Origin: Arenicellales bacterium
GTDB lineage: Bacteria > Pseudomonadota > Gammaproteobacteria > Arenicellales > JAJDZL01
DNA: 64,000 bases
Reading direction: 5' to 3'
Assembly (NCBI GenBank): GCA_951813075.1
Contig: OX638343.1
Span: forward strand, 2,353,999 to 2,417,998
Shown here: positions 1 through 64,000 of the stretch, piece by piece
Layout: each line of letters begins with the position of its first letter
Numbering within the stretch: position 1 is the stretch's first letter
Notes under the pieces: model-generated
Told to the model about the DNA's origin: nothing
What the model saw: only the letters and a program-made list of their open reading frames with translations
Database searches by the model: none
Translations under genes and position numbers: made by a program

Positions 1-511
1 ACGGCAATCGTCTGGAACGTATTCGCCCAGGTTGACTGTTTTCAAGCTCAGGCGCAATTTCTCGAATCATCTCGAGATAGGCTGAGGACTTAAATTGTGT
101 CGATGTAACTAAGGCTTTAACCCCCACCTTGTTCAGGACATACTCCAATTCTGAAGAGCGATAAGCCGGATTTATATTTACCAGTATCAGTCCAATCCGG
201 GCTGCCGCAAATTGTGTAATGAGCCACTCTGGACGATTTGGTGCCCAAATTCCAATGCGGTCGCCTTTGTAAAGATTCAGGTCCAGCAATCCTGCTGCCA
301 TTCGGTCGACGCGCCTGGATAACTGGGCGTAAGTCCACCGATCTCCAGTCGCTTGGAAGACTGCAGCAGTGTGATCACCATAGCGATGAATCACTTCTTT
401 GAAAAATGCCGGAACAGTCGTATCAATGAGCGCCGGGCTCGTTCGCCCTTTAACGTGGGAAAGCCCATCTACTGGGATGACAGTTCGTTCGCTGAGTGAC
501 TGACGAGTCAT
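1..511 (-). CDS. Acyl-CoA synthetase (AMP-binding), N-terminal part, cut by window edge
   Basis: Reading the minus strand from ATG at 511 gives an open frame that runs off the window start, so only about 170 N-terminal residues are visible. They match the start of the ANL adenylating family: an early stretch with HRYGDHTAAVF, then WTYAQLSRRVDRMA and the WAPNRPEW and VNINPAYR segments typical of medium/long-chain acyl-CoA synthetases of the FadD/AcsM type. The AMP-binding core lies outside. The ATG overlaps the TGA stop of the amidase fusion by one base (TGATG), so the two are translationally coupled. Inference: it may activate the carboxylic acid released by the amidase. Substrate cannot be told from this part. 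Confidence 0.85.
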   Translation of the reverse strand, partial: MTRQSLSERTVIPVDGLSHVKGRTSPALIDTTVPAFFKEVIHRYGDHTAAVFQATGDRWTYAQLSRRVDRMAAGLLDLNLYKGDRIGIWAPNRPEWLITQFAAARIGLILVNINPAYRSSELEYVLNKVGVKALVTSTQFKSSAYLEMIREIAPELENSQPGRIRSRRLP

Positions 512-2895
512 CACATCTTGCGCCAATCGTCAACTTGCTCAAATGCTGCCGCAGCACGATAAATGACGGACTCCTGCCATTTGCGACCTACGATCATCAT
601 CCCCACTGGCAACCCGTCACTCATTCCGCAAGGAATGGACATTGCAGGATGGCCTGTGATATTGAAAGGACACGTATTTACAATCATCTCGAACGCGCGT
701 TGACAAATAAGTGACAGCGGAGCATCTTGCGGTGGCAGAGGAGTTGCCTTCATCGGCACTGTTGGTAAGATCAACAAGTCATACTTGCTCAGCACCTTTT
801 CGTACTCGGAACGTAACAACCTGGCCAAATTTTGTGATTTGGCGTAATAGTGCCCTCGGTGGTGCTTTAGATAGTATTGGCCAACGAACATAGAAATCTT
901 GAGCGTGTCGGAAAGTTCGTCCGCTCTGCCTCTCCAGTTGGCATGAAAATCCAGTAACGATGTGCTGTACATTCCTTCCCAACCAGTCCCCATACCATTG
1001 CCGTGCATCATTTGGTTGGTTAAACCCTCAAGTGCTATTGGTACCCAGATATCGGCACCCCAAAGATGAGCAGGAATTGAAACTTCATCAACAATTGCAC
1101 CTAATCTTTTGAATGACTCTGCTGCTGTACGATTTTTTTCGTCCACATCGGGTTCTGAGCTACTACGCCCGAAGCCTTCTTTCAACATTCCGATACGAAT
1201 CCCATTGACACCTTGTCCGATAGCGTTCAGATAATCGTCCACTTGGGGGTTGTACTGTCTGGGATCAAGCCAATCTTCGCCAGCAAGCACCTGTAACATC
1301 TTCGCGTTATCTCGCACGTTTTGTGTCATAGGCCCCGTGTGGTCGATTGTTGTCTCGATTGGCATGACTCCTGTATAAGGAACCAACCCATGAGTCGGTT
1401 TCATCCCATAGCAGCCAGAGAACGCCGCAGGAATTCGAATCGATCCTCCCTGGTCGCCACCAATCGCCAAGTCAACGAAATCTCCGGCAACCAGTGCGGC
1501 AGAACCGGAAGATGATCCTCCTGCGGAATAACCCATTTTGTGTGGGTTGTGAACAGGGCCTGTAGCGCTTGTATGACTTCCACCAGAGAGGCAGAAATAT
1601 TCACAGTGCGCTTTGCCGACAATTGTCGCTCCAGCGTCCAACAACCTCGTGACGATCGTTGCATCGACATCCGGTGTATATCCTTTAAGGGTCGATGCGC
1701 CATTCATCATTGGTACGCCAGCGAGGCAGACATTATCCTTCAGTGCCACTTTCTTACCTAGCAGCGGTCCCTGCGGAGCTCCCCTAACCTCAGTTTTAAC
1801 ATGCCAAGCATTGAGGGGATTCTCCTCGGGAGACGGGCGATATCCAGCAGTTCTGGGATATAGGACTGGTGGCAGGTAGTCCGGCATGGAGTCAACGGAA
1901 TCATACGCGTCGATCGTGCCCTGCATAACGTCGAGAAATTCCTGAATTTTCTCATCGGTCATGTTCATCCGAAAATTCTCGACAATTTTCTTAAGCTGAG
2001 CGTGCGTTGGTCGTTGAGCAGTCATGTAAGCGTTCCCCTTTTCTATCATGTGATTTTGCATCGCCGGCAATTGATTAAGTTCTGCAGATACTGTTGTCTT
2101 TCCAAAACTTGGTTGAATAGCTTTGTCTGAATCGACGACTTTAACTACGGTCTGGTTTGATGTGGACCTTGATGCTGACTTGGAACTACCGAATCTTGTG
2201 AATTGCTCAGCAAGTTCCACATTAGTGGAGCCGGTACTTTCAACTTCTCCGGTGATGACACCTTTTTGAATAAGAAGAATTCGGTCGCAAAGGCTGGAAA
2301 TGAAATCCAGGTTTTGTTCCACCAAGATAATTGATACGCCGCGTCGTCGGTTTAAGTCCTGCAGAAGTTCGATGATCTCTTCGATAATTGAAGGTTGAAT
2401 ACCTTCCGTTGGCTCATCGAGCAATATCAGTTCGGGTTCTGAAATCAGACAACGGGCAATAGCGAGAATTTGCTGTTCGCCTCCGGAAAGAGCACCACCG
2501 CGGCGATCAAAAAGGCGCTCGAGTCTTGGAAAATCTGCGAGAATTCGCCTTATTGCGTCTTCTTCATCGTATTGCAAAGCCGCTATTCCCATGCGGATAT
2601 TGTCAAATACCGAAAAATTGGGAAAAATACTTCGACCCTGTGGGACATAGCCAATCCCGTGTGCAATTCGCTCATTAACCCGCATACTTGTCAGCTCCAT
2701 GTCGCCGTAACGAATTGAGCCTCCGGTTGTCGGGACGATACCCATAATCGTTTTCATGAGTGTAGTCTTGCCCATCCCGTTGTGTCCGAGCACACCGACA
2801 ATCTCACCGTCATTGATCGAAAAATCGATGCCGTGAAGAATCGGCACATTTCCGTAACCTGCACTCAGGCTCTTTACTTCAATCAAAGCATTCAC
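511..2895 (-). CDS. Fusion of LivF/UrtE-type ABC ATPase and amidase-signature hydrolase
   Basis: A 794-residue open frame carries two enzymes. Residues 1 to about 235 are a LivF/UrtE-like ATPase: Walker A GHNGMGKTT at 37-45, signature LSGGEQQ, Walker B LILLDEPTEG, then the VEQN switch region. A low-complexity Ser/Thr/Val linker covers about 236-290. Residues 291-794 are a full amidase-signature enzyme with the Ser-cisSer-Lys triad: Lys386 in ALKDN, cis-Ser near 461 in GGSSSGS, nucleophile Ser485 in DQGGSIRIP. Amidases of this family hydrolyse amides to acid plus ammonia. The usual state is two genes. An internal ATG at 2025 (residue 291) has a good Shine-Dalgarno (AAGGGGA, about 8 nt away), so free amidase may also be made by internal initiation. 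It is the last ATPase gene of the transporter operon. Confidence 0.9.
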   Translation of the reverse strand: MNALIEVKSLSAGYGNVPILHGIDFSINDGEIVGVLGHNGMGKTTLMKTIMGIVPTTGGSIRYGDMELTSMRVNERIAHGIGYVPQGRSIFPNFSVFDNIRMGIAALQYDEEDAIRRILADFPRLERLFDRRGGALSGGEQQILAIARCLISEPELILLDEPTEGIQPSIIEEIIELLQDLNRRRGVSIILVEQNLDFISSLCDRILLIQKGVITGEVESTGSTNVELAEQFTRFGSSKSASRSTSNQTVVKVVDSDKAIQPSFGKTTVSAELNQLPAMQNHMIEKGNAYMTAQRPTHAQLKKIVENFRMNMTDEKIQEFLDVMQGTIDAYDSVDSMPDYLPPVLYPRTAGYRPSPEENPLNAWHVKTEVRGAPQGPLLGKKVALKDNVCLAGVPMMNGASTLKGYTPDVDATIVTRLLDAGATIVGKAHCEYFCLSGGSHTSATGPVHNPHKMGYSAGGSSSGSAALVAGDFVDLAIGGDQGGSIRIPAAFSGCYGMKPTHGLVPYTGVMPIETTIDHTGPMTQNVRDNAKMLQVLAGEDWLDPRQYNPQVDDYLNAIGQGVNGIRIGMLKEGFGRSSSEPDVDEKNRTAAESFKRLGAIVDEVSIPAHLWGADIWVPIALEGLTNQMMHGNGMGTGWEGMYSTSLLDFHANWRGRADELSDTLKISMFVGQYYLKHHRGHYYAKSQNLARLLRSEYEKVLSKYDLLILPTVPMKATPLPPQDAPLSLICQRAFEMIVNTCPFNITGHPAMSIPCGMSDGLPVGMMIVGRKWQESVIYRAAAAFEQVDDWRKM

Positions 2896-3629
2896 TGTTC
2901 TAACTTGTTTGATCGTTGTCCAAGATAAATTTCACGGGCGACTGGGTTGGAAGAAATGTTTTCCAACGTGTCTTCCATTAGGATTTTTCCTTCGTGAAAC
3001 AACGTGACCGTCTTGGAGATCATTCGGATGAACTGCATATCGTGTTCCACTACGATTAAAGTGGCGGTTTCGTTCATTGTCTTGATGAGGTCCGCGGTAC
3101 GCAATGTCTCCTCATAGGTCATTCCGGCAGTGGGTTCATCAAGAAGCACAAGCCAGGGTTCTGTAACAACCACCATGCCCAATTCAACCCATTGCCGTTC
3201 GCCGTGGGCGAGGCGTCCCACGGTTTTCTCGCGAATTCCTCCAAGATCAAGCCTGTCGAGAGTTTGAGTTGTCAAACGATTTGCATGTGCCGTGTTGTGC
3301 CAGCGTCGCGCCGACAGCCAGATATTTTCCTCCGTCGAAAGTCCATCAAAGACATTCGGGACCTGAGTTTTGATCCCGACTCCCAGAGAAGAGATTTCAT
3401 GTGATTGGTGTCCCGCCACCTGTAGATTCCGGATCACAATGTCACCGGATGTAGGGCGGATTTGGCCAGTTAGACATTTGAAGAATGTCGACTTGCCCGC
3501 ACCATTTGGTCCGATAAGACACCGCAACTCGTTCTCCCAAATAGTGAAATTGACACTGTCCACCGCACGAACACCACCGAAGTGCATCGAGAGATTCCGA
3601 GTTTCAAGAACAATCTCGCCCTTATTCAC
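2892..3629 (-). CDS. ABC transporter ATP-binding protein, LivG/UrtD-like
   Basis: ATPase of the branched-chain amino acid/urea/amide ABC importer family. It has Walker A GPNGAGKST, a degenerate signature AHGERQW, Walker B WLVLLDEPTAGM and the switch region VVEHDMQF; the AGMTYEETLRT stretch resembles UrtD. The open frame extends to an ATG at 3722, but that start would overlap the permease gene by 101 nt. The GTG at 3629 has GGAGG six bases upstream, overlaps the permease end by only 8 nt and gives the usual length of about 245 residues, so I prefer it. It overlaps the following ATPase-amidase gene by 4 nt. It would pair with that ATPase under the two permeases. Confidence 0.92.
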   Translation of the reverse strand: MNKGEIVLETRNLSMHFGGVRAVDSVNFTIWENELRCLIGPNGAGKSTFFKCLTGQIRPTSGDIVIRNLQVAGHQSHEISSLGVGIKTQVPNVFDGLSTEENIWLSARRWHNTAHANRLTTQTLDRLDLGGIREKTVGRLAHGERQWVELGMVVVTEPWLVLLDEPTAGMTYEETLRTADLIKTMNETATLIVVEHDMQFIRMISKTVTLFHEGKILMEDTLENISSNPVAREIYLGQRSNKLEQ

Positions 3630-4689
3630 CCGCGCCCTCCGCGTTTTGGGTACTTGAACGTGTTCGTCGCGTACGAATTCGGCGTTCACGCACTCGCTGG
3701 ATACGTCGATCTTTTCGTTCAATCATCCAGTCTCTGACAGTCGGCACCAGGCCTTTCGGAATTGCCAGAACGAAAATAATCAGAATGATGCCCAAAATCA
3801 GATTGTTGTTGATGGTCGACTGTGTTCCAAGTGCAGAAGTGAGGTAGAAAATTCCAAATGCTCCCAGTACCGGGCCGATCAGAGTACCTCTGCCTCCAAC
3901 AATCACCCAGATGATCGTGAGCGCCGAGTTATACAGATTGAATACGTCCGGCGTCACGCGCCCGACACCATTGCAGAAAAGCACACCGCCGAGACCAGCG
4001 ATCGCCGCACCAATCATGAATATCAATAGCTTGTAGAGTCGGATGTCATAGCCGAGCAATTCTGCCCGTAATTCATTCTCCTTTATTGAAATAACGACTC
4101 GGCCGAATTTTGTCCGCACAAGCCACGCGGTAAACACATAGGCAATGATCAAAAATGCCATGGCAACATAAAAAACATGTTCTGGAAATAGAAAATATGC
4201 CCTGTCCCACGGCAAATTCAATGGCGGTGCGGTGACTCCATTGAAACCTCCTAGCAAGGCATCGCCAATCTTGTATTCCGGGCCCGATGTTCGACGAATT
4301 AGACTGAAGAGTATCAGCGACACCGTTAGAGTAATTACCGCCAGATACACATCGCTGACTCGTCCATAGAACATGAAATATCCCAAAACCGAAGCGAAAA
4401 TGATTGCAACCACTACGGCTATCAGAATTGCAGTCGCCGCATCCCCCGAATTGATCGCTGCCACTGTATAGGCATATGCGCCAACACCAAAAAAAGCTGT
4501 CTGTCCAAAACAAAGGATTCCGCCGTATCCCCAAACCAACGCCAGACTAAGTGCGAGCATTGCTAGCGCAATTGCTGTGGTGAGATTAATGATTGCGAAT
4601 AGCTCAAGCACAGTTGGTGCCAAAACCATGAACAGGATGCCAATTACAGCAATCGTAAAAGTCGCCCGCATATCCCTGAATATAGTCAC
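3622..4689 (-). CDS. ABC transporter permease, LivM/UrtC-like
   Basis: A 355-residue inner-membrane permease with about ten hydrophobic segments and a basic C-terminal tail rich in Arg (RERRIRTRRTRSS). The motifs GYGGILCFGQTAFFGVGAYAY near the N-terminus and IKENELRAELLGYD in the middle (the EAA-like cytoplasmic loop) are typical of LivM/UrtC permeases. It overlaps the upstream LivH-type permease by 4 nt (ATGA), so the pair is probably translated together and forms the heterodimeric channel for the periplasmic protein encoded at 5589-6848. The substrate is inferred from context (amides or urea), not from the permease itself. Confidence 0.92.
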   Translation of the reverse strand: MTIFRDMRATFTIAVIGILFMVLAPTVLELFAIINLTTAIALAMLALSLALVWGYGGILCFGQTAFFGVGAYAYTVAAINSGDAATAILIAVVVAIIFASVLGYFMFYGRVSDVYLAVITLTVSLILFSLIRRTSGPEYKIGDALLGGFNGVTAPPLNLPWDRAYFLFPEHVFYVAMAFLIIAYVFTAWLVRTKFGRVVISIKENELRAELLGYDIRLYKLLIFMIGAAIAGLGGVLFCNGVGRVTPDVFNLYNSALTIIWVIVGGRGTLIGPVLGAFGIFYLTSALGTQSTINNNLILGIILIIFVLAIPKGLVPTVRDWMIERKDRRIQRVRERRIRTRRTRSSTQNAEGAGE

Positions 4690-5561
4690 AGGCCTTTCCT
4701 GAAAAATCTACCGGTAATTCCTCTGGGCATGAGACGTAGCAGCAGAATTGCCGCGAAGAGTAGTGCAACTTCTCCGATGGTTGGTCCGGTGAGAAAAGAG
4801 ACAATCCCGTTTACGCCACCCAGTACAGCCGATGCGGATACAGTTCCTGCAAGAATTACAGCACCACCAGAAATTACCGTAATAAAGGACTTCGCAATAT
4901 AAGCCACACCGATGGTTGGAAGCACTCCTGTAACCGGCGCAAGCAACCCTCCTGCGAAACCGGAAATCGCTGCCCCAAAGCCGAAAGTCAGCATGTAGAT
5001 GCGCGGTGTGGATACACCGAGCGCCGATGCCATTTCTTCATTTTGCATCGTCCCACGGGCAATCAGGCCAAGTCTTGTCAACTTTAGTGTGAGAAATATA
5101 ATCAGACAAAGGGCGACAGTGATTCCAATGAGAAGTAATTCGTAGGCGGAAGACGTGTAATCACCGATTGACACAACTCCCAGCGGAGGGGATATTGTGG
5201 TTGCGGTTGACGCTCCAAAGATGGAAGTGACAAGTCCAATCAAGAGTAGGCTCAATCCCCAAGTTGCCAACAGCGTGTCGATCATACGTCCATACAACCA
5301 ACGAATCAGTAACCGCTCCACCAATACGCCGATCACACCAACAACCACCGGGGCAACAATCAGCATTGAAATCCAGATATTGACTCCAGCGTTTGTAGAA
5401 ATTACAACTGTGTAGCCGCCGAGCATGATGAACTCGCCGTGAGCGAGATTGATCACCCTCATCATCCCGAATATGATCGCCAACCCAAGGCTGATAAGCG
5501 TCAGGTTGGCGATTCCGTAGATGATTTGGATCCCGAGTGCGATAACGAGGTTCAGGTCCAA
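4686..5561 (-). CDS. ABC transporter permease, LivH/UrtB-like
   Basis: A 291-residue membrane permease with the LivH/UrtB opening IQIIYGIANLTLISLGLAIIFG, the conserved MRVINLAHGEFIMLGGY segment and the cytoplasmic loop ARGTMQNEEMASALGV that contacts the ATPase. The length is normal for LivH. It begins 27 nt after the binding-protein gene and overlaps the LivM-type permease by 4 nt. Family knowledge: LivH and LivM form the translocation pore of hydrophobic amino acid, urea (Urt) and short-chain amide (Fmd) importers. Confidence 0.92.
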   Translation of the reverse strand: MDLNLVIALGIQIIYGIANLTLISLGLAIIFGMMRVINLAHGEFIMLGGYTVVISTNAGVNIWISMLIVAPVVVGVIGVLVERLLIRWLYGRMIDTLLATWGLSLLLIGLVTSIFGASTATTISPPLGVVSIGDYTSSAYELLLIGITVALCLIIFLTLKLTRLGLIARGTMQNEEMASALGVSTPRIYMLTFGFGAAISGFAGGLLAPVTGVLPTIGVAYIAKSFITVISGGAVILAGTVSASAVLGGVNGIVSFLTGPTIGEVALLFAAILLLRLMPRGITGRFFRKGL

Positions 5562-5588
5562 AGATAGGTACCCGTCGGATTTGTTGAG

Positions 5589-6848
5589 CTATTGAATTTC
5601 GATGCCTGCAGCTTCCAGACCATTCTGGAAATAGAAAGTCGATTGATTGGGGTTACCGACCAGGTCGCAAACCAACAATGTATCGGTTGGCGGTTGAGCC
5701 TCATAACTCTCTACGATATTGAATGATTGATCCTTGAGTTCCGCAAGGTACACGTTCTGGAGTGCGTGATTTGTCTTCGGTTCAATCGCAACCGTCCCGG
5801 AAGGACCATCAATTGACAGACCAGTGCGCAGGACTTCAATAACTTGCATTCGATCGATTGAACCAGCTTGTTTTACAGCTTCAGCCCACAGATAAGCTGC
5901 TTCATATGACCGAGCCGCAAGTTCATTCAATGCGGGCGCATCGTCTCCCATGCTATCTTTAAAACGAGACGTAAAACTCGCGTTCGCTTCACTTTCGATT
6001 TCTTCAAAATAAGAATACGCACAAATCATCCCATCACCCTCTTCGCCCGAGATCAATTTGTGCTCATTTCCGATTCCGAAAGTTGTAGAAGCGATTGGTA
6101 CCGATTGATTCATACCAGCAGCCGCATATTGACGATAAAATGACACATGGGCACCACCCACAAGCGCGGACATGACCATGTCCGGTTTTGCCGCTTGAAT
6201 TTTCTTGATCGTCGTACCGAAATTCGTAACATCGAGCGGGAAGAACTCGGTTTCAACGACCTCACCACCGTTATCGGACACGTACTTTTGTACCCATTGC
6301 GCAGTAATCTGCCCGTAGTTGTAGTCAGCGGCAACGACATATACTTTCTTTCCCCATTTGTTCATCGTATAAGGGACGAGTTTTTCGACAGTCTGTGCTG
6401 GCGTGGATCCTGTGCAGAAGCAATTGAAATCGCAAACACCACCTTCGTACAGGACATTGTAGAAATACAATGTTTGAAACCTTGCCAAAGTTGGTCGAAT
6501 TGCTTCACGGGAAGCCGATGTGATCCCGGCATGGACGACATCCGCCTTGTCCCCAGCCGCCGCCTGGGTTGCGAACTGGGTATACAACTGGATAGATGAC
6601 TGTGGGTCATACACCTTCAGATCGATTTGCCGGCCAAGTAATCCTCCATCAGCATTAATTTCTTCAATTGCCAGCTTAGTGGTATCAACCATGGGTTTGC
6701 CATAGATATCCAAGCCACCCGATTGATCAAGAATGCTTACGAATTTGATGTCATCCGTTGCTGCTTGTACACGACCGATAATTGCGGGTGCAGCCAAGGC
6801 TATTGATGCACCGGCGAGAAAGCGTCTACGATTTTTATTAAAAGTCAT
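5589..6848 (-). CDS. Periplasmic substrate-binding protein of amide/urea ABC importer (UrtA/FmdD/AmiC family)
   Basis: A 419-residue periplasmic-binding protein (type I fold, Peripla_BP_5/6). The N-terminus NRRRFLAGASIALAAPAIIG is a Tat-like signal with a twin-arginine motif and cleavage likely after RVQA. The mature part shows ILDQSGGLDIYGKPM, an early LDIYG ligand loop as in UrtA/FmdD, and VVAADYNYGQ in the second lobe. Overall it looks closer to the urea/short-chain amide binders than to LivJ. It is the first gene of the five-gene importer operon and sits 59 nt after the flotillin-like gene. The fused amidase downstream supports an amide ligand; urea or another polar ligand is possible. 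Confidence 0.9.
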   Translation of the reverse strand: MTFNKNRRRFLAGASIALAAPAIIGRVQAATDDIKFVSILDQSGGLDIYGKPMVDTTKLAIEEINADGGLLGRQIDLKVYDPQSSIQLYTQFATQAAAGDKADVVHAGITSASREAIRPTLARFQTLYFYNVLYEGGVCDFNCFCTGSTPAQTVEKLVPYTMNKWGKKVYVVAADYNYGQITAQWVQKYVSDNGGEVVETEFFPLDVTNFGTTIKKIQAAKPDMVMSALVGGAHVSFYRQYAAAGMNQSVPIASTTFGIGNEHKLISGEEGDGMICAYSYFEEIESEANASFTSRFKDSMGDDAPALNELAARSYEAAYLWAEAVKQAGSIDRMQVIEVLRTGLSIDGPSGTVAIEPKTNHALQNVYLAELKDQSFNIVESYEAQPPTDTLLVCDLVGNPNQSTFYFQNGLEAAGIEIQ

Positions 6849-6907
6849 GAGTAATTACCCCCGATTGAAAGAAGATTGATTGTTAAATTTATCTTCGAAG
6901 ATGATGA

Positions 6908-8500
6908 TCATTCCTCTGGCGACTTATCATCAGCACCTTCAGTGATCGAATCACTAATTCCCCGAATTCCTTCTCCGATATTGAGTCCTACTTCAGCCCC
7001 CAGTTTTTTCGCTGCTGGTAGCTGAAGCGCGAGATTGAGAATGCTGTCCACAATTTGGTTTGTTGCAGACTTCTCCGAACTGGAATCGCCGCCATTTGCA
7101 TGTGAACCAATTCCAGAAATTTGATTGATTCGTATCGTCTCGATTTTTTCCGCTGGTTTCATCATCTTCGAAACGATTTCCGGCAATATCTTGATTCGGG
7201 CCTGATCAAGTTTGAGCTTAATCAGGTCAGGAGTCTGCGAGTTTTCCGCTTTGATCAGTTCTGCAGTTCCTTCGGCACGTGCAATAAGTTCATCTTTTTC
7301 TGAATTGGCACGATCTAAAGTTGCCTGTGCCTCTGCTCGCGCCATAGTAAGCATGGTTTCAGCCTCGCTCTTGACCCGCACGTCGTCCACCTCAGATTGT
7401 TCGTTTGCACGGATCATTGCCAGACCTCTCTCTCGTTCTGCAATGGCTTTTTCCTGAGCGGTTTCCACCTCTTCTTTAGCCTGCACCTCCTTTGAACGAA
7501 CAATCTGCGCTTTTGCTTCAGCTTCAGATTGCTCTGCTCGTTTCTCTGTAAGTTTGACGGCATTTTCGATCTCTGCTGATTCAGTCGATAACTTTGATTC
7601 GAGCTCTTCGTGGCGAAGTTCGCGGTCGCGCAAAACTTCAGACAGACGCAAGTCTCGCTCACGTCCAATCCGCGCTGAATCGCGACGCCTTTCGGATTTG
7701 GCCTGTTGCTCCGCAATATCCGCCTGACTCTTCGCGCGTACTGTTTCGATATTCTGTTGCTGAACTATCGTTGATTCTTCTTCTTCCTGTGAGAGCAACA
7801 ACTTACTCTTGGTTGCATTGAGCTGACTTTGCCGCACAGCGACATCGGCTTCTGTCTCGATTGCAACCCGCTCTTTCCGGTTGGTTGCGATGATTTCCGC
7901 AAGCCTTCTCATTCCAAGTGCGTTGAATGCGTTGTTTTCATCCAGTGCATCAAAAGGAGTCTGATCTAGTCGTGTCAGGGAAACTGATTCCAGTACAATC
8001 CCGTTCTGGGCTAAATCGTCGGCCAGCATTTCCCTGATTTCGGATGAGTATTTCGCTCTCTCATCCTGCAGACTTTCCATGGAGTAATCTGCTGCTACGG
8101 ATAGAACGGCATCTACCAGCTTGCCTTCCAGTGTTTCTGCAAGTTCGGAGGCCCGGAACGTTTTACCAGCAAGAGCTTGGGCAGCAGTGGCAACCCCTGC
8201 GGTAGTTGCTTCAACATGAACGTAAAATTCAACTATGACATCTACACGCAGACGATCTTGCGTAATTACAGAGTACGAACCGGTACGTTCAATTTCCAAT
8301 TTTGACGTTCGCATGTTGACTTCGGAAATTTTATGGAGGAATGGCAATGCGAAGCATCCTCCGTCAAGGGCAATTTTTTGTCCGCCCAGACCTGTTCGTA
8401 CCAATGCAACTTCGCGCGAGGCTTTTCGGTAGTAACGATTGAAAAATAAAACCGTAACAATGGCGACAACGATGATTACAGTTGCGATAAACCAACTCAC
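6908..8500 (-). CDS. Flotillin-like SPFH/band 7 membrane protein
   Basis: A 530-residue protein starting with GTG at 8500, preceded by GGAGG nine bases upstream. Residues 3-20 form one membrane helix (FIATVIIVVAIVTVLFF). An SPFH/band 7 domain follows to about 190, then a long charged Glu/Ala/Arg/Gln-rich coiled coil to about 430 with the repeated EAEA-type pattern of flotillins, and a Gly/Ser tail. This matches YqiK/FloT-type flotillins, which organise membrane microdomains. It precedes the amide importer on the same strand with a 59-nt gap and may share its transcript. A link between the scaffold and the transporter is inference from position only. Confidence 0.88.
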   Translation of the reverse strand: MSWFIATVIIVVAIVTVLFFNRYYRKASREVALVRTGLGGQKIALDGGCFALPFLHKISEVNMRTSKLEIERTGSYSVITQDRLRVDVIVEFYVHVEATTAGVATAAQALAGKTFRASELAETLEGKLVDAVLSVAADYSMESLQDERAKYSSEIREMLADDLAQNGIVLESVSLTRLDQTPFDALDENNAFNALGMRRLAEIIATNRKERVAIETEADVAVRQSQLNATKSKLLLSQEEEESTIVQQQNIETVRAKSQADIAEQQAKSERRRDSARIGRERDLRLSEVLRDRELRHEELESKLSTESAEIENAVKLTEKRAEQSEAEAKAQIVRSKEVQAKEEVETAQEKAIAERERGLAMIRANEQSEVDDVRVKSEAETMLTMARAEAQATLDRANSEKDELIARAEGTAELIKAENSQTPDLIKLKLDQARIKILPEIVSKMMKPAEKIETIRINQISGIGSHANGGDSSSEKSATNQIVDSILNLALQLPAAKKLGAEVGLNIGEGIRGISDSITEGADDKSPEE

Positions 8501-9317
8501 TATTCAAAGCCTCCTCGTATTTCGAGCGAGAAATAACGACCAATGCACGTCATCATTCCTACTAATTCGCTGTATCAAATCCGCTATCTTCACCTAAGCC
8601 AAGGTAGTAAAACCAATTTTCACTACTTCACGTAGGCCTGATATTAATTTCCATTTCAATAATTACTATGGCAAATAACTATATAGCAATATTATTTTCC
8701 TAGTCAAATAATTCCAAATCAAATATATTTTATGTTGATAACCAATAGATTCAAATCTGTGTCGCTGAAAATGGTTGCTGTCCGGCATTCATGCTATATA
8801 TCCGAATCTTATGGGCTGACACGCTAATCATACGGATTGAAATCACAGACAGATATTGATTGATAAATATAATTTATAATAATAAATAATATACTTATTA
8901 AATAAAACTAAACGCTTGATGATAGAGTTTAGGTTCGTATTTCAGCTACAAACCAAAACTTAGGCTGGATGTTTTGCTTTACCTAAAACGGGAGGAGTTT
9001 GGATTGGATCGTAGTCCTGACAGTTTGTTGAGTTGGAGTAACCATGAAGAGACCTCAAACAAATACTATCTGGCTAAGTCAGCGAAAAACATTTGGTTTG
9101 TATCAAAACAGACTTGATACGGAGATTCGGTTAATTGTGATGTTCGAAATCAGGTAAATGGAAAAATGCAATTTAAAGATGGTGAGGCGCTCCACAAGCC
9201 TGAACATAGACTCACCGTTTGCAATGTATTGATTATTGATCTGCGTACGTCCCGTTAGTTCTTGATTTATCGGCATTGAATTGACCCAATCACAATAAAA
9301 TGCATGGAGGTACATGA
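8501..9317 (+). other. AT-rich divergent intergenic region (817 nt)
   Basis: No convincing gene is present. It separates the minus-strand flotillin/importer genes from the plus-strand cupin gene, so both promoters should lie here. A very AT-rich stretch runs from about 8690 to 8920. A short 6-bp inverted repeat (TATTTC / GAAATA, 8518-8535) sits in the flotillin leader. A 37-codon reading frame at 9044-9157 (plus) has a GGAG seven bases upstream, but nothing else supports it. Confidence 0.5.
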
Positions 9318-9905
9318 ATGCCTGTGCAATCTGGTAGACGAGAAGCCATACTCGAAATTGTTGAACGGGTTCGTGAAATCGAATCCAACTGTGGAGTTAC
9401 CCGCGAGTCTTTAAAACAGGTGAAACGCGTTCTAGTTCAGTTTGCAATGAATGTTGACTGGTTCACCGATGAGGAGTTTCCGCCAATAAAAACCGAATCG
9501 TCCGAAACATCCTGCTTTTATCGATTGGCGGAAGATGAAGAAACTCATCGCTTCGCACTGTATGTACAATCCGCACGCGCACCTGTGAATCTTCCGCCTC
9601 ACAATCATGATACTTGGGCAGTAATCGCGGGTATTCGCGGAGATGAAGTGAATCGTTTTTATGAACGAACACCGAACGGAATTTGTCAAAGTGGCTGTTA
9701 TACCGTTCGTAAGGGGACAGGTGTAGCAATGTTACCCGACGATATTCATTCTATTCACATCGCGGATGAAACACCGGTGGTTAATTTCCACATGTATGGA
9801 TTGGGTTTGGAATATCTTTACAATCGAGAGTATTTTGACTATCAGGAAAAGAAATGGAAGATTTTCCCAGTTTACGACAACATTAGGGACGCGATGAATA
9901 TCTAA
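9318..9905 (+). CDS. Cupin protein, thiol (cysteine) dioxygenase-like, copy 1
   Basis: A 195-residue single-domain cupin resembling type I cysteine dioxygenases. Likely non-haem iron ligands are His95 and His97 in PPHNHDTW and His144 in LPDDIHSIH (His147 nearby), matching the three-His site of thiol dioxygenases. The region RFALYVQSARAP just before the first motif is also CDO-like. The family oxidises thiols such as cysteine or 3-mercaptopropionate to sulfinic acids. The ATG follows GGAGG (9305-9309) by 7 nt. A clear paralogue lies at 22602-23195 with the same His positions. This copy stands alone between the flotillin and AmiC-like genes. Exact substrate is unknown. Confidence 0.82.
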   Translation: MPVQSGRREAILEIVERVREIESNCGVTRESLKQVKRVLVQFAMNVDWFTDEEFPPIKTESSETSCFYRLAEDEETHRFALYVQSARAPVNLPPHNHDTWAVIAGIRGDEVNRFYERTPNGICQSGCYTVRKGTGVAMLPDDIHSIHIADETPVVNFHMYGLGLEYLYNREYFDYQEKKWKIFPVYDNIRDAMNI

Positions 9906-10006
9906 TAGTGAACCGCCTCGTAACAAGTAACTAAATTGACGAAAAAAGTTAATTCCGGTCGCTTAGTCGAAGGCGGCGAATCATGTCCGTCAATTATGAC
10001 GAGTGT

Positions 10007-11152
10007 TTATAAAATCGGGGTTAACACCCGCTGGAGCGAAAATTCATGACCCTGGGCTTCCGCCAGATAAACCGAATAGTCAACAGCACCAACTCCTATT
10101 TTCCACTGTGCACGTTTAGGTCCGGGAACCGAAAGACCTAGCATTTCTCCTGAAGTTACGATTCTTGAACTTGATCTACTTCCCCAGTAGTCTTCGCGCA
10201 GACAATTCGCAAGAAAATGAACACCTTCATATACCGACTCCCCAAGTGCATTGAGCGTAGGTGCAGAATCTCCAAAATGCTGATGATAGGTCTCCTTAAA
10301 TATTCCGTTGGCGGAAGAGGGTATCTGACTAAAGTAACCCGCTGAGCAATACAAACGTTCAGTATTATTGGCACCTATCGCGAGAAGCATATTCTCCTCA
10401 ACCGCGCAAGATAGCCTCAATGTATGGGAATCCAAACCAGCGCTGGAAAATTCTCGATTGAACCTGACGCTGTCGTCACCAACCAATGTCAGTAGAACTA
10501 TATCCGGCCGAAAGTCTTCCAAACTCTGAAGTGAATCACTGAAATCTTGCGAACCGAACGAATAATAATGTTCGAATATCACTTCAGCGCCTATCATTCT
10601 CAATAGTCGACGCGCCAGTTGATTATTGCGTCGAGGCCAGACATAATCATTACCAATTAACGCCCAGCGCCGATATCTCAATTTTTTTCCAAACCAAATA
10701 AGTGCAGGAAAAAGCTGATTTTCCGGAGTTTCACCGATGCAACAGACTTGACTCGGATTTGCTCCACCTTCGTGCAATGGGGAGAAGATATAGGGAACTC
10801 TACCATTTAGGCGTTGAGCTATAGCATCACGTACATCGGAGGTATGCATTCCAGTGAGTGCGTCAATTTCACCGTTTTCAACGAGATGCTCTGCTTGATC
10901 TGCGACATTTGATGCCTCACCCCCAGCATCGACAATTTTTACATCCAGCTCAAGACCTGCAATTCCACCGGCTCGATTGATCTCATAGACCGCCAATTCG
11001 CCGCAGGAGCGGCAAGACGGTCCCCATATTCCAGCTGGGCCACTTTGTGGAATAAACAGTCCCAAAACGAACTTATCTCGTTCTGTCGGTACGAAAAACT
11101 GTTGTCCTGTCAACTTACTGGCAAGATTTGGAATTCTACGTCGCTCACTCAT
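10007..11152 (-). CDS. AmiC-like cytoplasmic ligand-binding (amide sensor) protein
   Basis: A 381-residue type I periplasmic-binding-fold protein without a signal peptide: it starts MSERRRIPNLASKLTG and enters the first lobe at VLGLFIPQSGPAGIWGPSC. Motifs such as YEINRAGGIAG, the Ser/Arg-rich TSDVRDAIAQRL and WALIGNDYVWPRRNN match the AmiC/UrtA/FmdD group. In Pseudomonas the signal-less member AmiC senses short amides and controls the antiterminator AmiR; no ANTAR protein is seen here. The nearest regulator is the divergent MarR gene at 11379. Inference: this protein senses an amide-type ligand for control of the adjacent importer/amidase. It could instead be a second importer's binding protein that lost its signal. 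Confidence 0.72.
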   Translation of the reverse strand: MSERRRIPNLASKLTGQQFFVPTERDKFVLGLFIPQSGPAGIWGPSCRSCGELAVYEINRAGGIAGLELDVKIVDAGGEASNVADQAEHLVENGEIDALTGMHTSDVRDAIAQRLNGRVPYIFSPLHEGGANPSQVCCIGETPENQLFPALIWFGKKLRYRRWALIGNDYVWPRRNNQLARRLLRMIGAEVIFEHYYSFGSQDFSDSLQSLEDFRPDIVLLTLVGDDSVRFNREFSSAGLDSHTLRLSCAVEENMLLAIGANNTERLYCSAGYFSQIPSSANGIFKETYHQHFGDSAPTLNALGESVYEGVHFLANCLREDYWGSRSSSRIVTSGEMLGLSVPGPKRAQWKIGVGAVDYSVYLAEAQGHEFSLQRVLTPIL

Positions 11153-11199
11153 CTTGAATTTTTAATTAAAATTTCCTTCGCAGCAACAGTCTACGTAGA

Positions 11200-11241
11200 A
11201 ATTGTTGCATACTATAAATTTACACAATGCAACAATTGTGT
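11200..11241. promoter_or_regulatory. Overlapping perfect inverted repeats, candidate MarR operator
   Basis: Between the divergent AmiC-like and MarR genes there are two perfect inverted repeats sharing bases. The outer pair is AATTGTTGCAT (11200-11210) and ATGCAACAATT (11227-11237), 11-bp arms with a 16-bp spacer. The second is ACACAAT (11222-11228) and ATTGTGT (11235-11241), 7-bp arms with a 6-bp spacer. The TTG...CAA character suits MarR-family sites. The region is 50 nt upstream of the sensor start and about 140 nt upstream of the MarR start. Operator role is inferred. Confidence 0.55.
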
Positions 11242-11378
11242 GCAAGTACAAATTTTTCTTTTTTCCATCACTAGAATTCTAATGATTTCATGGTTGTTCA
11301 CAGAATTACCGTAACTTAAAATGAATAGAAAATGCGTTGATATTCATTTACAATGAATAATTCAATACTCGCTTAGGT

Positions 11379-11837
11379 TTGAAAAAAACTCTGATGCCGA
11401 AGAAAACAGAAAAGATCATCGAATCCGCTTACGTCGCCGTAAATTCCGGATTTGAAGCGTGTCTGAACGCACAAGGTACAACAACAAACCAATGGCGGGT
11501 TATCGAAACACTAAACGACAATCCGGGACTAACACTCAAGGAACTATCACGTCAAACTAAAATCAAGATACCTGCACTCTCCAAATTAGTGGACCGTATG
11601 GTGCGAGATGCACTCGTTCATCGAAAACAGAGCAGTGTCGATCGTCGGAGCATTCAGTTATACATCTCTGACCACGGCAAGGAGACGCTACAGCGATGCA
11701 TGCCAGATGTTGACGCTTTTCGATCAACACTTGCAGAAATTTTAGACCCGCATACAAACTTGGTATTGCAACGAGTGGCGGGAATGGATGGTGAATCAGT
11801 TTCAATTGCAGCGAATTCAGAAAAACGGTTTTATTGA
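11379..11837 (+). CDS. MarR-family transcriptional regulator
   Basis: A 152-residue winged-helix protein. The helix-turn-helix is LTLKELSRQTKIKIPALSKLVDRMVRDALVHR, about residues 50-81, and the wing is KQSSVDRRSIQLYISDHG, the classic MarR Asp-Arg-Arg wing. The track start is TTG at 11379; the ATG at 11394 (residue 6) is an alternative. The C-terminal dimerisation helix seems shorter than usual and the last 20 residues are unlike typical MarR ends, so a late frameshift is possible. It is divergent from the AmiC-like gene and faces the inverted repeats at 11200-11241, which it may bind. Confidence 0.85.
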   Translation: MKKTLMPKKTEKIIESAYVAVNSGFEACLNAQGTTTNQWRVIETLNDNPGLTLKELSRQTKIKIPALSKLVDRMVRDALVHRKQSSVDRRSIQLYISDHGKETLQRCMPDVDAFRSTLAEILDPHTNLVLQRVAGMDGESVSIAANSEKRFY

Positions 11838-12157
11838 CTGAATTTTTCTTGTTCTACACAAGTAGAATTTGTCGATATGCTTTCGTGAATTGTTGATTTG
11901 AAATTACGCACTTGATCGATGGAAAAGTTTCCAGAGCATCTTGTCTAGTTCATAACAAATCAGTACACAGTCCGTTTGGTTAGCAATTTTCAGGAATTTC
12001 GCATCGGGAATCTACCCGTGCATCTCTTTCGAAACTAGTTCTCTTGTTATAGCCTTTGAAACTGCAAAGATATGGAATAGACTTATGTTTCGGTCAGACC
12101 TGAAATTAAATTAATACGCAATTCGGTCAGCAAGTCCCTGTCGGCCAGCAGCGTTTA

Positions 12158-12220
12158 CATCTGGAAAAAACTGACATATTTGAATAAGAGATATGCTTAT
12201 TCGGTATTGCTTTCCAGATG
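12158..12220. repeat. Nested perfect inverted repeats
   Basis: An outer pair CATCTGGAAA (12158-12167) and TTTCCAGATG (12211-12220) encloses an inner pair GAATAAG (12182-12188) and CTTATTC (12196-12202). Both are perfect. The inner right arm contains the stop codon of the transposase remnant. It could be a terminus of the former element or an RNA hairpin. Confidence 0.6.
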
Positions 12221-12328
12221 CTGCTTGATCCATTTGCAGAACAGCTCCGCGTGCGATCGGCTTTTGTAGAGTTTGGTTATGGTCAGCGCCTGCGACTCAA
12301 GGTTGTCGGTCAGAAACTGGTCGAATTT
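12197..12328 (-). pseudogene. IS4-family transposase fragment (C-terminal YREK region)
   Basis: Translation of the minus strand from about 12328 to the TAA at 12199-12197 gives 43 residues ending KWIKQHLESNTE. It includes LTITKLYKSRSHAELF followed by CKWIKQHL, which keeps the spacing Y-x2-R-x3-E-x6-K of the IS4-family YREK signature. In intact relatives the segment reads YKSRWxxELFFKWIKQHL, so W to S and F to C changes indicate decay. No upstream DDE domain can be read, so it is a dead remnant. Confidence 0.7.
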
Positions 12329-12583
12329 TGGGGTACACGCACAATTAGCGGAGTGAGTCAAAGATTTTAGCCAATCGCAATCTATCCCAATTTAGCCTGT
12401 ATGCAACCACGGAATCCGAATTGAGGCAGTCTTGTTTATACCGCTGACAGTTGCGACGTATTTGTGCTTGGGTCGGGTCACTTTTAAAAGAGTACCGATA
12501 GTTGCATTTAACAAGCGGTTCACCCTGTTCATTGTGATCTATTCATTACTGCTCTTGGATAAAGCGATTGGAGGCTTCACTGT

Positions 12584-13369
12584 ATGAGTGCTGATCTATC
12601 GTCTGTGGCATTTTTTTTTGATATTGAGGGAACACTTACGCATGAAGGTCGCCCTATCGCAGGAGCCTTTGAGGTGCTTCGCATGGCCAGGGATGGTGGC
12701 GCCAACATTCGCTTCCTAACTAATATCACAAGCAGACTGCCACAGACTATTGCAGAAGATCTGCGTACATGTGGCTTGCCTGCAAATGATGATGAAATAT
12801 TCACTGCCGCTAGCGCCTGTGCCACTTATGTCGGGTTAAGGAACTTGGAGTCTGTACGATTGATAATCTCGGAGGAAGTCAGTCCTCTATTTATAGGATT
12901 GAAAGAAGATAAACATAACCCGTCAGCAGTGATCATTGGCGATGTCGCCGAACAGTTTGATTTCAACCTATTGGATGAAGTGTTCCGCCAGATTGACGAA
13001 GGTAGTGAACTGATCGCCATGTCGCGCAATCTTTTCTGGTTCAATAAAGGACGCAAGCAGCTGGATGCTGGCGCTTTTGTTTCAGCATTGGAACTGGCCA
13101 CGAACCGGGAGGCGATTGTCTGCGGAAAACCCAGTGATGTGATCTTTTCTATGGCAGTGAAATCGCTTGATAATCCTGAGTGTCGTATCTTGGTGATCGG
13201 AGATGACATTAAAACAGATATTGCAGGTGCTAGTCAGGCGGGGTTAGAGGCAGTTCTTGTCGGAACCGGAAAATTTCGGGATCAGGACCGTTTGCGTGTG
13301 CCTTACGCGGATTTTCTCCCTACGGTTGCTGATCTTCCCAGTCTGCTCACAGAAAAGCTGATTTTGTGA
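12584..13369 (+). CDS. HAD-superfamily phosphatase (HAD-IIA, NagD/LHPP-like)
   Basis: A 261-residue HAD-IIA hydrolase with a C2 cap. Motif I is FFFDIEGTL with the nucleophile Asp13; the second acidic position is Glu15 rather than Asp, seldom seen. Motif II is RFLTNIT, motif III the Lys in VCGKPSDVIF, motif IV ILVIGDDIKTDIAGA. The family dephosphorylates small phosphometabolites (p-nitrophenyl phosphate, phosphoglycolate, pyridoxal phosphate or phosphohistidine in LHPP). GGAGG lies 9 nt upstream of the ATG. It stands alone, followed by a 420-nt gap before gcvP. Physiological substrate unknown. Confidence 0.85.
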   Translation: MSADLSSVAFFFDIEGTLTHEGRPIAGAFEVLRMARDGGANIRFLTNITSRLPQTIAEDLRTCGLPANDDEIFTAASACATYVGLRNLESVRLIISEEVSPLFIGLKEDKHNPSAVIIGDVAEQFDFNLLDEVFRQIDEGSELIAMSRNLFWFNKGRKQLDAGAFVSALELATNREAIVCGKPSDVIFSMAVKSLDNPECRILVIGDDIKTDIAGASQAGLEAVLVGTGKFRDQDRLRVPYADFLPTVADLPSLLTEKLIL

Positions 13370-13789
13370 AGACAAAATTTATTTTCTCAGTGTGACTTTC
13401 CTGTCCACTGAGCTGTGCGAACGCCGTGCGGTTGAATTATCCGCTACAGCGAAAATGTTTGACTTACGCTCGCCCTGATAGCGATTCATGGAACATCCGA
13501 AAGTGTGTCAGGGCATAAAATTCACTATTTGAGTAAATAGCAGACTACCCACACAAATGATAGAATTACCCCTGATTTTATCGTTGAAATGACATCAGGA
13601 GTGTCGGAGAAAAGGCTTGAACCATTTCAAGTTTCTGACACTCTGTTTGTGTAAATTATTCCATTTATAACAATTACATACGTGACTTGTTTCGGGTAAC
13701 TTTGGGATACTAGTGATACAATATGATTTGTTGATTTTATTCGTACTTCTCCTAACTTCCGTCACTGCTATATGTAAATCCATATTTCA
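13370..13789. other. Intergenic region upstream of gcvP with several inverted repeats
   Basis: These 420 nt hold no gene. A 7-bp inverted repeat CTCAGTG/CACTGAG (13386-13412) just after the HAD gene may act in termination, though no T-run follows. GCCCTGA/TCAGGGC (13472-13478 and 13508-13514) is a wider one. The strongest structure is the hairpin at 13599-13643, listed separately. I looked for the conserved core of a glycine riboswitch before gcvP and did not find it. Confidence 0.5.
13599..13643 (+). repeat. Long imperfect stem-loop upstream of gcvP
   Basis: GAGTGTC (13599-13605) pairs with GACACTC (13637-13643), AGAAA (13608-13612) with TTTCT (13632-13636), and CTTGAA (13616-13621) with TTCAAG (13626-13631) around the loop CCAT. 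Two small bulges (GG and AGG) interrupt one side. It lies about 150 nt before the gcvP start and has no clear T-tract, so a regulatory leader element or small RNA is as likely as a terminator. Confidence 0.5.
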
Positions 13790-16744
13790 ATGTCTAAAGA
13801 ATCCGCTAATAATCACCCCAATTTCTTGCCAACCCTTAACGAACTGGAAATCGAGAACGATTTTGTTCGTAGGCATATAGGTCCGGGGGCATCCCAGATA
13901 CAGCGCATGCTTGGGGTACTCGGTATCAAGTCACTCGATGAATTGATTGACCAGACGGTTCCCCCCAAAATTCGTTTCAATCAGCATCTCGATCTGCCAA
14001 CACCCGAAGGTGAGAACGAAACGATCAGCTATATACGACGAATGCGAGAACGTAATATTGTCATGACTTCTATGATCGGTATGGGTTATCACGCAACTGT
14101 ACTGCCGGGGGTCATTCGAAGAAACATTCTTGAAGACCCGGGTTGGTATACGGCATATACGCCGTATCAAGCTGAAGTCAGCCAAGGTCGCTTGCAGGCG
14201 TTGTTGATTTTTCAGGAAATGGTCGCCGATCTGACTGGCATGGAATTGGCCAATGCATCATTGCTTGATGAAGCGACGGCTGCAGCTGAAGCGATGACAA
14301 TGGCAAAGCGTACAGCAAAAGTCAAATCATGGAAATTCCTGGTTTCGGATGACTGCCATCCCCAAACAATTGCGGTCGTTCGGACACGCGCAAATTCACT
14401 TGGGTTTGAAATTGTTGTCGGAGACATCGAAGACCTGGTCGAAACACAAAACAACTATTTTGGTATCCTTTTGCAATATCCCGCGTCCAGCGGCAGGATA
14501 TTTGACATTACGAAAGTCGTGAATAACGCCCATTCAGTCAAGGCGATCGTTACTGTCGCGACTGATTTACTTGCCCTTTGCCTACTCAAACCGCCAGGTG
14601 AGTTTGGAGCCGACATTGTGGTCGGCAATAGTCAAAGATTTGGAGTACCAATGGCGTATGGCGGTCCGCATGCGGCATTTCTGGCGACTCGATTGCAATT
14701 TCGTCGAACAATTCCTGGCCGCCTGATCGGAGTGTCAGTCGATTCACGCGGCAAACCCGCACTGCGTATGGCTTTGCAAACGCGCGAGCAGCATATTCGC
14801 CGAGACAAGGCGACCAGCAATATATGCACTGCTCAAGTGTTGCTGGCGGTAGTTGCCGGCATGTATTCTGTCTACCATGGCCCTGACGGTCTGAAAGCCA
14901 TCGCAGCGAAAGTGCATCGGTTCATGCAAATCGCAGCGGAAGGAATTCGCCGACTCGGTTACGAAACAGTACACGACAGTTACTTTGACACTGTGACCAT
15001 CAGTGCCCATGGTCAAGCTCGTCGTATCGCAGCACGCGCCAGGGAAATACGAATCAATCTGCGCGTCGTGAATGCCGACCAAATTGGAATATCCTTTGAT
15101 GAAACAACTAAAAGAGTTCACTTGGAACGCTTGTGGAGTATTTTTGACACTCGCGCCAATTCACGATTTACCATTGATGAGATCGATGCCGAAATAGAAC
15201 ATTCCATACCGCAAGAGCTTAAGCGAACCAGTGAGTTCATGACGCATCCGATTTTTAGTCAGTATCAATCCGAAACGCTCATGCTTCGCTTTATCCGTCA
15301 ACTCGGGCAAAAAGACATTGCTTTGAACCGGTCAATGATTCCGTTGGGTTCATGTACGATGAAACTTAACTCTACAACGGAAATGACTCCGGTGACCTTT
15401 CATAAATTCAGTGCGATTCATCCATTTGCACCGCTGGACCAAACGCAAGGTTATCACCAGTTAGTCGAAGAATTGGAATCCATGCTTTGCGAAATAACAG
15501 GATTCAGTGCAATTTCATTTCAGCCCAACGCAGGCTCACAAGGTGAATACACTGGATTGTTGGTGATCAGGCGCTATCTGGAAGAACAACGACAAGGCCA
15601 TCGAAATATTTGCTTGATCCCACAATCGGCACATGGTACGAATCCAGCCAGCGCAGCGTTGGCTGGAATGCAAATTGTTGTCGTGAAATGTGATGATCAT
15701 GGCAATGTGAACGTATCCGATTTAGCGGAAAAGCTGAAAAAATACAGTGGTGAAGTAGCCGCTTTGATGATTACCTATCCATCGACACATGGCGTATTCG
15801 AAGAAGCGATTGTAGATATTTGTGACATGGTGCATCAACACGGTGCCCAGGTATATCTGGATGGCGCAAATATGAATGCCATGGTCGGAATCGCGCGCCC
15901 TGCCGACATTGGTGCAGACGTCGCTCATTTGAATCTTCACAAGACATTCTGCATACCACACGGTGGCGGCGGTCCAGGTGTCGGACCAATCGGAGTGAAA
16001 CCACATCTGGCACCTTATCTGCCGGATCACGTTGTTGTCGAAGGTGTCAATCCCTACGCTGGTCATAAACCGACAGTTGGTACCGTCTCCGCAGCACCGT
16101 GGGGTTCTGCCGGTATATTGCCGATTTCTTGGGCGTACATTTCAATGATGGGAGCCAATGGATTGAAGTTCGCTACCCAAGTTGCCATTCTGAATGCAAA
16201 TTATATGGCGATAAAATTAGAACCTCACTTTCCGATCCTCTACAAGGGAAGAAATGACCGGGTGGCTCATGAATGCATTGTGGATCTGCGGCAAATTAAA
16301 AAGTCTACGGGTATCACGGTCGAAGACATCGCAAAACGACTGATTGATTTTGGGTTTCACGCGCCAACGGTTTCGTTTCCTGTAGCCGATACGATGATGA
16401 TCGAACCAACCGAAAGTGAAGCCATGCGTGAAATCGACCGCTTCTGCGAGGCTCTGATTGCGATTCGACAGGAGATCGATGACATTGAATCCGGTAAACT
16501 CGCCCCGGATAACAATCCATTGAAGAACGCGCCACACACACACGATCTGCTTGTTCAAGATGAATGGGATCTACCCTATTCAAGGCAACAGGCATTCTTT
16601 CCGTTGGAGTGGGTATGGCATGACAAATACTGGCCGGCCGTTGGAAGAATCGACAATGTTTTAGGCGATCGCGAGTTGGTTTGTAGTTGTCCTCCAATTT
16701 CTGCATGGACTGACGACGGGGCAGATCAATATGAAGCGACTTAA
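13790..16744 (+). CDS. gcvP: Glycine dehydrogenase (decarboxylating), P-protein
   Basis: A full-length 984-residue P-protein with both homologous halves in one chain, as in Escherichia coli. It decarboxylates glycine with PLP and passes aminomethyl to the H-protein lipoamide. N-terminal landmarks are FVRRHIGP and MIGMGYHATVLPGVIRRN; the catalytic half has the PLP lysine Lys718 in LNLHKTFCIPHGGGGPG. The start at 13790 gives the expected N-terminus. No gcvT, gcvH or lpd lies next to it, so the rest of the cleavage system must be elsewhere. Threonine aldolase at 26092 would supply glycine. A weak stem-loop follows the stop. Confidence 0.97.
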   Translation: MSKESANNHPNFLPTLNELEIENDFVRRHIGPGASQIQRMLGVLGIKSLDELIDQTVPPKIRFNQHLDLPTPEGENETISYIRRMRERNIVMTSMIGMGYHATVLPGVIRRNILEDPGWYTAYTPYQAEVSQGRLQALLIFQEMVADLTGMELANASLLDEATAAAEAMTMAKRTAKVKSWKFLVSDDCHPQTIAVVRTRANSLGFEIVVGDIEDLVETQNNYFGILLQYPASSGRIFDITKVVNNAHSVKAIVTVATDLLALCLLKPPGEFGADIVVGNSQRFGVPMAYGGPHAAFLATRLQFRRTIPGRLIGVSVDSRGKPALRMALQTREQHIRRDKATSNICTAQVLLAVVAGMYSVYHGPDGLKAIAAKVHRFMQIAAEGIRRLGYETVHDSYFDTVTISAHGQARRIAARAREIRINLRVVNADQIGISFDETTKRVHLERLWSIFDTRANSRFTIDEIDAEIEHSIPQELKRTSEFMTHPIFSQYQSETLMLRFIRQLGQKDIALNRSMIPLGSCTMKLNSTTEMTPVTFHKFSAIHPFAPLDQTQGYHQLVEELESMLCEITGFSAISFQPNAGSQGEYTGLLVIRRYLEEQRQGHRNICLIPQSAHGTNPASAALAGMQIVVVKCDDHGNVNVSDLAEKLKKYSGEVAALMITYPSTHGVFEEAIVDICDMVHQHGAQVYLDGANMNAMVGIARPADIGADVAHLNLHKTFCIPHGGGGPGVGPIGVKPHLAPYLPDHVVVEGVNPYAGHKPTVGTVSAAPWGSAGILPISWAYISMMGANGLKFATQVAILNANYMAIKLEPHFPILYKGRNDRVAHECIVDLRQIKKSTGITVEDIAKRLIDFGFHAPTVSFPVADTMMIEPTESEAMREIDRFCEALIAIRQEIDDIESGKLAPDNNPLKNAPHTHDLLVQDEWDLPYSRQQAFFPLEWVWHDKYWPAVGRIDNVLGDRELVCSCPPISAWTDDGADQYEAT

Positions 16745-16747
16745 ACC

Positions 16748-16784
16748 ACTTTTCGGGTGTTTGATGGACGTACGCACCGAAAGT
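16748..16784 (+). terminator. Possible weak terminator after gcvP
   Basis: ACTTTTCGGGTG (16748-16759) pairs with CACCGAAAGT (16775-16784) with two single-base bulges; AGCTCCATTTTC follows. The T-run is short and displaced, so this is a weak candidate. The gcvP stop is just upstream and the TRAP binding-protein gene starts 250 nt later. Confidence 0.35.
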
Positions 16785-17030
16785 AGCTCCATTTTCTTGA
16801 TGGATCGAGTTCTTTGGGATTTGAGTTCGACACAGTTGAAAGATCGATAGGATTGACGAGTAATACAATTGCGAAAAGCCAAAACGTGACAAAATAATTA
16901 CCTTTGCATGTAGAGTTTTTGCAAACTTTCCACTATTATTCTATGCAGATTCGTTGAAAGGCTTTGTTTCAATATTTGAGCGCCTTTCTAATTTTTTTTC
17001 AAATCAATCGTTCAAAGGAGTTTATTCGTT

Positions 17031-18125
17031 ATGGAACGTCGACAATTTCTCAAAACTGGTGCAATCGCAGGTACAGCAGCAGCAGCAAGTACCGTGGCAG
17101 CACCTGCAATTTCCATGGGGCACAAAGAGTTCAATATGGTTACGTCGTGGCCCAAGAATTTCCCGGGCCTTGGTACCGCAGCACAGCGATTTGCCGATCG
17201 AGTCACCAATATGTCGGATGGCAAGATGACCGTCAAGGTGTTTGCCGGCGGCGAACTTGTGCATCCGCTGCAATGCCATGATGCGGTTGAGGAAGGAACG
17301 GCCGATATGTATCATTCGGCAGAGTATTACTATCAGGGCAAGGCGCTTGCGTATTCGTTCTTTGCGTCCGTGCCATTCGGGTTGATTCCAGCAGAAATAG
17401 ATGCATGGATTCATCACGGCGGCGGTCAGGAACTCTGGGACGAAATTGGTGCGGGATTCGGTGTCAAACATTTCGCGTGCGGAAATTCTGGTTCGCAAAT
17501 GGGTGGCTGGTTCAAGCAACCGGTGACTTCGGTAGAAGACTTCAAGGGTCTGAAAATGCGTATGCCAGGTCTCGGAGGCCGTGTAATCGATGCCATGGGT
17601 GGCTCGTCTGTCACACTTGCCGGATCAGAAATCATGCCGGCACTTCAGGCAGGAACCATTGATGCAACCGAGTGGGTCGGTCCCTGGAATGATCTGGCGT
17701 TCGGTTTCTACAAGGTGGTTAAGTTCTACCACTATCCTGGATTTCATGAAACAGGCACAGTGCTGAGTTTCGGGATGAACAAGGGTGTTTGGGACGGACT
17801 GTCAGCATCAGAACAGGCAATCATTCAAAGCGCCGCCACGGCGGAAAACAATTTTGACTTGGCTGAATTCAATGCAAATAATGCTTCCGCGCTGGATACA
17901 TTGCTTTCCGAGCATGGTGTTGAGCTGGTCGAATTTTCCGACGAAGTGTTTATGGCCATGGGCGAAGCCGCTCGCGATGTTCTAGCCACGGTTGGAAGTA
18001 CCGACCCGGCGACTCAGAAGGTGTATGATAGTTTCATGGCTTTCCGCAAGGATGTAATCGGGTGGTCAAAATTGTCTGACCAGACGTACATGAACAAACG
18101 TGCACTGGTGGATTTCTATTCCTGA
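17031..18125 (+). CDS. dctP: TRAP transporter substrate-binding protein, TakP-like (DctP family)
   Basis: A 364-residue periplasmic protein with a Tat signal: RRQFLKTGAIAGTAAAAS at the start, cleavage around AAPAIS. The mature part carries NMVTSWPKNFPGLGTAAQRFA, GNSGSQMGGWF and the ligand loop LKMRMPGLGGRV, where the family Arg holds the substrate carboxylate, plus TEWVGPWND. These resemble TakP-type binders of 2-oxo acids rather than C4-dicarboxylate DctP; this is a family-level judgement. AAAGGAG lies upstream of the ATG. The transporter membrane genes follow after a terminator-like hairpin, which fits the need for more binding protein than permease. Confidence 0.92.
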   Translation: MERRQFLKTGAIAGTAAAASTVAAPAISMGHKEFNMVTSWPKNFPGLGTAAQRFADRVTNMSDGKMTVKVFAGGELVHPLQCHDAVEEGTADMYHSAEYYYQGKALAYSFFASVPFGLIPAEIDAWIHHGGGQELWDEIGAGFGVKHFACGNSGSQMGGWFKQPVTSVEDFKGLKMRMPGLGGRVIDAMGGSSVTLAGSEIMPALQAGTIDATEWVGPWNDLAFGFYKVVKFYHYPGFHETGTVLSFGMNKGVWDGLSASEQAIIQSAATAENNFDLAEFNANNASALDTLLSEHGVELVEFSDEVFMAMGEAARDVLATVGSTDPATQKVYDSFMAFRKDVIGWSKLSDQTYMNKRALVDFYS

Positions 18126-18157
18126 TCGTTGTTTGATCAATAGTGGTGTAATCAGAA

Positions 18158-18194
18158 GAATCCGCTTCATAATATTGGAGCGGATTCATTTTTT
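18158..18194 (+). terminator. Rho-independent terminator/attenuator between dctP and dctQM
   Basis: A perfect 9-bp stem GAATCCGCT (18158-18166) / AGCGGATTC (18179-18187) with a 12-nt loop is followed by A and six T (18189-18194). It lies 33 nt after the dctP stop, on the same strand as dctQ and dctM, so partial read-through would set the binding-protein to permease ratio. Confidence 0.75.
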
Positions 18195-18339
18195 ATAAGA
18201 CGATTACAAAATTGCTACTGAGTTGGTGTTGCAAAGTGCTGTGTGCAAGAAAGAGGACTGCTCCTGCGATGATGGCAAACCAACAATTGTTCGTCACTTG
18301 ATGACAAAAGTCCATGATTCGTAACTCCGGCTGTCTACT

Positions 18340-19080
18340 GTGAATGTTGATTTCATAGAGCTCTGGCACTCGCTGGAACGGTTGCCGTTTCTATTCAGCA
18401 TAACGGTGTATCTGTTGGTTCTGGGGACCGTCGCTGCATTCTTTGCCATTCCCGTCATGCTGATGTTTCGCTCGGAGCCACGACAGATCGTACGTAGTTT
18501 CCGTGAAGATCGGGATGCTGCAAAATCAATGGATGGCTACCGAAGCGTGTTACGTTTGACGGCGTCCTGCCTGACGCTGTTCAATACGGTAGTTGGTAGA
18601 TTTGCTGCGTGGCTGGTGCTGTTCATGACACTGATGCAGTTTGTGGTTGTGATCATGCGCTACGTATTTGCCTATGGCTCGATACAGATGCAGGAATCAA
18701 TCTGGTACATGCATGGCATTTTATTCATGCTTGGTGCTGGCTACACGCTGGCGAAAGAGGGACACGTCCGGCTTGATGTCTTTTACCGTGAAGCGAAAGA
18801 ACGAACCAAAGCTTGGATCAACTTGGTCGGCTCTTCGGTATTTTTGCTGCCTTTCTGTATTGTTAATTTCGAATTTGCGTGGTCATTGGTTCGCAATTCG
18901 TGGGTGGTCCGGGAAGGTTCGACAGAAACCGTGGGACTTCAGTACATTTATCTGTTCAAAACGGTGATCCTGGTATTTTCAGTGTTGCTCATCATTGAAG
19001 GTATTTCATTGGCGATCCGCAGTATTCTGCAGCTCACAGCCCCTCCCGATGAATCCCCTCGACAGCAAGTACAGGCATGA
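18340..19080 (+). CDS. dctQ: TRAP transporter small permease (DctQ)
   Basis: A 246-residue membrane protein starting with GTG at 18340. After an extra N-terminal hydrophobic segment (about 13-38) it has the four-helix DctQ core, including FVVVIMRYVFAYGSIQMQESIWYMHGILFMLGAGYTLAKEGHVRLDVF in two pieces, where the Gln-Glu and HVRLDVF motifs are diagnostic. It is longer than a minimal DctQ because of the N-terminal extension, as in TakQ-type proteins. It ends in the ATGA overlap with the large permease. Confidence 0.9.
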   Translation: MNVDFIELWHSLERLPFLFSITVYLLVLGTVAAFFAIPVMLMFRSEPRQIVRSFREDRDAAKSMDGYRSVLRLTASCLTLFNTVVGRFAAWLVLFMTLMQFVVVIMRYVFAYGSIQMQESIWYMHGILFMLGAGYTLAKEGHVRLDVFYREAKERTKAWINLVGSSVFLLPFCIVNFEFAWSLVRNSWVVREGSTETVGLQYIYLFKTVILVFSVLLIIEGISLAIRSILQLTAPPDESPRQQVQA

Positions 19081-20705
19081 TTGAGTTTTTTGTGACACCT
19101 GAATTTCTGTGTGCAGCACTATTCGTCACGGTGATCATATTTTTGCTGTTCGGTTTTCCAGTGGCATTCAGCTTGGCGGGAGCCTCAATGCTTTTCGCAT
19201 ATATCGCTGCCGCGTTCGGATTGTTCGATCTTGCCTTCATTTCTGCTTTACCGCAAAGAATATTTTCGATCATGCGCAACGAAGTACTTGTTGCTGTTCC
19301 CTTGTTTGTGTTCATGGGCGTGACCCTGGAAAAATCAAAAATTGCCGAAGAACTTTTGGACAACATGGGCAAGTTGTTCGGCAGTATCAGAGGCGGTTTG
19401 GGATATTCGGTATGTATAGTCGGTGCATTGCTCGCTGCTTCAACTGGTATCGTAGGAGCAACTGTCGTTACCATGGGTCTGCTATCCCTACCGACAATGC
19501 TTCGCCGAGGCTATAACCCGTCGCTCGCCTGCGGGTCAATCTGTGCTTCAGGCACACTCGGTCAGGTCATACCACCTTCGATTGTGCTGGTTCTTTTGGG
19601 AGATCAGTTGTCGACTGCGTTTCAGCAGGCGCAGTTTTCGATGGGGAATTTCTCACCCGATGCAGTGTCGGTCAATGACCTTTTCGCGGGTGCCCTGATT
19701 CCCGGTCTGGTGCTCGTCGGCATGTACATCATCTACCAGATTATCATCGCGATCATTCGTCCTGATTCCTGCCCGGCAATACCGCGCGATGAGGTAACGA
19801 CCATAGACGGTACATCCATGTTGAGGACGATGGTGTCGACCTTGTTCGCGCCGTTGGCTTTGATTGTTGCGGTGCTTGGATCGATTCTGGCCGGACTTGC
19901 TTCTCCGACAGAGTCTGCCGCGATGGGTGGAACCGGTGCACTGATGATGGCTGGTTACCGAGTGGATCCCAGACGCGGGCGTCTGATTGTCATCGGAGGA
20001 ATCTGCCTCGCGATCATGCTACTGACTACTGTGCTGTTTGATCTTCGCATGCAAAGAGAAACGCTTACCACGCTTGAGTGGTTGGCTATCTTTGTTGCAT
20101 TGGTCTGCGCAGTTGGTCTGGTCCTGGGAATTTTCACTGCCATAATGCGCGTATACAGCATGCGGGATGATCAAGGCGAATCCATTCTGCCACAAATTAT
20201 GCTGCAGACTATGATTGTGTCGGCCATGGTGTTTGTGATCCTGATCGGAGCGTCCATGTTCTCGCTTGTGTTTCGTGGACTGAGCGGTGACGAGGTTGTT
20301 GAGAACGTGTTGCACAATCTGCCAGGCGGAACGCTGACCGTTCTGCTGTTGATCATGCTGTTGATGTTCCTGCTGGGATTTATTCTTGACTTTTTGGAAA
20401 TAATTTTTATCGTCGTGCCGATCGTGGGGCCGGTACTGCTTCAGATGGAAGTCGCACCGGGTGTACCAATGAGTCCGGTGTGGTTGGGTGTGATGATGGC
20501 GGTCAACCTTCAGACTTCATTTCTGACACCGCCTTTTGGGTTTTCGCTTTTCTATCTGCGCGGTGTGGCACCCTCGACTATCCAGACAATGCAGATCTAC
20601 AAAGGCGTCATCCCCTTTGTAGTGATACAGTTGCTGATGCTGGTGGTGCTATGGTTTTTCCCGGCTCTTGCTACATGGTTGCCAAATGCGATATACGGGC
20701 CTTAG
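19077..20705 (+). CDS. dctM: TRAP transporter large permease (DctM)
   Basis: A 542-residue DctM large subunit, overlapping dctQ by 4 nt. It has around 12-14 membrane segments, the motifs FGFPVAFSLAGASM, PLFVFMGVTLEKS, GAVLAASTGIVGATVVTMG-like residues near 120, and LGQVIPPSIVLVLLGDQL. The second half has the matching LQTSFLTPPFGFSLFYLRGV. It is longer than the common 430-residue DctM because of a loop and extra helices near residues 290-380, a feature of the TakM subgroup. It uses a sodium or proton gradient to import the ligand bound by the dctP product. Confidence 0.92.
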   Translation: MIEFFVTPEFLCAALFVTVIIFLLFGFPVAFSLAGASMLFAYIAAAFGLFDLAFISALPQRIFSIMRNEVLVAVPLFVFMGVTLEKSKIAEELLDNMGKLFGSIRGGLGYSVCIVGALLAASTGIVGATVVTMGLLSLPTMLRRGYNPSLACGSICASGTLGQVIPPSIVLVLLGDQLSTAFQQAQFSMGNFSPDAVSVNDLFAGALIPGLVLVGMYIIYQIIIAIIRPDSCPAIPRDEVTTIDGTSMLRTMVSTLFAPLALIVAVLGSILAGLASPTESAAMGGTGALMMAGYRVDPRRGRLIVIGGICLAIMLLTTVLFDLRMQRETLTTLEWLAIFVALVCAVGLVLGIFTAIMRVYSMRDDQGESILPQIMLQTMIVSAMVFVILIGASMFSLVFRGLSGDEVVENVLHNLPGGTLTVLLLIMLLMFLLGFILDFLEIIFIVVPIVGPVLLQMEVAPGVPMSPVWLGVMMAVNLQTSFLTPPFGFSLFYLRGVAPSTIQTMQIYKGVIPFVVIQLLMLVVLWFFPALATWLPNAIYGP

Positions 20706-20741
20706 CCCATCGCCAATCAAGCCGGCGTTTTCGTTGAGTGA

Positions 20742-21434
20742 TCAGAACAGCGGTGCGTGAGCCGCTACCAAGGCAACCTGAATTTCCCGAATAAGTTTGG
20801 TAGTCGTCTGACCGATAAGGTCGAGTCGGATGATTTGTTCAATTCTGGGACGCAATCGAGACAGTTCTGCCTGACCGATCAATGTTCGAAGCATATTGCA
20901 GGCATCCAACAGGGAGACGAGAACGATGTCTTCCTGATTCGGTATATCATCGCTGTACAGAATATTCAGCACTCGCCGCTTGCTTTCTCTTTCAACAGAT
21001 TGATCAATGGTGGGATAGGTTTCAGTTTTTACAACCCACAATATCCGTTTTTCCGTCCTGCCGAGAATACCTCTTTCAATCAAACGGTTGATACTGTTCT
21101 CCAAGATATCCGCGCCTTCGTCGGCAATCGCGTTCACCCAGTACTTCAGGTCCTGATTGGAACTACTGCTACCGACTTTGTTCAAAATAAAATCGAGAAC
21201 CGGTTCGCCAGTTGGATCTTTATTGATGATGTAGAACGATTCGACGTCGCTGTCTACCTTGTTCTCGATCGCCAATTCCATCAAAATAGCGCCGGCAAGA
21301 ACAAAATGCAAAGTCAACTGAGGAACCTGTATCAAAGTTCCTTTCTTTTCATCCAGCAGCAGAAGCAAAACCTCTTCTGCGAGAGTGATTTTCCTAGTTT
21401 CGTATTTGTCGTTCAATTTTCTATTTTGTGCCAA
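20742..21434 (-). CDS. GPP34 (Golgi phosphoprotein 3-like) domain protein
   Basis: A 230-residue protein matching the GPP34/GOLPH3/Vps74 domain: it opens with KITLAEEVLLLLLDEKKG, followed by a helical LAGAILMELAIENKV segment and LIERGILGRTEKRILWV, the order seen in this family. In eukaryotes the family binds phosphatidylinositol-4-phosphate on Golgi membranes; in bacteria its role is not established, with scattered occurrence in actinobacteria and others. No signal peptide or membrane helix. It is convergent with dctM (36-nt gap) and divergent from the unknown gene at 21637. Confidence 0.78.
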   Translation of the reverse strand: MAQNRKLNDKYETRKITLAEEVLLLLLDEKKGTLIQVPQLTLHFVLAGAILMELAIENKVDSDVESFYIINKDPTGEPVLDFILNKVGSSSSNQDLKYWVNAIADEGADILENSINRLIERGILGRTEKRILWVVKTETYPTIDQSVERESKRRVLNILYSDDIPNQEDIVLVSLLDACNMLRTLIGQAELSRLRPRIEQIIRLDLIGQTTTKLIREIQVALVAAHAPLF

Positions 21435-21636
21435 GTCACCAGCGTGGATTACGACGTCACTTCAGGTTGGTTAAACCAATTTTAAGTCGAATCAACGCCC
21501 AAATGCAAATTTCGCATTTTTCCCTGGAACTTTCTGCTGTTACTGTATTATTCTGATTGATTGAATTGGCGCGGTCGCCAACCATACTGAATATTTCAAG
21601 TAATGACTATGTTAATTGTGAGTTAGTCGGACTAAA

Positions 21637-22599
21637 ATGAGTTTTGGCTGTGGAAAAACCGACCAGAATAACAGTATGACAGACTCGGAATCGCAATCGA
21701 AAAACGGCGCAGTTTGCGAAATTGACGGTGTCAAACGAATTTTATTTGATGGATATTGGATACGCTATTACGGTCCGCCTCAGGAGACTTGGACTGCAAA
21801 GAAGAATTTGATCTCCGGACTGACCAGAAGAACGTTCCATCACACTGAACCCGGTATAAACACTCCGGGAGAGAATCTTGACCGTGCGCGAACCTCCTAT
21901 GAGGACGCAGGGTCGGAAGAAGAGAAACGAGTCAACGCCGCAATGCTGGCAGGTGCCCTGTTCAATCGGGCGACCGACATCATTACGTCGGTCGTGGAGC
22001 TTGAAGACAAAGGTGTCCATATCAGTTTGGACAATGAATTGGTGAAGCAGTGCGGAGAGTGTCTTTCCGAAGCAATGGAATTGGGAAAGTCGGTTCGACA
22101 TTTCAGTGGCAACGAAGGTATTGACGAATTGTGGGGGGAGCCTTTGAAGGCATTCTCGATGTCCACAATCGACTTTTACAAATCAAGATACGTCAAGATT
22201 GCACAGACGATGCGGGACATTGATAGGATCAACAATGTTCTGAAGCAAACCTTGGAATCATTTGAGGAATTCGATAATGCATGGCCGATTTTGATAGATT
22301 ATGCCGAATTCGCGAAGCTCAACTGCGAAATCATGAAAACTGATCCTGACTATTTTTCCATCTGGCCTAAATTTGTAACACGTTCCGAACAGCTGCAACA
22401 ATTGGTTGAAGCGATTCTTGATGAGAACAGAGGTCACATTGAGCAGGAAATTCTGGATGGTTGCTGGCTGTTCGAGCAGGGAAGAAATCTAATTGCATAC
22501 ATATCGGGGGCTCGTGTTCCGATGCCAAAAACAATGAATCGTTTTTTCGACGACTGCGTTGAGTTTTCGCAGGGGGGAAATCGTACACAGGGAGGATAA
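21637..22599 (+). CDS. Protein of unknown function, linked to thiol-dioxygenase/rhodanese genes
   Basis: I do not recognise this 320-residue protein. It is soluble, mostly alpha-helical and acidic. The N-terminal part is distinctive: GYWIRYYGPPQETWTAKKNLI followed by LTRRTFHHTEPG. The rest is helical with a conserved-looking SAEMELGKSVRH-like middle (about 145-160) and ends in a Gly/Gln-rich tail. The ATG at 21676 (residue 14) is an alternative start; neither start has a clear ribosome site. The stop is 2 nt before the cupin gene, which overlaps the rhodanese gene by 4 nt, so the three form one operon and this protein probably acts in the same sulfur pathway. Confidence 0.75.
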   Translation: MSFGCGKTDQNNSMTDSESQSKNGAVCEIDGVKRILFDGYWIRYYGPPQETWTAKKNLISGLTRRTFHHTEPGINTPGENLDRARTSYEDAGSEEEKRVNAAMLAGALFNRATDIITSVVELEDKGVHISLDNELVKQCGECLSEAMELGKSVRHFSGNEGIDELWGEPLKAFSMSTIDFYKSRYVKIAQTMRDIDRINNVLKQTLESFEEFDNAWPILIDYAEFAKLNCEIMKTDPDYFSIWPKFVTRSEQLQQLVEAILDENRGHIEQEILDGCWLFEQGRNLIAYISGARVPMPKTMNRFFDDCVEFSQGGNRTQGG

Positions 22600-22601
22600 C
22601 A

Positions 22602-23195
22602 ATGACTGTGAATGAACAAAGACGAATAGCAGTGCGTTCGACTGTCGAACGAATAAGAAATATCGAAGCGACACACGGTGTAACCAGAACCGGACTCGAG
22701 CAGATTGAACTGCAGCTTCGGGAACTCGCGGGTCATTCGGATTGGTTTACCGAGAATGAGTTTCCAGCACCAGAGCAGGAGTCCGAAGATACATCATTCG
22801 TTTATCGAATTTCGGAGGACCCACAGGATAATCGCTTCGCTTTGTATATCCAGTCAGCGCGGGCACCGACAAATACTCCCGCGCACAACCATCATACATG
22901 GGCAGCGATAACTGGCATCCGAGGTGACGAACTCAATCGATTCTATCGGCGTAGCAACGGTGGCGTCGAGGTGGTGGGATCACACGTAGTGCGGCCAGGT
23001 TCGGGAGTCAGTTTTCTTCCGGATGATCTGCATTCCATTCATATTACCGACAACGAGGCGGTCATAAATTTTCATATGTATGGGCTCGGTCTGGAATATC
23101 TGACTGATCGTGAATACTATCACGCAGGATCCGGTAGCTGGAAGGTATTCAAAGACCGTAGCAATATCGTTGATGCAGGATATGTTTCGCAATGA
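22602..23195 (+). CDS. Cupin protein, thiol (cysteine) dioxygenase-like, copy 2
   Basis: A 197-residue cupin, paralogous along its whole length to the protein at 9318-9905. Iron ligand candidates sit at identical positions: His95 and His97 in PAHNHHTW and His144 in LPDDLHSIH. Shared blocks include RFALYIQSARAP, GIRGDELNRFYRR and FHMYGLGLEYL. GGAGG lies just upstream of the ATG, inside the end of the previous gene. It ends in an ATGA overlap with the multi-rhodanese gene. Cysteine dioxygenase makes cysteine sulfinate, and sulfane sulfur handled by a rhodanese would fit that pathway; 3-mercaptopropionate or another thiol is also possible. Confidence 0.85.
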   Translation: MTVNEQRRIAVRSTVERIRNIEATHGVTRTGLEQIELQLRELAGHSDWFTENEFPAPEQESEDTSFVYRISEDPQDNRFALYIQSARAPTNTPAHNHHTWAAITGIRGDELNRFYRRSNGGVEVVGSHVVRPGSGVSFLPDDLHSIHITDNEAVINFHMYGLGLEYLTDREYYHAGSGSWKVFKDRSNIVDAGYVSQ

Positions 23196-24787
23196 ATCGC
23201 GAATTCAGTGCCGAGAACCTGAAACGACGCATCCTCACCCGTGAAGAAATTGCGATTATCGACGTTCGAGAAGAAGGCATCTATTTCGACTGCCATCTTT
23301 TTTGGGCGACCAACATTCCTCTGAGCCGGTTGGAATGCCTGGTTTCTGAACTACTGCCGCGGCGCAGTGTGCCGATTGTCGTCTATGACAGCGGTCCGAC
23401 TGGCAAGGAAACTTTGGCTCGACGTGCGCAAAAACGCTTGGAAGAGCTGGATTATCGGGATGTCAGTATTCTCATAGGCGGAATCCAGGGTTGGAAGGCC
23501 GCTGGTTTTGAATTGTTTTCCGGATTGAATGTTCCCAGCAAGACTTTTGGGGAGTATCTGCTTCAACAAAGACAGCCACCCGAAGTAAACGCCGAAACAC
23601 TTAACGCCCGATTGGCAGCAAATGATGATCTTGTTGTATTGGACAGTCGCCCGATGGATGAATACAACGAAATGAGTATCCCGGGTGCGATTGATGTACC
23701 GGGTGCAGAACTGGTCTACCGGGTGTTCGAGATCGCCTCAAACTCTGAAACCGACGTCGTTGTCAACTGTGCCGGGCGCACACGCAGCATTGTTGGTGCG
23801 ATGTCGCTTATCAATGCGCAAATTCCAAACAATGTCAGTTTGCTGAAAGATGGCACAATGGGCTGGCATTTGGCCGGGTTGCCGCTGGACCATGGTAAGA
23901 CACTTGAAGTTGCACCACCGTCTCAAGAGAATCTTGCCAAGGCGATCGCTGCCGCGAACCGAGTTGCCGCCAGATTTGATATTTCCTTTGTGGACTATCA
24001 GACTTTGTCGAGATGGGATCAGGAGCCGGATCGTACGCTATACATTTTTGATGTCCGCACACAACAAGAGTATGAGAAAGGACATGTGACAGGGTCGAGT
24101 CATGCGCCAGGAGGCCAGTTGGTTCAGACCACTGACGAGTTTATTGCTGTGCGTAATGCCCGTACGGTGTTGGTTGACGACAAGCAAGTGCGAGCGATCA
24201 TGACTGCGTCTTGGCTGATGCAGATGGGACATCGGGATGTTCACGTGCTCAGCGGTTGTCTGGAAGACATGCAGATTGAAACCGGTGCAAAAAAAGTACC
24301 GATTGCGGACTACCGCGAGTGTGAAACAATTGAACCCGGCGAGTTAAGAGCGGCGTTGCAATCGGGTGAGAAAATGATGGTGGTAGATCTGTCATCAAGC
24401 CGAAACTACCGCCGCGGTCATATTCTTGAAGCACACTGGTGCATCCGGCAAAGACTTGAATCCGCTTTGGTTTTCCACCAACCAATCGGACTGCTTGTAC
24501 TCACTTCAGAGGACGGTATACTGGCACATCTGGCCGCTGCTGATTTGATTAAATCAGATGCCAGACAGTTGATCAGGGTTCTCAATGGTGGGAACCGCGG
24601 TTGGAAGGCGGCTGGATTTGCGTTGATCGAAGGTATGGACAATCTACTGGCAGATGTAATCGACGTTTGGGACAAGCCTTATCATCACAAAACAGATCAG
24701 GAGCAGAGAATGAGATCCTACCTGGAATGGGAGGTTCAGCTCATGGACCAGGCAGATCGCGACGGCACTGTTGAATTTTATTGTTAG
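23192..24787 (+). CDS. Four-domain rhodanese-like sulfurtransferase
   Basis: A 531-residue cytoplasmic protein made of four rhodanese domains, roughly residues 10-115, 130-235, 265-370 and 385-490. Each shows the CH2A/CH2B-like Asp-x-Arg stretch (IIDVREEG, VLDSRPMDEY, IFDVRTQQEY, VVDLSSSRNY) and a terminal GGxxGWKAAGF-type motif. Only domain 2 keeps the active-site cysteine, Cys193 in NCAGRTRS. The equivalent loops read YDSGPTGK, DDKQVRA and TSEDGIL, so domains 1, 3 and 4 should be non-catalytic and may bind or position substrate. It is coupled by a 4-nt overlap to the thiol-dioxygenase-like gene. Confidence 0.9.
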   Translation: MNREFSAENLKRRILTREEIAIIDVREEGIYFDCHLFWATNIPLSRLECLVSELLPRRSVPIVVYDSGPTGKETLARRAQKRLEELDYRDVSILIGGIQGWKAAGFELFSGLNVPSKTFGEYLLQQRQPPEVNAETLNARLAANDDLVVLDSRPMDEYNEMSIPGAIDVPGAELVYRVFEIASNSETDVVVNCAGRTRSIVGAMSLINAQIPNNVSLLKDGTMGWHLAGLPLDHGKTLEVAPPSQENLAKAIAAANRVAARFDISFVDYQTLSRWDQEPDRTLYIFDVRTQQEYEKGHVTGSSHAPGGQLVQTTDEFIAVRNARTVLVDDKQVRAIMTASWLMQMGHRDVHVLSGCLEDMQIETGAKKVPIADYRECETIEPGELRAALQSGEKMMVVDLSSSRNYRRGHILEAHWCIRQRLESALVFHQPIGLLVLTSEDGILAHLAAADLIKSDARQLIRVLNGGNRGWKAAGFALIEGMDNLLADVIDVWDKPYHHKTDQEQRMRSYLEWEVQLMDQADRDGTVEFYC

Positions 24788-24808
24788 TTGCCTGTCAACG
24801 TTCCAGAG

Positions 24809-25945
24809 TCAGTCTGTGACCCCGACCAAAGTCTCTTTGACGATGAATCTCACAACATCTACCAGCGCTAATTCGTTGGATCTGCCTTGGTCGATTGATT
24901 GATTGTAGACAGACAACTGCTGGTGAGCGCTGGTGCCACGTTTGAGAATGTTTCGGATGTTATTGATTTCCTCAACGCAGTCTAAATATTGCGCATCTTC
25001 AGATATTAATTCGATGATCTCTTCTGCGAGATCTGGAAAGTCAACCATTTCGCGTCGTCCGAAATCGATCAGTCCACGGTCGATTCCATAACGCTGGGCG
25101 CGCCATCGGTTTTCCTGGACCAGAAACGCCGAGTACTCCCGCCAACGCTGATTTTGCATCTTCAGCCGATACAACAGCCTCATCCAACACCGAAAAACAC
25201 AAGCGACCGTGATTGAATCTTCAATGTTGGTGCAGATGTCCGTTAACCGCATTTCAAGTGTTGGATAGCGCCAACTGGGTCGGATATCCCACCATATCTT
25301 GGTTGCATTTTCGATGATTCCAAGATCAACCATAACGTTGACGTGATTCATATAATCTGTATAGCTGTGGAATTGTGGTGGCAGACCGGTTCTGGGCATT
25401 TGATCAAAAACAGACACCCGATAAGACTTCAACCCTGAATTATCACCTCTCCAGAATGGTGAAGATGTGCTAAGTGCAAGAATGTGAGGTAATACGTAGG
25501 TCGCTTGGTTCATCAAGTCAATTCGTAACTCATCGTTTGGAATTCCGATATGGACATGCATGCCGCTGATGTAGAGTCTGTGCACAATACGTTGCATCTG
25601 CTCGGCGAGGTCCAGATACCGATCGTCATCTGTCAATAGAGTGGAACCAAATGAAAAAGGGTGGGTTGACGAGGCCATAATCAAGCAGTCATGCTTGCGG
25701 GCGATTCTGGCGACCGTACTTCGCAATCGAACTAATTCTTCTCTGAGTTCCCGGGTGCTGGTACAGACTTTTGTGCCAACTTCAATCTGGCATTGCAGAA
25801 ATTCTTTGGTGACCTGTGTTCCCAGCTCCTCCGCACAATCAGCCATCAGAGCCGGTGGCATCTTTGAAACGAGATTCAAAGTACCTATATCTACGACGAG
25901 GTACTCTTCTTCTATTCCGATGGTGAATTCAGGTTGATCGCTCAC
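24809..25945 (-). CDS. Carboxylate-amine ligase, YbdK/GCS2 family
   Basis: A 378-residue enzyme of the glutamate-cysteine ligase type 2 family. It begins TIGIEEEYLVVD, the ATP/Mg-binding opening of GCS2, then SSTHPFSFG, SGMHVHIGIPND and the late DIRPSWRYPTLEMRLTDIC motif. Length is normal. YbdK has weak gamma-glutamylcysteine synthetase activity in vitro, but the physiological reaction of most members is unknown. It is convergent with the rhodanese operon (21-nt gap), so a role in low-molecular-weight thiol synthesis would suit the neighbourhood but is not shown by the sequence. Confidence 0.88.
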   Translation of the reverse strand: MSDQPEFTIGIEEEYLVVDIGTLNLVSKMPPALMADCAEELGTQVTKEFLQCQIEVGTKVCTSTRELREELVRLRSTVARIARKHDCLIMASSTHPFSFGSTLLTDDDRYLDLAEQMQRIVHRLYISGMHVHIGIPNDELRIDLMNQATYVLPHILALSTSSPFWRGDNSGLKSYRVSVFDQMPRTGLPPQFHSYTDYMNHVNVMVDLGIIENATKIWWDIRPSWRYPTLEMRLTDICTNIEDSITVACVFRCWMRLLYRLKMQNQRWREYSAFLVQENRWRAQRYGIDRGLIDFGRREMVDFPDLAEEIIELISEDAQYLDCVEEINNIRNILKRGTSAHQQLSVYNQSIDQGRSNELALVDVVRFIVKETLVGVTD

Positions 25946-26091
25946 TGGATGATTCTTAATTACAGGTTGGATTCGAATGGCGAATTCAGCGAACGAATAA
26001 TTGTCTTGTTATTGTTAAAATGCTGCAGACATAACTTCTTCTGACTGTCAGCACCAATACACGTAAATTTTAAACCAAGTGAGGTTCCAGT

Positions 26092-27171
26092 ATGAGTTTC
26101 GATTTTCGCAGTGACACCGTCACCAAACCGACTGAAGCGATGCGCAAGGCAATGTACCGTGCGGACGTGGGAGATGATGTCTATGGAGAGGACCCGACGA
26201 TCAACCGACTGGAGGAGACCATGGCAGATAAATTTGGTTTGGAGGCCGGGATCTTCGTAACCAGCGGTACGCAAGGTAATCTACTGGCACTGATGGCGCA
26301 CTGTTCTCGTGGAGACGAATACATTGTCGGGCAGTTGGCTCATACCTACAAGTATGAGGGTGGTGGTGGCGCAGTTCTCGGAAGTATTCAGCCACAACCG
26401 CTCGATTTTAGTGACGACGGATCAATTGATCTGGAATTGGCGCGTCGCGCGATCAAACCCGATGACGACCACTTCGCAAAAACACGGCTGTTCTGTCTTG
26501 AGAATACTCAGGCTGGCCGAGCGCTATCCATGGAATATCTTGATGATGCAGCACAGTTTGTCAAGTCAACCCAGCTTGCCTTTCACTTGGACGGCGCGCG
26601 AGTCTTCAATGCTGCTGTATTGTACGGTGTTGAGGTAGACAGGATTACGAGCCGGTTTGACACGGTCTCATGTTGTTTCTCCAAAGGTCTTGGCGCACCG
26701 ATCGGCTCGATATTATGCGGTAGTCGAGAGACAATTCGGGAGGCACGCCGCTGGCGTAAACTTGTCGGAGGCGGACTGCGTCAGGGCGGGGTTATTGCTG
26801 CTGCTGCCTTGCATGCGGTTGAAAATCATGTTGAGCGACTACAGGACGATCACGACAATGCAAAATGGATCGCCGAGCAACTTTCTGAAGTTGAGGGAAT
26901 TGATGTAATCTTCCACGAAATGCAGACCAATATGATTTTTGTCACCGTGCGCGATGGCAGAGTACAAGAACTGGCCAGATTTCTCCGTAACCGTGACATT
27001 GTCGTCACACCCGGCGAACCCATGCGTCTGGTGACGCACCTGGATGTCGATCGCAATGCCGCTGTTCAGCTAGTTGACGCAGTGAAGGATTTCATGGGTA
27101 AAGCACGGACAGATATGCCGACTTCAACCCCCGTTCTTACTTCTTCCTACGGATTCAGCAACGACACATAA
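26092..27171 (+). CDS. ltaE: Low-specificity L-threonine aldolase
   Basis: A 359-residue PLP enzyme of the beta-eliminating lyase/threonine aldolase family, cleaving L-threonine or allo-threonine to glycine and acetaldehyde. The N-terminus SFDFRSDTVTKPTEAMRKAM is diagnostic, with DVYGEDPT and FVTSGTQGN following. The PLP-binding lysine is Lys198 in CFSKGLGAPIGS. GAGG lies 8 nt upstream of the ATG. The last 48 nt overlap, tail to tail, the ureohydrolase gene on the other strand. The glycine made could feed GcvP. Confidence 0.93.
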   Translation: MSFDFRSDTVTKPTEAMRKAMYRADVGDDVYGEDPTINRLEETMADKFGLEAGIFVTSGTQGNLLALMAHCSRGDEYIVGQLAHTYKYEGGGGAVLGSIQPQPLDFSDDGSIDLELARRAIKPDDDHFAKTRLFCLENTQAGRALSMEYLDDAAQFVKSTQLAFHLDGARVFNAAVLYGVEVDRITSRFDTVSCCFSKGLGAPIGSILCGSRETIREARRWRKLVGGGLRQGGVIAAAALHAVENHVERLQDDHDNAKWIAEQLSEVEGIDVIFHEMQTNMIFVTVRDGRVQELARFLRNRDIVVTPGEPMRLVTHLDVDRNAAVQLVDAVKDFMGKARTDMPTSTPVLTSSYGFSNDT

Positions 27172-28086
27172 AATCTCAAACATCATGGTTGCGCCAACAA
27201 GTGCGGTATTGCCTGTTGGGTCAAACGGTGGCGCAACTTCGACAACATCACCGCCGATCAGATTGAGCCCTTCAAGCGCGCGAATCATCATTTGCGCTTC
27301 CAATGTCGTGAGACCACCCACCTCGGGTGTCCCGGTTCCCGGCGCATAGACCGGATCAAGTCCGTCCACATCAAAGCTGATGTAAGTCGGACCATCACCG
27401 ACGATATCCCGTGCTTCCTCAATAATTGAATTCCACCCGCGTTCGGCAAATTCTTCCATATAGACCACGCGCATACCCGTGTCGTGACTGAATTTCCAGA
27501 TATCCAGGTCATTGAGTGAGCCGCGAATTCCAATTTGGATCGTTCTCTTCGGATCGAGCAGATTTTCTTCAACCGCTCTTCGGAACGGTGCACCATGATG
27601 AAATTTAGACCCTAGATAATCATCACCTGTATCGCAGTGTGCATCGAAATGAACCATACCAACAGGTGCTTGCTTTGCGATTGCTCGGAAAATAGGAAGC
27701 GTTACAGAGTGGTCGCCACCGGCGGAAACTGGAACGATACCAAAGTCGTGTATGCGTTGAAAATAGTTTTCGATCTCATCGAGACTCTCTTCAAGGTGAA
27801 AGGGTTTCTGAATCCATGCATCGCCCAGATCGGCAATTCGGCAAAGATCGTACGGACAGATTCCGGACGATTGATTCATGCGCCGCATCAGACTGGATTG
27901 GTTTCGGATTTCGCGCGGTCCATGTCTTGCACCGGGTCGATTGGTGACACCACCATCAAACGGAACACCGACTAGTCCGATGTCCACATCCTTCCAATCT
28001 TGCGATTGAGGTGCGCGCATGAACGTCGCAATCCCGGTGTAGCGAGGACGTTGAATCGGATCGTTAAAGGCTTCGTATTCATACAT
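27124..28086 (-). CDS. Ureohydrolase, agmatinase/guanidino-acid hydrolase type
   Basis: A manganese ureohydrolase of the arginase superfamily. Metal-binding signatures are GGDHSV, HFDAHCD and SFDVDGLDPVYAPGTGTPE, all intact, so the enzyme should release urea from a guanidino compound. Overall layout resembles SpeB and the guanidinobutyrase/guanidinopropionase group more than arginase; the substrate cannot be fixed. The frame extends to an ATG at 28152, which would overlap the asparaginase gene; the ATG at 28086 (MYEYEAF) has GGGAGAG 8 nt upstream and gives 320 residues, the normal length. It lies downstream of the asparaginase on the same strand. Confidence 0.9.
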   Translation of the reverse strand: MYEYEAFNDPIQRPRYTGIATFMRAPQSQDWKDVDIGLVGVPFDGGVTNRPGARHGPREIRNQSSLMRRMNQSSGICPYDLCRIADLGDAWIQKPFHLEESLDEIENYFQRIHDFGIVPVSAGGDHSVTLPIFRAIAKQAPVGMVHFDAHCDTGDDYLGSKFHHGAPFRRAVEENLLDPKRTIQIGIRGSLNDLDIWKFSHDTGMRVVYMEEFAERGWNSIIEEARDIVGDGPTYISFDVDGLDPVYAPGTGTPEVGGLTTLEAQMMIRALEGLNLIGGDVVEVAPPFDPTGNTALVGATMMFEILCVVAESVGRSKNGG

Positions 28087-28126
28087 GATTTGACTCTCCC
28101 ACGTAGAGTTTTTGCGACCAGTAATA

Positions 28127-29137
28127 TTATTGCAGGGCAGGGCGAACCACACCAGCGTGTTTTTTTGCGATGGTTCTCACATCAGGCCGAAACCAGGGTT
28201 TCAGCCGCAGCAATTGCGATTGCGTCAGGTTGCAGTGTGTTTCGATCTGCCAGCCCATCGCGACTTCCGCTGCGCGCCTTGATCCGTCGTCGATTTTCAA
28301 TGCGAACCCCAGCCCGTCGCAATTCGAGGTCATTCCTGCGTACATGCCTTCGGCGCCTCCTTTTACCAGTGCCAGGTTTTCCGTTATTGCTGGTACGACA
28401 GTGCAGAAGCGATTTTCTCCGCCAACGAGTTCAGGAAATTGTGCCATTGCAGAACGGATTCGTTTAACGCAAGCGCGGCGGGTATTCGAAGTGAAATTTG
28501 CGGCTGCCATTCTGGCAAATGCCATCGCTATACCACGCAGGGACATTCCAGTGACAGGAATTCCGCAGCCGTCCAATCCGGCTGGCGCTTCGCGCACGGA
28601 TTCACCACTTAATTCCTCGAGTGTCTGAAGTACCTGTTGCTGAACCGGGTGTGTGCGATTGGTATATCCTTCGACCGGAAAGTTGTTATGAAGGGCAACT
28701 GTGATGAAACCCGCATGTTTGCCAGAGCAGTTGTTATTCAACGCAGTAGATTTGATCCCGCGTCGAATCATGTCGTTTCGTGTTGCGCGGTGAACTGATT
28801 CATGAACTCCGCATTCCAGGTGTGTTTCATCCAATCCAAGTATTTCAAGCCATTGTCTGATGGCGTCAACGTGTGAATCTTGACCTGAATGTGAAGCGCA
28901 GGCAAGCGCGATGTGCTGGTCACGGAGTGCGTATCGTTCCAATGCTCCGGATTCAACCAAAACCATTGTCTGTAACGGTTTGATGGCCGATCGGGGATAG
29001 ATTGGACGGCTGATATCACCGTATTCCGCAACAGTTTCACCAGTAGCACTCACTACCGCGACGGCACCGCGATGAAAACTTTCCACCATATCGCCGCGTG
29101 TGACTTCGACAAGAATCGGGTTGGCTGATTCCTTCAA
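28127..29137 (-). CDS. L-asparaginase, Rhizobium AnsA-type (asparaginase II, PF06089)
   Basis: A 336-residue enzyme of the Zn-containing, class 3 asparaginase family, unrelated to the E. coli types. The catalytic SxxK pair is Ser50/Lys53 in PRSAIKPLQ. The zinc-site residues Cys137 and Lys140 in NNNCSGKHAG and Cys191 in GLDGCGIPV are all present, shifted by two positions from the numbering I recall for the Rhizobium etli enzyme. It hydrolyses asparagine to aspartate and ammonia in the cytoplasm; there is no signal peptide. Next to the ureohydrolase, it forms a nitrogen-release pair. Confidence 0.92.
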   Translation of the reverse strand: MKESANPILVEVTRGDMVESFHRGAVAVVSATGETVAEYGDISRPIYPRSAIKPLQTMVLVESGALERYALRDQHIALACASHSGQDSHVDAIRQWLEILGLDETHLECGVHESVHRATRNDMIRRGIKSTALNNNCSGKHAGFITVALHNNFPVEGYTNRTHPVQQQVLQTLEELSGESVREAPAGLDGCGIPVTGMSLRGIAMAFARMAAANFTSNTRRACVKRIRSAMAQFPELVGGENRFCTVVPAITENLALVKGGAEGMYAGMTSNCDGLGFALKIDDGSRRAAEVAMGWQIETHCNLTQSQLLRLKPWFRPDVRTIAKKHAGVVRPALQ

Positions 29138-29234
29138 TCAGGATGCCTGCAAGATTGGTTCTGCTCTCGAAATTTACAATGGAATTTCGTATATGATAGG
29201 GCGAACATTATAAGGGATGTGACCAGATACAAAT

Positions 29235-29975
29235 ATGAGCGTGCTAATTGTTGAGCAGGATGAAGATCTGAAGATTTTGCAATTGAATCGACCGGATCGC
29301 GCAAATGCGCTGAACGGGCAACTGGTACAAGCCTTGATCGACGAGATCGAACGGTCGTCCGATGACGGGACCAGGACACTGGTTATTCGCGGCTCAGGTG
29401 GTTCGTTCTGTTCCGGTTTCGATCTGGGGAATTTGGAAGAAGCAACAGACGCCGAGGTAGCGCAGCGGATTGTGAATGTGGAGAAAATGCTGCAGGCGCT
29501 TCATCATGCACCTATTCTAACCGTAGCACTGGTACAGTCCATGGCGTTTGGAGCGGGTGCGGATATGGTCTGTTGCTGTCACATGAGAATTGCTGAACCA
29601 GGCAGTCGTTTTTGCATGCCGGGACTGAATTTCGGAATTCTGCTGGGTACCCGGCGATTGAAAACACGAATAGGAGCCGACAATGCAGTGCGTGTTTTGA
29701 TCAATACCCGGGTTTTTGATGCAGAACAAGCGGTGGAGATGGGATTTCTGACGCATATTGCAGGCCGGGAAAGCTGGCAGCAACACATCGAGTCTGCGAG
29801 AAAGGCGGGAAATGCGGTTGCTGATAGACATGTCCGCAGAATGTTGAATGTCGTTGTCAATGACACGCGGCAAGAAGATATGGCAGATCTCATTGATTCG
29901 GTGGGTGCGCCGGGACTAGTTCAGCGAATCGTCGATTATCGCAATTCAATGCGGAAAAAATCAGGGAAGAATTGA
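29235..29975 (+). CDS. Enoyl-CoA hydratase/isomerase family protein
   Basis: A 246-residue crotonase-fold protein. The oxyanion-hole elements are GGSFCSGFDLGNLEE and ALVQSMAFGAGADMVCCCHMRIA. The glutamates usual in true hydratases are not clearly placed: the first site reads AFGAGADM and the second NFGILLGTRRL, so an isomerase, decarboxylase or other crotonase activity is possible. It is divergent from the asparaginase gene (97 nt) and is followed after 10 nt by a small membrane-protein gene. Confidence 0.88.
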   Translation: MSVLIVEQDEDLKILQLNRPDRANALNGQLVQALIDEIERSSDDGTRTLVIRGSGGSFCSGFDLGNLEEATDAEVAQRIVNVEKMLQALHHAPILTVALVQSMAFGAGADMVCCCHMRIAEPGSRFCMPGLNFGILLGTRRLKTRIGADNAVRVLINTRVFDAEQAVEMGFLTHIAGRESWQQHIESARKAGNAVADRHVRRMLNVVVNDTRQEDMADLIDSVGAPGLVQRIVDYRNSMRKKSGKN

Positions 29976-29985
29976 GGTTGAATCT

Positions 29986-30318
29986 ATGAATCACATACGT
30001 GAATTTCTTGTATATGTCGGTCCGTTGCGCTCCATGCTCTACATACTGATTCTGATACTGATTCTTGCGGCATTCTTTTCAATGGGCGAGACCCATAAAT
30101 CGGGTTTCATGATGTTCCCGACTCTGATCGCACCGGCGATTGTGCCCATGCTGTTTTTTGTGAATTTGCTGGACGCAACCATGTGCAAGATCATGATGTC
30201 CGGCAAGGATTCGGCTCAGCGCAGACGTTACCGTCATATGATCTGGTACGATTTGATCAGTCTGTTTGCAGTGTTCGCAGCCTGGACTCCGTTTTACAAA
30301 AGACTTCTGCAGATCTGA
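29986..30318 (+). CDS. Small integral membrane protein of unknown function
   Basis: 110 residues with three predicted membrane segments: about 14-34 (LRSMLYILILILILAAFF), 41-62 (MMFPTLIAPAIVPMLFFVNLL) and 86-104. A basic loop KDSAQRRRYRHM lies between helices 2 and 3. I recognise no family. It begins 10 nt after the crotonase gene and is probably co-transcribed with it. Confidence 0.65.
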   Translation: MNHIREFLVYVGPLRSMLYILILILILAAFFSMGETHKSGFMMFPTLIAPAIVPMLFFVNLLDATMCKIMMSGKDSAQRRRYRHMIWYDLISLFAVFAAWTPFYKRLLQI

Positions 30319-30324
30319 ATCCGG

Positions 30325-30831
30325 TCAATTTGAAGCGATTGCGATCGGTTTTGCGAGTCCGATGACAATTTCTGAATTGCCGGTGTGGTTGAATACAGAT
30401 GGGGAGATGATGATTTTGCAGTCGCGACTTGATCCACCGAGCACGATCTGCTTGCGATCCATGACAGCACTGTCAACCCAAAGTGGCAGGTTGTCCGGCA
30501 GACCGATGGCAGTGACACCGCCCAGAGTCATCCCGGTAATTGCCTGTGTTTCCTCTGCGCCAGCGAACGAAACCCTTCTAGCTTCAAGTTTCTTTCTGAT
30601 CGTGTGATTGACATCCAGTCTGCAGTGCGCGAGTACCACACAAGCAGCGAACTTAGGCTCGCCCGATTTTGACTTGACGACGATGGTATTGGCACAATCT
30701 TCCAACGCATAACCATAATGCTTGACGAAAACTTCTGTGTCCGCGAGTTCCGGGTCGCAAGCAATCAGTTGGTAGGGAATTTGCAGCGCGTCCAGATTCC
30801 GAACAAGAGTTGCTTTTTGTTTGTCGGTCAT
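30325..30831 (-). CDS. YbaK/EbsC-type aminoacyl-tRNA deacylase
   Basis: 168 residues of the YbaK/ProX editing-domain superfamily, which removes mischarged amino acids from tRNA. Visible motifs are the central KSKSGEPKFAACVVLAHCRLDVN with the family lysine region, TGMTLGGVTAIGLP, equivalent to the GGxxPFG loop, and the terminal VIGLAKPI. Proteins of this branch (YeaK/ProXp-like) often act on Ala or Ser mischarged to tRNA-Pro or others, so exact specificity is open. It overlaps lgt by 4 nt and is convergent with the small membrane gene. Confidence 0.82.
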   Translation of the reverse strand: MTDKQKATLVRNLDALQIPYQLIACDPELADTEVFVKHYGYALEDCANTIVVKSKSGEPKFAACVVLAHCRLDVNHTIRKKLEARRVSFAGAEETQAITGMTLGGVTAIGLPDNLPLWVDSAVMDRKQIVLGGSSRDCKIIISPSVFNHTGNSEIVIGLAKPIAIASN

Positions 30832-31622
30832 ATAGTCGGATTTGATTTTCGAGGCACCAGACTCAGTAGAATGATACCGACGATTATAAGAGGTAAAGAA
30901 AGTAGCTGGCCCATCGTGATCCAGTCGAACAGAATAAACCCAAGCGGTGCATCCGGTTCACGGAAAAATTCTACGGTAAACCGAAACAATCCATATCCGG
31001 CGAGAAAGATGCCGGTGACAGCACCGGCTGGCCTGGGCTTCGCAGAATAGACCCACAATACCACGAACAACACCAATCCCTCCAGAGTTGCCTCATATAG
31101 TTGTGATGGATGTCTCGGGAGCTGCTGCGGGTCCGCTGGGAACACAACCGCCCACGGGATATCTGTGGCACGTCCCCACAACTCCTGATTGATAAAATTT
31201 GCGATTCGACCAAAAAACAATCCTACAGCGCAAAGCGGGCTGGAAAAATCAGCAACGCGCAATATCGGAATACCAAACTTTCGGCTGAAAATCCAGCCTC
31301 CGAAAAATGCACCCAGCAAACCACCATGAAATGACATGCCACCTTGCCAGACTTTCAGAATCTCAACGGGATTGCTGATGTAGTGATCAGGCTGGTAAAA
31401 CAGTCCGTAACCGATTCTGCCACCGATTATCGCACCGAGCGCCACATAGAGCACGAGATCGATGACATTTTGCGATTGCAAGTGTGAATCGGCATGTCCT
31501 GCTCGAATTTTGCCCAGAACAACCGCTGCAACTATCCCGACAGCGTACGCGATTCCGTACCAACGAATCTGTATGAATTGAAGATCAATCGCAACAGGAT
31601 CGATGTCAGGAAATGCGAACAT
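30828..31622 (-). CDS. lgt: Phosphatidylglycerol-prolipoprotein diacylglyceryl transferase
   Basis: A 264-residue seven-helix inner-membrane enzyme that attaches diacylglycerol to the lipobox cysteine. Signature elements are RWYGIAYAVG near the start, GGRIGYGLFYQPDHY, GGMSFHGGLLG, and the Lgt signature GRIANFINQELWGR. The essential residues His in SFHGG and Arg in GRIANF are present. Length is normal. It is transcribed with the YbaK-type gene. Confidence 0.96.
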   Translation of the reverse strand: MFAFPDIDPVAIDLQFIQIRWYGIAYAVGIVAAVVLGKIRAGHADSHLQSQNVIDLVLYVALGAIIGGRIGYGLFYQPDHYISNPVEILKVWQGGMSFHGGLLGAFFGGWIFSRKFGIPILRVADFSSPLCAVGLFFGRIANFINQELWGRATDIPWAVVFPADPQQLPRHPSQLYEATLEGLVLFVVLWVYSAKPRPAGAVTGIFLAGYGLFRFTVEFFREPDAPLGFILFDWITMGQLLSLPLIIVGIILLSLVPRKSNPTI

Positions 31623-31794
31623 AGGAATTTTTTTGGTGAATATGCAACAATATGTTTTGACTCCGACTTATTCTGGAATGAAACTGAATTCAAATTTTTA
31701 GTATACATTTGAATCAGAATTACATTTCCGAACCGTGTGCAATCCGACGCGTTTGAATTTGTCGATATGATCCTTGCAACAAGACAGCTGACTT

Positions 31795-33888
31795 ATGAGT
31801 AGTACCGAACCCAAAGCCAATCGCCTGATTCACGAAACGAGTCCCTACCTGCTTCAACACGCTTACAATCCTGTCGATTGGTACCCTTGGGGTGACGAGG
31901 CCATCAGCAAGGCAAGACAAGAAAATCGGCTGATTCTGCTATCGGTCGGATATTCGGCCTGCCATTGGTGTCATGTCATGGAGCACGAATCTTTTGAGGA
32001 TGAGAAGGTTGCCAAGATCATGAACAATAACTTTGTCTGTGTCAAGGTGGACAGGGAAGAACGGCCGGATCTCGACATCATATATCAGACTGCTCATCAA
32101 CTGTTCAATCAACGGGCAGGGGGCTGGCCACTTACCGCTTTTCTCACTCCCGACCAGCATTCCCCGCTTTTTGTGGGTACATATTTTCCACCAACAGCGC
32201 GTTTCGGGATGCCAGCTTTCAGTGACCTGCTGAAGAACATCGCTGAAAGATATCAGGAGCGCAAAGAGAACATCGACCAACATGACACAATGATGAAGGA
32301 TGCCTTCCAGCGACTTCGACTCGTTGATGGAGACTTCAACTTGCCGGTGGATAATTCGCTGCTGGAAACGGCCGTTAGGGACCTCTTCTCACAATATGAT
32401 CCGGTATATGGAGGCTTCGGTGATGCACCGAAGTTTCCGCATACCACACAGATACAGTTATTGCTGACATATTGGCAGGTCAGCGCCCGCGATACACGTT
32501 TTCTCGACCGTGCTTTGGATATTTCTGTCCATACACTCGAATCGATGGCGCAAGGCGGTTTGTACGATCATTTAGGTGGGGGATTCTACCGCTATTCGGT
32601 CGATGCAAGATGGGAGATCCCTCACTTTGAAAAGATGCTTTATGACAACGCACTGCTTTTGCCGTTGTATGTCGAAGCAGGACTTGCTGCGCAGAGGGAT
32701 GACTTTCAGGAAACTGCAATTCAGACCGGTTTGTGGGTAATTCGGGAAATGCAGTCCGAATTCGGTGGTTACTTTTCCACGCTGGATGCTGACACAAAAG
32801 GGATGGAAGGACAATTCTACGTATGGAAGGTAGACCAACTGAAAGACGTGCTCACGTATGAGGAATTCAAGGCGATTGATGTGCGGTATGGATTGCGCGG
32901 TGAACCGAATTTCGAGGGTAAATGGCACTTGAGAATCGCCAATTCATTGGAACTTACTGCCGAACGCGCTGGACTTCCACCAACCGAGGTTCCATTATTG
33001 CTTGAACGGGCGTTAAAAAAATTATTTGTTGCGCGAGGCGAGCGTACTCGCCCAGGTCGAGATGAGAAAATACTGGTTTCCTGGAACGGGCTGATGATCA
33101 AGGCCATGTCTAACGCGGGCAGGCTGATCGAGCGTCCAGATTTCATCGAATCAGCGCACAAGGCCGTAGAATTTATAAGAAATCACATGTGGAAGGATGG
33201 CAGGCTCCTGGCTACGGCGAAAGATAAAAAGGCTCGTCTGAATGCATATCTCGATGACTATGTATTTCTTGCGGAGGGGGTATTGGAACTGTTAAAGGCG
33301 CGATGGAACAGCGAGGAGTTTGAATTTGTTATTGAGTTGATCGAGGTACTTCTGAATCATTTTGTTGACGAGCAGTATGGAGCCTTCTGCTTTACCTCTG
33401 ACGATCACGAACCACTGATCACCCGTACAATTCCAACCCATGATGACTCAACACCGTCTGCGAATGGCGTTGCAGCGTATCTACTGATTAAATTGGGCCA
33501 CATGACTGGTGAACAACGTTATCTTGATGTCGCTGATAAAATTCTGCGCGCAATCCAGCCAGCCGCTCTTCACATGCCTTCTTCTTTCGGAGTGAGCCTG
33601 GTTGCGATTGAACAGATGGTTAACCCAGGCACCTACATTGTCATTCGTGGTGCTCACGACGAGAGTCGTCGATGGGCAGATGCGTGTGCGAAAACCGGAC
33701 CTGTGAATCTTATGGTATTTGCAATTCCTGATGACGCCGGTGAACTGCCAGGATTGCTGGCTGAGAAGAAAATTTCCGATAAATCCTCAACTATCGCTTA
33801 TGTCTGTTGTGGTTTTCAGTGTCTGGCGCCGCTTCACTCTCTTGACGAACTGCTTGAAGCGATCCCCAAACGCGAATATCGTCAATAG
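31795..33888 (+). CDS. DUF255 thioredoxin-domain protein (YyaL/SSP411 family)
   Basis: A 697-residue protein with an N-terminal thioredoxin-like DUF255 domain: [24 protein letters not shown], then [20 protein letters not shown] with the CxxC motif, and [12 protein letters not shown]. From about 200 to the end it has an (alpha/alpha)6-barrel glycosidase-like region, including [17 protein letters not shown] and [12 protein letters not shown]. The family is widespread with no firm function; a redox or sugar-linked role has been suggested. It is divergent from lgt and followed by a hairpin terminator. Confidence 0.92.
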
Positions 33889-33909
33889 TTGGGATATCAC
33901 CGGTCGACC

Positions 33910-33946
33910 AGCACTGTCAGGTTCACAGTGCTTCCGATGATTTTTT
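33910..33946 (+). terminator. Probable terminator after the DUF255 gene
   Basis: A perfect 8-bp stem AGCACTGT (33910-33917) / ACAGTGCT (33925-33932) with a 7-nt loop, then TCCGATGA and six T (33941-33946). The T-run is 8 nt from the stem, so efficiency may be modest. It lies in the convergent gap between the DUF255 gene and the MFS gene. Confidence 0.5.
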
Positions 33947-33995
33947 CAAGCACATCAGCACGACTAGAGTTTGGCGGTGCTTTATTCAGCTGCAT

Positions 33996-35165
33996 TCAAC
34001 TTTTTGTGACGACTCGCCGTACGAATCCCAGCACCAGAAATGCAACTATCGCCACTACCATCGCAACAATGAGTCCGTTTTCGTTCCATACCGTCATTGC
34101 GATACCGCCTGTTGCAGGTGCAATGGCACCGCAGACACCCCACATCACACCGAACGCTGCATTGCCGGCTGCCAACTGGGCGCCGCGAAATCGCTGTCCC
34201 ATAATCGTCAATGCTACCGTATAGATGCCGGCCGTAGCACCTCCCAAGATAATTAGAATCGGCCAGACAATGATCTTTGTGTTGATGACAAATGGCAAGG
34301 ACATGACCGAAATCAACATTACCCCCGCGCAAGCAAATGCGAGATAGTAACGATTAATCCTGTCTGCCAGCGACCCGATAAAGGGTTGAGCGATCATCGA
34401 TCCGATAGCAATCACAGTCAGAAACATGGCGGACCATTCTGTTGATACACCACTTTTTATTGAGTAAACCGGTAGCAGTGTGATTATTGACGCTTCCTCA
34501 AACGACATCAGAGCTGCCGCGCCGACCAGTGTCGGTGCCAACACGATGAATTTCAAGACATGAGAAACACGTCCTCCTGAAAAATCAGGTTCAGATCCGC
34601 GCGTCCACTGAAGCGGGATTAAAGACAGTGCGATGAACACAAACGCGACGATGAACGGAAGGTTACCTTCGACACCCAAGAACACGATAAACAATGGCGA
34701 TATCCCCAATGTCGCGCTGAATGTCAATGTGTAAAGTCCCAAGATTCGCCCTCGCGTCCGATCTTCTGCGATTTCATTGATCCAGGTTTCTGATACAACA
34801 AACAGAATCGTTCCCGCAACCCCCATTACGAATCTACTGACGAACCAGACACTAATGTCGTCGAAGGCAACCATCAGCAAGATCATCGCCAGATCGATAC
34901 AAATAGCGGTGAATACCAGACGGGTGACATTGAATGAACGTATGATCAGCGGTATCAAAGGCGAGGTGATGATTGAAGCGATGAATGGAATCATGCCCAT
35001 CATTCCTATCAGAAACGGTGTATACCCCCGCACTTCCATTTTCAGGCTTACCAGCGGGTAGATGAATCCGATGCTCAGTCCGTAAACCGAGATTACCGCA
35101 ATAATTGATAGCAGTACTCGCCGGTTGAATGGGTCTGGAATGAGATCGCGAATGTAGTAATACAC
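33996..35165 (-). CDS. Major facilitator superfamily transporter
   Basis: A 389-residue MFS protein with twelve hydrophobic segments. The N-terminal half includes YGLSIGFIYPLVSLKMEVRGYTP and SRFVMGVAGTILFVVSETWIN, a pattern of the YcaD/UMF1-like set of small-molecule exporters. The loop GSLADRINRYY between helices 8 and 9 is the second A-like motif. Its start overlaps the stop of the gamma-glutamyltransferase gene by one base, suggesting that the two are co-expressed, perhaps to move peptides or amino acids; substrate unknown. Confidence 0.88.
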   Translation of the reverse strand: MYYYIRDLIPDPFNRRVLLSIIAVISVYGLSIGFIYPLVSLKMEVRGYTPFLIGMMGMIPFIASIITSPLIPLIIRSFNVTRLVFTAICIDLAMILLMVAFDDISVWFVSRFVMGVAGTILFVVSETWINEIAEDRTRGRILGLYTLTFSATLGISPLFIVFLGVEGNLPFIVAFVFIALSLIPLQWTRGSEPDFSGGRVSHVLKFIVLAPTLVGAAALMSFEEASIITLLPVYSIKSGVSTEWSAMFLTVIAIGSMIAQPFIGSLADRINRYYLAFACAGVMLISVMSLPFVINTKIIVWPILIILGGATAGIYTVALTIMGQRFRGAQLAAGNAAFGVMWGVCGAIAPATGGIAMTVWNENGLIVAMVVAIVAFLVLGFVRRVVTKS

Positions 35166-36685
35166 TAGACCGAGATCGCGATGCCGCCTCGTCTGTTGTC
35201 GCCGAATCCTTCGACCTGACCGCGGCAGTATTTTGCTGTGTGCACACCTCCGAAAAACACGTCACATCGGTCAAAGGCTGTACTATCCGGATAGTTTTCG
35301 ATGACCTGATTGATTGCGGACGCGTCAAACAGATTTTCATAATATGCGTGACTTTTGTGGTAGTGAAGTCGGGGGGAGCGAACCGCGTCCTCAACAGACA
35401 TATCGAAATCGATAAGGTTGATAAGAACCTGCAAAACTGCAGCGGGGATTCTGTTCGATCCTCCGCTGCCGGTGGCGATCAGCTCACCTTGATCGGATAG
35501 CGCAACTGTCGGTGCCATCATCGAACTGAGGCGGGTGTTTGCTGGCCAATCAGTCAGACCGTCGGGATTGACGTCGTGCTCCCCGAGCATATTGTTCATC
35601 ATGACCGCAGTGCCCGGAATGAGAGTGCCGCAGCCCTCTCCGTTACTCACCGAGACGGCCACTGCGTTTTGATCGCGGTCAATAATTGAGATATGTGTAG
35701 TTCCTCTCGGCGCCTGTGCATATGTGTGTGCAATTCGTCTGAGCATTGTGATGAGCTCCGGATCAAAGCCCATCTCATGAGCCATCCTGTTATCGCTCAA
35801 AGTGTCGCAGCCAGCCAGTGTCTCTAACACCGCTGCCAGATGCTGCGAAGTTCCGAATTTCCACGACTTGGCACTGGAATTGTTTAGCCGCGACAATCCC
35901 AACGCGATAACGATCCCTCCGCTTGAAGGTGCGGGATTGAGAAAAACACGATAACGATTGTACTGAGTGCGGATCGGCTTTCGAAGTTCGACTTGATAGT
36001 TGGCTAAGTCATCGTAATTGACAAGGCCACCGTTTTGAGCAGTCGCGTGGATCGCACTTGCAATTTCACCCCGGTAAAACAGATCATCCCCTTCGATCGC
36101 CAAAGTTTCGAGTAGGTCGGACAAGTTCGAAAAATCAATTGTCTCTCCACACTCTATCGTATTACCCGGATTGCGGCGGCTCTCGTAAATCGGCCGGGCG
36201 GAATCGCTCAGATAGATTGGAGTGAGAATTTTGAAGATGTGTGCCTGCATGTCGTTGACGACGATACCATCCTTGAGCAGGTCCAGTGCCGGCTGGATCA
36301 GTTCGGTCATTGGAATAGTGGAGTAACGACGTGCGATCTCAAAAATTCCCTTGACATACCCAGGTACTGCACTAGTTCCGCTACCGATGATGAATTCTTG
36401 TTGCGCACTACCGAAATCACATAAAAAACTTCGAGCGTCAAGGTCTTCAAGATTTTTTCGATTACGAGGAGTCTGTACAAAAAAATCATGTAGAACAGGA
36501 GCTTTATCGCGGTTGTACGCCATGAGAAATCCCCCACCACCCAAAGATGCGAGGGCTGGCTCTGCAATACACATGACGTACATCGCACCGATGGCAGCAT
36601 CAAATGCATTACCACCGCTGCGAAGAATTTCGGAGGCAGCTTTTGCCGTGGCCTCGTGCCCAGCAGTTGCGATGCCCTTGTTCAT
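35165..36685 (-). CDS. Gamma-glutamyltransferase family protein
   Basis: A 506-residue Ntn-hydrolase of the GGT family. The large-subunit part has SEILRSGGNAFDAAIGAMYVMC and SLGGGGFLMAY; the autocleavage nucleophile should be Thr329 in GTTHISIIDRD, followed by SVSNGEGCGTLIPGT and LNNMLGEHD-like MMNNMLGEHD. There is no signal peptide, so unlike E. coli Ggt it appears cytoplasmic. Members cleave gamma-glutamyl compounds such as glutathione, or act on related amides. It shares one base with the MFS gene after it. Confidence 0.92.
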   Translation of the reverse strand: MNKGIATAGHEATAKAASEILRSGGNAFDAAIGAMYVMCIAEPALASLGGGGFLMAYNRDKAPVLHDFFVQTPRNRKNLEDLDARSFLCDFGSAQQEFIIGSGTSAVPGYVKGIFEIARRYSTIPMTELIQPALDLLKDGIVVNDMQAHIFKILTPIYLSDSARPIYESRRNPGNTIECGETIDFSNLSDLLETLAIEGDDLFYRGEIASAIHATAQNGGLVNYDDLANYQVELRKPIRTQYNRYRVFLNPAPSSGGIVIALGLSRLNNSSAKSWKFGTSQHLAAVLETLAGCDTLSDNRMAHEMGFDPELITMLRRIAHTYAQAPRGTTHISIIDRDQNAVAVSVSNGEGCGTLIPGTAVMMNNMLGEHDVNPDGLTDWPANTRLSSMMAPTVALSDQGELIATGSGGSNRIPAAVLQVLINLIDFDMSVEDAVRSPRLHYHKSHAYYENLFDASAINQVIENYPDSTAFDRCDVFFGGVHTAKYCRGQVEGFGDNRRGGIAISV

Positions 36686-37052
36686 CAGTGGATTGTGAAT
36701 TTGCGACTGAATGAGATCATTTGAAAGTAGTATGGGATTTATACCGTTTAATTTTCGCCATACCTTTCAATGTGTTGCAGTTATTCAGAAGATCGGAAAT
36801 TAGCTGTCGCGGATTCCCAAATCAATTCACTTCCGGCTGATCAATGCAATCCGCCGCAACAAAATCACCCTCATATGCCAGTTTTGGGACGTTCCGACTG
36901 TGTTCGGACAGTCTGCTGAACTTGTCAACATTATTGATGTTCACGATTTTCACGTGTTGTTCTCATGGATTCTGATCAAGCTTGATTTTGGGCTTATATA
37001 ATCAACTATATTATTCGCTTATGTTACATTCATAAGGAACTGAAAAGACTAA
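36686..37052. promoter_or_regulatory. Divergent promoter region of ggt-like gene and icd
   Basis: These 367 nt hold no gene. A 6-bp inverted repeat GACTGT/ACAGTC (36896-36901 and 36908-36913, 6-bp spacer) is a possible operator. The last 60 nt before icd are very AT-rich, with TATAAT-like sequence at about 36996-37001, and AAGGAAC precedes the icd start. Confidence 0.4.
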
Positions 37053-38300
37053 ATGAAAGGTCACATCAAGATACCAGAAAACGGTGAGAAAATCACATTA
37101 GAAAACGGGGCACTGAGTGTCCCGGAAAACCCAATTATAGGGTATGTGGAAGGCGATGGAATCGGCCCGGATATCACGCGGGCATCAATGCGGGTGTGGG
37201 ATGCTGCAGTTGAGCTGGCTTACGGCGGATCCAGAAAAATTCATTGGTGCGAACTCTTCATGGGTGAGAAAGCCGGTGAGATTTATGATGGAGATTACTT
37301 TCCCGATGAAACACTCGACACTATCCAGGATCTGATCGTCGCAATCAAGGGGCCACTGTCAACGCCAGTTGGTGGTGGTTTTCGTTCGCTCAATGTCTCG
37401 CTTCGCCAGGCACTTGACTTGTACGCGTGCATCCGCCCGGTGAAATATTTCTCGGGTGTTCCGTCGCCCATGCGAAAACCTGAGGAAGTGGACGTTGTGA
37501 TTTTCAGAGAAAACACCGAAGACGTCTATTCCGGTATTGAGTTTCCAAGTGGCTCCCCTGAAAATGAAAAACTGGCCAAGTTCTTGCGAGAAGAGATGGA
37601 TGTCAGTTTTGAGGAAGGCGCAGGACTCGGTATCAAGCCAGTCAGTGAAGTCCGCACAAAACGGCTGGTCAGAAAAGCAATCGAATACGCGATTGCGGGT
37701 GGGCGCGAAAGTGTCACCCTGGTGCATAAAGGTAACATCATGAAATATACCGAAGGTGCATTTCGCTCCTGGGGTTACGAACTTGCTCGTGACGAGTTTC
37801 CTGACGACACGATCACAGAAGATGAGGTCTGGGATGAATTCGATGGCGAGGTGCCCGAAGGCAAGATTGTCATCAAGGATCGAATTGCCGATATCATGTT
37901 TCAGTTGCTGCAGTTACGCCCGGCAGAATTTGATGTAGTCGCAACAACAAACTTGAATGGAGACTACCTTTCGGATGCCGTTGCGGCTGAAGTTGGTGGG
38001 ATCGGAATTGCACCAGGCGCTAATATCGCCGACCACGTGGCGGTATTCGAAGCCACACACGGCACCGCGCCGAAGTATGCTAATAAGGACAAGGTGAATC
38101 CATCATCCCTGATGCTTTCCGGTGTCATGCTGCTTGAGTATATCGGTTGGCGCGAGGCTGCGAATCTAATCAATGCCGCTTATCCGAAAGTTATTGCGAA
38201 TGGAACGGTAACTTACGATTTTGCCAGACAGATGAGCAACGCGACTGAAGTGTCGACTAGTGAATTTGCGACCGCAGTGATAGATTCAATGAAAGCGTGA
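37053..38300 (+). CDS. icd: NADP-dependent isocitrate dehydrogenase
   Basis: A 415-residue homodimeric NADP-IDH like that of E. coli. It converts isocitrate to 2-oxoglutarate in the TCA cycle. Motifs: [19 protein letters not shown] at the start; the substrate loop [21 protein letters not shown] with the serine that AceK phosphorylates in E. coli; [17 protein letters not shown]; the metal site [17 protein letters not shown]; and [18 protein letters not shown], the NADP-specific segment. AAGGAAC lies upstream. Its stop is one base from the convergent glycosylase gene. Confidence 0.96.
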
Positions 38301-38301
38301 T

Positions 38302-38964
38302 TCAATTTTTCGAGCGAAAATCCGGATCGGCAGCGCGCCATAGATACCAGCTGGCAACGCTGCGGTAGGGCTTCCAGCGTTCACCATGCTGTTTCAGCTC
38401 TTCAGGACTTGGCATGTCATTCAGGTTGAACGCAACTTTGAAACCGCGTCGCACCCCAAGGTCGTTGTCCGGCAGAACATCGCTTCGGCCCAGATTGAAG
38501 ATCAATAGCATCTGTACAGTCCACGGTCCGATACCACGTACAGTTGTGAAAACATCAATCAGCTCTGAGTCAGTCATACACTGAACATTTCCAGGTGTTG
38601 GTAACGAACCGGCGTCTTCTTTTTCTGCCAAATCCCAAACTGCTCTAATTTTCGATTGCGAAAGACCACAGGCTCGCAACCGATCAAAGTCGGTAGTTAT
38701 CAACTGTTTTGGTTGTGGAAATTCATTACCGTACAGTTCGAGAACCCGACCTAAAATGGCTTTGGCTGCATAACCCGAAAGCTGCTGATAGACGATTGAT
38801 CGCAACAGTGCCTCGAAAGGTGTCATATCTGAACGGAGTTCCAGTCGATACTCTCCGATCTCCCTAGTCAGATTGAAAAGTGGTTGGTCGACCTTCTCAA
38901 AATGTCGAACTGCGGTATCCGGGTCGTAGGGGTATTGGGTAGAGAAGTCGGAGGTCCAGACCAT
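38302..38964 (-). CDS. DNA-3-methyladenine glycosylase, AlkA-like (HhH-GPD)
   Basis: A 220-residue base-excision glycosylase. It has the HhH-GPD core: IVYQQLSGYAAKAILGR, the helix-hairpin-helix FTTVRGIGPWTVQMLLIF and the catalytic aspartate in LPDNDLGVRRG, then WKPYRSVASWYLWR. It lacks the N-terminal domain of E. coli AlkA, so it is the shorter type seen in yeast MAG1-like and many bacterial enzymes. It removes alkylated purines. Its ATG overlaps the TGA of the OmpA-domain gene. Confidence 0.92.
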   Translation of the reverse strand: MVWTSDFSTQYPYDPDTAVRHFEKVDQPLFNLTREIGEYRLELRSDMTPFEALLRSIVYQQLSGYAAKAILGRVLELYGNEFPQPKQLITTDFDRLRACGLSQSKIRAVWDLAEKEDAGSLPTPGNVQCMTDSELIDVFTTVRGIGPWTVQMLLIFNLGRSDVLPDNDLGVRRGFKVAFNLNDMPSPEELKQHGERWKPYRSVASWYLWRAADPDFRSKN

Positions 38965-41015
38965 CAGTTGTGAGTTCTTTCAGCGAGTTCCGGGACGAGT
39001 CGAATTTCAATTCGACGATTCGCAGCACGCCCTTCGTCAGAATCATTCGAGGCGATTGGGCGTAGCGGACCGTATCCAACAACCCGCAAACTTTCTTCAG
39101 GAACACCTTGGGTGATCAGAAAGTTGGCTGCTGCTGCTGCACGGGCTGCAGACAGTTCCCAATTGGTTGGATAAAATTGCGCGAGCCTGGCCGAAATTTT
39201 CTTGCTGTCAGTATGACCTTCAATGCTGACGATTCTGCCGGGAAAATTCAAAAGTTGCTCGGAGAGATTTGCCAGAGCGGCAAATCCGCGTTCGTTCAGT
39301 CTGGCTGAACCCGATTCGTAAACCACATCTGACTTCAAGGTAATTGCTGAGAAATCCGAAATCAGCCTTTCCATCTGTGTTTGTTTGACATGCAGTTCGT
39401 CAGACAGGGAAGCAGCCAGCTCTTTTTGAAGTACGAGAAGAGATTCTGCGTCGGATTCGGTGGTTCGGATCTGATTGCGAATGCGTCGCAAATGTTTACT
39501 TGCGTAGCGTAATCGGGTACTCAGATATTCAACATCCTCTCTGGTATTGGTCAATTCAGCGTCGCTTTGATTCAATGCGACTGCTAAATTCTGAAGTTCG
39601 TTCTGCAACGACTCTTTTTCCGCTGAGAGTATGTCGATTGTCTGCCTGCTGTTTGACAAATCTGCTTCCAGCGAAGATTTTTCTGCAAGAGAATTCTCAT
39701 GCGCGGATTGAAAGCTGGCAGTTCGTGCATTGGCGTTTGCTAGATTCACTGTCAAGGATTGCATTTCCTTGATCAACTCCGAGTTCTCGGTCTGCAATTC
39801 GGCTGTCTGCGCACTCACGATCTCCAGTTGCGAATTCAAGTTTTGCACATTTGAATTCAAACCAGCGTTATCAGATTGCAATTTGTCTGAACGTGCACTG
39901 GCGATCTCTAGTTCTGCTGTCAAATACAGCACCTCTGCTTTCAAGTCTGCAATATCGGTTTGCAGATTGGTTGATTGAGGAATTTCAGAATCTGAATCAC
40001 TTGTCGAGACCTGCTCTGTCTCACTTTGCGGCTGCGATTCGGCTGTCTGCACACTCGCTCCCCCTCGTTCGTTTGTCAGTGTCTGTAGTCTCTCATTCAA
40101 ATCAGTGTTATCAGATTGCAATTTGTCTGCACGTGCACTGGCGATTTCTAGTTCTGCTGTCAAATACAGCACCTCTGCTTTCAAGTCTGCAATATCAGTT
40201 TGCAGGTTGTTTGATTGAGTAGTTTCAGTATCTGAATCACTCGTTGAAACCTGTTCTGTCTCACTTTGCGGCTGCGATTCGGCTGTCTGCACACTCGAGG
40301 CCATCATTTCATCTGTCAGTGCCTGTAATTCCTCATTCGGATCAGCGTTGTCAATTTGCAGTTCAAGTGCGCGTGCATTTGCCAACTCCAACTCGGCAGT
40401 TAACGTTTGCACTTCCTCCTTCACATCCAACTCGGCAGTTAACGTTTGCACTTCCTCCTTCACATCCAACTCCGCGGTTAACGTTTGCACTTCCTCTTTC
40501 ACATCCAACTCGGCAGTTAACGTTTGCACTTCCTCCTTCACATCGGAGTTGGTGGATTCAATTTGTTCTGTCATCTGCTGAGCTTCGCCCACTTGCGAAC
40601 TAGGAGTTTTACCGACAGTTTCAGGGATAACAGTGTTTACTTCGCTGTTTCGTACTTCAGACAGTATCGACTCCAATTTGGCTTTGGCTTCGTCTTTTTC
40701 AAATTTTGTCTGGTCCAATTGCTGAATCAGCTGAGTAATCTCGCTAGACGTCCCATTGATGTCACTTTTCAAGTTCTCATTCAACGTTCGAAGAGCAGTG
40801 TTTTCCTCGATCAGACTTTTATGTGACAGACGCAGTTCATCGAAATTACTTTGCAGACTTTCAATCTCACCAACTAGGTCGTTTTCAGGCTGCGCGACGA
40901 CTACAGCTTGAACTGGAGGTGCTTCGTCATTTGTATTGAGATTGTAGACCCAGCTCAGAATGGCGACGACGGCCATTACAATTGCGATGATCCAGGCAAA
41001 ATTGTTAGTTTGCAC
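38964..41015 (-). CDS. Membrane-anchored coiled-coil protein with C-terminal OmpA peptidoglycan-binding domain
   Basis: A 683-residue protein. Residues 7-24 form one membrane helix (WIIAIVMAVVAILSWVY). A very long acidic, Gln/Leu/Glu-rich coiled coil runs from about 45 to 550. It includes four exact or near-exact copies of DVKEEVQTLTAEL and a duplicated segment of about 80 residues with SQPQSETEQVSTSDSD. The end (about 570-675) is an OmpA/MotB domain: YESGSARLNERG, SIEGHTDSKKI, AARAAAAANFLITQGVPE and GRAANRRIEIRL, with the peptidoglycan-binding Asp and Arg residues. It probably links the inner membrane to the cell wall, the coil acting as a spacer. Confidence 0.88.
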   Translation of the reverse strand: MQTNNFAWIIAIVMAVVAILSWVYNLNTNDEAPPVQAVVVAQPENDLVGEIESLQSNFDELRLSHKSLIEENTALRTLNENLKSDINGTSSEITQLIQQLDQTKFEKDEAKAKLESILSEVRNSEVNTVIPETVGKTPSSQVGEAQQMTEQIESTNSDVKEEVQTLTAELDVKEEVQTLTAELDVKEEVQTLTAELDVKEEVQTLTAELELANARALELQIDNADPNEELQALTDEMMASSVQTAESQPQSETEQVSTSDSDTETTQSNNLQTDIADLKAEVLYLTAELEIASARADKLQSDNTDLNERLQTLTNERGGASVQTAESQPQSETEQVSTSDSDSEIPQSTNLQTDIADLKAEVLYLTAELEIASARSDKLQSDNAGLNSNVQNLNSQLEIVSAQTAELQTENSELIKEMQSLTVNLANANARTASFQSAHENSLAEKSSLEADLSNSRQTIDILSAEKESLQNELQNLAVALNQSDAELTNTREDVEYLSTRLRYASKHLRRIRNQIRTTESDAESLLVLQKELAASLSDELHVKQTQMERLISDFSAITLKSDVVYESGSARLNERGFAALANLSEQLLNFPGRIVSIEGHTDSKKISARLAQFYPTNWELSAARAAAAANFLITQGVPEESLRVVGYGPLRPIASNDSDEGRAANRRIEIRLVPELAERTHN
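39860..40330 (-). repeat. Imperfect 240-bp direct repeat in coding sequence
   Basis: The segment around 39901-39965 recurs at 40141-40205 with few changes, a period of exactly 240 bp (80 codons). The repeat also carries the SQPQSETEQVSTSDSD linker twice (near 39970-40060 and 40215-40300). It lies inside the coiled-coil protein and keeps the reading frame. Confidence 0.8.
40389..40544 (-). repeat. Four tandem 39-bp repeats in coding sequence
   Basis: A 39-bp unit is repeated four times with only a few substitutions (third copy has CCGCGG for TCGGCA and one C to T). Each codes for 13 residues, DVKEEVQTLTAEL. The near-identity at DNA level means recent expansion by slippage or unequal recombination, and copy number may vary between strains. 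Confidence 0.9.
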
Positions 41016-41377
41016 AGTCGACTCCCCAATTGAACGATTGACAAAAGAAGTTGAGATGAAATCCTGTAAGGAACAGGTTCCGATTTAGAAATACTTAAGA
41101 TATGATTGTAGAGGCATACGGTCAAAAGACAATTATATGTTTGATTCAACTTCAATCCTGTATTGTATTGCGTTCCGATAAGTTGAATGTTGTGAACTTT
41201 AGTTGCAGGCCGCATACAAATAACAAGCTATCAGGCGTTCATAATTTATTCAAAGAGTGATTTGTAATCGATGATCGCTTATCAAGCACACGTTCATCAA
41301 CAGCAGCGATGAACCCGTTGAAACAAATGTTCTGGAGAATTTTTTCTTTACCCAACTTCTGTTCAATTGGGAAGATC
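41016..41377. other. Intergenic region (362 nt) without recognised features
   Basis: Lies between the OmpA-domain gene and the histidine phosphatase gene, both on the minus strand. It should contain the promoter of the former. I see only short, weak inverted repeats and no gene. Confidence 0.5.
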
Positions 41378-41974
41378 TTACGTGACCTCCCAGGTTGACA
41401 CACAGCACTTCCCAACCGTATTCCACACTTCAACGACATCGTTTCTCTGCTTGTACCGACTGAGAGTCGCTCGACGTGAATCTCCAGAAATGACAGATTT
41501 CAGCGCCATCAAGCTCATCTGATGCGCAACGACAAGGATCTGCGGAGCGACTTGCGTTGCACTAAGATCTTCGAAAAAATCTCCAACTCGCTTCTTCAGC
41601 TGATCAAAGGACTCGCCACCGGGTGCCGGGATGCGAAAATTTTCGCGTCGCCAAAGCTCATACTCTTGCGTTCCAACTTCTCTCTCAATCTCATTTTCAT
41701 TTCGTCCATCATATTGGCCAAGATCAATTTCTATCAATCGATCATCAACTGATACGCTAAACGGTTCAGCCGCAATTATCCTGGCTGTCTCCACCGCACG
41801 CGACAAGGGAGAACTGTAGATGTTGTCTCTGCTGACGTTTTGTGAGCGAAGTTCACCACCAATGGCGTTCGCAAGAGCTTTACCCTCGCGGTTCAGTGGT
41901 ATGTCGACACGCCCTTGCCAGCGACGCTGCTGGTTATAATGAGTTGGGCCGTGCCTGATCAGATAAAGTTCCAC
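41378..41974 (-). CDS. Histidine phosphatase family protein (phosphoglycerate mutase-like)
   Basis: A 198-residue branch-1 histidine phosphatase. The catalytic motif YLIRHGPTHYN carries the phosphorylated histidine; IYSSPLSRAVETARI gives the second arginine, and VVAHQMSLMAL the second histidine. The glutamate of ERIEIDLGQYDGR-like text (LIEIDLGQYDGRNENE) is also present. Size suits CobC (alpha-ribazole phosphatase) or a general phosphatase; no cobalamin genes are nearby, so substrate is open. Confidence 0.9.
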   Translation of the reverse strand: MELYLIRHGPTHYNQQRRWQGRVDIPLNREGKALANAIGGELRSQNVSRDNIYSSPLSRAVETARIIAAEPFSVSVDDRLIEIDLGQYDGRNENEIEREVGTQEYELWRRENFRIPAPGGESFDQLKKRVGDFFEDLSATQVAPQILVVAHQMSLMALKSVISGDSRRATLSRYKQRNDVVEVWNTVGKCCVSTWEVT

Positions 41975-42072
41975 TCTGGAAATAGAAAATATTTGAGGGA
42001 GTGAATCAGACTAAAATGTCAAAGCGGAATATTGAATACTCTCAAAATATAACCTAATCGGAATTCGATCAA

Positions 42073-44202
42073 ATGAAAAAAGCCTTTCTTCTTGCAATCG
42101 TCGTAGGGCTGGTTGTAGTTTATTTTCTATTTGATCTCGGTCAGTATCTAGACCTGGATTATTTTGCGCTGCAACAGGAAAAAATTCAGGCTTATCGCGA
42201 CTCATTTCCGATTCGCACTGCCGTTATCTTCTTCGTTCTTTATATCCTTGTGACAGGACTGTCATTGCCGGGTGCGGCCATTGCCACACTGATCGGTGGA
42301 GCGATATTCGGGCTTCTTTGGGGTACCGTCCTGGTATCCTTCGCATCCGTCATTGGTGCTTCGTGCGCTTTTCTGATTTCACGGCATATCTTGAGAGACA
42401 CGATTCAGAATCGTTACGGCGAGCGATTGCGGACCATCAACAAGGGGATCGAAAAAGACGGCGCGGTCTACCTGTTCACATTGCGAATGGTTCCGATTTT
42501 CCCATTTTTCGTGATCAACCTGGTGATGGGTCTGACACCGATGCGTCTAGCCACCTATTTTGTCATCAGTCAAATCGGGATGCTACCCGGAACAGTCGTC
42601 TACGTCAATGCGGGCACCCAACTCGCCAAAATTGACTCTATATCTGCCATCCTTTCACCAGCCCTTATTGCATCATTCGTATTGCTTGGAATATTCCCGC
42701 TTATAGCCAAGCTCATCATCAATTCCCTGAAAGCTCGCAAAGCACTTGGAAAGTTTAAGAAACCCAAGAAGTTCGATTTCAATACGGTTGTTATTGGTGC
42801 AGGGTCTGCGGGACTCGTCGCAGCCTATATCGCTGCCGCAGTCAAAGCCAAGGTTGCTCTGATCGAGAAGGAGAAAATGGGCGGTGACTGCCTGAATACC
42901 GGATGTGTCCCATCCAAAGCCATTATCCGAACCGCCAAGTTTTTATCCCACGTAAAGCGCAGTAGCGAATTCGGTGTACATACAGCCAGCGCCGAGTATG
43001 ATTTCAAAGATGTGATGGATCGAATTCGCGGGATCATTGGTGTGATCGAACATCACGATTCTGTAGAACGGTATACAGGACTGGGTGTGGACTGTTTCTC
43101 GGGTCATGCCTACATTGAATCGCCTTATTGCGTGGATGTCGGGGGTGAGAAACTGACGACCCGTAGCATTCTGATCGCTTCGGGAGCCGAACCAGTTGTC
43201 CCACCGTTGCCCGGTATCGATGATATTCCGTACTACACATCAGATACCATCTGGGAGATTGAGCAGTTGCCAAGGCGACTACTGGTATTGGGTGGCGGTC
43301 CCATTGGTTGTGAACTGTCGCAGGCATTCGCCCGACTCGGTTCCGAAGTTACCCAGGTACAGAGACTCGACCGTATCATGCCGAGGGAGGATCGGGAATT
43401 TTCCGAGATGGTTCTCGAGCAGTTCAAGCTCGAGGGTATCGATGTGAGACTACAGCACTCGGCCAAGCGGTTTCACTCCGAAAACGGTTCAATGACGCTG
43501 ATCTGTGACCACGCGGACCAGGAGGTTCAGATTGAGTTCGACGTGCTGTTGATTGCAGTCGGTCGACGCGCCAGAATAAAGGGGTTCGGACTGGAGGAAC
43601 TGGGTGTTGAACTGAGTGACCGTGGTACGATCGAAATCAACGAATTTCTTGAAACCAACATTCCAAACATCTACGCGATTGGCGATGTAGCTGGCCCATA
43701 TCAGTTCACTCATTTTGGCGCTCATCAGGCAACGTCAGCCGCATCAAACGCGCTGCTAAGACCATTTTTCCGACGTCGAGTTGACTACTCTGTCATACCT
43801 TGGGCGACATTCACCGAGCCTGAGGTAGCCCGAGTCGGGTTGAATGAGCAGGAAGCAAAGCAGCAAAACATCGATTACGAAGTGACGGTTTACGATTTCA
43901 AGGATCTGTCACGAGCGATCGCCGACAGTGAGGCAAGTGGTCAGGTCAAGGTGCTGACGCCACCTGGAAAAGACCGAATTCTGGGTGTTACCATTGCTGG
44001 TGAACATGCTGGTGATCTGTTACACGAGTTCGTGTTAGCGATGCAGAATCGTCTGGGACTGAATAAGATTCTTGGAACAATACATATTTATCCTACACTG
44101 GCCGAATCGGCGCGGTTTGCAGCTGGAAATTGGAAGCGCCGACAAGTCTCCGAAAGAACCATGCGCATGCTCAGAGGATTCAACAATTGGCGTAGAAGCT
44201 AA
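42073..44202 (+). CDS. TVP38/TMEM64 membrane domain fused to pyridine nucleotide-disulfide oxidoreductase
   Basis: A 709-residue fusion. Residues 1 to about 225 are a TVP38/TMEM64 (DedA-like, SNARE-associated) membrane domain with about five or six helices and the family stretches GAAIATLIGGAIFGLLWG and LRMVPIFPFFVINLVMGLTPM. From about 236 to the end is a class I flavoprotein disulfide reductase: FAD motif VVIGAGSAGLVAAYIAA, redox pair Cys273/Cys278 in GGDCLNTGCVPSK, NAD(P) motif LLVLGGGPIGCELSQAFARLG, FAD motif YAIGDVAGPYQFTHF and a dimer domain with HIYPTLAES where the active-site His would be in HP/YP. It is most like mercuric reductase/dihydrolipoamide dehydrogenase but lacks the C-terminal Cys pair of MerA. 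Function unknown. Confidence 0.9.
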   Translation: MKKAFLLAIVVGLVVVYFLFDLGQYLDLDYFALQQEKIQAYRDSFPIRTAVIFFVLYILVTGLSLPGAAIATLIGGAIFGLLWGTVLVSFASVIGASCAFLISRHILRDTIQNRYGERLRTINKGIEKDGAVYLFTLRMVPIFPFFVINLVMGLTPMRLATYFVISQIGMLPGTVVYVNAGTQLAKIDSISAILSPALIASFVLLGIFPLIAKLIINSLKARKALGKFKKPKKFDFNTVVIGAGSAGLVAAYIAAAVKAKVALIEKEKMGGDCLNTGCVPSKAIIRTAKFLSHVKRSSEFGVHTASAEYDFKDVMDRIRGIIGVIEHHDSVERYTGLGVDCFSGHAYIESPYCVDVGGEKLTTRSILIASGAEPVVPPLPGIDDIPYYTSDTIWEIEQLPRRLLVLGGGPIGCELSQAFARLGSEVTQVQRLDRIMPREDREFSEMVLEQFKLEGIDVRLQHSAKRFHSENGSMTLICDHADQEVQIEFDVLLIAVGRRARIKGFGLEELGVELSDRGTIEINEFLETNIPNIYAIGDVAGPYQFTHFGAHQATSAASNALLRPFFRRRVDYSVIPWATFTEPEVARVGLNEQEAKQQNIDYEVTVYDFKDLSRAIADSEASGQVKVLTPPGKDRILGVTIAGEHAGDLLHEFVLAMQNRLGLNKILGTIHIYPTLAESARFAAGNWKRRQVSERTMRMLRGFNNWRRS

Positions 44203-44219
44203 AAGTCGCCTGCGTTGGT

Positions 44220-46007
44220 TTAATTCACCGCAGTTGAATCCAAGTTGTTGTCAAATATGGTGTAAAGCCGGTAATAGTAACCTTCACGCGCCATCAGTTC
44301 CTGATGAGACCCGATTTCGGCGATGCGCCCCTCGTTGAGTACGATGATCCGATCAACGTTCTCAATTGACGAAAGGCGATGGGCAACGATAATCACAGTT
44401 CGACCTGCACCCAGCGCGTCCAGTGCCTGGCGCACTTCAAATTCAGATTTTGTATCGAGTGATGAAGTTGCCTCGTCAAAAATCAGTATTCGCGCGTTCT
44501 TTATGAATGCTCGTGCAACAGCAATGCGCTGCTTCTGTCCTCCTGAAAGTCGAACACCTCTTTCGCCTACCAGGGTATCGAACCCTTGCGGCAATTTTTC
44601 GATGAATTCCAATGCGTTAGCTGAACGGGCCGCCTCTCGAATTTTGTCCTGAGTGGCGTTGGAGATATCACCGTAAGCGATGTTCGCCGCGATCGTATCA
44701 TCAAACAAATATATATCCTGACTGACAAATGCGATAATTTTTCGAATCTCAGAAAGCTTATATTCTCTGATGTCGATGCCATCGATCTGAACCTGTCCAC
44801 TCTGTATTTCATACATGCGGGGGATTAATGACGTCAAGGTACTTTTTCCAGCTCCTGACGCGCCGACCAACGCAATCGTCTCGTTAGGCTTGATTTCCAA
44901 AGTCACGTCATCCAGTGATCTGATTTCGGTTCCCGGATAGTGAAATGTGATGTTTCTGAATTCCGTGCGCCCCTCTACCTCTTCCTCATTTAGATCGCGG
45001 ACACCGATCTCGATTTCCGGCTTCTGATCAAGAAGGTAGAAAACACGTTCGGATGCCGCCAGCCCACGCTGCAGCATTTCATTGACGCTCAGAAGCCGCT
45101 TCATCGCAGTCGAGATCAATGCAAGTGCAGCCATAAACGAAACAAACCCACCCACTGTTAGCGGGTCCTGTAGACTTCGTGTCAAGCTGAAGTAAACAGT
45201 GCCCGCAATGACCAATGTTGTAATGAATTCCGCCGCCGGAACGGTGAATTCATTGGCAATTGCCTGTTTGAATTTGAGTCTTCGTACTTGATTGGCAACA
45301 TTGCGTATCCGATTGTGTTCATGCTCTTCCATCTGGTTGAGTTTGACCAGACGATGATTCGAGGTGACTTCCTGCAGACGTTGCAGGAAATTGGCGTTCA
45401 TCTGCATGCTTCTGCGATGCAAGTAACGTAGCCGCGAAGCGATAAACCTTACGAGTAGCGATATCAGCGGCGTTGCGATCAGGATGATCAGACTCAGCGC
45501 CCAATCGAGAATAAAAATCCAGATCAAAAGACCGATGATGGTGAGTGATTCCCGCACCAAGGTGATGAGTACACTCGATGCCGCTTGGGTCAGATCATTG
45601 ACATCCGAAGATACTCTGGAGATGACTTGAGCTGCAGGATTATTGTCGTAGAATGTCGTTGGGAGCCTCACCAGTCGTCCGATCATTTCACTCTGGATGT
45701 CGTAGACAACTCGTCCCATCACCCAGTTGGTGCATACCCCGTTCATATATCCTGCAATACCGCGAACAGCAAACAAAAGAATCAGAATGATTGGTGTCCA
45801 GAAAATGTATTTGGGATTCCGATCAACAAAACTGCCATCCAGCAACGGTTTCATGAACATGGCAACTCCGGGTGTGGTTGCCGCAAACAGCGCCACAAAG
45901 GCCAATCCCATGAAAAAATACAGCTTGTAAACCATCACGTACTTCAGAAGGCGACGATACAGTCGCAAATCCTGCATGACGGGGAATTTTGCAGACTTAC
46001 TGACCAC
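44220..46007 (-). CDS. msbA: Lipid A/phospholipid flippase, ABC exporter MsbA
   Basis: A 595-residue half-transporter: six membrane helices to about 330, then a nucleotide-binding domain with Walker A GASGAGKST, signature LSGGQKQR, Walker B ILIFDEATSSLD and the H-loop IIVAHRLSSI. The order and motifs fit MsbA, which flips core-lipid A at the inner membrane. The start is GTG at 46007; an ATG at 45977 is an alternative. A 73-codon frame ends 13 nt upstream. No lpxK lies next to it, unlike in many gammaproteobacteria. Confidence 0.9.
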   Translation of the reverse strand: MVSKSAKFPVMQDLRLYRRLLKYVMVYKLYFFMGLAFVALFAATTPGVAMFMKPLLDGSFVDRNPKYIFWTPIILILLFAVRGIAGYMNGVCTNWVMGRVVYDIQSEMIGRLVRLPTTFYDNNPAAQVISRVSSDVNDLTQAASSVLITLVRESLTIIGLLIWIFILDWALSLIILIATPLISLLVRFIASRLRYLHRRSMQMNANFLQRLQEVTSNHRLVKLNQMEEHEHNRIRNVANQVRRLKFKQAIANEFTVPAAEFITTLVIAGTVYFSLTRSLQDPLTVGGFVSFMAALALISTAMKRLLSVNEMLQRGLAASERVFYLLDQKPEIEIGVRDLNEEEVEGRTEFRNITFHYPGTEIRSLDDVTLEIKPNETIALVGASGAGKSTLTSLIPRMYEIQSGQVQIDGIDIREYKLSEIRKIIAFVSQDIYLFDDTIAANIAYGDISNATQDKIREAARSANALEFIEKLPQGFDTLVGERGVRLSGGQKQRIAVARAFIKNARILIFDEATSSLDTKSEFEVRQALDALGAGRTVIIVAHRLSSIENVDRIIVLNEGRIAEIGSHQELMAREGYYYRLYTIFDNNLDSTAVN

Positions 46008-46020
46008 GCTTTGGTTTTAC

Positions 46021-46242
46021 CTATTTGGTATTGCGCGGGAAGATCTGTGACTGGCGATGCGCCTTGAAAGCAGAAATATTCTTGTCGGAACGATATCCAT
46101 GTGCAAAATTGAAATCAAGTTCAGTTGTCTGATCGGGCTGAATTCGATAGGATTTCAAAGTTGACAGGGAGTTTGCAGAGTACACCCGCGAAACGTCGAG
46201 ACAGTTGATGAAATTCACATCGGATATCGGAGTGTTTGTCAT
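46021..46242 (-). CDS. Small hypothetical protein upstream of msbA (uncertain)
   Basis: A 73-codon frame starting at ATG 46242 and ending 13 nt before the msbA start. It has no membrane helix, signal peptide or recognised motif, and no good ribosome site. It could be a leader gene of the msbA transcript or non-coding sequence between msbA and rplM. I list it because it fills the gap and is colinear. Confidence 0.3.
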
Positions 46243-46279
46243 GTATTAGTCAAGCGGATCTTTTGTACGAAATTCGTCG

Positions 46280-46310
46280 TTGCTACGATTGCAAAAATTT
46301 ATTATATAAT
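46280..46310 (+). promoter_or_regulatory. Candidate promoter of rplM-rpsI
   Basis: A perfect -10 hexamer TATAAT at 46305-46310 with a possible -35 TTGCTA at 46280-46285 (19-bp spacing, slightly long). It lies about 75 nt upstream of the rplM start, leaving a leader that could hold regulation. Confidence 0.45.
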
Positions 46311-46383
46311 TTGCGCTCTCTCAGGATACTTACACACGCCGCCGCTTGCGGCACGATCAATTATCAGTTCATTTGGAATCATT

Positions 46384-46812
46384 ATGAAAACTATTTCTGC
46401 GAAAGCCAACACTATCGAGCGCGAATGGTTTCTGGTTGATGCCTCCGACAAGGTATTGGGTCGTCTGGCTTCAGAAATTGCCAAACGCCTGCGCGGCAAA
46501 CACAAACCGATTTATACACCGCATGTGGATACCGGTGACTATGTGATTGTGATCAACGCTGAAAAAGTCGTCCTGACAGGCAATAAGGAAAATGCAAAAG
46601 TCTATCATCGCCACTCGGGTCGTCCTGGTGGATTGAAAACTGTTCCGGTCAGTACCATGCGTAAACAACATCCGACGCGAATCATTGAAGCAGCGGTTCG
46701 TGGCATGATGCCGAAAGGACCGCTTGGTAGGGCAATGATGTCGAAGCTGAAAATCTATGCAGGCTCGCATCAACCACATAAAGCACAATCACCGAAACCC
46801 CTCAATATATAG
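46384..46812 (+). CDS. rplM: 50S ribosomal protein L13
   Basis: 142 residues, the standard length of L13. Diagnostic stretches are [30 protein letters not shown] and [29 protein letters not shown] and [23 protein letters not shown]13 binds 23S rRNA early in large-subunit assembly. It is followed by rpsI after 11 nt, the usual bacterial operon. Confidence 0.99.
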
Positions 46813-46823
46813 GGAATCTTGGA

Positions 46824-47228
46824 ATGGCTAACACACAGGCATCTGAAGTTTATTATGGAACCGGCCGGAGGAAATCCTCCACCGCCCGGGTTTATCTGAC
46901 AAAAGGCAACGGAAGCATCGTTGCCAATCATAAACCGATTGAACGATATTTTGGTCGCGAGACAGCCCGCATGGTTATCCGACAACCGCTGGTTCATTTG
47001 GACATGTTGAATTCTATAGATGTTACGGTCAATGTACATGGCGGCGGTCAAAGCGGCCAAGCCGGTGCAATTCAACTGGGAATAGCACGTGCATTGTTGA
47101 ATTACAGTGAATCGAATCGGGCGGCACTTCGAAAAGGCGGCTTTCTCACCCGCGATGCTCGTGAAGTTGAAAGAAAGAAAGTCGGTTTACACAAAGCAAG
47201 GAAACGACCTCAATACTCTAAACGATAA
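46824..47228 (+). CDS. rpsI: 30S ribosomal protein S9
   Basis: 134 residues. [35 protein letters not shown] and the basic C-terminal tail [18 protein letters not shown], which reaches the P-site tRNA, identify S9. It is co-transcribed with rplM. A tRNA-Gln gene starts 42 nt downstream on the same strand. Confidence 0.99.
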
Positions 47229-47270
47229 GTAGTTTCTTTAATACCCGGTAGCCAATTTGGATTTTGATAC

Positions 47271-47344
47271 TGGGGAATCGTCTAACGGCAGGACAACGGA
47301 CTCTGACTCCGTCAATCCAGGTTCGAATCCTGGTTCCCCAGCCA
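47271..47344 (+). tRNA. tRNA-Gln (anticodon CUG)
   Basis: The acceptor stem TGGGGAA pairs with TTCCCCA (47334-47340); the anticodon loop is CTCTGAC with anticodon CTG between ACGGA and TCCGT; the T loop is TTCGAAT between CCAGG and CCTGG. The discriminator G and an encoded CCA end follow (47341-47344). The weak first acceptor pair T-A suits tRNA-Gln. It lies just after rpsI and may be part of the same transcript. Confidence 0.95.
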
Positions 47345-47363
47345 GTATTTTGACCCACGCAGT

Positions 47364-48143
47364 TTATTCGCGTATGCCATACCCGCGCTTGAGCAGTATC
47401 AAGCAAAGTGTGAACAGGATTGCGATACAAATGCAGATCACTGTGAACGAAGCCAACATTCCTACATCACTGGAACCCAGGAAGGCAAAGCGGGCGACGT
47501 TGATGACATATAGGATCGGATTCATCAACGAGACAAGTTGCCAGAATTCAGGCAGCATCTGAACCGAGTAGAACACACCACCGAGATAGATCAGCGGTGT
47601 GAGTACGAAATTCGGAATGATGGAGATGTCGTCAAATTTACGGGCGAACATTCCATTGATCATACCTCCCAGAGAAAATACCAAAGCAGTCAGTATGAAT
47701 ATGGCAATTGCGATGGTTGGTGAAACGATGTCGACGGTAGCGAAGAGTGAGGATACAACCAGCACGATCATGCCAACCAGAATCCCCCTGACCATACCGC
47801 CGACCAGATAGCCGATCAGAATCACGTAGTTCGGAACAGGAGATACCATCATCTCCTCAATATACCGTTGAAACTTCGCTGAAAAAAACGACGACGCGAC
47901 ATTGGTGTAAGCGCCAGTGATCACTGACATCAGAACCAGCCCCGGGACAATGAAATCAATGTAGCTATGACCTTGCATCGAACCGATCCTTTGGCCAATC
48001 AGGTTGCCGAAAATCAGAAAATACAGACAAGTCGTTATGACCGGCGGGATGAGCGTCTGTGTCCAGATTCTCATAAATCGGGAGATCTCTTTACGTGTCA
48101 GCGTGTAGAGCGCAACCCCGGTATACTCGAAAAACCTAGTCAC
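47364..48143 (-). CDS. ABC-2 type exporter permease, YadH-like
   Basis: A 259-residue ABC-2 membrane protein with six helices: TLTRKEISRFMRIWTQTLIPPVITTCLYFLIFG at the start, then FIVPGLVLMSVITGAY, SPVPNYVILIGYLVGG and LTPLIYLGGVFYSVQMLPEFWQ near the end. This matches the YadH/NodJ-type group. It overlaps its ATPase gene by 8 nt. Substrate is unknown in the family. Confidence 0.92.
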   Translation of the reverse strand: MTRFFEYTGVALYTLTRKEISRFMRIWTQTLIPPVITTCLYFLIFGNLIGQRIGSMQGHSYIDFIVPGLVLMSVITGAYTNVASSFFSAKFQRYIEEMMVSPVPNYVILIGYLVGGMVRGILVGMIVLVVSSLFATVDIVSPTIAIAIFILTALVFSLGGMINGMFARKFDDISIIPNFVLTPLIYLGGVFYSVQMLPEFWQLVSLMNPILYVINVARFAFLGSSDVGMLASFTVICICIAILFTLCLILLKRGYGIRE

Positions 48144-49101
48144 TCAATTCGTCCGATTGCAAAGTGGTTGCTTCCGTCTTGAGTAATTCCATGAACAGTG
48201 TTTCCAGACGATTTGACTTGTTCTGAATGCTGACAACAGAAATTCCGAACCGCGCCAGTGTTTCGAAAAGCGGATTGATCTGACTGCCTTTGGCGATGTC
48301 CACTTCGATGGTTCGGTCGTCTTTCAGTCGAATTGATTCGGTAATTCCGTCGGGTAATGCATTGATCGGTTGCTGAATATGGAGTACATACGTTTCTTGC
48401 TGCAAATGCTTGAAAAGGGATTTCATATCGATATCGAGGATGATCTCACCCAGTTCTATGACACCAACGTGCCTGCATAACCGCTCCGCTTCTTCCAGAT
48501 AATGGGTTGTCAGAATTATGGTAATACCGTCCCGATTGATCTTCTCCATATAGTCCCACATAAGCAGTCTTGCTTCGAAATCGATTCCGGCGGTGGGTTC
48601 GTCAAGAATCAGCAATCGGGGTTCGTGCATCAGTGCTCGCGCAATCATCAGTCTGCGTTTCATGCCGCCTGACAACTTGCGTGACACGGTATGGCGATAG
48701 CTCCACAGTCCAAGAACGGAAAGATATTTCTCCGCCTGTTTTTCCGCAAGTGATCGCCTCACACCGTAATATCCCGCGTGGTTGATCACAATGTTCCATG
48801 GCGTTTCGAATTGACTGAAATTGATCTCTTGCGGCACCAGGCCAATGTTTGACTTGGCGCTTTGAAAGTCCTTGTCAATGTCGGTTCCGAAAATAAATAC
48901 CTTGCCCGAAGACTTGTTGACGAGGGAGCAGGTGATTCCGATAGCAGTTGACTTCCCAGCTCCGTTACGACCGAGTAGTGCATAAAAGTCCCCTTCCTTT
49001 ACGTTGAAGGAGATATTCTTCAGTGCTTCCCTACCGTTTTTATAAGTTTTGGAAAGATTCTGTACAGAAAGTGCGTGGTCTGAACCGACTGAGTGTTTCA
49101 C
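48136..49101 (-). CDS. ABC exporter ATP-binding protein, YadG-like
   Basis: A 321-residue ATPase with Walker A GRNGAGKST, signature KLSGGMKRR, Walker B LLILDEPTAGID and H-loop TTHYLEEAERL. A DrrA-like C-terminal extension follows. The GMKRR signature and partner permease fit YadG/NodI exporters. The start at 49101 has no strong ribosome site in view. Confidence 0.92.
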   Translation of the reverse strand: MKHSVGSDHALSVQNLSKTYKNGREALKNISFNVKEGDFYALLGRNGAGKSTAIGITCSLVNKSSGKVFIFGTDIDKDFQSAKSNIGLVPQEINFSQFETPWNIVINHAGYYGVRRSLAEKQAEKYLSVLGLWSYRHTVSRKLSGGMKRRLMIARALMHEPRLLILDEPTAGIDFEARLLMWDYMEKINRDGITIILTTHYLEEAERLCRHVGVIELGEIILDIDMKSLFKHLQQETYVLHIQQPINALPDGITESIRLKDDRTIEVDIAKGSQINPLFETLARFGISVVSIQNKSNRLETLFMELLKTEATTLQSDELSD

Positions 49102-49634
49102 GAGAGGGTCATGGGATCAGGTTGAAATGAAATCAGACTGGTGTTTCAACGCAAACCGAGTCGCGCTGAGATATTGCTCAGTCCGTTTCGTAAAACGTGC
49201 GGATATAGTATACAGACAGATTATGATATTTCGATAAATCATTGATATTATTATACTTGACAACCCTTTAGAATTGTTTCGATTGTATTTATGTGGCATC
49301 AATCTGTTTAAATTCAAGCATCATTGACGCGCCGAAAGGAAGTGGTATAAACCAATGCTGCCGACAGTACCAATATTCGCTAGGAAGTTGTCCTGGATCC
49401 TCCAGGCGCTATCCAGAATCATGCATTATCATCCAGGTTGTGACGTAGGTGCCGAGTGTAAACAAATGAATCGATGCTGGAACAGATCGCGACGCCAAAA
49501 ACTATCGTTGACCGCAAACAGTTGTAGAACCGACCTGTCATGAATTCGGTGAATATTTAAATCGCGTCCTATAATGTCTGGTATACAGTTACTAAATAAT
49601 CATTGTTTGAATTTTCATCAGAATCAGTGGAAAT
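49102..49634. other. Divergent intergenic region before erpA (533 nt)
   Basis: No gene supported. It separates the minus-strand exporter genes from plus-strand erpA, so both promoters are expected. A TTGACA at 49257-49262 is a good -35 but lacks a well-spaced -10. A small palindrome CCTGGA/TCCAGG lies at 49392-49406. A 62-codon frame at 49355-49543 has no family resemblance. Confidence 0.45.
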
Positions 49635-49964
49635 ATGAATAGCACTTCAACTCTTGCCATTTCCGATAGCGCCGCCCGACGTGTTGGAACCCTGATGTCG
49701 GAATCCGACGTCGGACTACGGGTCTATGTCGAAGGTGGTGGCTGTTCAGGATTTCAATATGGGTTTCAACTGGAAACCGAGCAGCAGGACGATGATTTCG
49801 TCATTGAACAAAAAGGAATCACCATGCTGATTGATTCCCTCAGCATTCAATATCTGATGGGTGCCGAAGTCGATTATCTAGATGATTTGATGGGCGCCAG
49901 GTTTTTGATCAACAATCCCAATGCGACCACCACGTGCGGGTGCGGTTCGTCTTTCTCGATATAA
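49635..49964 (+). CDS. erpA: Iron-sulfur cluster insertion protein ErpA
   Basis: A 109-residue A-type Fe-S carrier. Conserved cysteines are Cys37 in [11 protein letters not shown] and Cys101/Cys103 in TTCGCGSSF. The internal [21 protein letters not shown] segment is typical of ErpA. It delivers clusters to targets such as IspG/H and respiratory enzymes. It stands alone, followed 48 nt later by the TauE-type gene. Confidence 0.93.
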
Positions 49965-50012
49965 CGGTTAGCCAGCTCGATTGAGCCGGTTACTGCTGAT
50001 TCCTGTCAAGGT

Positions 50013-50774
50013 ATGTTTGAATCGACTGCTCTTTTGCTGGGCAGTACCGGAGTCTTCTGTTTTTTAGTCGGAATCCTGATCGGAATTTGCGGCGTTGGCG
50101 GAATTCTCATAATTCCATTTCTCGTCTACGTCGCAGGAATAGATATTCACACTGTTATTCCCGCCTGTATGGCTGGATTTGCTTTTGCTGCAATTTTCGC
50201 GGTTTATGCTTATGCCCGTCAGGATTCCATCCGATGGGACAAGGCAATTTTCCTGATTGCAGGTGCTGCACCAGGCGCATATCTAGGTTCCATCACATTA
50301 CGGGTTCTATCCGCGTTTGTCCTCGAGTCCATTGTCGCGGCGCTGGTAATCATATCGGGTATCAGAGCGCTGAGCACAAAAGCTTCAAAATCATCCGGAT
50401 CAGGAATCGACGGGACGTCTGGCAGTGTACTGGTCGTGGTGGGATTTCTTGTAGGATATGGTTCCTCAGTCAGTGGTACGGGTGGTCCTTTACTTCTCGT
50501 ACCAACACTGCTTCTGCTTGATTTCCCAGTCTTGTCAGCCGTGGGTCTGAGCATGGCAATACAGATCCCAATCAGTCCGTTCGCAACCCTGGGTCATGTC
50601 ATTCACGGTTCAGTGAATTGGCTGCTGGCAATTCCGATCGGCATTGGTGTGGCAGCCGGTGTTACCTTGGGTGCAATCATCGCCCACCGAATAACACCCT
50701 TGTCGATGCAGCGGACGGTTGCAGTAGTTTTGCTGATCAGCGGTGGGCTTATTGTGATTCGACTCCTGATATAG
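50013..50774 (+). CDS. TauE/SafE-family membrane transporter
   Basis: A 253-residue integral membrane protein with about eight helices and the TauE/SafE pattern: GILIGICGVGGILIIPFLVYVAGID near the start and GYGSSVSGTGGPLLLVPTLLLLDFP in the middle, two Gly-rich inverted repeats. Family members export sulfite, sulfoacetate or other organosulfonates, but many have unknown substrates. A sulfur role would suit the thiol-dioxygenase genes elsewhere in the window. Confidence 0.88.
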   Translation: MFESTALLLGSTGVFCFLVGILIGICGVGGILIIPFLVYVAGIDIHTVIPACMAGFAFAAIFAVYAYARQDSIRWDKAIFLIAGAAPGAYLGSITLRVLSAFVLESIVAALVIISGIRALSTKASKSSGSGIDGTSGSVLVVVGFLVGYGSSVSGTGGPLLLVPTLLLLDFPVLSAVGLSMAIQIPISPFATLGHVIHGSVNWLLAIPIGIGVAAGVTLGAIIAHRITPLSMQRTVAVVLLISGGLIVIRLLI

Positions 50775-50792
50775 AAAAAGTAGATTTGACAT

Positions 50793-51533
50793 TTATTGAA
50801 CGCGAACGGATTTTCTTTTGGAAGCCGCAAGCGTCACAGAAATTTCCTGCCTGAAAGTTCCCGCTTCCCAAATTCTCAGTCGGTATTCACCTGGCGCTAT
50901 ATTGGTCCAGCGAATGGACTTGGGTTCACGGACAAGTTCATAGAACGGATTCGACGGTACGAACATCCAAGCGTGCATGAAAGGATGAATGTCACATCGT
51001 ACAGTCAGCATGCCAGTGGATTTGATTATCTTTCGGACGGTGACGCTTTTTAGTGGCGTCGCGACATTGAAAACGGTATCGTCACCATCAATGACGTGAG
51101 TGTTGTGCAAAAAATCATCTCTGTTTTCAATTTCTATTGTGCTACCAGGTGAAATGATCTGAAAAGTTGGTATAAACTGATTGTCTTCAATAATGATCTG
51201 ACTGATGTCGTCATTTTCCGGAACAGGCGTAAGAGGAGGGTACGATTGTTCAAGGTAGATGAGCACGGGTGCAACTTTGATCGAGTCAAGGCGAATTTCC
51301 ATCTGCGCTCGGTTTGGGTCAGTTGTCGGAGTCGAGATTTCGAAGTGCGAGTGAAAGACAAGTACAAAGAATCCGAGCACTACAACGATCACCGTGGAAA
51401 TTACCAATTTGCGTGAACGACGCGCTCGTACGGCAGGTTGTTTCTGTCTTGCTTGGCTCTGCCTGAGTGCGTGACGGCGTGCCCGAGCTTGTTTGGCACG
51501 CTGAACCATGAGTCGATACAGAAGCCGTAGCAT
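50793..51533 (-). CDS. Membrane-anchored cupredoxin-like protein
   Basis: A 246-residue protein. The first 43 residues are strongly basic (many Arg, Lys, Gln); a single membrane helix covers about 44-62; the rest is periplasmic. The mid part has NRDDFLHNTHVIDGDD and VRCDIHPFMHAWMFV, which gives His...Cys-x2-His-x6-Met spacing, like a type 1 copper site of plastocyanin/MauL-type methylamine-utilisation proteins. The region after it (RWTNIAPGEYRLRIWEAG) looks like a carboxypeptidase-regulatory beta domain. Copper binding is inferred. It is convergent with the TauE gene and divergent from the AAA+ gene. Confidence 0.7.
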   Translation of the reverse strand: MLRLLYRLMVQRAKQARARRHALRQSQARQKQPAVRARRSRKLVISTVIVVVLGFFVLVFHSHFEISTPTTDPNRAQMEIRLDSIKVAPVLIYLEQSYPPLTPVPENDDISQIIIEDNQFIPTFQIISPGSTIEIENRDDFLHNTHVIDGDDTVFNVATPLKSVTVRKIIKSTGMLTVRCDIHPFMHAWMFVPSNPFYELVREPKSIRWTNIAPGEYRLRIWEAGTFRQEISVTLAASKRKSVRVQ

Positions 51534-51633
51534 AAATCCAGTTTTTGCAAGTCAAATTGACGAACTGACAATTTCAATCAAAGGAGTATACCAATGAAGC
51601 AATGTCGGAGAACACAAGACTTGGAGGTCTGCG

Positions 51634-52419
51634 ATGAATGACTCCGTAATTCCATTCTATCTTGCTCAGGATAGCGAGATCGAGGTATTCAAGTCTGCTT
51701 ACCGAAGACAGCTCGCAGTATTACTCAAAGGACCGACTGGATGTGGCAAGACGCGCTTCGTCAGATACATGGCGGGGACGCTCGGCAGGCCGTTGTATAC
51801 GGTTGCATGTCACGACGAGCTTTCGGCAACCGACTTGCTCGGCCGATATCTAATCAAGAATGACGAAACAGTCTGGCACGACGGACCGTTGACCCGGGCG
51901 GTCCGAGAGGGCGGAATTTGCTATCTCGACGAAATTGTTGAAGCACGCAAGGACACGACTGTGATTCTTCATCCGTTGTGTGACGACAGGCGTACGATCT
52001 ATCTCGACAAGACCGCCGAAGTAATCAAGGCTCCGCCGGAATTCATGCTGGTAGTCTCATTCAATCCGGGTTATCAGAATCTCTTTAAGAATCTTAAACA
52101 AAGCACGCGCCAACGGTTTGTATCGTTGACGTTTGATTTTCCACAAATGAAGCAGGAAATCGAAATTGTAGTCACCGAAACCGGAGTCAGCACAGATACA
52201 GCTGAAAAACTGGTGAAACTTGGTAGACGCTTGCGCGAGGTGGAGGGTCACGATATTGAGGAGACAGCCTCAACCCGTCTTTTGGTGCATGCTGCACACA
52301 TGATTCAAGATGGTCTGGACCACCGAAATGCAAGCGAAGCGGCATTGGTCGATTCACTTACCGATGACCCTGTCATTCGAGATGGATTGATGGAGATTGT
52401 GCATGCCTACTTCTCTTAG
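51634..52419 (+). CDS. MoxR-type AAA+ ATPase, CbbQ/NirQ/NorQ family
   Basis: A 261-residue AAA+ protein. Walker A is LLKGPTGCGKTRFVRYMA; Walker B GICYLDEIVEARKDT; VVSFNPGYQ is sensor 1, and RQRFVSLTFDFP the arginine-finger region. The CHDELSATDLLGRYL stretch is typical of CbbQ/NorQ. With a VWA partner these ATPases remodel metalloenzymes: CbbQO activates Rubisco, NorQD matures nitric oxide reductase. Neither target gene is in the window; the nearest metalloenzymes are the cobalt nitrile hydratase downstream and the haem-copper oxidase. It overlaps the VWA gene by 23 nt. Confidence 0.92.
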   Translation: MNDSVIPFYLAQDSEIEVFKSAYRRQLAVLLKGPTGCGKTRFVRYMAGTLGRPLYTVACHDELSATDLLGRYLIKNDETVWHDGPLTRAVREGGICYLDEIVEARKDTTVILHPLCDDRRTIYLDKTAEVIKAPPEFMLVVSFNPGYQNLFKNLKQSTRQRFVSLTFDFPQMKQEIEIVVTETGVSTDTAEKLVKLGRRLREVEGHDIEETASTRLLVHAAHMIQDGLDHRNASEAALVDSLTDDPVIRDGLMEIVHAYFS

Positions 52420-54151
52420 GAGCGACTACTTTGCAGCTGGCATATCTGTTTTGTGGTATGGATTGCTGTTTGGATTGGCGGGGCGGCTTCGACATCCTCA
52501 GTACGCGGTGAGAGGCCAGGATCTGTGGCAAGGTTTGGATCTTTATTTTCACGCGATGGGTGGTGACCTCCAGCGCAAGGTGAGTTCGGGTGCCCAACTG
52601 AATGCTTCGGTTCGAATGACCGCGCACGGAGGAGTTGATCTGCAAGCATGGTCAGAGCCGGGTGTGCTGCATTTGCCGAGGCGAATAAACCGTTATCCTG
52701 ACCGTGAACTGAATCGTGATCTTTACTATTGGCTGGCGGCTGTGCTGGCGTTTAATGAGTCTTGTCCCGGGACCGAAACACTACCGCCGGGTGTGCGCCA
52801 TTTATTGCAGGGCGCTGCCACGACCAAGCGGTTGCTGACCGCCTTTCCAAGTCTGAAAAAAAGATATCGCAATCTTTGCGAGCAGGAACTCGAGCTACGA
52901 AGAGCAGCCTGCGCAGATCCATCAGAAAAAACGCGCAATCCTTCGCTGGTGCTTGAGGCTGCCATTCGACGCGAACTTGGCGCTGACATCGACCATGTGC
53001 ATAGCTCACTGACTGCAATGATCGAGCAGGCCAAATCCAATCGCGTAGTCACTGCGGATTCGAATTGGTTGGGTAAAACCGTTCCATTTCTACCAGTACC
53101 GCTATGGAGTTATCGAACTGCTCATGTTGAAAGATTCAGGCTGCCATTTTTAAAAGGCGCGAAGAAACAACGCGATGACGCATCCGAACAAACGCCGAAA
53201 ACGGCAATCTTTGATCTTGACGACATTCCAGAGCCAAGACAGGGCCTTGCCGCGATTCGTGATCATTTCACCTACCCCGAGTGGAACTGCCATTCCCATA
53301 CGTATATGAGAGACTGGTGCAGGCTGATCGAGCAAAAACCGAAAGGGGGCTATCACGCTGAGTTGGATTCTCAATTCTCGGAACTCGTACACCGCGTGCG
53401 CAGACGATTTTCACTGTTGCGCCAGGAATCACAATGGAATCGTTTTCTTGAGGATGGAGAGGAACTTGATATCGATTCTTACGTGACGTGCGCGGCTGAC
53501 AGATTCGGCTGTGGCATGCTTGAGTCGACCTACTACCGACAGAAAATCCAGCAGTATCGAGATATTTCTGTCATAGTCCTGATGGATGCTTCGCGCTCGA
53601 CAGAAGCTTGGGTTGGCGGTTGCCGAGTGATTGATGTTGCCAAGCAATCGATGGCTGTACTCGCACAAGTACTGGATTCGGTTGCTGACGATTTCGCACT
53701 CTATGCATTTTCGAGTGACAGTCGACTGCGGGTTCGCTGTGATCGAATAAAGACTTTTGACGATACGTACGATGAGACGATCCGGCGTAATTTATTGGAA
53801 GTCAAACCACAGAACTATACCCGAATGGGTCCCGTGATCAGACATCTGGGTGCTAAGTTACATGCTCGAAAATCAAGACAAAAACTGTTGGTGGTTTTAA
53901 GTGATGGGAAACCACATGATCCGACCGATCAGTACGAGGGTCGGTACGCACTGGAAGATACGCGTAGAGCGTTGATGGAGCAAAGATCGAAAAGTGTGAT
54001 GTGTTTCGGATTGACGATTGACCAATCAGGCCCGCGCTATTTGAGTCATCTGTTTGGTCCCGGACACTACGCGGTATATTCGCATTTACATTCGTTACCT
54101 GATGTACTACCTGGACTATATGCGAGGCTAACTGACTTGAATTTGCAGTAA
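52397..54151 (+). CDS. VWA-domain protein, CbbO/NorD family
   Basis: A 584-residue partner of the preceding ATPase. The C-terminal 220 residues are a von Willebrand A domain with the MIDAS motif DASRSTEAW (D-x-S-x-S), TRMGPVIRHLGAKL and LVVLSDGKPHD. The long N-terminal region contains helical segments seen in NorD/CbbO; YPEWN and SHTYMRDWC lie just before the VWA part. It is soluble. The start at 52397 lies inside the ATPase gene; an internal ATG could shorten the overlap. Family knowledge: the VWA protein recruits the target and the ATPase. Confidence 0.9.
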   Translation: MCMPTSLRSDYFAAGISVLWYGLLFGLAGRLRHPQYAVRGQDLWQGLDLYFHAMGGDLQRKVSSGAQLNASVRMTAHGGVDLQAWSEPGVLHLPRRINRYPDRELNRDLYYWLAAVLAFNESCPGTETLPPGVRHLLQGAATTKRLLTAFPSLKKRYRNLCEQELELRRAACADPSEKTRNPSLVLEAAIRRELGADIDHVHSSLTAMIEQAKSNRVVTADSNWLGKTVPFLPVPLWSYRTAHVERFRLPFLKGAKKQRDDASEQTPKTAIFDLDDIPEPRQGLAAIRDHFTYPEWNCHSHTYMRDWCRLIEQKPKGGYHAELDSQFSELVHRVRRRFSLLRQESQWNRFLEDGEELDIDSYVTCAADRFGCGMLESTYYRQKIQQYRDISVIVLMDASRSTEAWVGGCRVIDVAKQSMAVLAQVLDSVADDFALYAFSSDSRLRVRCDRIKTFDDTYDETIRRNLLEVKPQNYTRMGPVIRHLGAKLHARKSRQKLLVVLSDGKPHDPTDQYEGRYALEDTRRALMEQRSKSVMCFGLTIDQSGPRYLSHLFGPGHYAVYSHLHSLPDVLPGLYARLTDLNLQ

Positions 54152-54258
54152 ATGCTTGGGTTGCACGTGCAGTTCAGGTTAAGTTTGGCTGCGCTATGAT
54201 CGACTTATAATTCACTTGTCGCGGTAGTGATTCTTTTGATGGCATGTTTTATTGACGC

Positions 54259-55488
54259 ATGCGAATATTGACCGGAAAATCAGAGACTGAATTGGTGAAA
54301 AATTTGAAACGAATAGTCTTTTATCTGACTGTTTTTGTGACACTGGTATTTGCGCCATTTCAGTTGTTGCGGGCAGAAGGAACCATAATGCTGGTTGGCG
54401 ATGTATTGCCACTGAAGAATCAGGTAGTTTGGCGCAATCTTGTCAAGATAGCTGAAAGGAAACCCGGTGACAATTTGATAGTTGCTGCCGCACATGCCCG
54501 TTCAAAGCTTTATGGCGGGTTTGCGCAGCGCGCTTTTCAGCGCTACGGCACGTCAGCACAATTGCTACCCATAGCCGAAGTATTCCAGGAATTCTCGACG
54601 GATTATCAATTCGCGAGGGACGACCGGATGCTGACCGATCAGATTCGGGCCTCAAGTTCCGTATTTTTTGTCGGTGGTCTGCCTCAGCGGTTATCAAAGA
54701 TAATGTTTGCCGGCGACGACGGCGTACCAAGTGATCTGGCTCTGGCGACGCAAGAGGCGCATGCATCCGGCAGTTTGATAATCGGTGGCATCCCTGGCGC
54801 GACCATTCTGTCAACCGAGGTTGATCCGATCGAGGCCCTAAGTCGTAGCCGAATTGACTCAGAATTTCTGCTCAAGGGCCTGAATCTGATTAACTCGAAT
54901 TGGTTTGTGGATCAACATTATTTCGGTAATGGGAGATTTGCAACCGGACTTGTGGCTATGCATCAGCTTGATGTCAAATATGGCATAGGAGTTGGTTTGG
55001 ATACTGCGGCGGTCGTTCACAGCAACATCATCGAGGTGATCGGAAATCGCGGCGTTGCAATTGTCGATATGTCAGATGCAGATTTCAGCAAATCGAAAAG
55101 TGGCGTAATCATTCAAGGTATTCGGCTCAGCTATCTTGAAAACGGCGATAGATTTGAAATGGAGAGCATGATCACAACCCCCTATCAGGAGAAACTGAAC
55201 GGGTTCGAGCTTGTCCCGCATGTGATCGCCAGTGAGAATCCCGTAGTTGATCGTTTCGTCGCATCGCAGGAAGTCTTTGCACGTGGCGAGATCGTGCGGC
55301 TGATGATTGAGGCGCTTGAAGCAAAATCTGGACAGTCGCAGGGTTATGCTTTGCATCACGATAGTCGTGATGGATTTCATTTTCGATTTTATACCGGACC
55401 GGATAGCATGGGATGGTGGGCAACCGGTGATGATGGGGACCGTTACACGCTGGCAAATATCTATATGGATATTGAACCGCTGAACTAA
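54259..55488 (+). CDS. Secreted cyanophycinase-fold (peptidase S51-like) protein lacking the nucleophile
   Basis: A 409-residue protein with an N-terminal hydrophobic segment (about 18-36, [17 protein letters not shown]) acting as signal or anchor. The following region matches cyanophycinase: [39 protein letters not shown] (family GGxQ), [14 protein letters not shown]. In active enzymes the last element is GTSAGA with the catalytic Ser; here residues 176-181 read GGIPGA, so no nucleophile. The DTAAVVHSN stretch near 250 matches the VDEDTALVV region. It probably binds or scaffolds rather than hydrolyses. It sits between the CbbQO-type pair and the nitrile hydratase genes. Confidence 0.75.
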
Positions 55489-55520
55489 AACTGAATTACT
55501 GGCTAGATGGGGAAACTGAC

Positions 55521-56132
55521 ATGAGTGAGCACCGGCACGCACATCCACCGAAGAAGGTGGAAATCAGGGTAAAAGCACTGGAGTCGCTTTTGGTTGAAAA
55601 AGGACTTGTTGACCCCTTGGCACTTGATGAGTTGGTTGATGTATACGAGCATCGGGTTGGACCTCAGAATGGGGCGAAAGTTGTTGCCAAGGCGTGGTGT
55701 GATCCTGCTTATCGGGATAGGTTGCTTGGAGATGCTACGGCGGCGATTGCAGAGTTTGGATTTAAGGGGCGCCAGGGCGAAGACATGGTGGCGTTGGAAA
55801 ATACACCAACAGTTCACAACATGGTAGTGTGTACGCTTTGCTCGTGTTACCCATGGCCGGTACTTGGACTACCGCCCGTTTGGTATAAGTCGCCGCCCTA
55901 TAGGGCGAGGGCGGTATCCGAACCGAGAAGCGTTCTTGAGGAATTCGGTGTCAGATTGGAAAGTCATGTCGAGGTTCGGGTGTGGGACAGTACAGCAGAA
56001 GTGCGCTATCTGGTGATCCCGATGAGACCGGAGGGGACCGAGCATTTCAACGAAATTCAGTTGGCCAGTCTTGTGACCCGGGACTCTATGATCGGCACAG
56101 GCATTATCAAGCCGCCGGAGTCAGTTCAGTGA
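55521..56132 (+). CDS. nthA: Cobalt-type nitrile hydratase alpha subunit
   Basis: 203 residues, the usual length. The metal-binding claw is Cys104-Thr-Leu-Cys107-Ser-Cys109 in [17 protein letters not shown]; Thr rather than Ser at the second place marks the cobalt type. [19 protein letters not shown] follows as in the family. The enzyme hydrates nitriles to amides; Cys107 and Cys109 are normally oxidised to sulfinate and sulfenate. Thiocyanate hydrolase gamma has the same claw but is longer, so nitrile hydratase is favoured. GGGG precedes the ATG. The TGA stop overlaps the next GTG start (GTGA, 56129-56132). Confidence 0.92.
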
Positions 56133-56446
56133 AAGGTGCACACGATCTTGGCGGCAAAACGGGTTTTGGGCCCATCAATCCCGAGCAAGATGAACCTGTG
56201 TTTCATCACGATTGGGAGAAAAGAGCGTTTGCGCTGACGCTTGCTGCTGGATTCTTGGGGCAATGGAATCTCGACATGTCGCGCTATGCTCGGGAACGAA
56301 TGGACCACGACAGTTATCTTGCTTCGAGTTACTATGAAAAGTGGATTCATGGTCTTCAAACATTGCTTGTGGCAAAGGGTATTCTGACCGAAGAAGAGAT
56401 TGAGCAGCGTATGCGTCAGATTACCTCGGACGGAGAACTCGATTGA
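56129..56446 (+). CDS. Nitrile hydratase beta subunit, N-terminal half (split gene)
   Basis: 105 residues from GTG at 56129. [31 protein letters not shown] is the classic beta-subunit opening split here over residues 2-32, and [22 protein letters not shown] is the helical domain that wraps the alpha subunit. The frame then ends at TGA 56444-56446, where an ordinary beta subunit would continue for another 110 residues; that part is encoded by the next ORF in the -1 frame. The next start (TTG 56443) overlaps by 4 nt. A longer frame from 55982 exists but its extra N-terminus lies in alpha coding sequence and is spurious. Confidence 0.88.
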
Positions 56447-56793
56447 AAGCGTTGAAAGAAAAGGATGTTTGGGATGTACTTCATCGTGGCAGCAGCGCTC
56501 GAATGGCAACGCATTCCACTGCCAAGTTTGTACCAGGCAGCAGGGTGAGGGCTAAATCCATGAATCATTCAGGTCACATACGTCTACCGGAATTTGTGCA
56601 GGGACGTGAGGGCGTTGTCGCTTCTGATCAGGGAGCATTCATTTTTCCAGACGAACATGCAAGGGGCAGCAAGCGCTCAGAGCGGCTTTACAGCGTTCGT
56701 TTTGAAGGCGACGAGTTGTGGGGTAATGAGTCTTCACAGTCGCCGACCGCAGTTTTTGTGGATCTTTTTGAATCCTATCTGGAGACTGCATGA
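56443..56793 (+). CDS. Nitrile hydratase beta subunit, C-terminal half (split gene)
   Basis: 116 residues from TTG at 56443 within the TTGA overlap. It matches the SH3-like C-terminal domain of nitrile hydratase beta: FVPGSRVRAKSMNHSGHIRLPEFVQGREGVV, then FIFPDEHARG, LYSVRFEGDELWG and VFVDLFESYLE. Thiocyanate hydrolase (beta plus alpha chains) and toyocamycin nitrile hydratase ToyJKL have the same division, so a real three-chain enzyme is credible; a sequencing or recent frameshift at 56443 is the alternative. It overlaps the activator gene by ATGA (56790-56793). Confidence 0.85.
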   Translation: MKALKEKDVWDVLHRGSSARMATHSTAKFVPGSRVRAKSMNHSGHIRLPEFVQGREGVVASDQGAFIFPDEHARGSKRSERLYSVRFEGDELWGNESSQSPTAVFVDLFESYLETA

Positions 56794-57104
56794 GTACTCA
56801 AACAGCAAGTTTGGAGCAGTTTTTTCGAGATGGAGAAGAACCGATATTCGAAGAGCCTTGGATGGCACGTGCATTTGCACTTACTGTAGAACTTCATCAG
56901 CAAGGTGTATTCACCTGGTCGCAATGGAGTGTGTATCTTGCTGATGCCATCAATTCGACGGCGGACGAAGATGGTGTCGGATACTACGAAAGTTGGTTGC
57001 AGGCGCTGGAAAATCTGCTACGCGATAATGACGTTGTGGATTTGGTGAATTACACGCAGGAAATTCGACGGATACAGGATGCCGTGGCTACCACCGATCA
57101 TTGA
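56790..57104 (+). CDS. Nitrile hydratase activator (P14K/accessory protein)
   Basis: 104 residues homologous to the beta N-terminal domain, as known for the P14K-type self-subunit-swapping chaperones of cobalt nitrile hydratases. Motifs: EPIFEEPWMARAFALTVELHQQGVFTWSQW (split over about 17-46) and YYESWLQALENLL. Family knowledge: it carries alpha during cobalt loading and cysteine oxidation, then exchanges with apo-alpha. It is the last gene of a tightly overlapping four-gene cassette; a 130-nt gap precedes the next gene. Confidence 0.9.
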   Translation: MSTQTASLEQFFRDGEEPIFEEPWMARAFALTVELHQQGVFTWSQWSVYLADAINSTADEDGVGYYESWLQALENLLRDNDVVDLVNYTQEIRRIQDAVATTDH

Positions 57105-57234
57105 TTCGCCTTAATGATCTGAAATCAGGCATCAATTTGAGAATCATCTGTCTGTCAGCTGTAGACATTGGACAGAAGTTTCGAAGCGCACAATTGCAGC
57201 ACTCCATCGCTCGAATTAACCCCTAAAAGATCCC

Positions 57235-58026
57235 ATGCATTCTTTGCTCTCGTTACGAATTTTGCAGCTGTTTTGCCTGTTTTTCATAGCGGTTCTGTCT
57301 ATTGTTCAAGTGGTAAGCGCTGACGGTGAGATTCCTCGTGTTCGTATACTTGATGAAAATCTAGAGATTCCTTCCAGATCTGAATCCGAAATCTTGGCGA
57401 GTCAGATGCTGATCAGGCAAGGGATTGACGGTTACAGTCATCCCGATCGATTGCAGCAACTCTCCACCGAAATCCAACACGTTCTGCAACTTGTGCGTAG
57501 GACCTACCCTTCCTTGACCGATGTTACTGTTGCTGAGGCCTATTCTCCGGGTGTTGTAATTGTTACACCGCAACCGGGTTTTCTAGACTACGTACTGTCG
57601 ATGTTCGAAACCGGAGCTGAGTCGGTTACCTTTTCGACAGGCAATCAGAATTTTGATCAATTCAACACGAAATTTGGACTCTATGCCATCAAGGTATACT
57701 CAAGATTGGAAATGCTGCTGCTGTACTACGATCCGGCGGTCAATCCTCAACATGTCTCTGATCTACTTGCTATTCGCTTTAGCGAGCACGTCAAAACTGC
57801 TGAGCCCGAATTTTATCTGTCAGATAGATCAACAATCAAAGTCAGCAAATCCGGCGGATCTTGGCATATCTTGGTCAGACGGGCTTGGGGCGATTGTCTC
57901 GCCGGTTGTATACATCAAGAAATTTATTTATTTACGATTAAAGAAAACCGCGTCAAATCAATTCCATTTGACGAATTGCAGCTTATCGATGAATTTGTTA
58001 TGCTGATGGATTCGCTTAGCCGCTAG
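57235..58026 (+). CDS. Secreted protein of unknown function
   Basis: 263 residues with an N-terminal signal peptide (LRILQLFCLFFIAVLSIVQ, cleavage near VVSA). The mature part is mixed alpha/beta with a single pair of late cysteines in WGDCLAGCIHQEIYLF, a pattern that suggests one disulfide. I recognise no family. It is on the same strand as the nitrile hydratase cassette after 130 nt and convergent with the oxidase operon; whether it belongs to either is unclear. Confidence 0.65.
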   Translation: MHSLLSLRILQLFCLFFIAVLSIVQVVSADGEIPRVRILDENLEIPSRSESEILASQMLIRQGIDGYSHPDRLQQLSTEIQHVLQLVRRTYPSLTDVTVAEAYSPGVVIVTPQPGFLDYVLSMFETGAESVTFSTGNQNFDQFNTKFGLYAIKVYSRLEMLLLYYDPAVNPQHVSDLLAIRFSEHVKTAEPEFYLSDRSTIKVSKSGGSWHILVRRAWGDCLAGCIHQEIYLFTIKENRVKSIPFDELQLIDEFVMLMDSLSR

Positions 58027-58204
58027 AATCAACCAGAAAATCAACTACGCAATTCATTCCATTTGAGTCCAGTTCGGGATAGTTTGTATCCCGCCAACTG
58101 AAACTGCCCATAATTGTCTAATTCGGACGAGACGAAATTTTGAACGAATTCGGGAAGGAAAGCTCGCGCTTTATCTACTTCTGGAATCGGACAGATCGAT
58201 TGTT

Positions 58205-58348
58205 TCAGCGATTGAGTATTGTCGGGCCAGCGCTCTTTGTGGTTTCCATCATTTCAATCGATTCTACCGAGTTCAAGACAAAAATCGCCACGATCGCAAA
58301 TACCGCGAGCAGAATGATGGGAAGTATGATTCGAAGAAAAAAGCCCAT
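58205..58348 (-). CDS. Tiny membrane protein at end of oxidase operon
   Basis: A 47-residue frame, ATG at 58348 to TGA at 58205, 30 nt after the preceding 84-residue gene on the same strand. It begins MGFFLRIILPIILLAVFAIV, one clear membrane helix, then a short polar tail ending ILNR. Size and position suit an accessory subunit of the oxidase or an assembly factor. The ribosome site is weak and no family is recognised, so this is a reading-frame call based on hydrophobicity and operon position. Confidence 0.45.
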   Translation of the reverse strand: MGFFLRIILPIILLAVFAIVAIFVLNSVESIEMMETTKSAGPTILNR

Positions 58349-58378
58349 TGTCAGTGCAGTTCAACTGCTGAATACCTG

Positions 58379-58633
58379 TTAGAGATCTTCTAGATTACCG
58401 TGTTTGTCGTGGCCTTCTCTTGTAGCGATGAAGTAGCGACGCCACGCTATTGCAATGAGCACGAGGAACGGAAGTAGAATACAAGCAAGAAATACAAAGT
58501 ATAGAAACCATGGAACGCCCAGTGACATTTTCACATAGACGTAAGGGCTGATCTGGGCTACTGAAGATGGTGACACCACAAGCGCTCCCCAAAGAACCAG
58601 CGAGGTATAACCCGCTTTGCGAACCAGGTTCAC
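58379..58633 (-). CDS. Small membrane protein in oxidase operon
   Basis: 84 residues with a possible signal-like first helix (about 8-24, YTSLVLWGALVVSPSS) and a second helix at about 42-64 (LYFVFLACILLPFLVLIAIAW), then a charged tail. The gene begins at the base where the thioredoxin gene stops (58633), so translation is coupled. No family recognised; a small oxidase accessory role is inferred from position. Confidence 0.65.
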   Translation of the reverse strand: MNLVRKAGYTSLVLWGALVVSPSSVAQISPYVYVKMSLGVPWFLYFVFLACILLPFLVLIAIAWRRYFIATREGHDKHGNLEDL

Positions 58634-59148
58634 TAACCTTCCTTCGCGTTCAGTATCTTGTCAATTTCCAGAGTCAATAGACCAAGTTCAGTCTGACCCG
58701 GGAATACTGAACGAACTGTTCCTCTACTATCTACCAGATAAGTCCAAGGTTCGCCCGTTACACCCCACTCAACCCAGACTGAAGTGTCCTTGTATCCGTC
58801 AACATGTACAAATGCGAAACGCTCACCATACTGTTCCGCCATAACTGCGACGCGAGTGATCTGATCAACACACATCGTACAGTGTTGAGGGGTACCAAAG
58901 ACGACCAGGAACGGTTTGTGCTGATTGACCAGGTCTGCAATTTTCCACTCGTAAAGTGGCACCTTGGTATCCATGGAGGAAATTTCGTACCACTTGTCTG
59001 GATCAGACACCGTCAGATTGTTGCTCTTTGGAACTTGATCGCCGATGCTGAGTTTCGCTTGCACTCCTAATTTCTCACCGCAACCAACTGTCAGTGAGAG
59101 CAATAGCAAAATCGCAAAAACGGAAAAAATTTTGTGTATCTTCATCAT
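58633..59148 (-). CDS. Thioredoxin-fold lipoprotein in oxidase operon
   Basis: About 171 residues from ATG 59148 (MMKIHKIF), giving a lipoprotein-type signal LLLLSLTVGC with Cys near residue 23. The frame is open to 59310 but the longer start adds an unlikely N-terminus. The core is thioredoxin-like: PFLVVFGTPQHCTMCVDQI with a CxxC motif (CTMC), FAFVHVDGY, and the cis-proline-like GEPWTYLVD. Periplasmic thiol proteins of this sort help to deliver copper or keep cysteines reduced during haem-copper oxidase and cytochrome c assembly. Confidence 0.85.
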   Translation of the reverse strand: MMKIHKIFSVFAILLLLSLTVGCGEKLGVQAKLSIGDQVPKSNNLTVSDPDKWYEISSMDTKVPLYEWKIADLVNQHKPFLVVFGTPQHCTMCVDQITRVAVMAEQYGERFAFVHVDGYKDTSVWVEWGVTGEPWTYLVDSRGTVRSVFPGQTELGLLTLEIDKILNAKEG

Positions 59149-59200
59149 CAACTTGACTATACTAGATATCCATACATATTTTGACTGTTTAGTGAAATTT

Positions 59201-59356
59201 ATGCAAGAACTACCACTGCTGACAATTCTCGCTCTGACCATTTTCGGGCTGGGCGGAGCAATCGCTCTCGCAATCGTCCCTTGGGCATGCATTGGAACAG
59301 GATTGTACAATCAAAACAAAGAATACCAGTCTGGTCCATCCGATAACGAATCATAG
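59201..59356 (+). CDS. Possible 51-residue membrane protein, divergent from thioredoxin lipoprotein
   Basis: ATG at 59201 to TAG at 59356. It encodes one hydrophobic helix (LLTILALTIFGLGGAIALAIV) and a polar tail rich in Asn, Gln, Ser. It is on the opposite strand to all oxidase genes around it, with a 52-nt gap to the thioredoxin start. TTGACT near 59153 upstream could be a -35. The ribosome site is poor. Uncertain. Confidence 0.35.
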   Translation: MQELPLLTILALTIFGLGGAIALAIVPWACIGTGLYNQNKEYQSGPSDNES

Positions 59357-59377
59357 TTGGTTCGTACTCCGCGCTCT

Positions 59378-59785
59378 TTACTTGGCGGTATTACTATTTA
59401 CCTTAAGCGCAAGTAGATAGTCTACCAGATTATTCAGATCATCTTCAGGCAGATGGTTGTATGGTGGCATCTTCAATCGGTATGGCTTCTGACTGATACC
59501 TGGCCACGGTGATTTCAAATAACTGATCAACCACTTCCTATCTCTTTTGCTACCAATACCATCCAGACTCGGGCCGTACGACGCACCGTTGCCGAAAATT
59601 TCGTGACAGGCCAGACAACCTTCACGACGATAGATGCTTTCGCCTTTGAGCGAGCTCGCGGTCTCTTCATATATAAACTGAACCGGCGGTGGCTTGAGAT
59701 AGATGATGCTCCCCACTATTACAGCGAATGCAAAAATCAAAACAGTCCCTGCAATGACAATCCATTCACCTGCCGTGAATTTCAT
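59378..59785 (-). CDS. Membrane-anchored monohaem cytochrome c
   Basis: 135 residues. A membrane anchor covers about 8-30 (WIVIAGTVLIFAFAVIVGSIIYL); haem c binds at Cys57-Leu-Ala-Cys60-His61 in EGCLACHEIFG. LDGIGSKRDRKWLISYLKSP follows, and a Met in LKMPPYNHL is the likely sixth ligand. It is a clear paralogue of the protein at 59995-60456. Inference: the pair may replace CcoP as electron carriers to the oxidase. Confidence 0.88.
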   Translation of the reverse strand: MKFTAGEWIVIAGTVLIFAFAVIVGSIIYLKPPPVQFIYEETASSLKGESIYRREGCLACHEIFGNGASYGPSLDGIGSKRDRKWLISYLKSPWPGISQKPYRLKMPPYNHLPEDDLNNLVDYLLALKVNSNTAK

Positions 59786-59802
59786 CGCGATGTCCGAAGT
59801 AA

Positions 59803-59964
59803 TCAGTTGTAACGGTCGTCGTCACCTTCCGTAAATATCTGGTCTTTAATATTTTCGTCAAACTGGTTGTTTTTATATGCCCAGTAAATGACGATGACAA
59901 TAGCAACCAGCATGATCAGGCCAGTTGCCGCCCAGATAAACGGTATCAGTGTTTCAGGATTCAA
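59803..59964 (-). CDS. CcoS-like small membrane protein
   Basis: A 53-residue frame with TTG start at 59964, preceded by AAAAAGG about 9 nt upstream, and TGA at 59803-59805. It has one helix (IPFIWAATGLIMLVAIVIVIYWAY) followed by KNNQFDENIKDQ and an acidic tail. The helix-then-GQFDD-like pattern resembles CcoS, the cbb3 assembly protein; CcoQ-like is the other reading. It sits between the two cytochrome c genes. Confidence 0.6.
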   Translation of the reverse strand: MNPETLIPFIWAATGLIMLVAIVIVIYWAYKNNQFDENIKDQIFTEGDDDRYN

Positions 59965-59994
59965 AATAATTGCCTTTTTGTATGAGTACCGGCC

Positions 59995-60456
59995 TTAAGA
60001 ATCAGACGATACGGGTTTGATCGGATAGTTGGGTGAGTTCGGATTAGCACGTAGTCCTGACAGAAATGCAGCCAGCTTTACTCGATCGGTCTCTTCAAGA
60101 AGCCTGAAATCTGGTCCGAGATTGCCATGGTGGGCAGTACCCGGCACGAGAGTTTCAGGATCTGTCAGATACTGATGAAGCCAGTCACGTGTTCTGCGCG
60201 TACCTACACCGTCTAACACTGGAGCGACTCCGACTTCTCCAGTCCCCATCGCTCTATGACAACTGTTGCACCCCATCTTTCGGTACACGAGATGTCCTTG
60301 TAGTCCGGTTTCGTCAAACTCATAGTAATTTTTTGGCGGGGGACGATCTTCTGCAGTGAACTGCCGGTATCCTTTTCCAACAGCGGCGATTACGACAATA
60401 ACCGCAAATCCGAACATGATTTTTTCACCGAGTTTCACTGGACTCTCGTACGTCAA
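59995..60456 (-). CDS. Membrane-anchored monohaem cytochrome c, paralogue
   Basis: 153 residues. A membrane helix at about 14-27 (MFGFAVIVVIAAVG), haem site Cys63-Asn-Ser-Cys66-His67 in MGCNSCHRAMG, then APVLDGVGTRRTRDWLHQYLTDP, matching the paralogue at 59378 in order and spacing. A Met sixth ligand is not obvious (the end has LGPDFRLLEE), so His or another residue could serve. Nine bases separate it from the upstream small gene. Confidence 0.86.
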   Translation of the reverse strand: MTYESPVKLGEKIMFGFAVIVVIAAVGKGYRQFTAEDRPPPKNYYEFDETGLQGHLVYRKMGCNSCHRAMGTGEVGVAPVLDGVGTRRTRDWLHQYLTDPETLVPGTAHHGNLGPDFRLLEETDRVKLAAFLSGLRANPNSPNYPIKPVSSDS

Positions 60457-60465
60457 TACCGATTG

Positions 60466-60672
60466 CTAAAACACGACATGAAACAGCAACTCGACAGCCG
60501 CGTACACCACGACGAGTATAATTCCAACGACACCCAGTGATAATACGATTTTTTCAACCCGTTTGAGTTGCGTCAGAGGTCCTAGCACGAAGCGTGACAT
60601 GATGACATAAACGAACACGCCGATTACTATCAGCGCAAATATCAGAGCTGATATTTGATCTGTAAACCCCAC
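60466..60672 (-). CDS. Small two-helix membrane protein in oxidase operon
   Basis: 68 residues with two hydrophobic segments (about 7-28, ISALIFALIVIGVFVYVIM, and 42-64, KIVLSLGVVGIILVVVYAAVELLF). No family recognised. The gene lies 18 nt after the 128-residue gene and 9 nt before the cytochrome c gene, so it belongs to the operon. Confidence 0.65.
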   Translation of the reverse strand: MGFTDQISALIFALIVIGVFVYVIMSRFVLGPLTQLKRVEKIVLSLGVVGIILVVVYAAVELLFHVVF

Positions 60673-60690
60673 TGATAGCAGGCTGGAAAT

Positions 60691-61077
60691 TTATGACTGG
60701 TCGCCGTTCTTGTTATTCTTGCCTCGCTCTTTCCACATTTGAATGTTGATATACCAGATGATACCTGCGATGCATGTGAGAACCACGATGATCTGAAACA
60801 GCACCATATAGTAGCCCCAATCCCACCAGGGCTGCTTACCTGTAGCACTAACGAAAGTTGTTGTAACGGTATCGTAACGTTGCCCGAATCCTGGCCAAGG
60901 CATAGTCCAGAGGAAAGCCTGAAAGACAGTAACGCCGGCAATCAGAACGAGCCACCACGGGATCTTGCCGTTACCTTCTTTTATGCCGTCGTATTCTTCG
61001 TCGCCAAAGCGACCAAAAACTTCGCCTTTATCTTCTAGTTCGTTTTGATCTGCCATCTTCTGCAGTCTCCCATTCAA
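60691..61077 (-). CDS. Two-helix membrane protein in oxidase operon
   Basis: 128 residues: an acidic cytoplasmic N-terminus (ADQNELEDKGEVFGRFGDEEYDGI), a helix at about 38-57 (IPWWLVLIAGVTVFQAFLW), a periplasmic loop and a second helix at about 88-110 (YYMVLFQIIVVLTCIAGIIWY). The N-terminal layout of acidic segment then IPWW-helix recalls the CcoP membrane anchor (D-G-I-x-E-x-x-x-x-P-x-W), but no haem c motif is present. It may be a haem-less CcoP-anchor equivalent; that is inference. It ends one base from the ccoO-like start on the same strand. Confidence 0.7.
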   Translation of the reverse strand: MNGRLQKMADQNELEDKGEVFGRFGDEEYDGIKEGNGKIPWWLVLIAGVTVFQAFLWTMPWPGFGQRYDTVTTTFVSATGKQPWWDWGYYMVLFQIIVVLTCIAGIIWYINIQMWKERGKNNKNGDQS

Positions 61078-61078
61078 C

Positions 61079-61600
61079 TTATTTCAATGTATCCAGATAA
61101 GCGATGATTGCATCCAGTTCGTGATCAGTCAGGTGCGTGAAAGCAGGCATGATCGATCCCGGAGTAACAGCTCTCGGGTCGCGGTGATGAACATAGTGCC
61201 AAGCCTTGACGCGATTTCGACTTGCAATATGAAGCAGGTCAGGCGCCTTTCGGTCAGATCCAAATAGACTGGGTGCCTCGCCCTGAACGTCGCCAGCGAC
61301 AGGCGGTTCACCGAAATACGTCCAATCCTGTGTCTGTTCCGGCAACAAGGTGTGGCACCACCAGCAACCTTCCCGAATAAAAATCTTCTTGCCTTTTCCG
61401 GCTAAAGTCGGAGCATCGTCTCCCCTCATCCATGGGTCGTGAATCGTCCACGCACTATGTCCGAGCATTTTTTCCTTTTCAATGGCCAATTCCGTTTTAG
61501 GAATCTCGTTCATGTAGGTCGAACCACCGACAATCGTAATTGCCACAGACGAAAATATCACCAAGACAACTAAAACTGCACCAGCTACATATTTTGGCAT
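61079..61600 (-). CDS. ccoO: Cytochrome c oxidase subunit II, CcoO-like (monohaem)
   Basis: 173 residues. An N-terminal anchor (about 6-24), then haem c site Cys79-Trp-Trp-Cys82-His83 in FIREGCWWCHTLLPEQTQDW, equal to the FxREGCxxCH motif of CcoO, and the Met ligand in PGSIMPAFTHL. DLLHIASRNRVKAWHYVHHRDPRAV matches the CcoO core DL...R.S..WH..H...P. It is shorter than typical CcoO (about 200-300). It follows the catalytic subunit gene by 24 nt. Confidence 0.9.
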   Translation of the reverse strand: MPKYVAGAVLVVLVIFSSVAITIVGGSTYMNEIPKTELAIEKEKMLGHSAWTIHDPWMRGDDAPTLAGKGKKIFIREGCWWCHTLLPEQTQDWTYFGEPPVAGDVQGEAPSLFGSDRKAPDLLHIASRNRVKAWHYVHHRDPRAVTPGSIMPAFTHLTDHELDAIIAYLDTLK

Positions 61601-61624
61601 GACTGAATTCCTCTAACGTCTGTG

Positions 61625-63040
61625 TTAACTGGTTGCCGGGGCAGGCATCGCCTGACCACCGCGCGATTCTGGAACAATTTTCTCACCATATTTTGCGGTC
61701 ATCCACATATTGTATAGAAAGATTGGTTGAGCAAATATGATCAAGGCGCCGAACAACACTCGACCCACCATGTAGGGATGCGTGGCGATGACCGACTGGA
61801 TGTAGGGAATTTCGTAAACCTTGGCTGCACCTTGCACCAGGCCTGCAGCAGTCAGCACAGACCAGAATCCAAGAAATCCGATCGCCATCATCCAGAAATG
61901 CAAGCGGGCGAGTTTTTCGCTGTAGAGTTTCCGTTTAAGCAATTTGGGCAGGCCATAGTAGATAGCGCCGATTTCAATAAAACTTGAAAATCCCAGTAGT
62001 GCGAGATGAGCATGGGCAACAATCCAGTGCGTTCCATGAATGTACCAGTTGAGCGACCGGGTCTGTTGAAATGCCCCCTGGATGTTCAGCGGAATTGCGA
62101 ACAACACGCCCGTCAGCACCCATTGCAACGGAATGTTCTTGGTATACATCCACCACTTGTCCTTCATCGTCATCAGCATGTTTACCACAAAAGCCAGCGC
62201 TGGAATCATGATCAACACACCGGAAACTGAAGCAAACGACTTCAACCATTCCGGTATCGGCGCTCCCATCAGGTGATGCGCACCAGGGGTTGAGTAAAAT
62301 GCTGCGATTGACCAGAAGTGCAGATGGCCGATCTTGTGGCTGTACAGCGTGTTACCCGAAATTTTCGGAATAATGTAGTAGGCGATTGCCGCCGATACCG
62401 GCGTAATCCATAATCCGAGAATGTTGTGAGCGTGCCACCAGGTCATGTAAGCTTCCGCTAGCCCTGTTACCGGGAATAGATCCGGAACAGCACCGATGAA
62501 GTAGCTAAGTATGATGAACAGCAGTGCGGCACCGAAAAACCACATCGTTACATAGAGTCCTTGGGCTTGTCGGTTCAGCATTGTGAGCCAGATATTCACT
62601 GCCAGCGGGATGAAGATAAACAAGAGCACGTAAACATCCAGCGGCCAGATCAGATCTTGATATTCGCGGCCGGAAGTCATGCCATTGATCAGGGTGAAAA
62701 ACACAGCCACCATACCAATGTTCCAGGCCCAGCAATTCCAGGTTCCCAGTTTCTCGCTCCACAGCTTGGTCTTGCACAATGCAGGCGTCATGTAACACAT
62801 TGCACCGGCGAAAGCCATCGATATCCATCCAAAGATCACAAAATGCACATGTACCGGTCTCACCCGACCGAAGTGCAACCAAGGGATGTCATTTGGAAAG
62901 ACATCCGGCCACGCCAGTCTCATTGAGGTGATCAGGGCCAGAAATACTCCGATATTGAACATGACGATTGCTGAGAAAAAGAAATGCTTCGCGGCAGTTC
63001 CTTCAGCATAATCGTTTCGTGTGAGTACGTTAGTTGCCAT
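61625..63040 (-). CDS. ccoN: cbb3-type cytochrome c oxidase catalytic subunit I
   Basis: A 471-residue twelve-helix haem-copper oxidase subunit of the C family. Expected ligands are all visible: low-spin haem His64 or His66 in RPVHVHFVIF; CuB ligands His205 (WWHAHN) and His255/His256 (PGAHHLMG); the cross-linked catalytic tyrosine Tyr249 in AFYSTPGAHH; haem ligands His343/His345 in IVAHAHLALLG. Spacing differs by only two from the Pseudomonas stutzeri CcoN numbering I recall. The tyrosine argues against a nitric oxide reductase. It reduces oxygen to water while pumping protons. Confidence 0.93.
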   Translation of the reverse strand: MATNVLTRNDYAEGTAAKHFFFSAIVMFNIGVFLALITSMRLAWPDVFPNDIPWLHFGRVRPVHVHFVIFGWISMAFAGAMCYMTPALCKTKLWSEKLGTWNCWAWNIGMVAVFFTLINGMTSGREYQDLIWPLDVYVLLFIFIPLAVNIWLTMLNRQAQGLYVTMWFFGAALLFIILSYFIGAVPDLFPVTGLAEAYMTWWHAHNILGLWITPVSAAIAYYIIPKISGNTLYSHKIGHLHFWSIAAFYSTPGAHHLMGAPIPEWLKSFASVSGVLIMIPALAFVVNMLMTMKDKWWMYTKNIPLQWVLTGVLFAIPLNIQGAFQQTRSLNWYIHGTHWIVAHAHLALLGFSSFIEIGAIYYGLPKLLKRKLYSEKLARLHFWMMAIGFLGFWSVLTAAGLVQGAAKVYEIPYIQSVIATHPYMVGRVLFGALIIFAQPIFLYNMWMTAKYGEKIVPESRGGQAMPAPATS

Positions 63041-63080
63041 TGTTTGTTTCTCCGAATTCAGTTTTGGTCGGCAGTTGGAA

Positions 63081-63299
63081 TTACTTACCCTGTTTGATCA
63101 TTAATCTGTTCATGTACCAGAACGATAATGCCGATATTACACCGGTTCCGATTGAGATTACGAATCCCCAGACCAGCAAACCAGTCCACTCCTCATGACT
63201 GCGCATTCCGATTAAAGGTAGGAAGGCCAATTGAAAAACAGTACCGAGCCCGACACCGACAATGAATCCGTTGTACAAGAAATTGAGTAACCGATGCAT
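63081..63299 (-). CDS. Small two-helix membrane protein in oxidase operon
   Basis: 72 residues with helices at about 8-28 (LYNGFIVGVGLGTVFQLAFLP) and 42-63 (GLLVWGFVISIGTGVISALSFW). The ATG overlaps the stop of the preceding 184-residue gene by one base, and ccoN starts 40 nt later. No family recognised. Confidence 0.65.
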   Translation of the reverse strand: MHRLLNFLYNGFIVGVGLGTVFQLAFLPLIGMRSHEEWTGLLVWGFVISIGTGVISALSFWYMNRLMIKQGK

Positions 63300-63853
63300 T
63301 AAGTACCTCCGTTACGCTTGAAAACTGTCAGAAATATGTTTGTGATGAAAAGCCAGTAGCCGAATCCCATCAGAATTGCGGTTGTGATAATCGCGATATG
63401 ATGTATGGCACCGACTGCATCCAAAGCCTGCTGGTAGGTCATTCCGTCCAGCACCATATTGCCCTCAATGATGCCGAATAGCACCAGCGAGCTGAAAAAA
63501 CCGAGTACTCCGATGACGGAAAACCAAAAAGACGTATTGGACAGCGTGCGGCTGTATATTGGTCTATGGATGATTTTTGGCAGAATGTAGTAAAAGATTC
63601 CCATGAGCGCCAAAGTGACGCCGCCGACGAGATTGATGTGCGCGTGCGCCAATGGGTCAATCATGTGACCGGCAGGACCAGTCGCACGAATCCAGAGCGC
63701 GAACTCGGGCAAAGTCTGCAGTACGCCCTGAATCGTACCAATCAGCAGGTTGACCACCGACATGACCATGAATTTCAGGATTAACAGCGAATCATTATCT
63801 CTCGCTGTTTCCCGAACGGGTGAATCAACCATGACTTCTGCTGCAATATTCAT
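63299..63853 (-). CDS. Truncated haem-copper oxidase subunit I paralogue (C-terminal half)
   Basis: 184 residues with about four to five helices. It aligns with the last third of the neighbouring ccoN: HAHINLVGGVTLALMGIFYYILPKI corresponds to HAHLALLGFSSFIEIGAIYYGLPKL (each shown only in part), then PIYSRTLSNTSFWFSVIGVLGF and a final helix. The haem-ligand pair His70/His72 is kept, but the CuB site and tyrosine are absent, so it cannot reduce oxygen alone. It may be a second, structural or haem-binding membrane subunit. Confidence 0.75.
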   Translation of the reverse strand: MNIAAEVMVDSPVRETARDNDSLLILKFMVMSVVNLLIGTIQGVLQTLPEFALWIRATGPAGHMIDPLAHAHINLVGGVTLALMGIFYYILPKIIHRPIYSRTLSNTSFWFSVIGVLGFFSSLVLFGIIEGNMVLDGMTYQQALDAVGAIHHIAIITTAILMGFGYWLFITNIFLTVFKRNGGT

Positions 63854-63856
63854 TGA

Positions 63857-64000
63857 CTAACGATGTTTGTATTTTATTGCGAGATATTTAATGTACTTGA
63901 TAATTTGACCGCGCTGGACTGTGCTTAGCTGGTCACTCCAGCCTTGCATGGCAGAGCCACGAATACCGTTTCGTATGGCTCCATCCAACTGTTCATCGGT
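63857..64000 (-). CDS. Cytochrome c domain protein, C-terminal end (cut by window edge)
   Basis: The last 47 codons of a minus-strand gene, ending TAG at 63857-63859, 3 nt before the next start. The visible residues TDEQLDGAIRNGIRGSAMQGW and QLSTVQRGQIIKYIKYLA match the end of a class I cytochrome c, with the Met in GSAMQGW as the likely sixth haem ligand. The haem motif lies beyond the window. This puts yet another c cytochrome at the head of the oxidase operon. Confidence 0.75.
   Translation of the reverse strand, partial: TDEQLDGAIRNGIRGSAMQGWSDQLSTVQRGQIIKYIKYLAIKYKHR

Follow-up and report, generated by a model that had tools for sequence, protein, structure and literature searches.

A rearranged cbb3-like oxidase operon from an Arenicellales bacterium encodes a distinct, conserved C-family subunit composition

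A 'distal' subtree of the cbb3 oxidases was reportedly delineated by Ducluzeau, Ouchane and Nitschke in 2008. The term 'distal' cbb3 is used in three more papers (PMC8788666, PMC7029218, PMC10734462), and those on iron oxidisers name under it an oxidase with a different subunit composition, the parts of which are left undescribed (PMC8788666, PMC7029218). In Sideroxydans ES-1, expression of the distal ccoNO is about 3-fold above that of the proximal and goes up on thiosulfate, and a homologue of Cyc1 is linked to a cbb3 cluster (PMC8788666). Zetaproteobacteria have two cbb3 forms (PMC7029218). Cyc1 is a dihaem c4 encoded in a region that is syntenic between Tenderia and Mariprofundus, and a 'complex IV-2' distinct from ccoNOPQ ranks with the most highly expressed in Ca. 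Tenderia electrophaga (PMC5371394).

The stretch of DNA analysed here (the window; 64,000 nucleotides, C1:2353999-2417998) lies within the single-contig genome, 3.14 Mb long, of a marine and presumably sulfur-oxidising bacterium. Publicly named relatives are 'Arenicellales bacterium' OY282380.1 and two gammaproteobacterial MAGs. A preliminary description of its end had reported homologues of ccoN and ccoO accompanied, instead of ccoP, by two paralogous anchored monohaem cytochromes, a further cytochrome c at the window's edge and at least five tiny membrane proteins. Each of these parts is borne out by the features below, to which two are added that had been overlooked, the COX1 module gene at 63299-63853 and the FixP_N domain at 60691-61077. 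The sequence was extended past 64000 as L005 (window position = L005 position + 56501); homologue counts refer to 34 related loci that are discussed further on.

L005 7356-7802 (to about window 64303), minus strand: anchored monohaem cytochrome c of 148 aa, complete gene in the extended flank
63857-64000, minus strand: 3' end of this same 148-aa cytochrome gene; Cytochrome_CBB3, 38.5 bits
63299-63853, minus strand: four-transmembrane-helix heme-copper-oxidase module, 184 aa; COX1 positions 307-431, 60 bits
63081-63299, minus strand: membrane protein of 72 aa; homologue in 33 of 34 loci
61625-63040, minus strand: catalytic CcoN-like subunit, 471 aa; Pfam COX1, 279 bits
61079-61600, minus strand: CcoO-like monohaem cytochrome c, 173 aa; FixO, 74 bits; hhalign 98.4% to canonical CcoO
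60691-61077, minus strand: FixP_N membrane protein, equivalent to the N terminus of CcoP minus its cytochrome domains, 128 aa; FixP_N, 28.6 bits against a gathering cut-off of 24.9
60466-60672, minus strand: two-helix membrane protein of 68 aa; homologues in 31 of 34 loci
59995-60456, minus strand: anchored monohaem cytochrome c 'cytN', 153 aa; Cytochrom_C, 33 bits
59803-59964, minus strand: single-helix protein of 53 aa; homologues in 31 of 34 loci
59378-59785, minus strand: anchored monohaem cytochrome c 'cytC', 135 aa; Cytochrom_C, 46.5 bits
58633-59148, minus strand: SCO/TlpA-like thioredoxin-fold lipoprotein with a C-x-x-C motif; Thioredoxin, 19.5 bits, under the cut-off
58379-58633, minus strand: membrane protein of 84 aa; homologues in 28 of 34 loci
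58205-58348, minus strand: single-helix protein of 47 aa; 89-94% identity across the genus

These genes belong to a long operon on the minus strand; they make up its downstream end, and its upstream part runs on past 64000. Its 5' part encodes, in order, a 245-aa CarboxypepD_reg/cupredoxin-like protein, a 370-aa phosphoesterase (Metallophos), a 155-aa SoxA/TsdA-like cytochrome, a 325-aa dihaem cytochrome and the 148-aa anchored cytochrome; then come the COX1 module, the 72-aa protein, the CcoN-like and CcoO-like subunits, the FixP_N protein, the 68-aa protein, cytN, the 53-aa protein and cytC, and the 3' end carries the SCO-like lipoprotein and the 84-aa and 47-aa proteins. Along the stretch that starts with the COX1 module and ends with the 47-aa gene, most gaps measure 0-40 bases, with a one-base overlap in two gene pairs; about 230 bases lie ahead of the SCO-like gene if its start is the ATG at 59148, as inferred here (the list of open reading frames has TTG at 59310), and SCO-like homologues of about 170 aa are present in related clusters. 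The genome as a whole has four COX1 matches: an aa3-type oxidase (assigned by sequence), a canonical CcoN at 2426090, the CcoN-like subunit of the window and a short match at 2417378. Elsewhere in the window, a 246-aa protein at 50793-51533 (minus strand), for which there was no Pfam match, resembles in its HNTH ... C-x-x-H motifs the 245-aa cupredoxin-like protein encoded upstream of the oxidase genes.

Compared with canonical ccoNOQP (that of P. stutzeri, 3mk7, and the genome's own copy), the operon shares the CcoN fold with all metal ligands and Tyr251, CcoO and a FixP_N domain; it differs in that the dihaem CcoP is absent, the FixP_N protein has no CxxCH, and a four-helix CcoN-like module and additional anchored monohaem cytochromes are present. 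Two of these cytochromes, cytN and cytC, are true paralogues (hhalign probability 99.7%), and the 148-aa cytochrome matches a cytochrome domain of canonical CcoP (hhalign 95.6%). The 53-aa protein is CcoQ-like by size only, a profile comparison with CcoQ having found no relation. A CcoP that joins FixP_N to a dihaem domain is not part of the operon either inside the window or outside it. A CcoP hidden past 64000 was considered and rejected, since in the extended flank the only copy lies in a complete canonical ccoNOQP (L005 15561-18642, plus strand) about 8-11 kb from the studied operon; this lies beyond the operon, and so the sole CcoP found belongs to the other one. Beside the canonical genes the flank also has a ccoI-like P-type ATPase (L005 12149-14593, minus strand).

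The gene set recurs as a cluster of about 16 genes in 34 loci, which are spread over many families in two classes. Outside the genus of the window and genome G094, its usual order is a c4-type dihaem cytochrome, cytN, the COX1 module, the SCO-like gene, D151, TM72, CcoN and CcoO, followed by FixP_N, TM68, TM53, cytC, D154, an FGE-sulfatase-like gene, TM84 and D129. A homologue of the FixP_N protein is found in 31 of the 34 loci, one of the 72-aa protein immediately precedes CcoN in nearly all of them, and homologues of all five tiny membrane proteins are kept in related operons. The 84-aa and 47-aa proteins appear by alignment to be fused in G094 (locus L116), which supports the 47-aa open reading frame as real. 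In L069 (G264) the outer parts are swapped, TM68-TM53-cytC-D154-FGE-TM84-D129 being upstream of CcoN and c4-cytN-module-SCO-D151 downstream.

Such clusters resemble in several respects the distal cbb3, the cyc1-linked cluster of ES-1 and Mariprofundus PV-1, and Tenderia complex IV-2: there is a second, non-canonical ccoNO beside the canonical one, the subunit composition is different, a dihaem c4 (Cyc1-like) is the first gene in gammaproteobacterial relatives, and the cluster occurs in a class outside Gammaproteobacteria whose genomes are small. The c4-first clusters are consistent with the Cyc1-linked reports from ES-1 and from Tenderia and Mariprofundus (PV-1), and the lineage of the window is likely the published 'distal' cbb3. 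The operon is less of an unknown than the preliminary description may have assumed, a 'distal' cbb3 having already been named for iron oxidisers. The window differs from the distal-type clusters, however, in much of its arrangement. The c4-like gene, which is found in 19 related loci, all gammaproteobacterial, is absent from its genus and is replaced by the cupredoxin-like, phosphoesterase, SoxA/TsdA-like and dihaem cytochrome genes; in this genus and in G094, where other cytochromes likewise stand in place of c4, the order is changed, D151, D154, the FGE-sulfatase-like gene and D129 are missing, CcoO lacks a large insertion (173 aa in the window as against about 316 aa in most relatives) and the FixP_N protein is shorter than in other carriers. 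The host genus is also without RuBisCO.

The CcoN sequences show how widely this lineage is spread. Among 321 sampled Gammaproteobacteria, window-type CcoN occurs in 28 genomes (about 9%) at 56-61% identity to the query, with one at 86% and one split over two open reading frames at 53-59%; canonical-like CcoN stands at 28-36%, and none was found in these 321 between 36% and the window-type group. In a sample of the phylum, 41 genomes of 1.4-3.1 Mb, which belong to three further families outside Gammaproteobacteria, carry window-type CcoN at 53-65% identity; judged by the size of these genomes and by the literature, their class is probably Zetaproteobacteria. Relatives in a plasmid collection reach only about 36% identity or lower. 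In the CcoN tree that the preliminary description had called for, the window type forms a clade separate from canonical CcoN and from a group encoded in three-gene clusters, although rooting with aa3 is unreliable (branch 7.2). These clusters (CcoN of about 550 aa, CcoO and a cytochrome c, in Azoarcus KH32C and Paraburkholderia; L074, L075) likewise have Gln323 and no canonical CcoP; they form their own clade, they retain Tyr237, Ser240 and Tyr317, and among their annotated neighbours the four-helix module is absent.

The most interesting part of the operon is the four-helix protein. Its 184 aa correspond by homology to the C-terminal third of CcoN, here a protein of its own; it aligns as well, more weakly, to other parts of CcoN, as a unit of an internally repeated fold should. 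An AlphaFold2 model (pLDDT 82) matches 3mk7_A CcoN with a TM of 0.68, and Foldseek gives this comparison a probability of 1.0, yet an E value of only 1e-3. The H-x-H motif of helix X (H70, H72), invariant in all aligned copies (26 and 22 homologues in two alignments), corresponds to the CcoN helix-X pair that binds haem b3 and haem b. The fragment does not include the haem b partner on helix II, and the alignment contains no other His that is invariant across both branches of the module family. Haem binding by the module is possible from its sequence; since the helix II partner is absent, such a haem would need another ligand. The module lies near CcoN in 30 of the 34 loci, and in five genomes checked because it was non-adjacent or the contig ended (G451, G480, G520, G473, G608) a free-standing copy is present elsewhere in the assembly. 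A recent truncation of the neighbouring CcoN was rejected as its origin, given an identity of about 30% and branches that lie apart, though these are long. Some genomes with the operon's module also contain a second, more distant free-standing four-helix heme-copper-oxidase-like protein (open frames of 187-242 aa):

G400:C42:5094-5591, second four-helix protein
G473:C3:1404604-1405092, second four-helix protein
G480:C15:5276-5773, second four-helix protein
G608:C233:2438-2929, second four-helix protein

Small assembly proteins of the CcoH/CcoS type are known from canonical cbb3 oxidases. With this precedent, and with the SCO-like gene adjoining the four-helix gene in most relatives, it is conceivable that the four-helix and tiny proteins are assembly factors and not subunits, so that the mature enzyme would consist only of N, O, FixP_N and the cytochromes. 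We regard this as somewhat doubtful: a structural or redox role would account no less well for the strict conservation of H70 and H72 and for the module's presence in all carriers that were checked.

The best match of the CcoN-like subunit in the PDB is the 3mk7 CcoN (E value 2e-63); against the NCBIfam ccoN equivalog TIGR00780 it scores 236.6 bits, under the 583-bit cut-off. The metal-ligand histidines (P. stutzeri 60, 207, 257, 258, 345 and 347) are identical in all 62 sequences of the clade, as are Tyr251 of helix VII (Tyr249 in the window protein) and His337. Because these active-site residues are kept, O2 chemistry, and with it O2 reduction by the CcoN-like subunit as predicted from its sequence, is well supported. 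Tyr237, Ser240 and Tyr317, which we take to be the residues of the K-path for protons in canonical CcoN, are invariant in the canonical set; in the window protein they are His, Gly and Ala, as in 62, 61 and 62 of the 62 clade members, respectively. Glu323 is replaced by Gln, and the stretch with the replaced residues also has two histidines specific to the clade (positions 235 and 239 of the window protein). Since the presumed K-path is altered in this way, proton uptake may differ from that of the canonical enzyme. One could go further and propose that the module is an obligatory redox subunit with an additional b-type haem, and that protons would be taken up by a rebuilt path in which His235 and His239 replace Tyr237, Ser240 and Tyr317; this combined proposal we hold to be unlikely. 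If it were true, the enzyme would be a C-family oxidase that has an additional element for electron entry or pumping, one not known from any solved heme-copper oxidase.

The cNOR enzymes, which are related to the C family (NorB matches at 1e-12), lack the redox tyrosine and carry an active-site glutamate at the fourth position past the helix VI His. In the window-type clade this tyrosine, Tyr251, is invariant (62/62), and in the window protein the position four residues past the helix VI metal His is Gly (WWHAHNILGLW). Even though Glu122 and Arg57, residues of a periplasmic cavity that is shared with cNOR (PMC3431322), are kept and Glu125 has become Asp, it is very improbable that this C-family enzyme has turned into a nitric oxide reductase or a dual NO/O2 enzyme.

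Homology, ligands, operon conservation and selection can all be read directly from the sequences compared. Between G000 and G001, where Ks is about 0.4-1.3, Ka/Ks is about 0.01 for the 53-aa protein and CcoO, 0.02 for CcoN, 0.03 for the 72-aa protein, 0.05 for each of the COX1 module, FixP_N and cytN, 0.1 for the 68-aa protein and, at most, 0.25 for the 84-aa protein; the set covered four of the five tiny membrane proteins. The tested genes, small ones included, are under purifying selection. The preliminary description had named a full second cbb3 operon, by which this one would be seen to be degenerate, as a finding that would speak against it; the second operon is present, and degeneracy is not, given the low Ka/Ks and the occurrence of the operon in all six genomes of the genus. 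That the operon is a decayed duplicate of the complete canonical ccoNOQP nearby, its CcoP lost and broken up, is scarcely credible when its CcoN is 30% identical to the canonical copy as against 56-97% to orthologues in other genomes, Ka/Ks is low in all genes tested and the gene set is kept across families and classes.

Taken together, the recurrence of the cluster in 34 loci, the separate CcoN clade and the C-family active-site residues support the earlier proposal of a distinct C-family subunit composition, which is real and conserved and of which the window holds a rearranged variant. It is probable that the operon specifies a functional, proton-motive C-family O2 reductase in which separate polypeptides share the work of CcoP and the lineage of which is very probably the 'distal' cbb3. 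For such an enzyme we infer the following scheme of complex membership, electron route, proton pumping, SCO-like role and haem on the four-helix module. Electrons from the periplasm would reach the anchored monohaem cytochromes through the dihaem and SoxA/TsdA-like cytochromes of the upstream genes, and the anchored cytochromes would hand them on to the haem c of the CcoO-like subunit; the CcoN-like subunit would accept them at its haem b and reduce O2 to water at its haem b3-CuB-Tyr centre. The FixP_N protein would make the contact in the membrane that CcoP makes elsewhere, CuB would be loaded by the SCO-like protein together with the nearby CcoI copper ATPase, and the four-helix module, possibly with a b haem, would pack against the core as an obligatory additional subunit.

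In the genus of the window these electrons plausibly come from the oxidation of sulfur compounds, given that SoxB is found in six of its six genomes and that the distal ccoNO of ES-1 goes up on thiosulfate. DsrA was found in none of the genus, and a search of the window's own genome for the cytochrome c7 family was negative. RuBisCO is found in 0/6 genomes of the genus, and a RuBisCO-family match is present in 27/27 gammaproteobacterial carriers searched outside it; the association is weak, because controls with canonical cbb3 mostly have RuBisCO too. The 155-aa SoxA/TsdA-like monohaem cytochrome (L005 8944-9411), the Cys of which (WCIEKP) is invariant within the genus, is possibly a sulfur-compound cytochrome that feeds the oxidase.

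Two other gene groups of the window were noted. The genes at 51634-54151 (plus strand) encode an AAA ATPase of the CbbQ/NorQ type and a CbbO/NorD-like VWA protein; in their genome, neither RuBisCO nor any COX1 protein resembling NorB was found. The ATPase is kept in 6/6 genomes of the genus and has a second copy at C1:1557395. This pair was rejected as a dedicated oxidase chaperone: it is conserved in the genus, and since it is not beside the oxidase in G002-G005, it is not linked to it. At 55521-57104 (plus strand) are nitrile hydratase/thiocyanate-hydrolase-like genes, alpha chain first, with a beta chain split into an N-terminal (55982-56446) and a C-terminal (56443-56793) part and a second beta-N-like frame at 56790-57104.

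In the literature texts searched, neither the free-standing CcoN module nor the split CcoP is described. The carriers of the recurring set of parts probably include iron and sulfur oxidisers, and if the distal identification holds, this set supplies the component list of an oxidase whose genes count with the most strongly expressed ones of some iron-oxidising and biocathode bacteria. As one third of a heme-copper oxidase stands free in every carrier checked, the haem content and proton path of this enzyme, and the modular origin of the superfamily, become directly testable.
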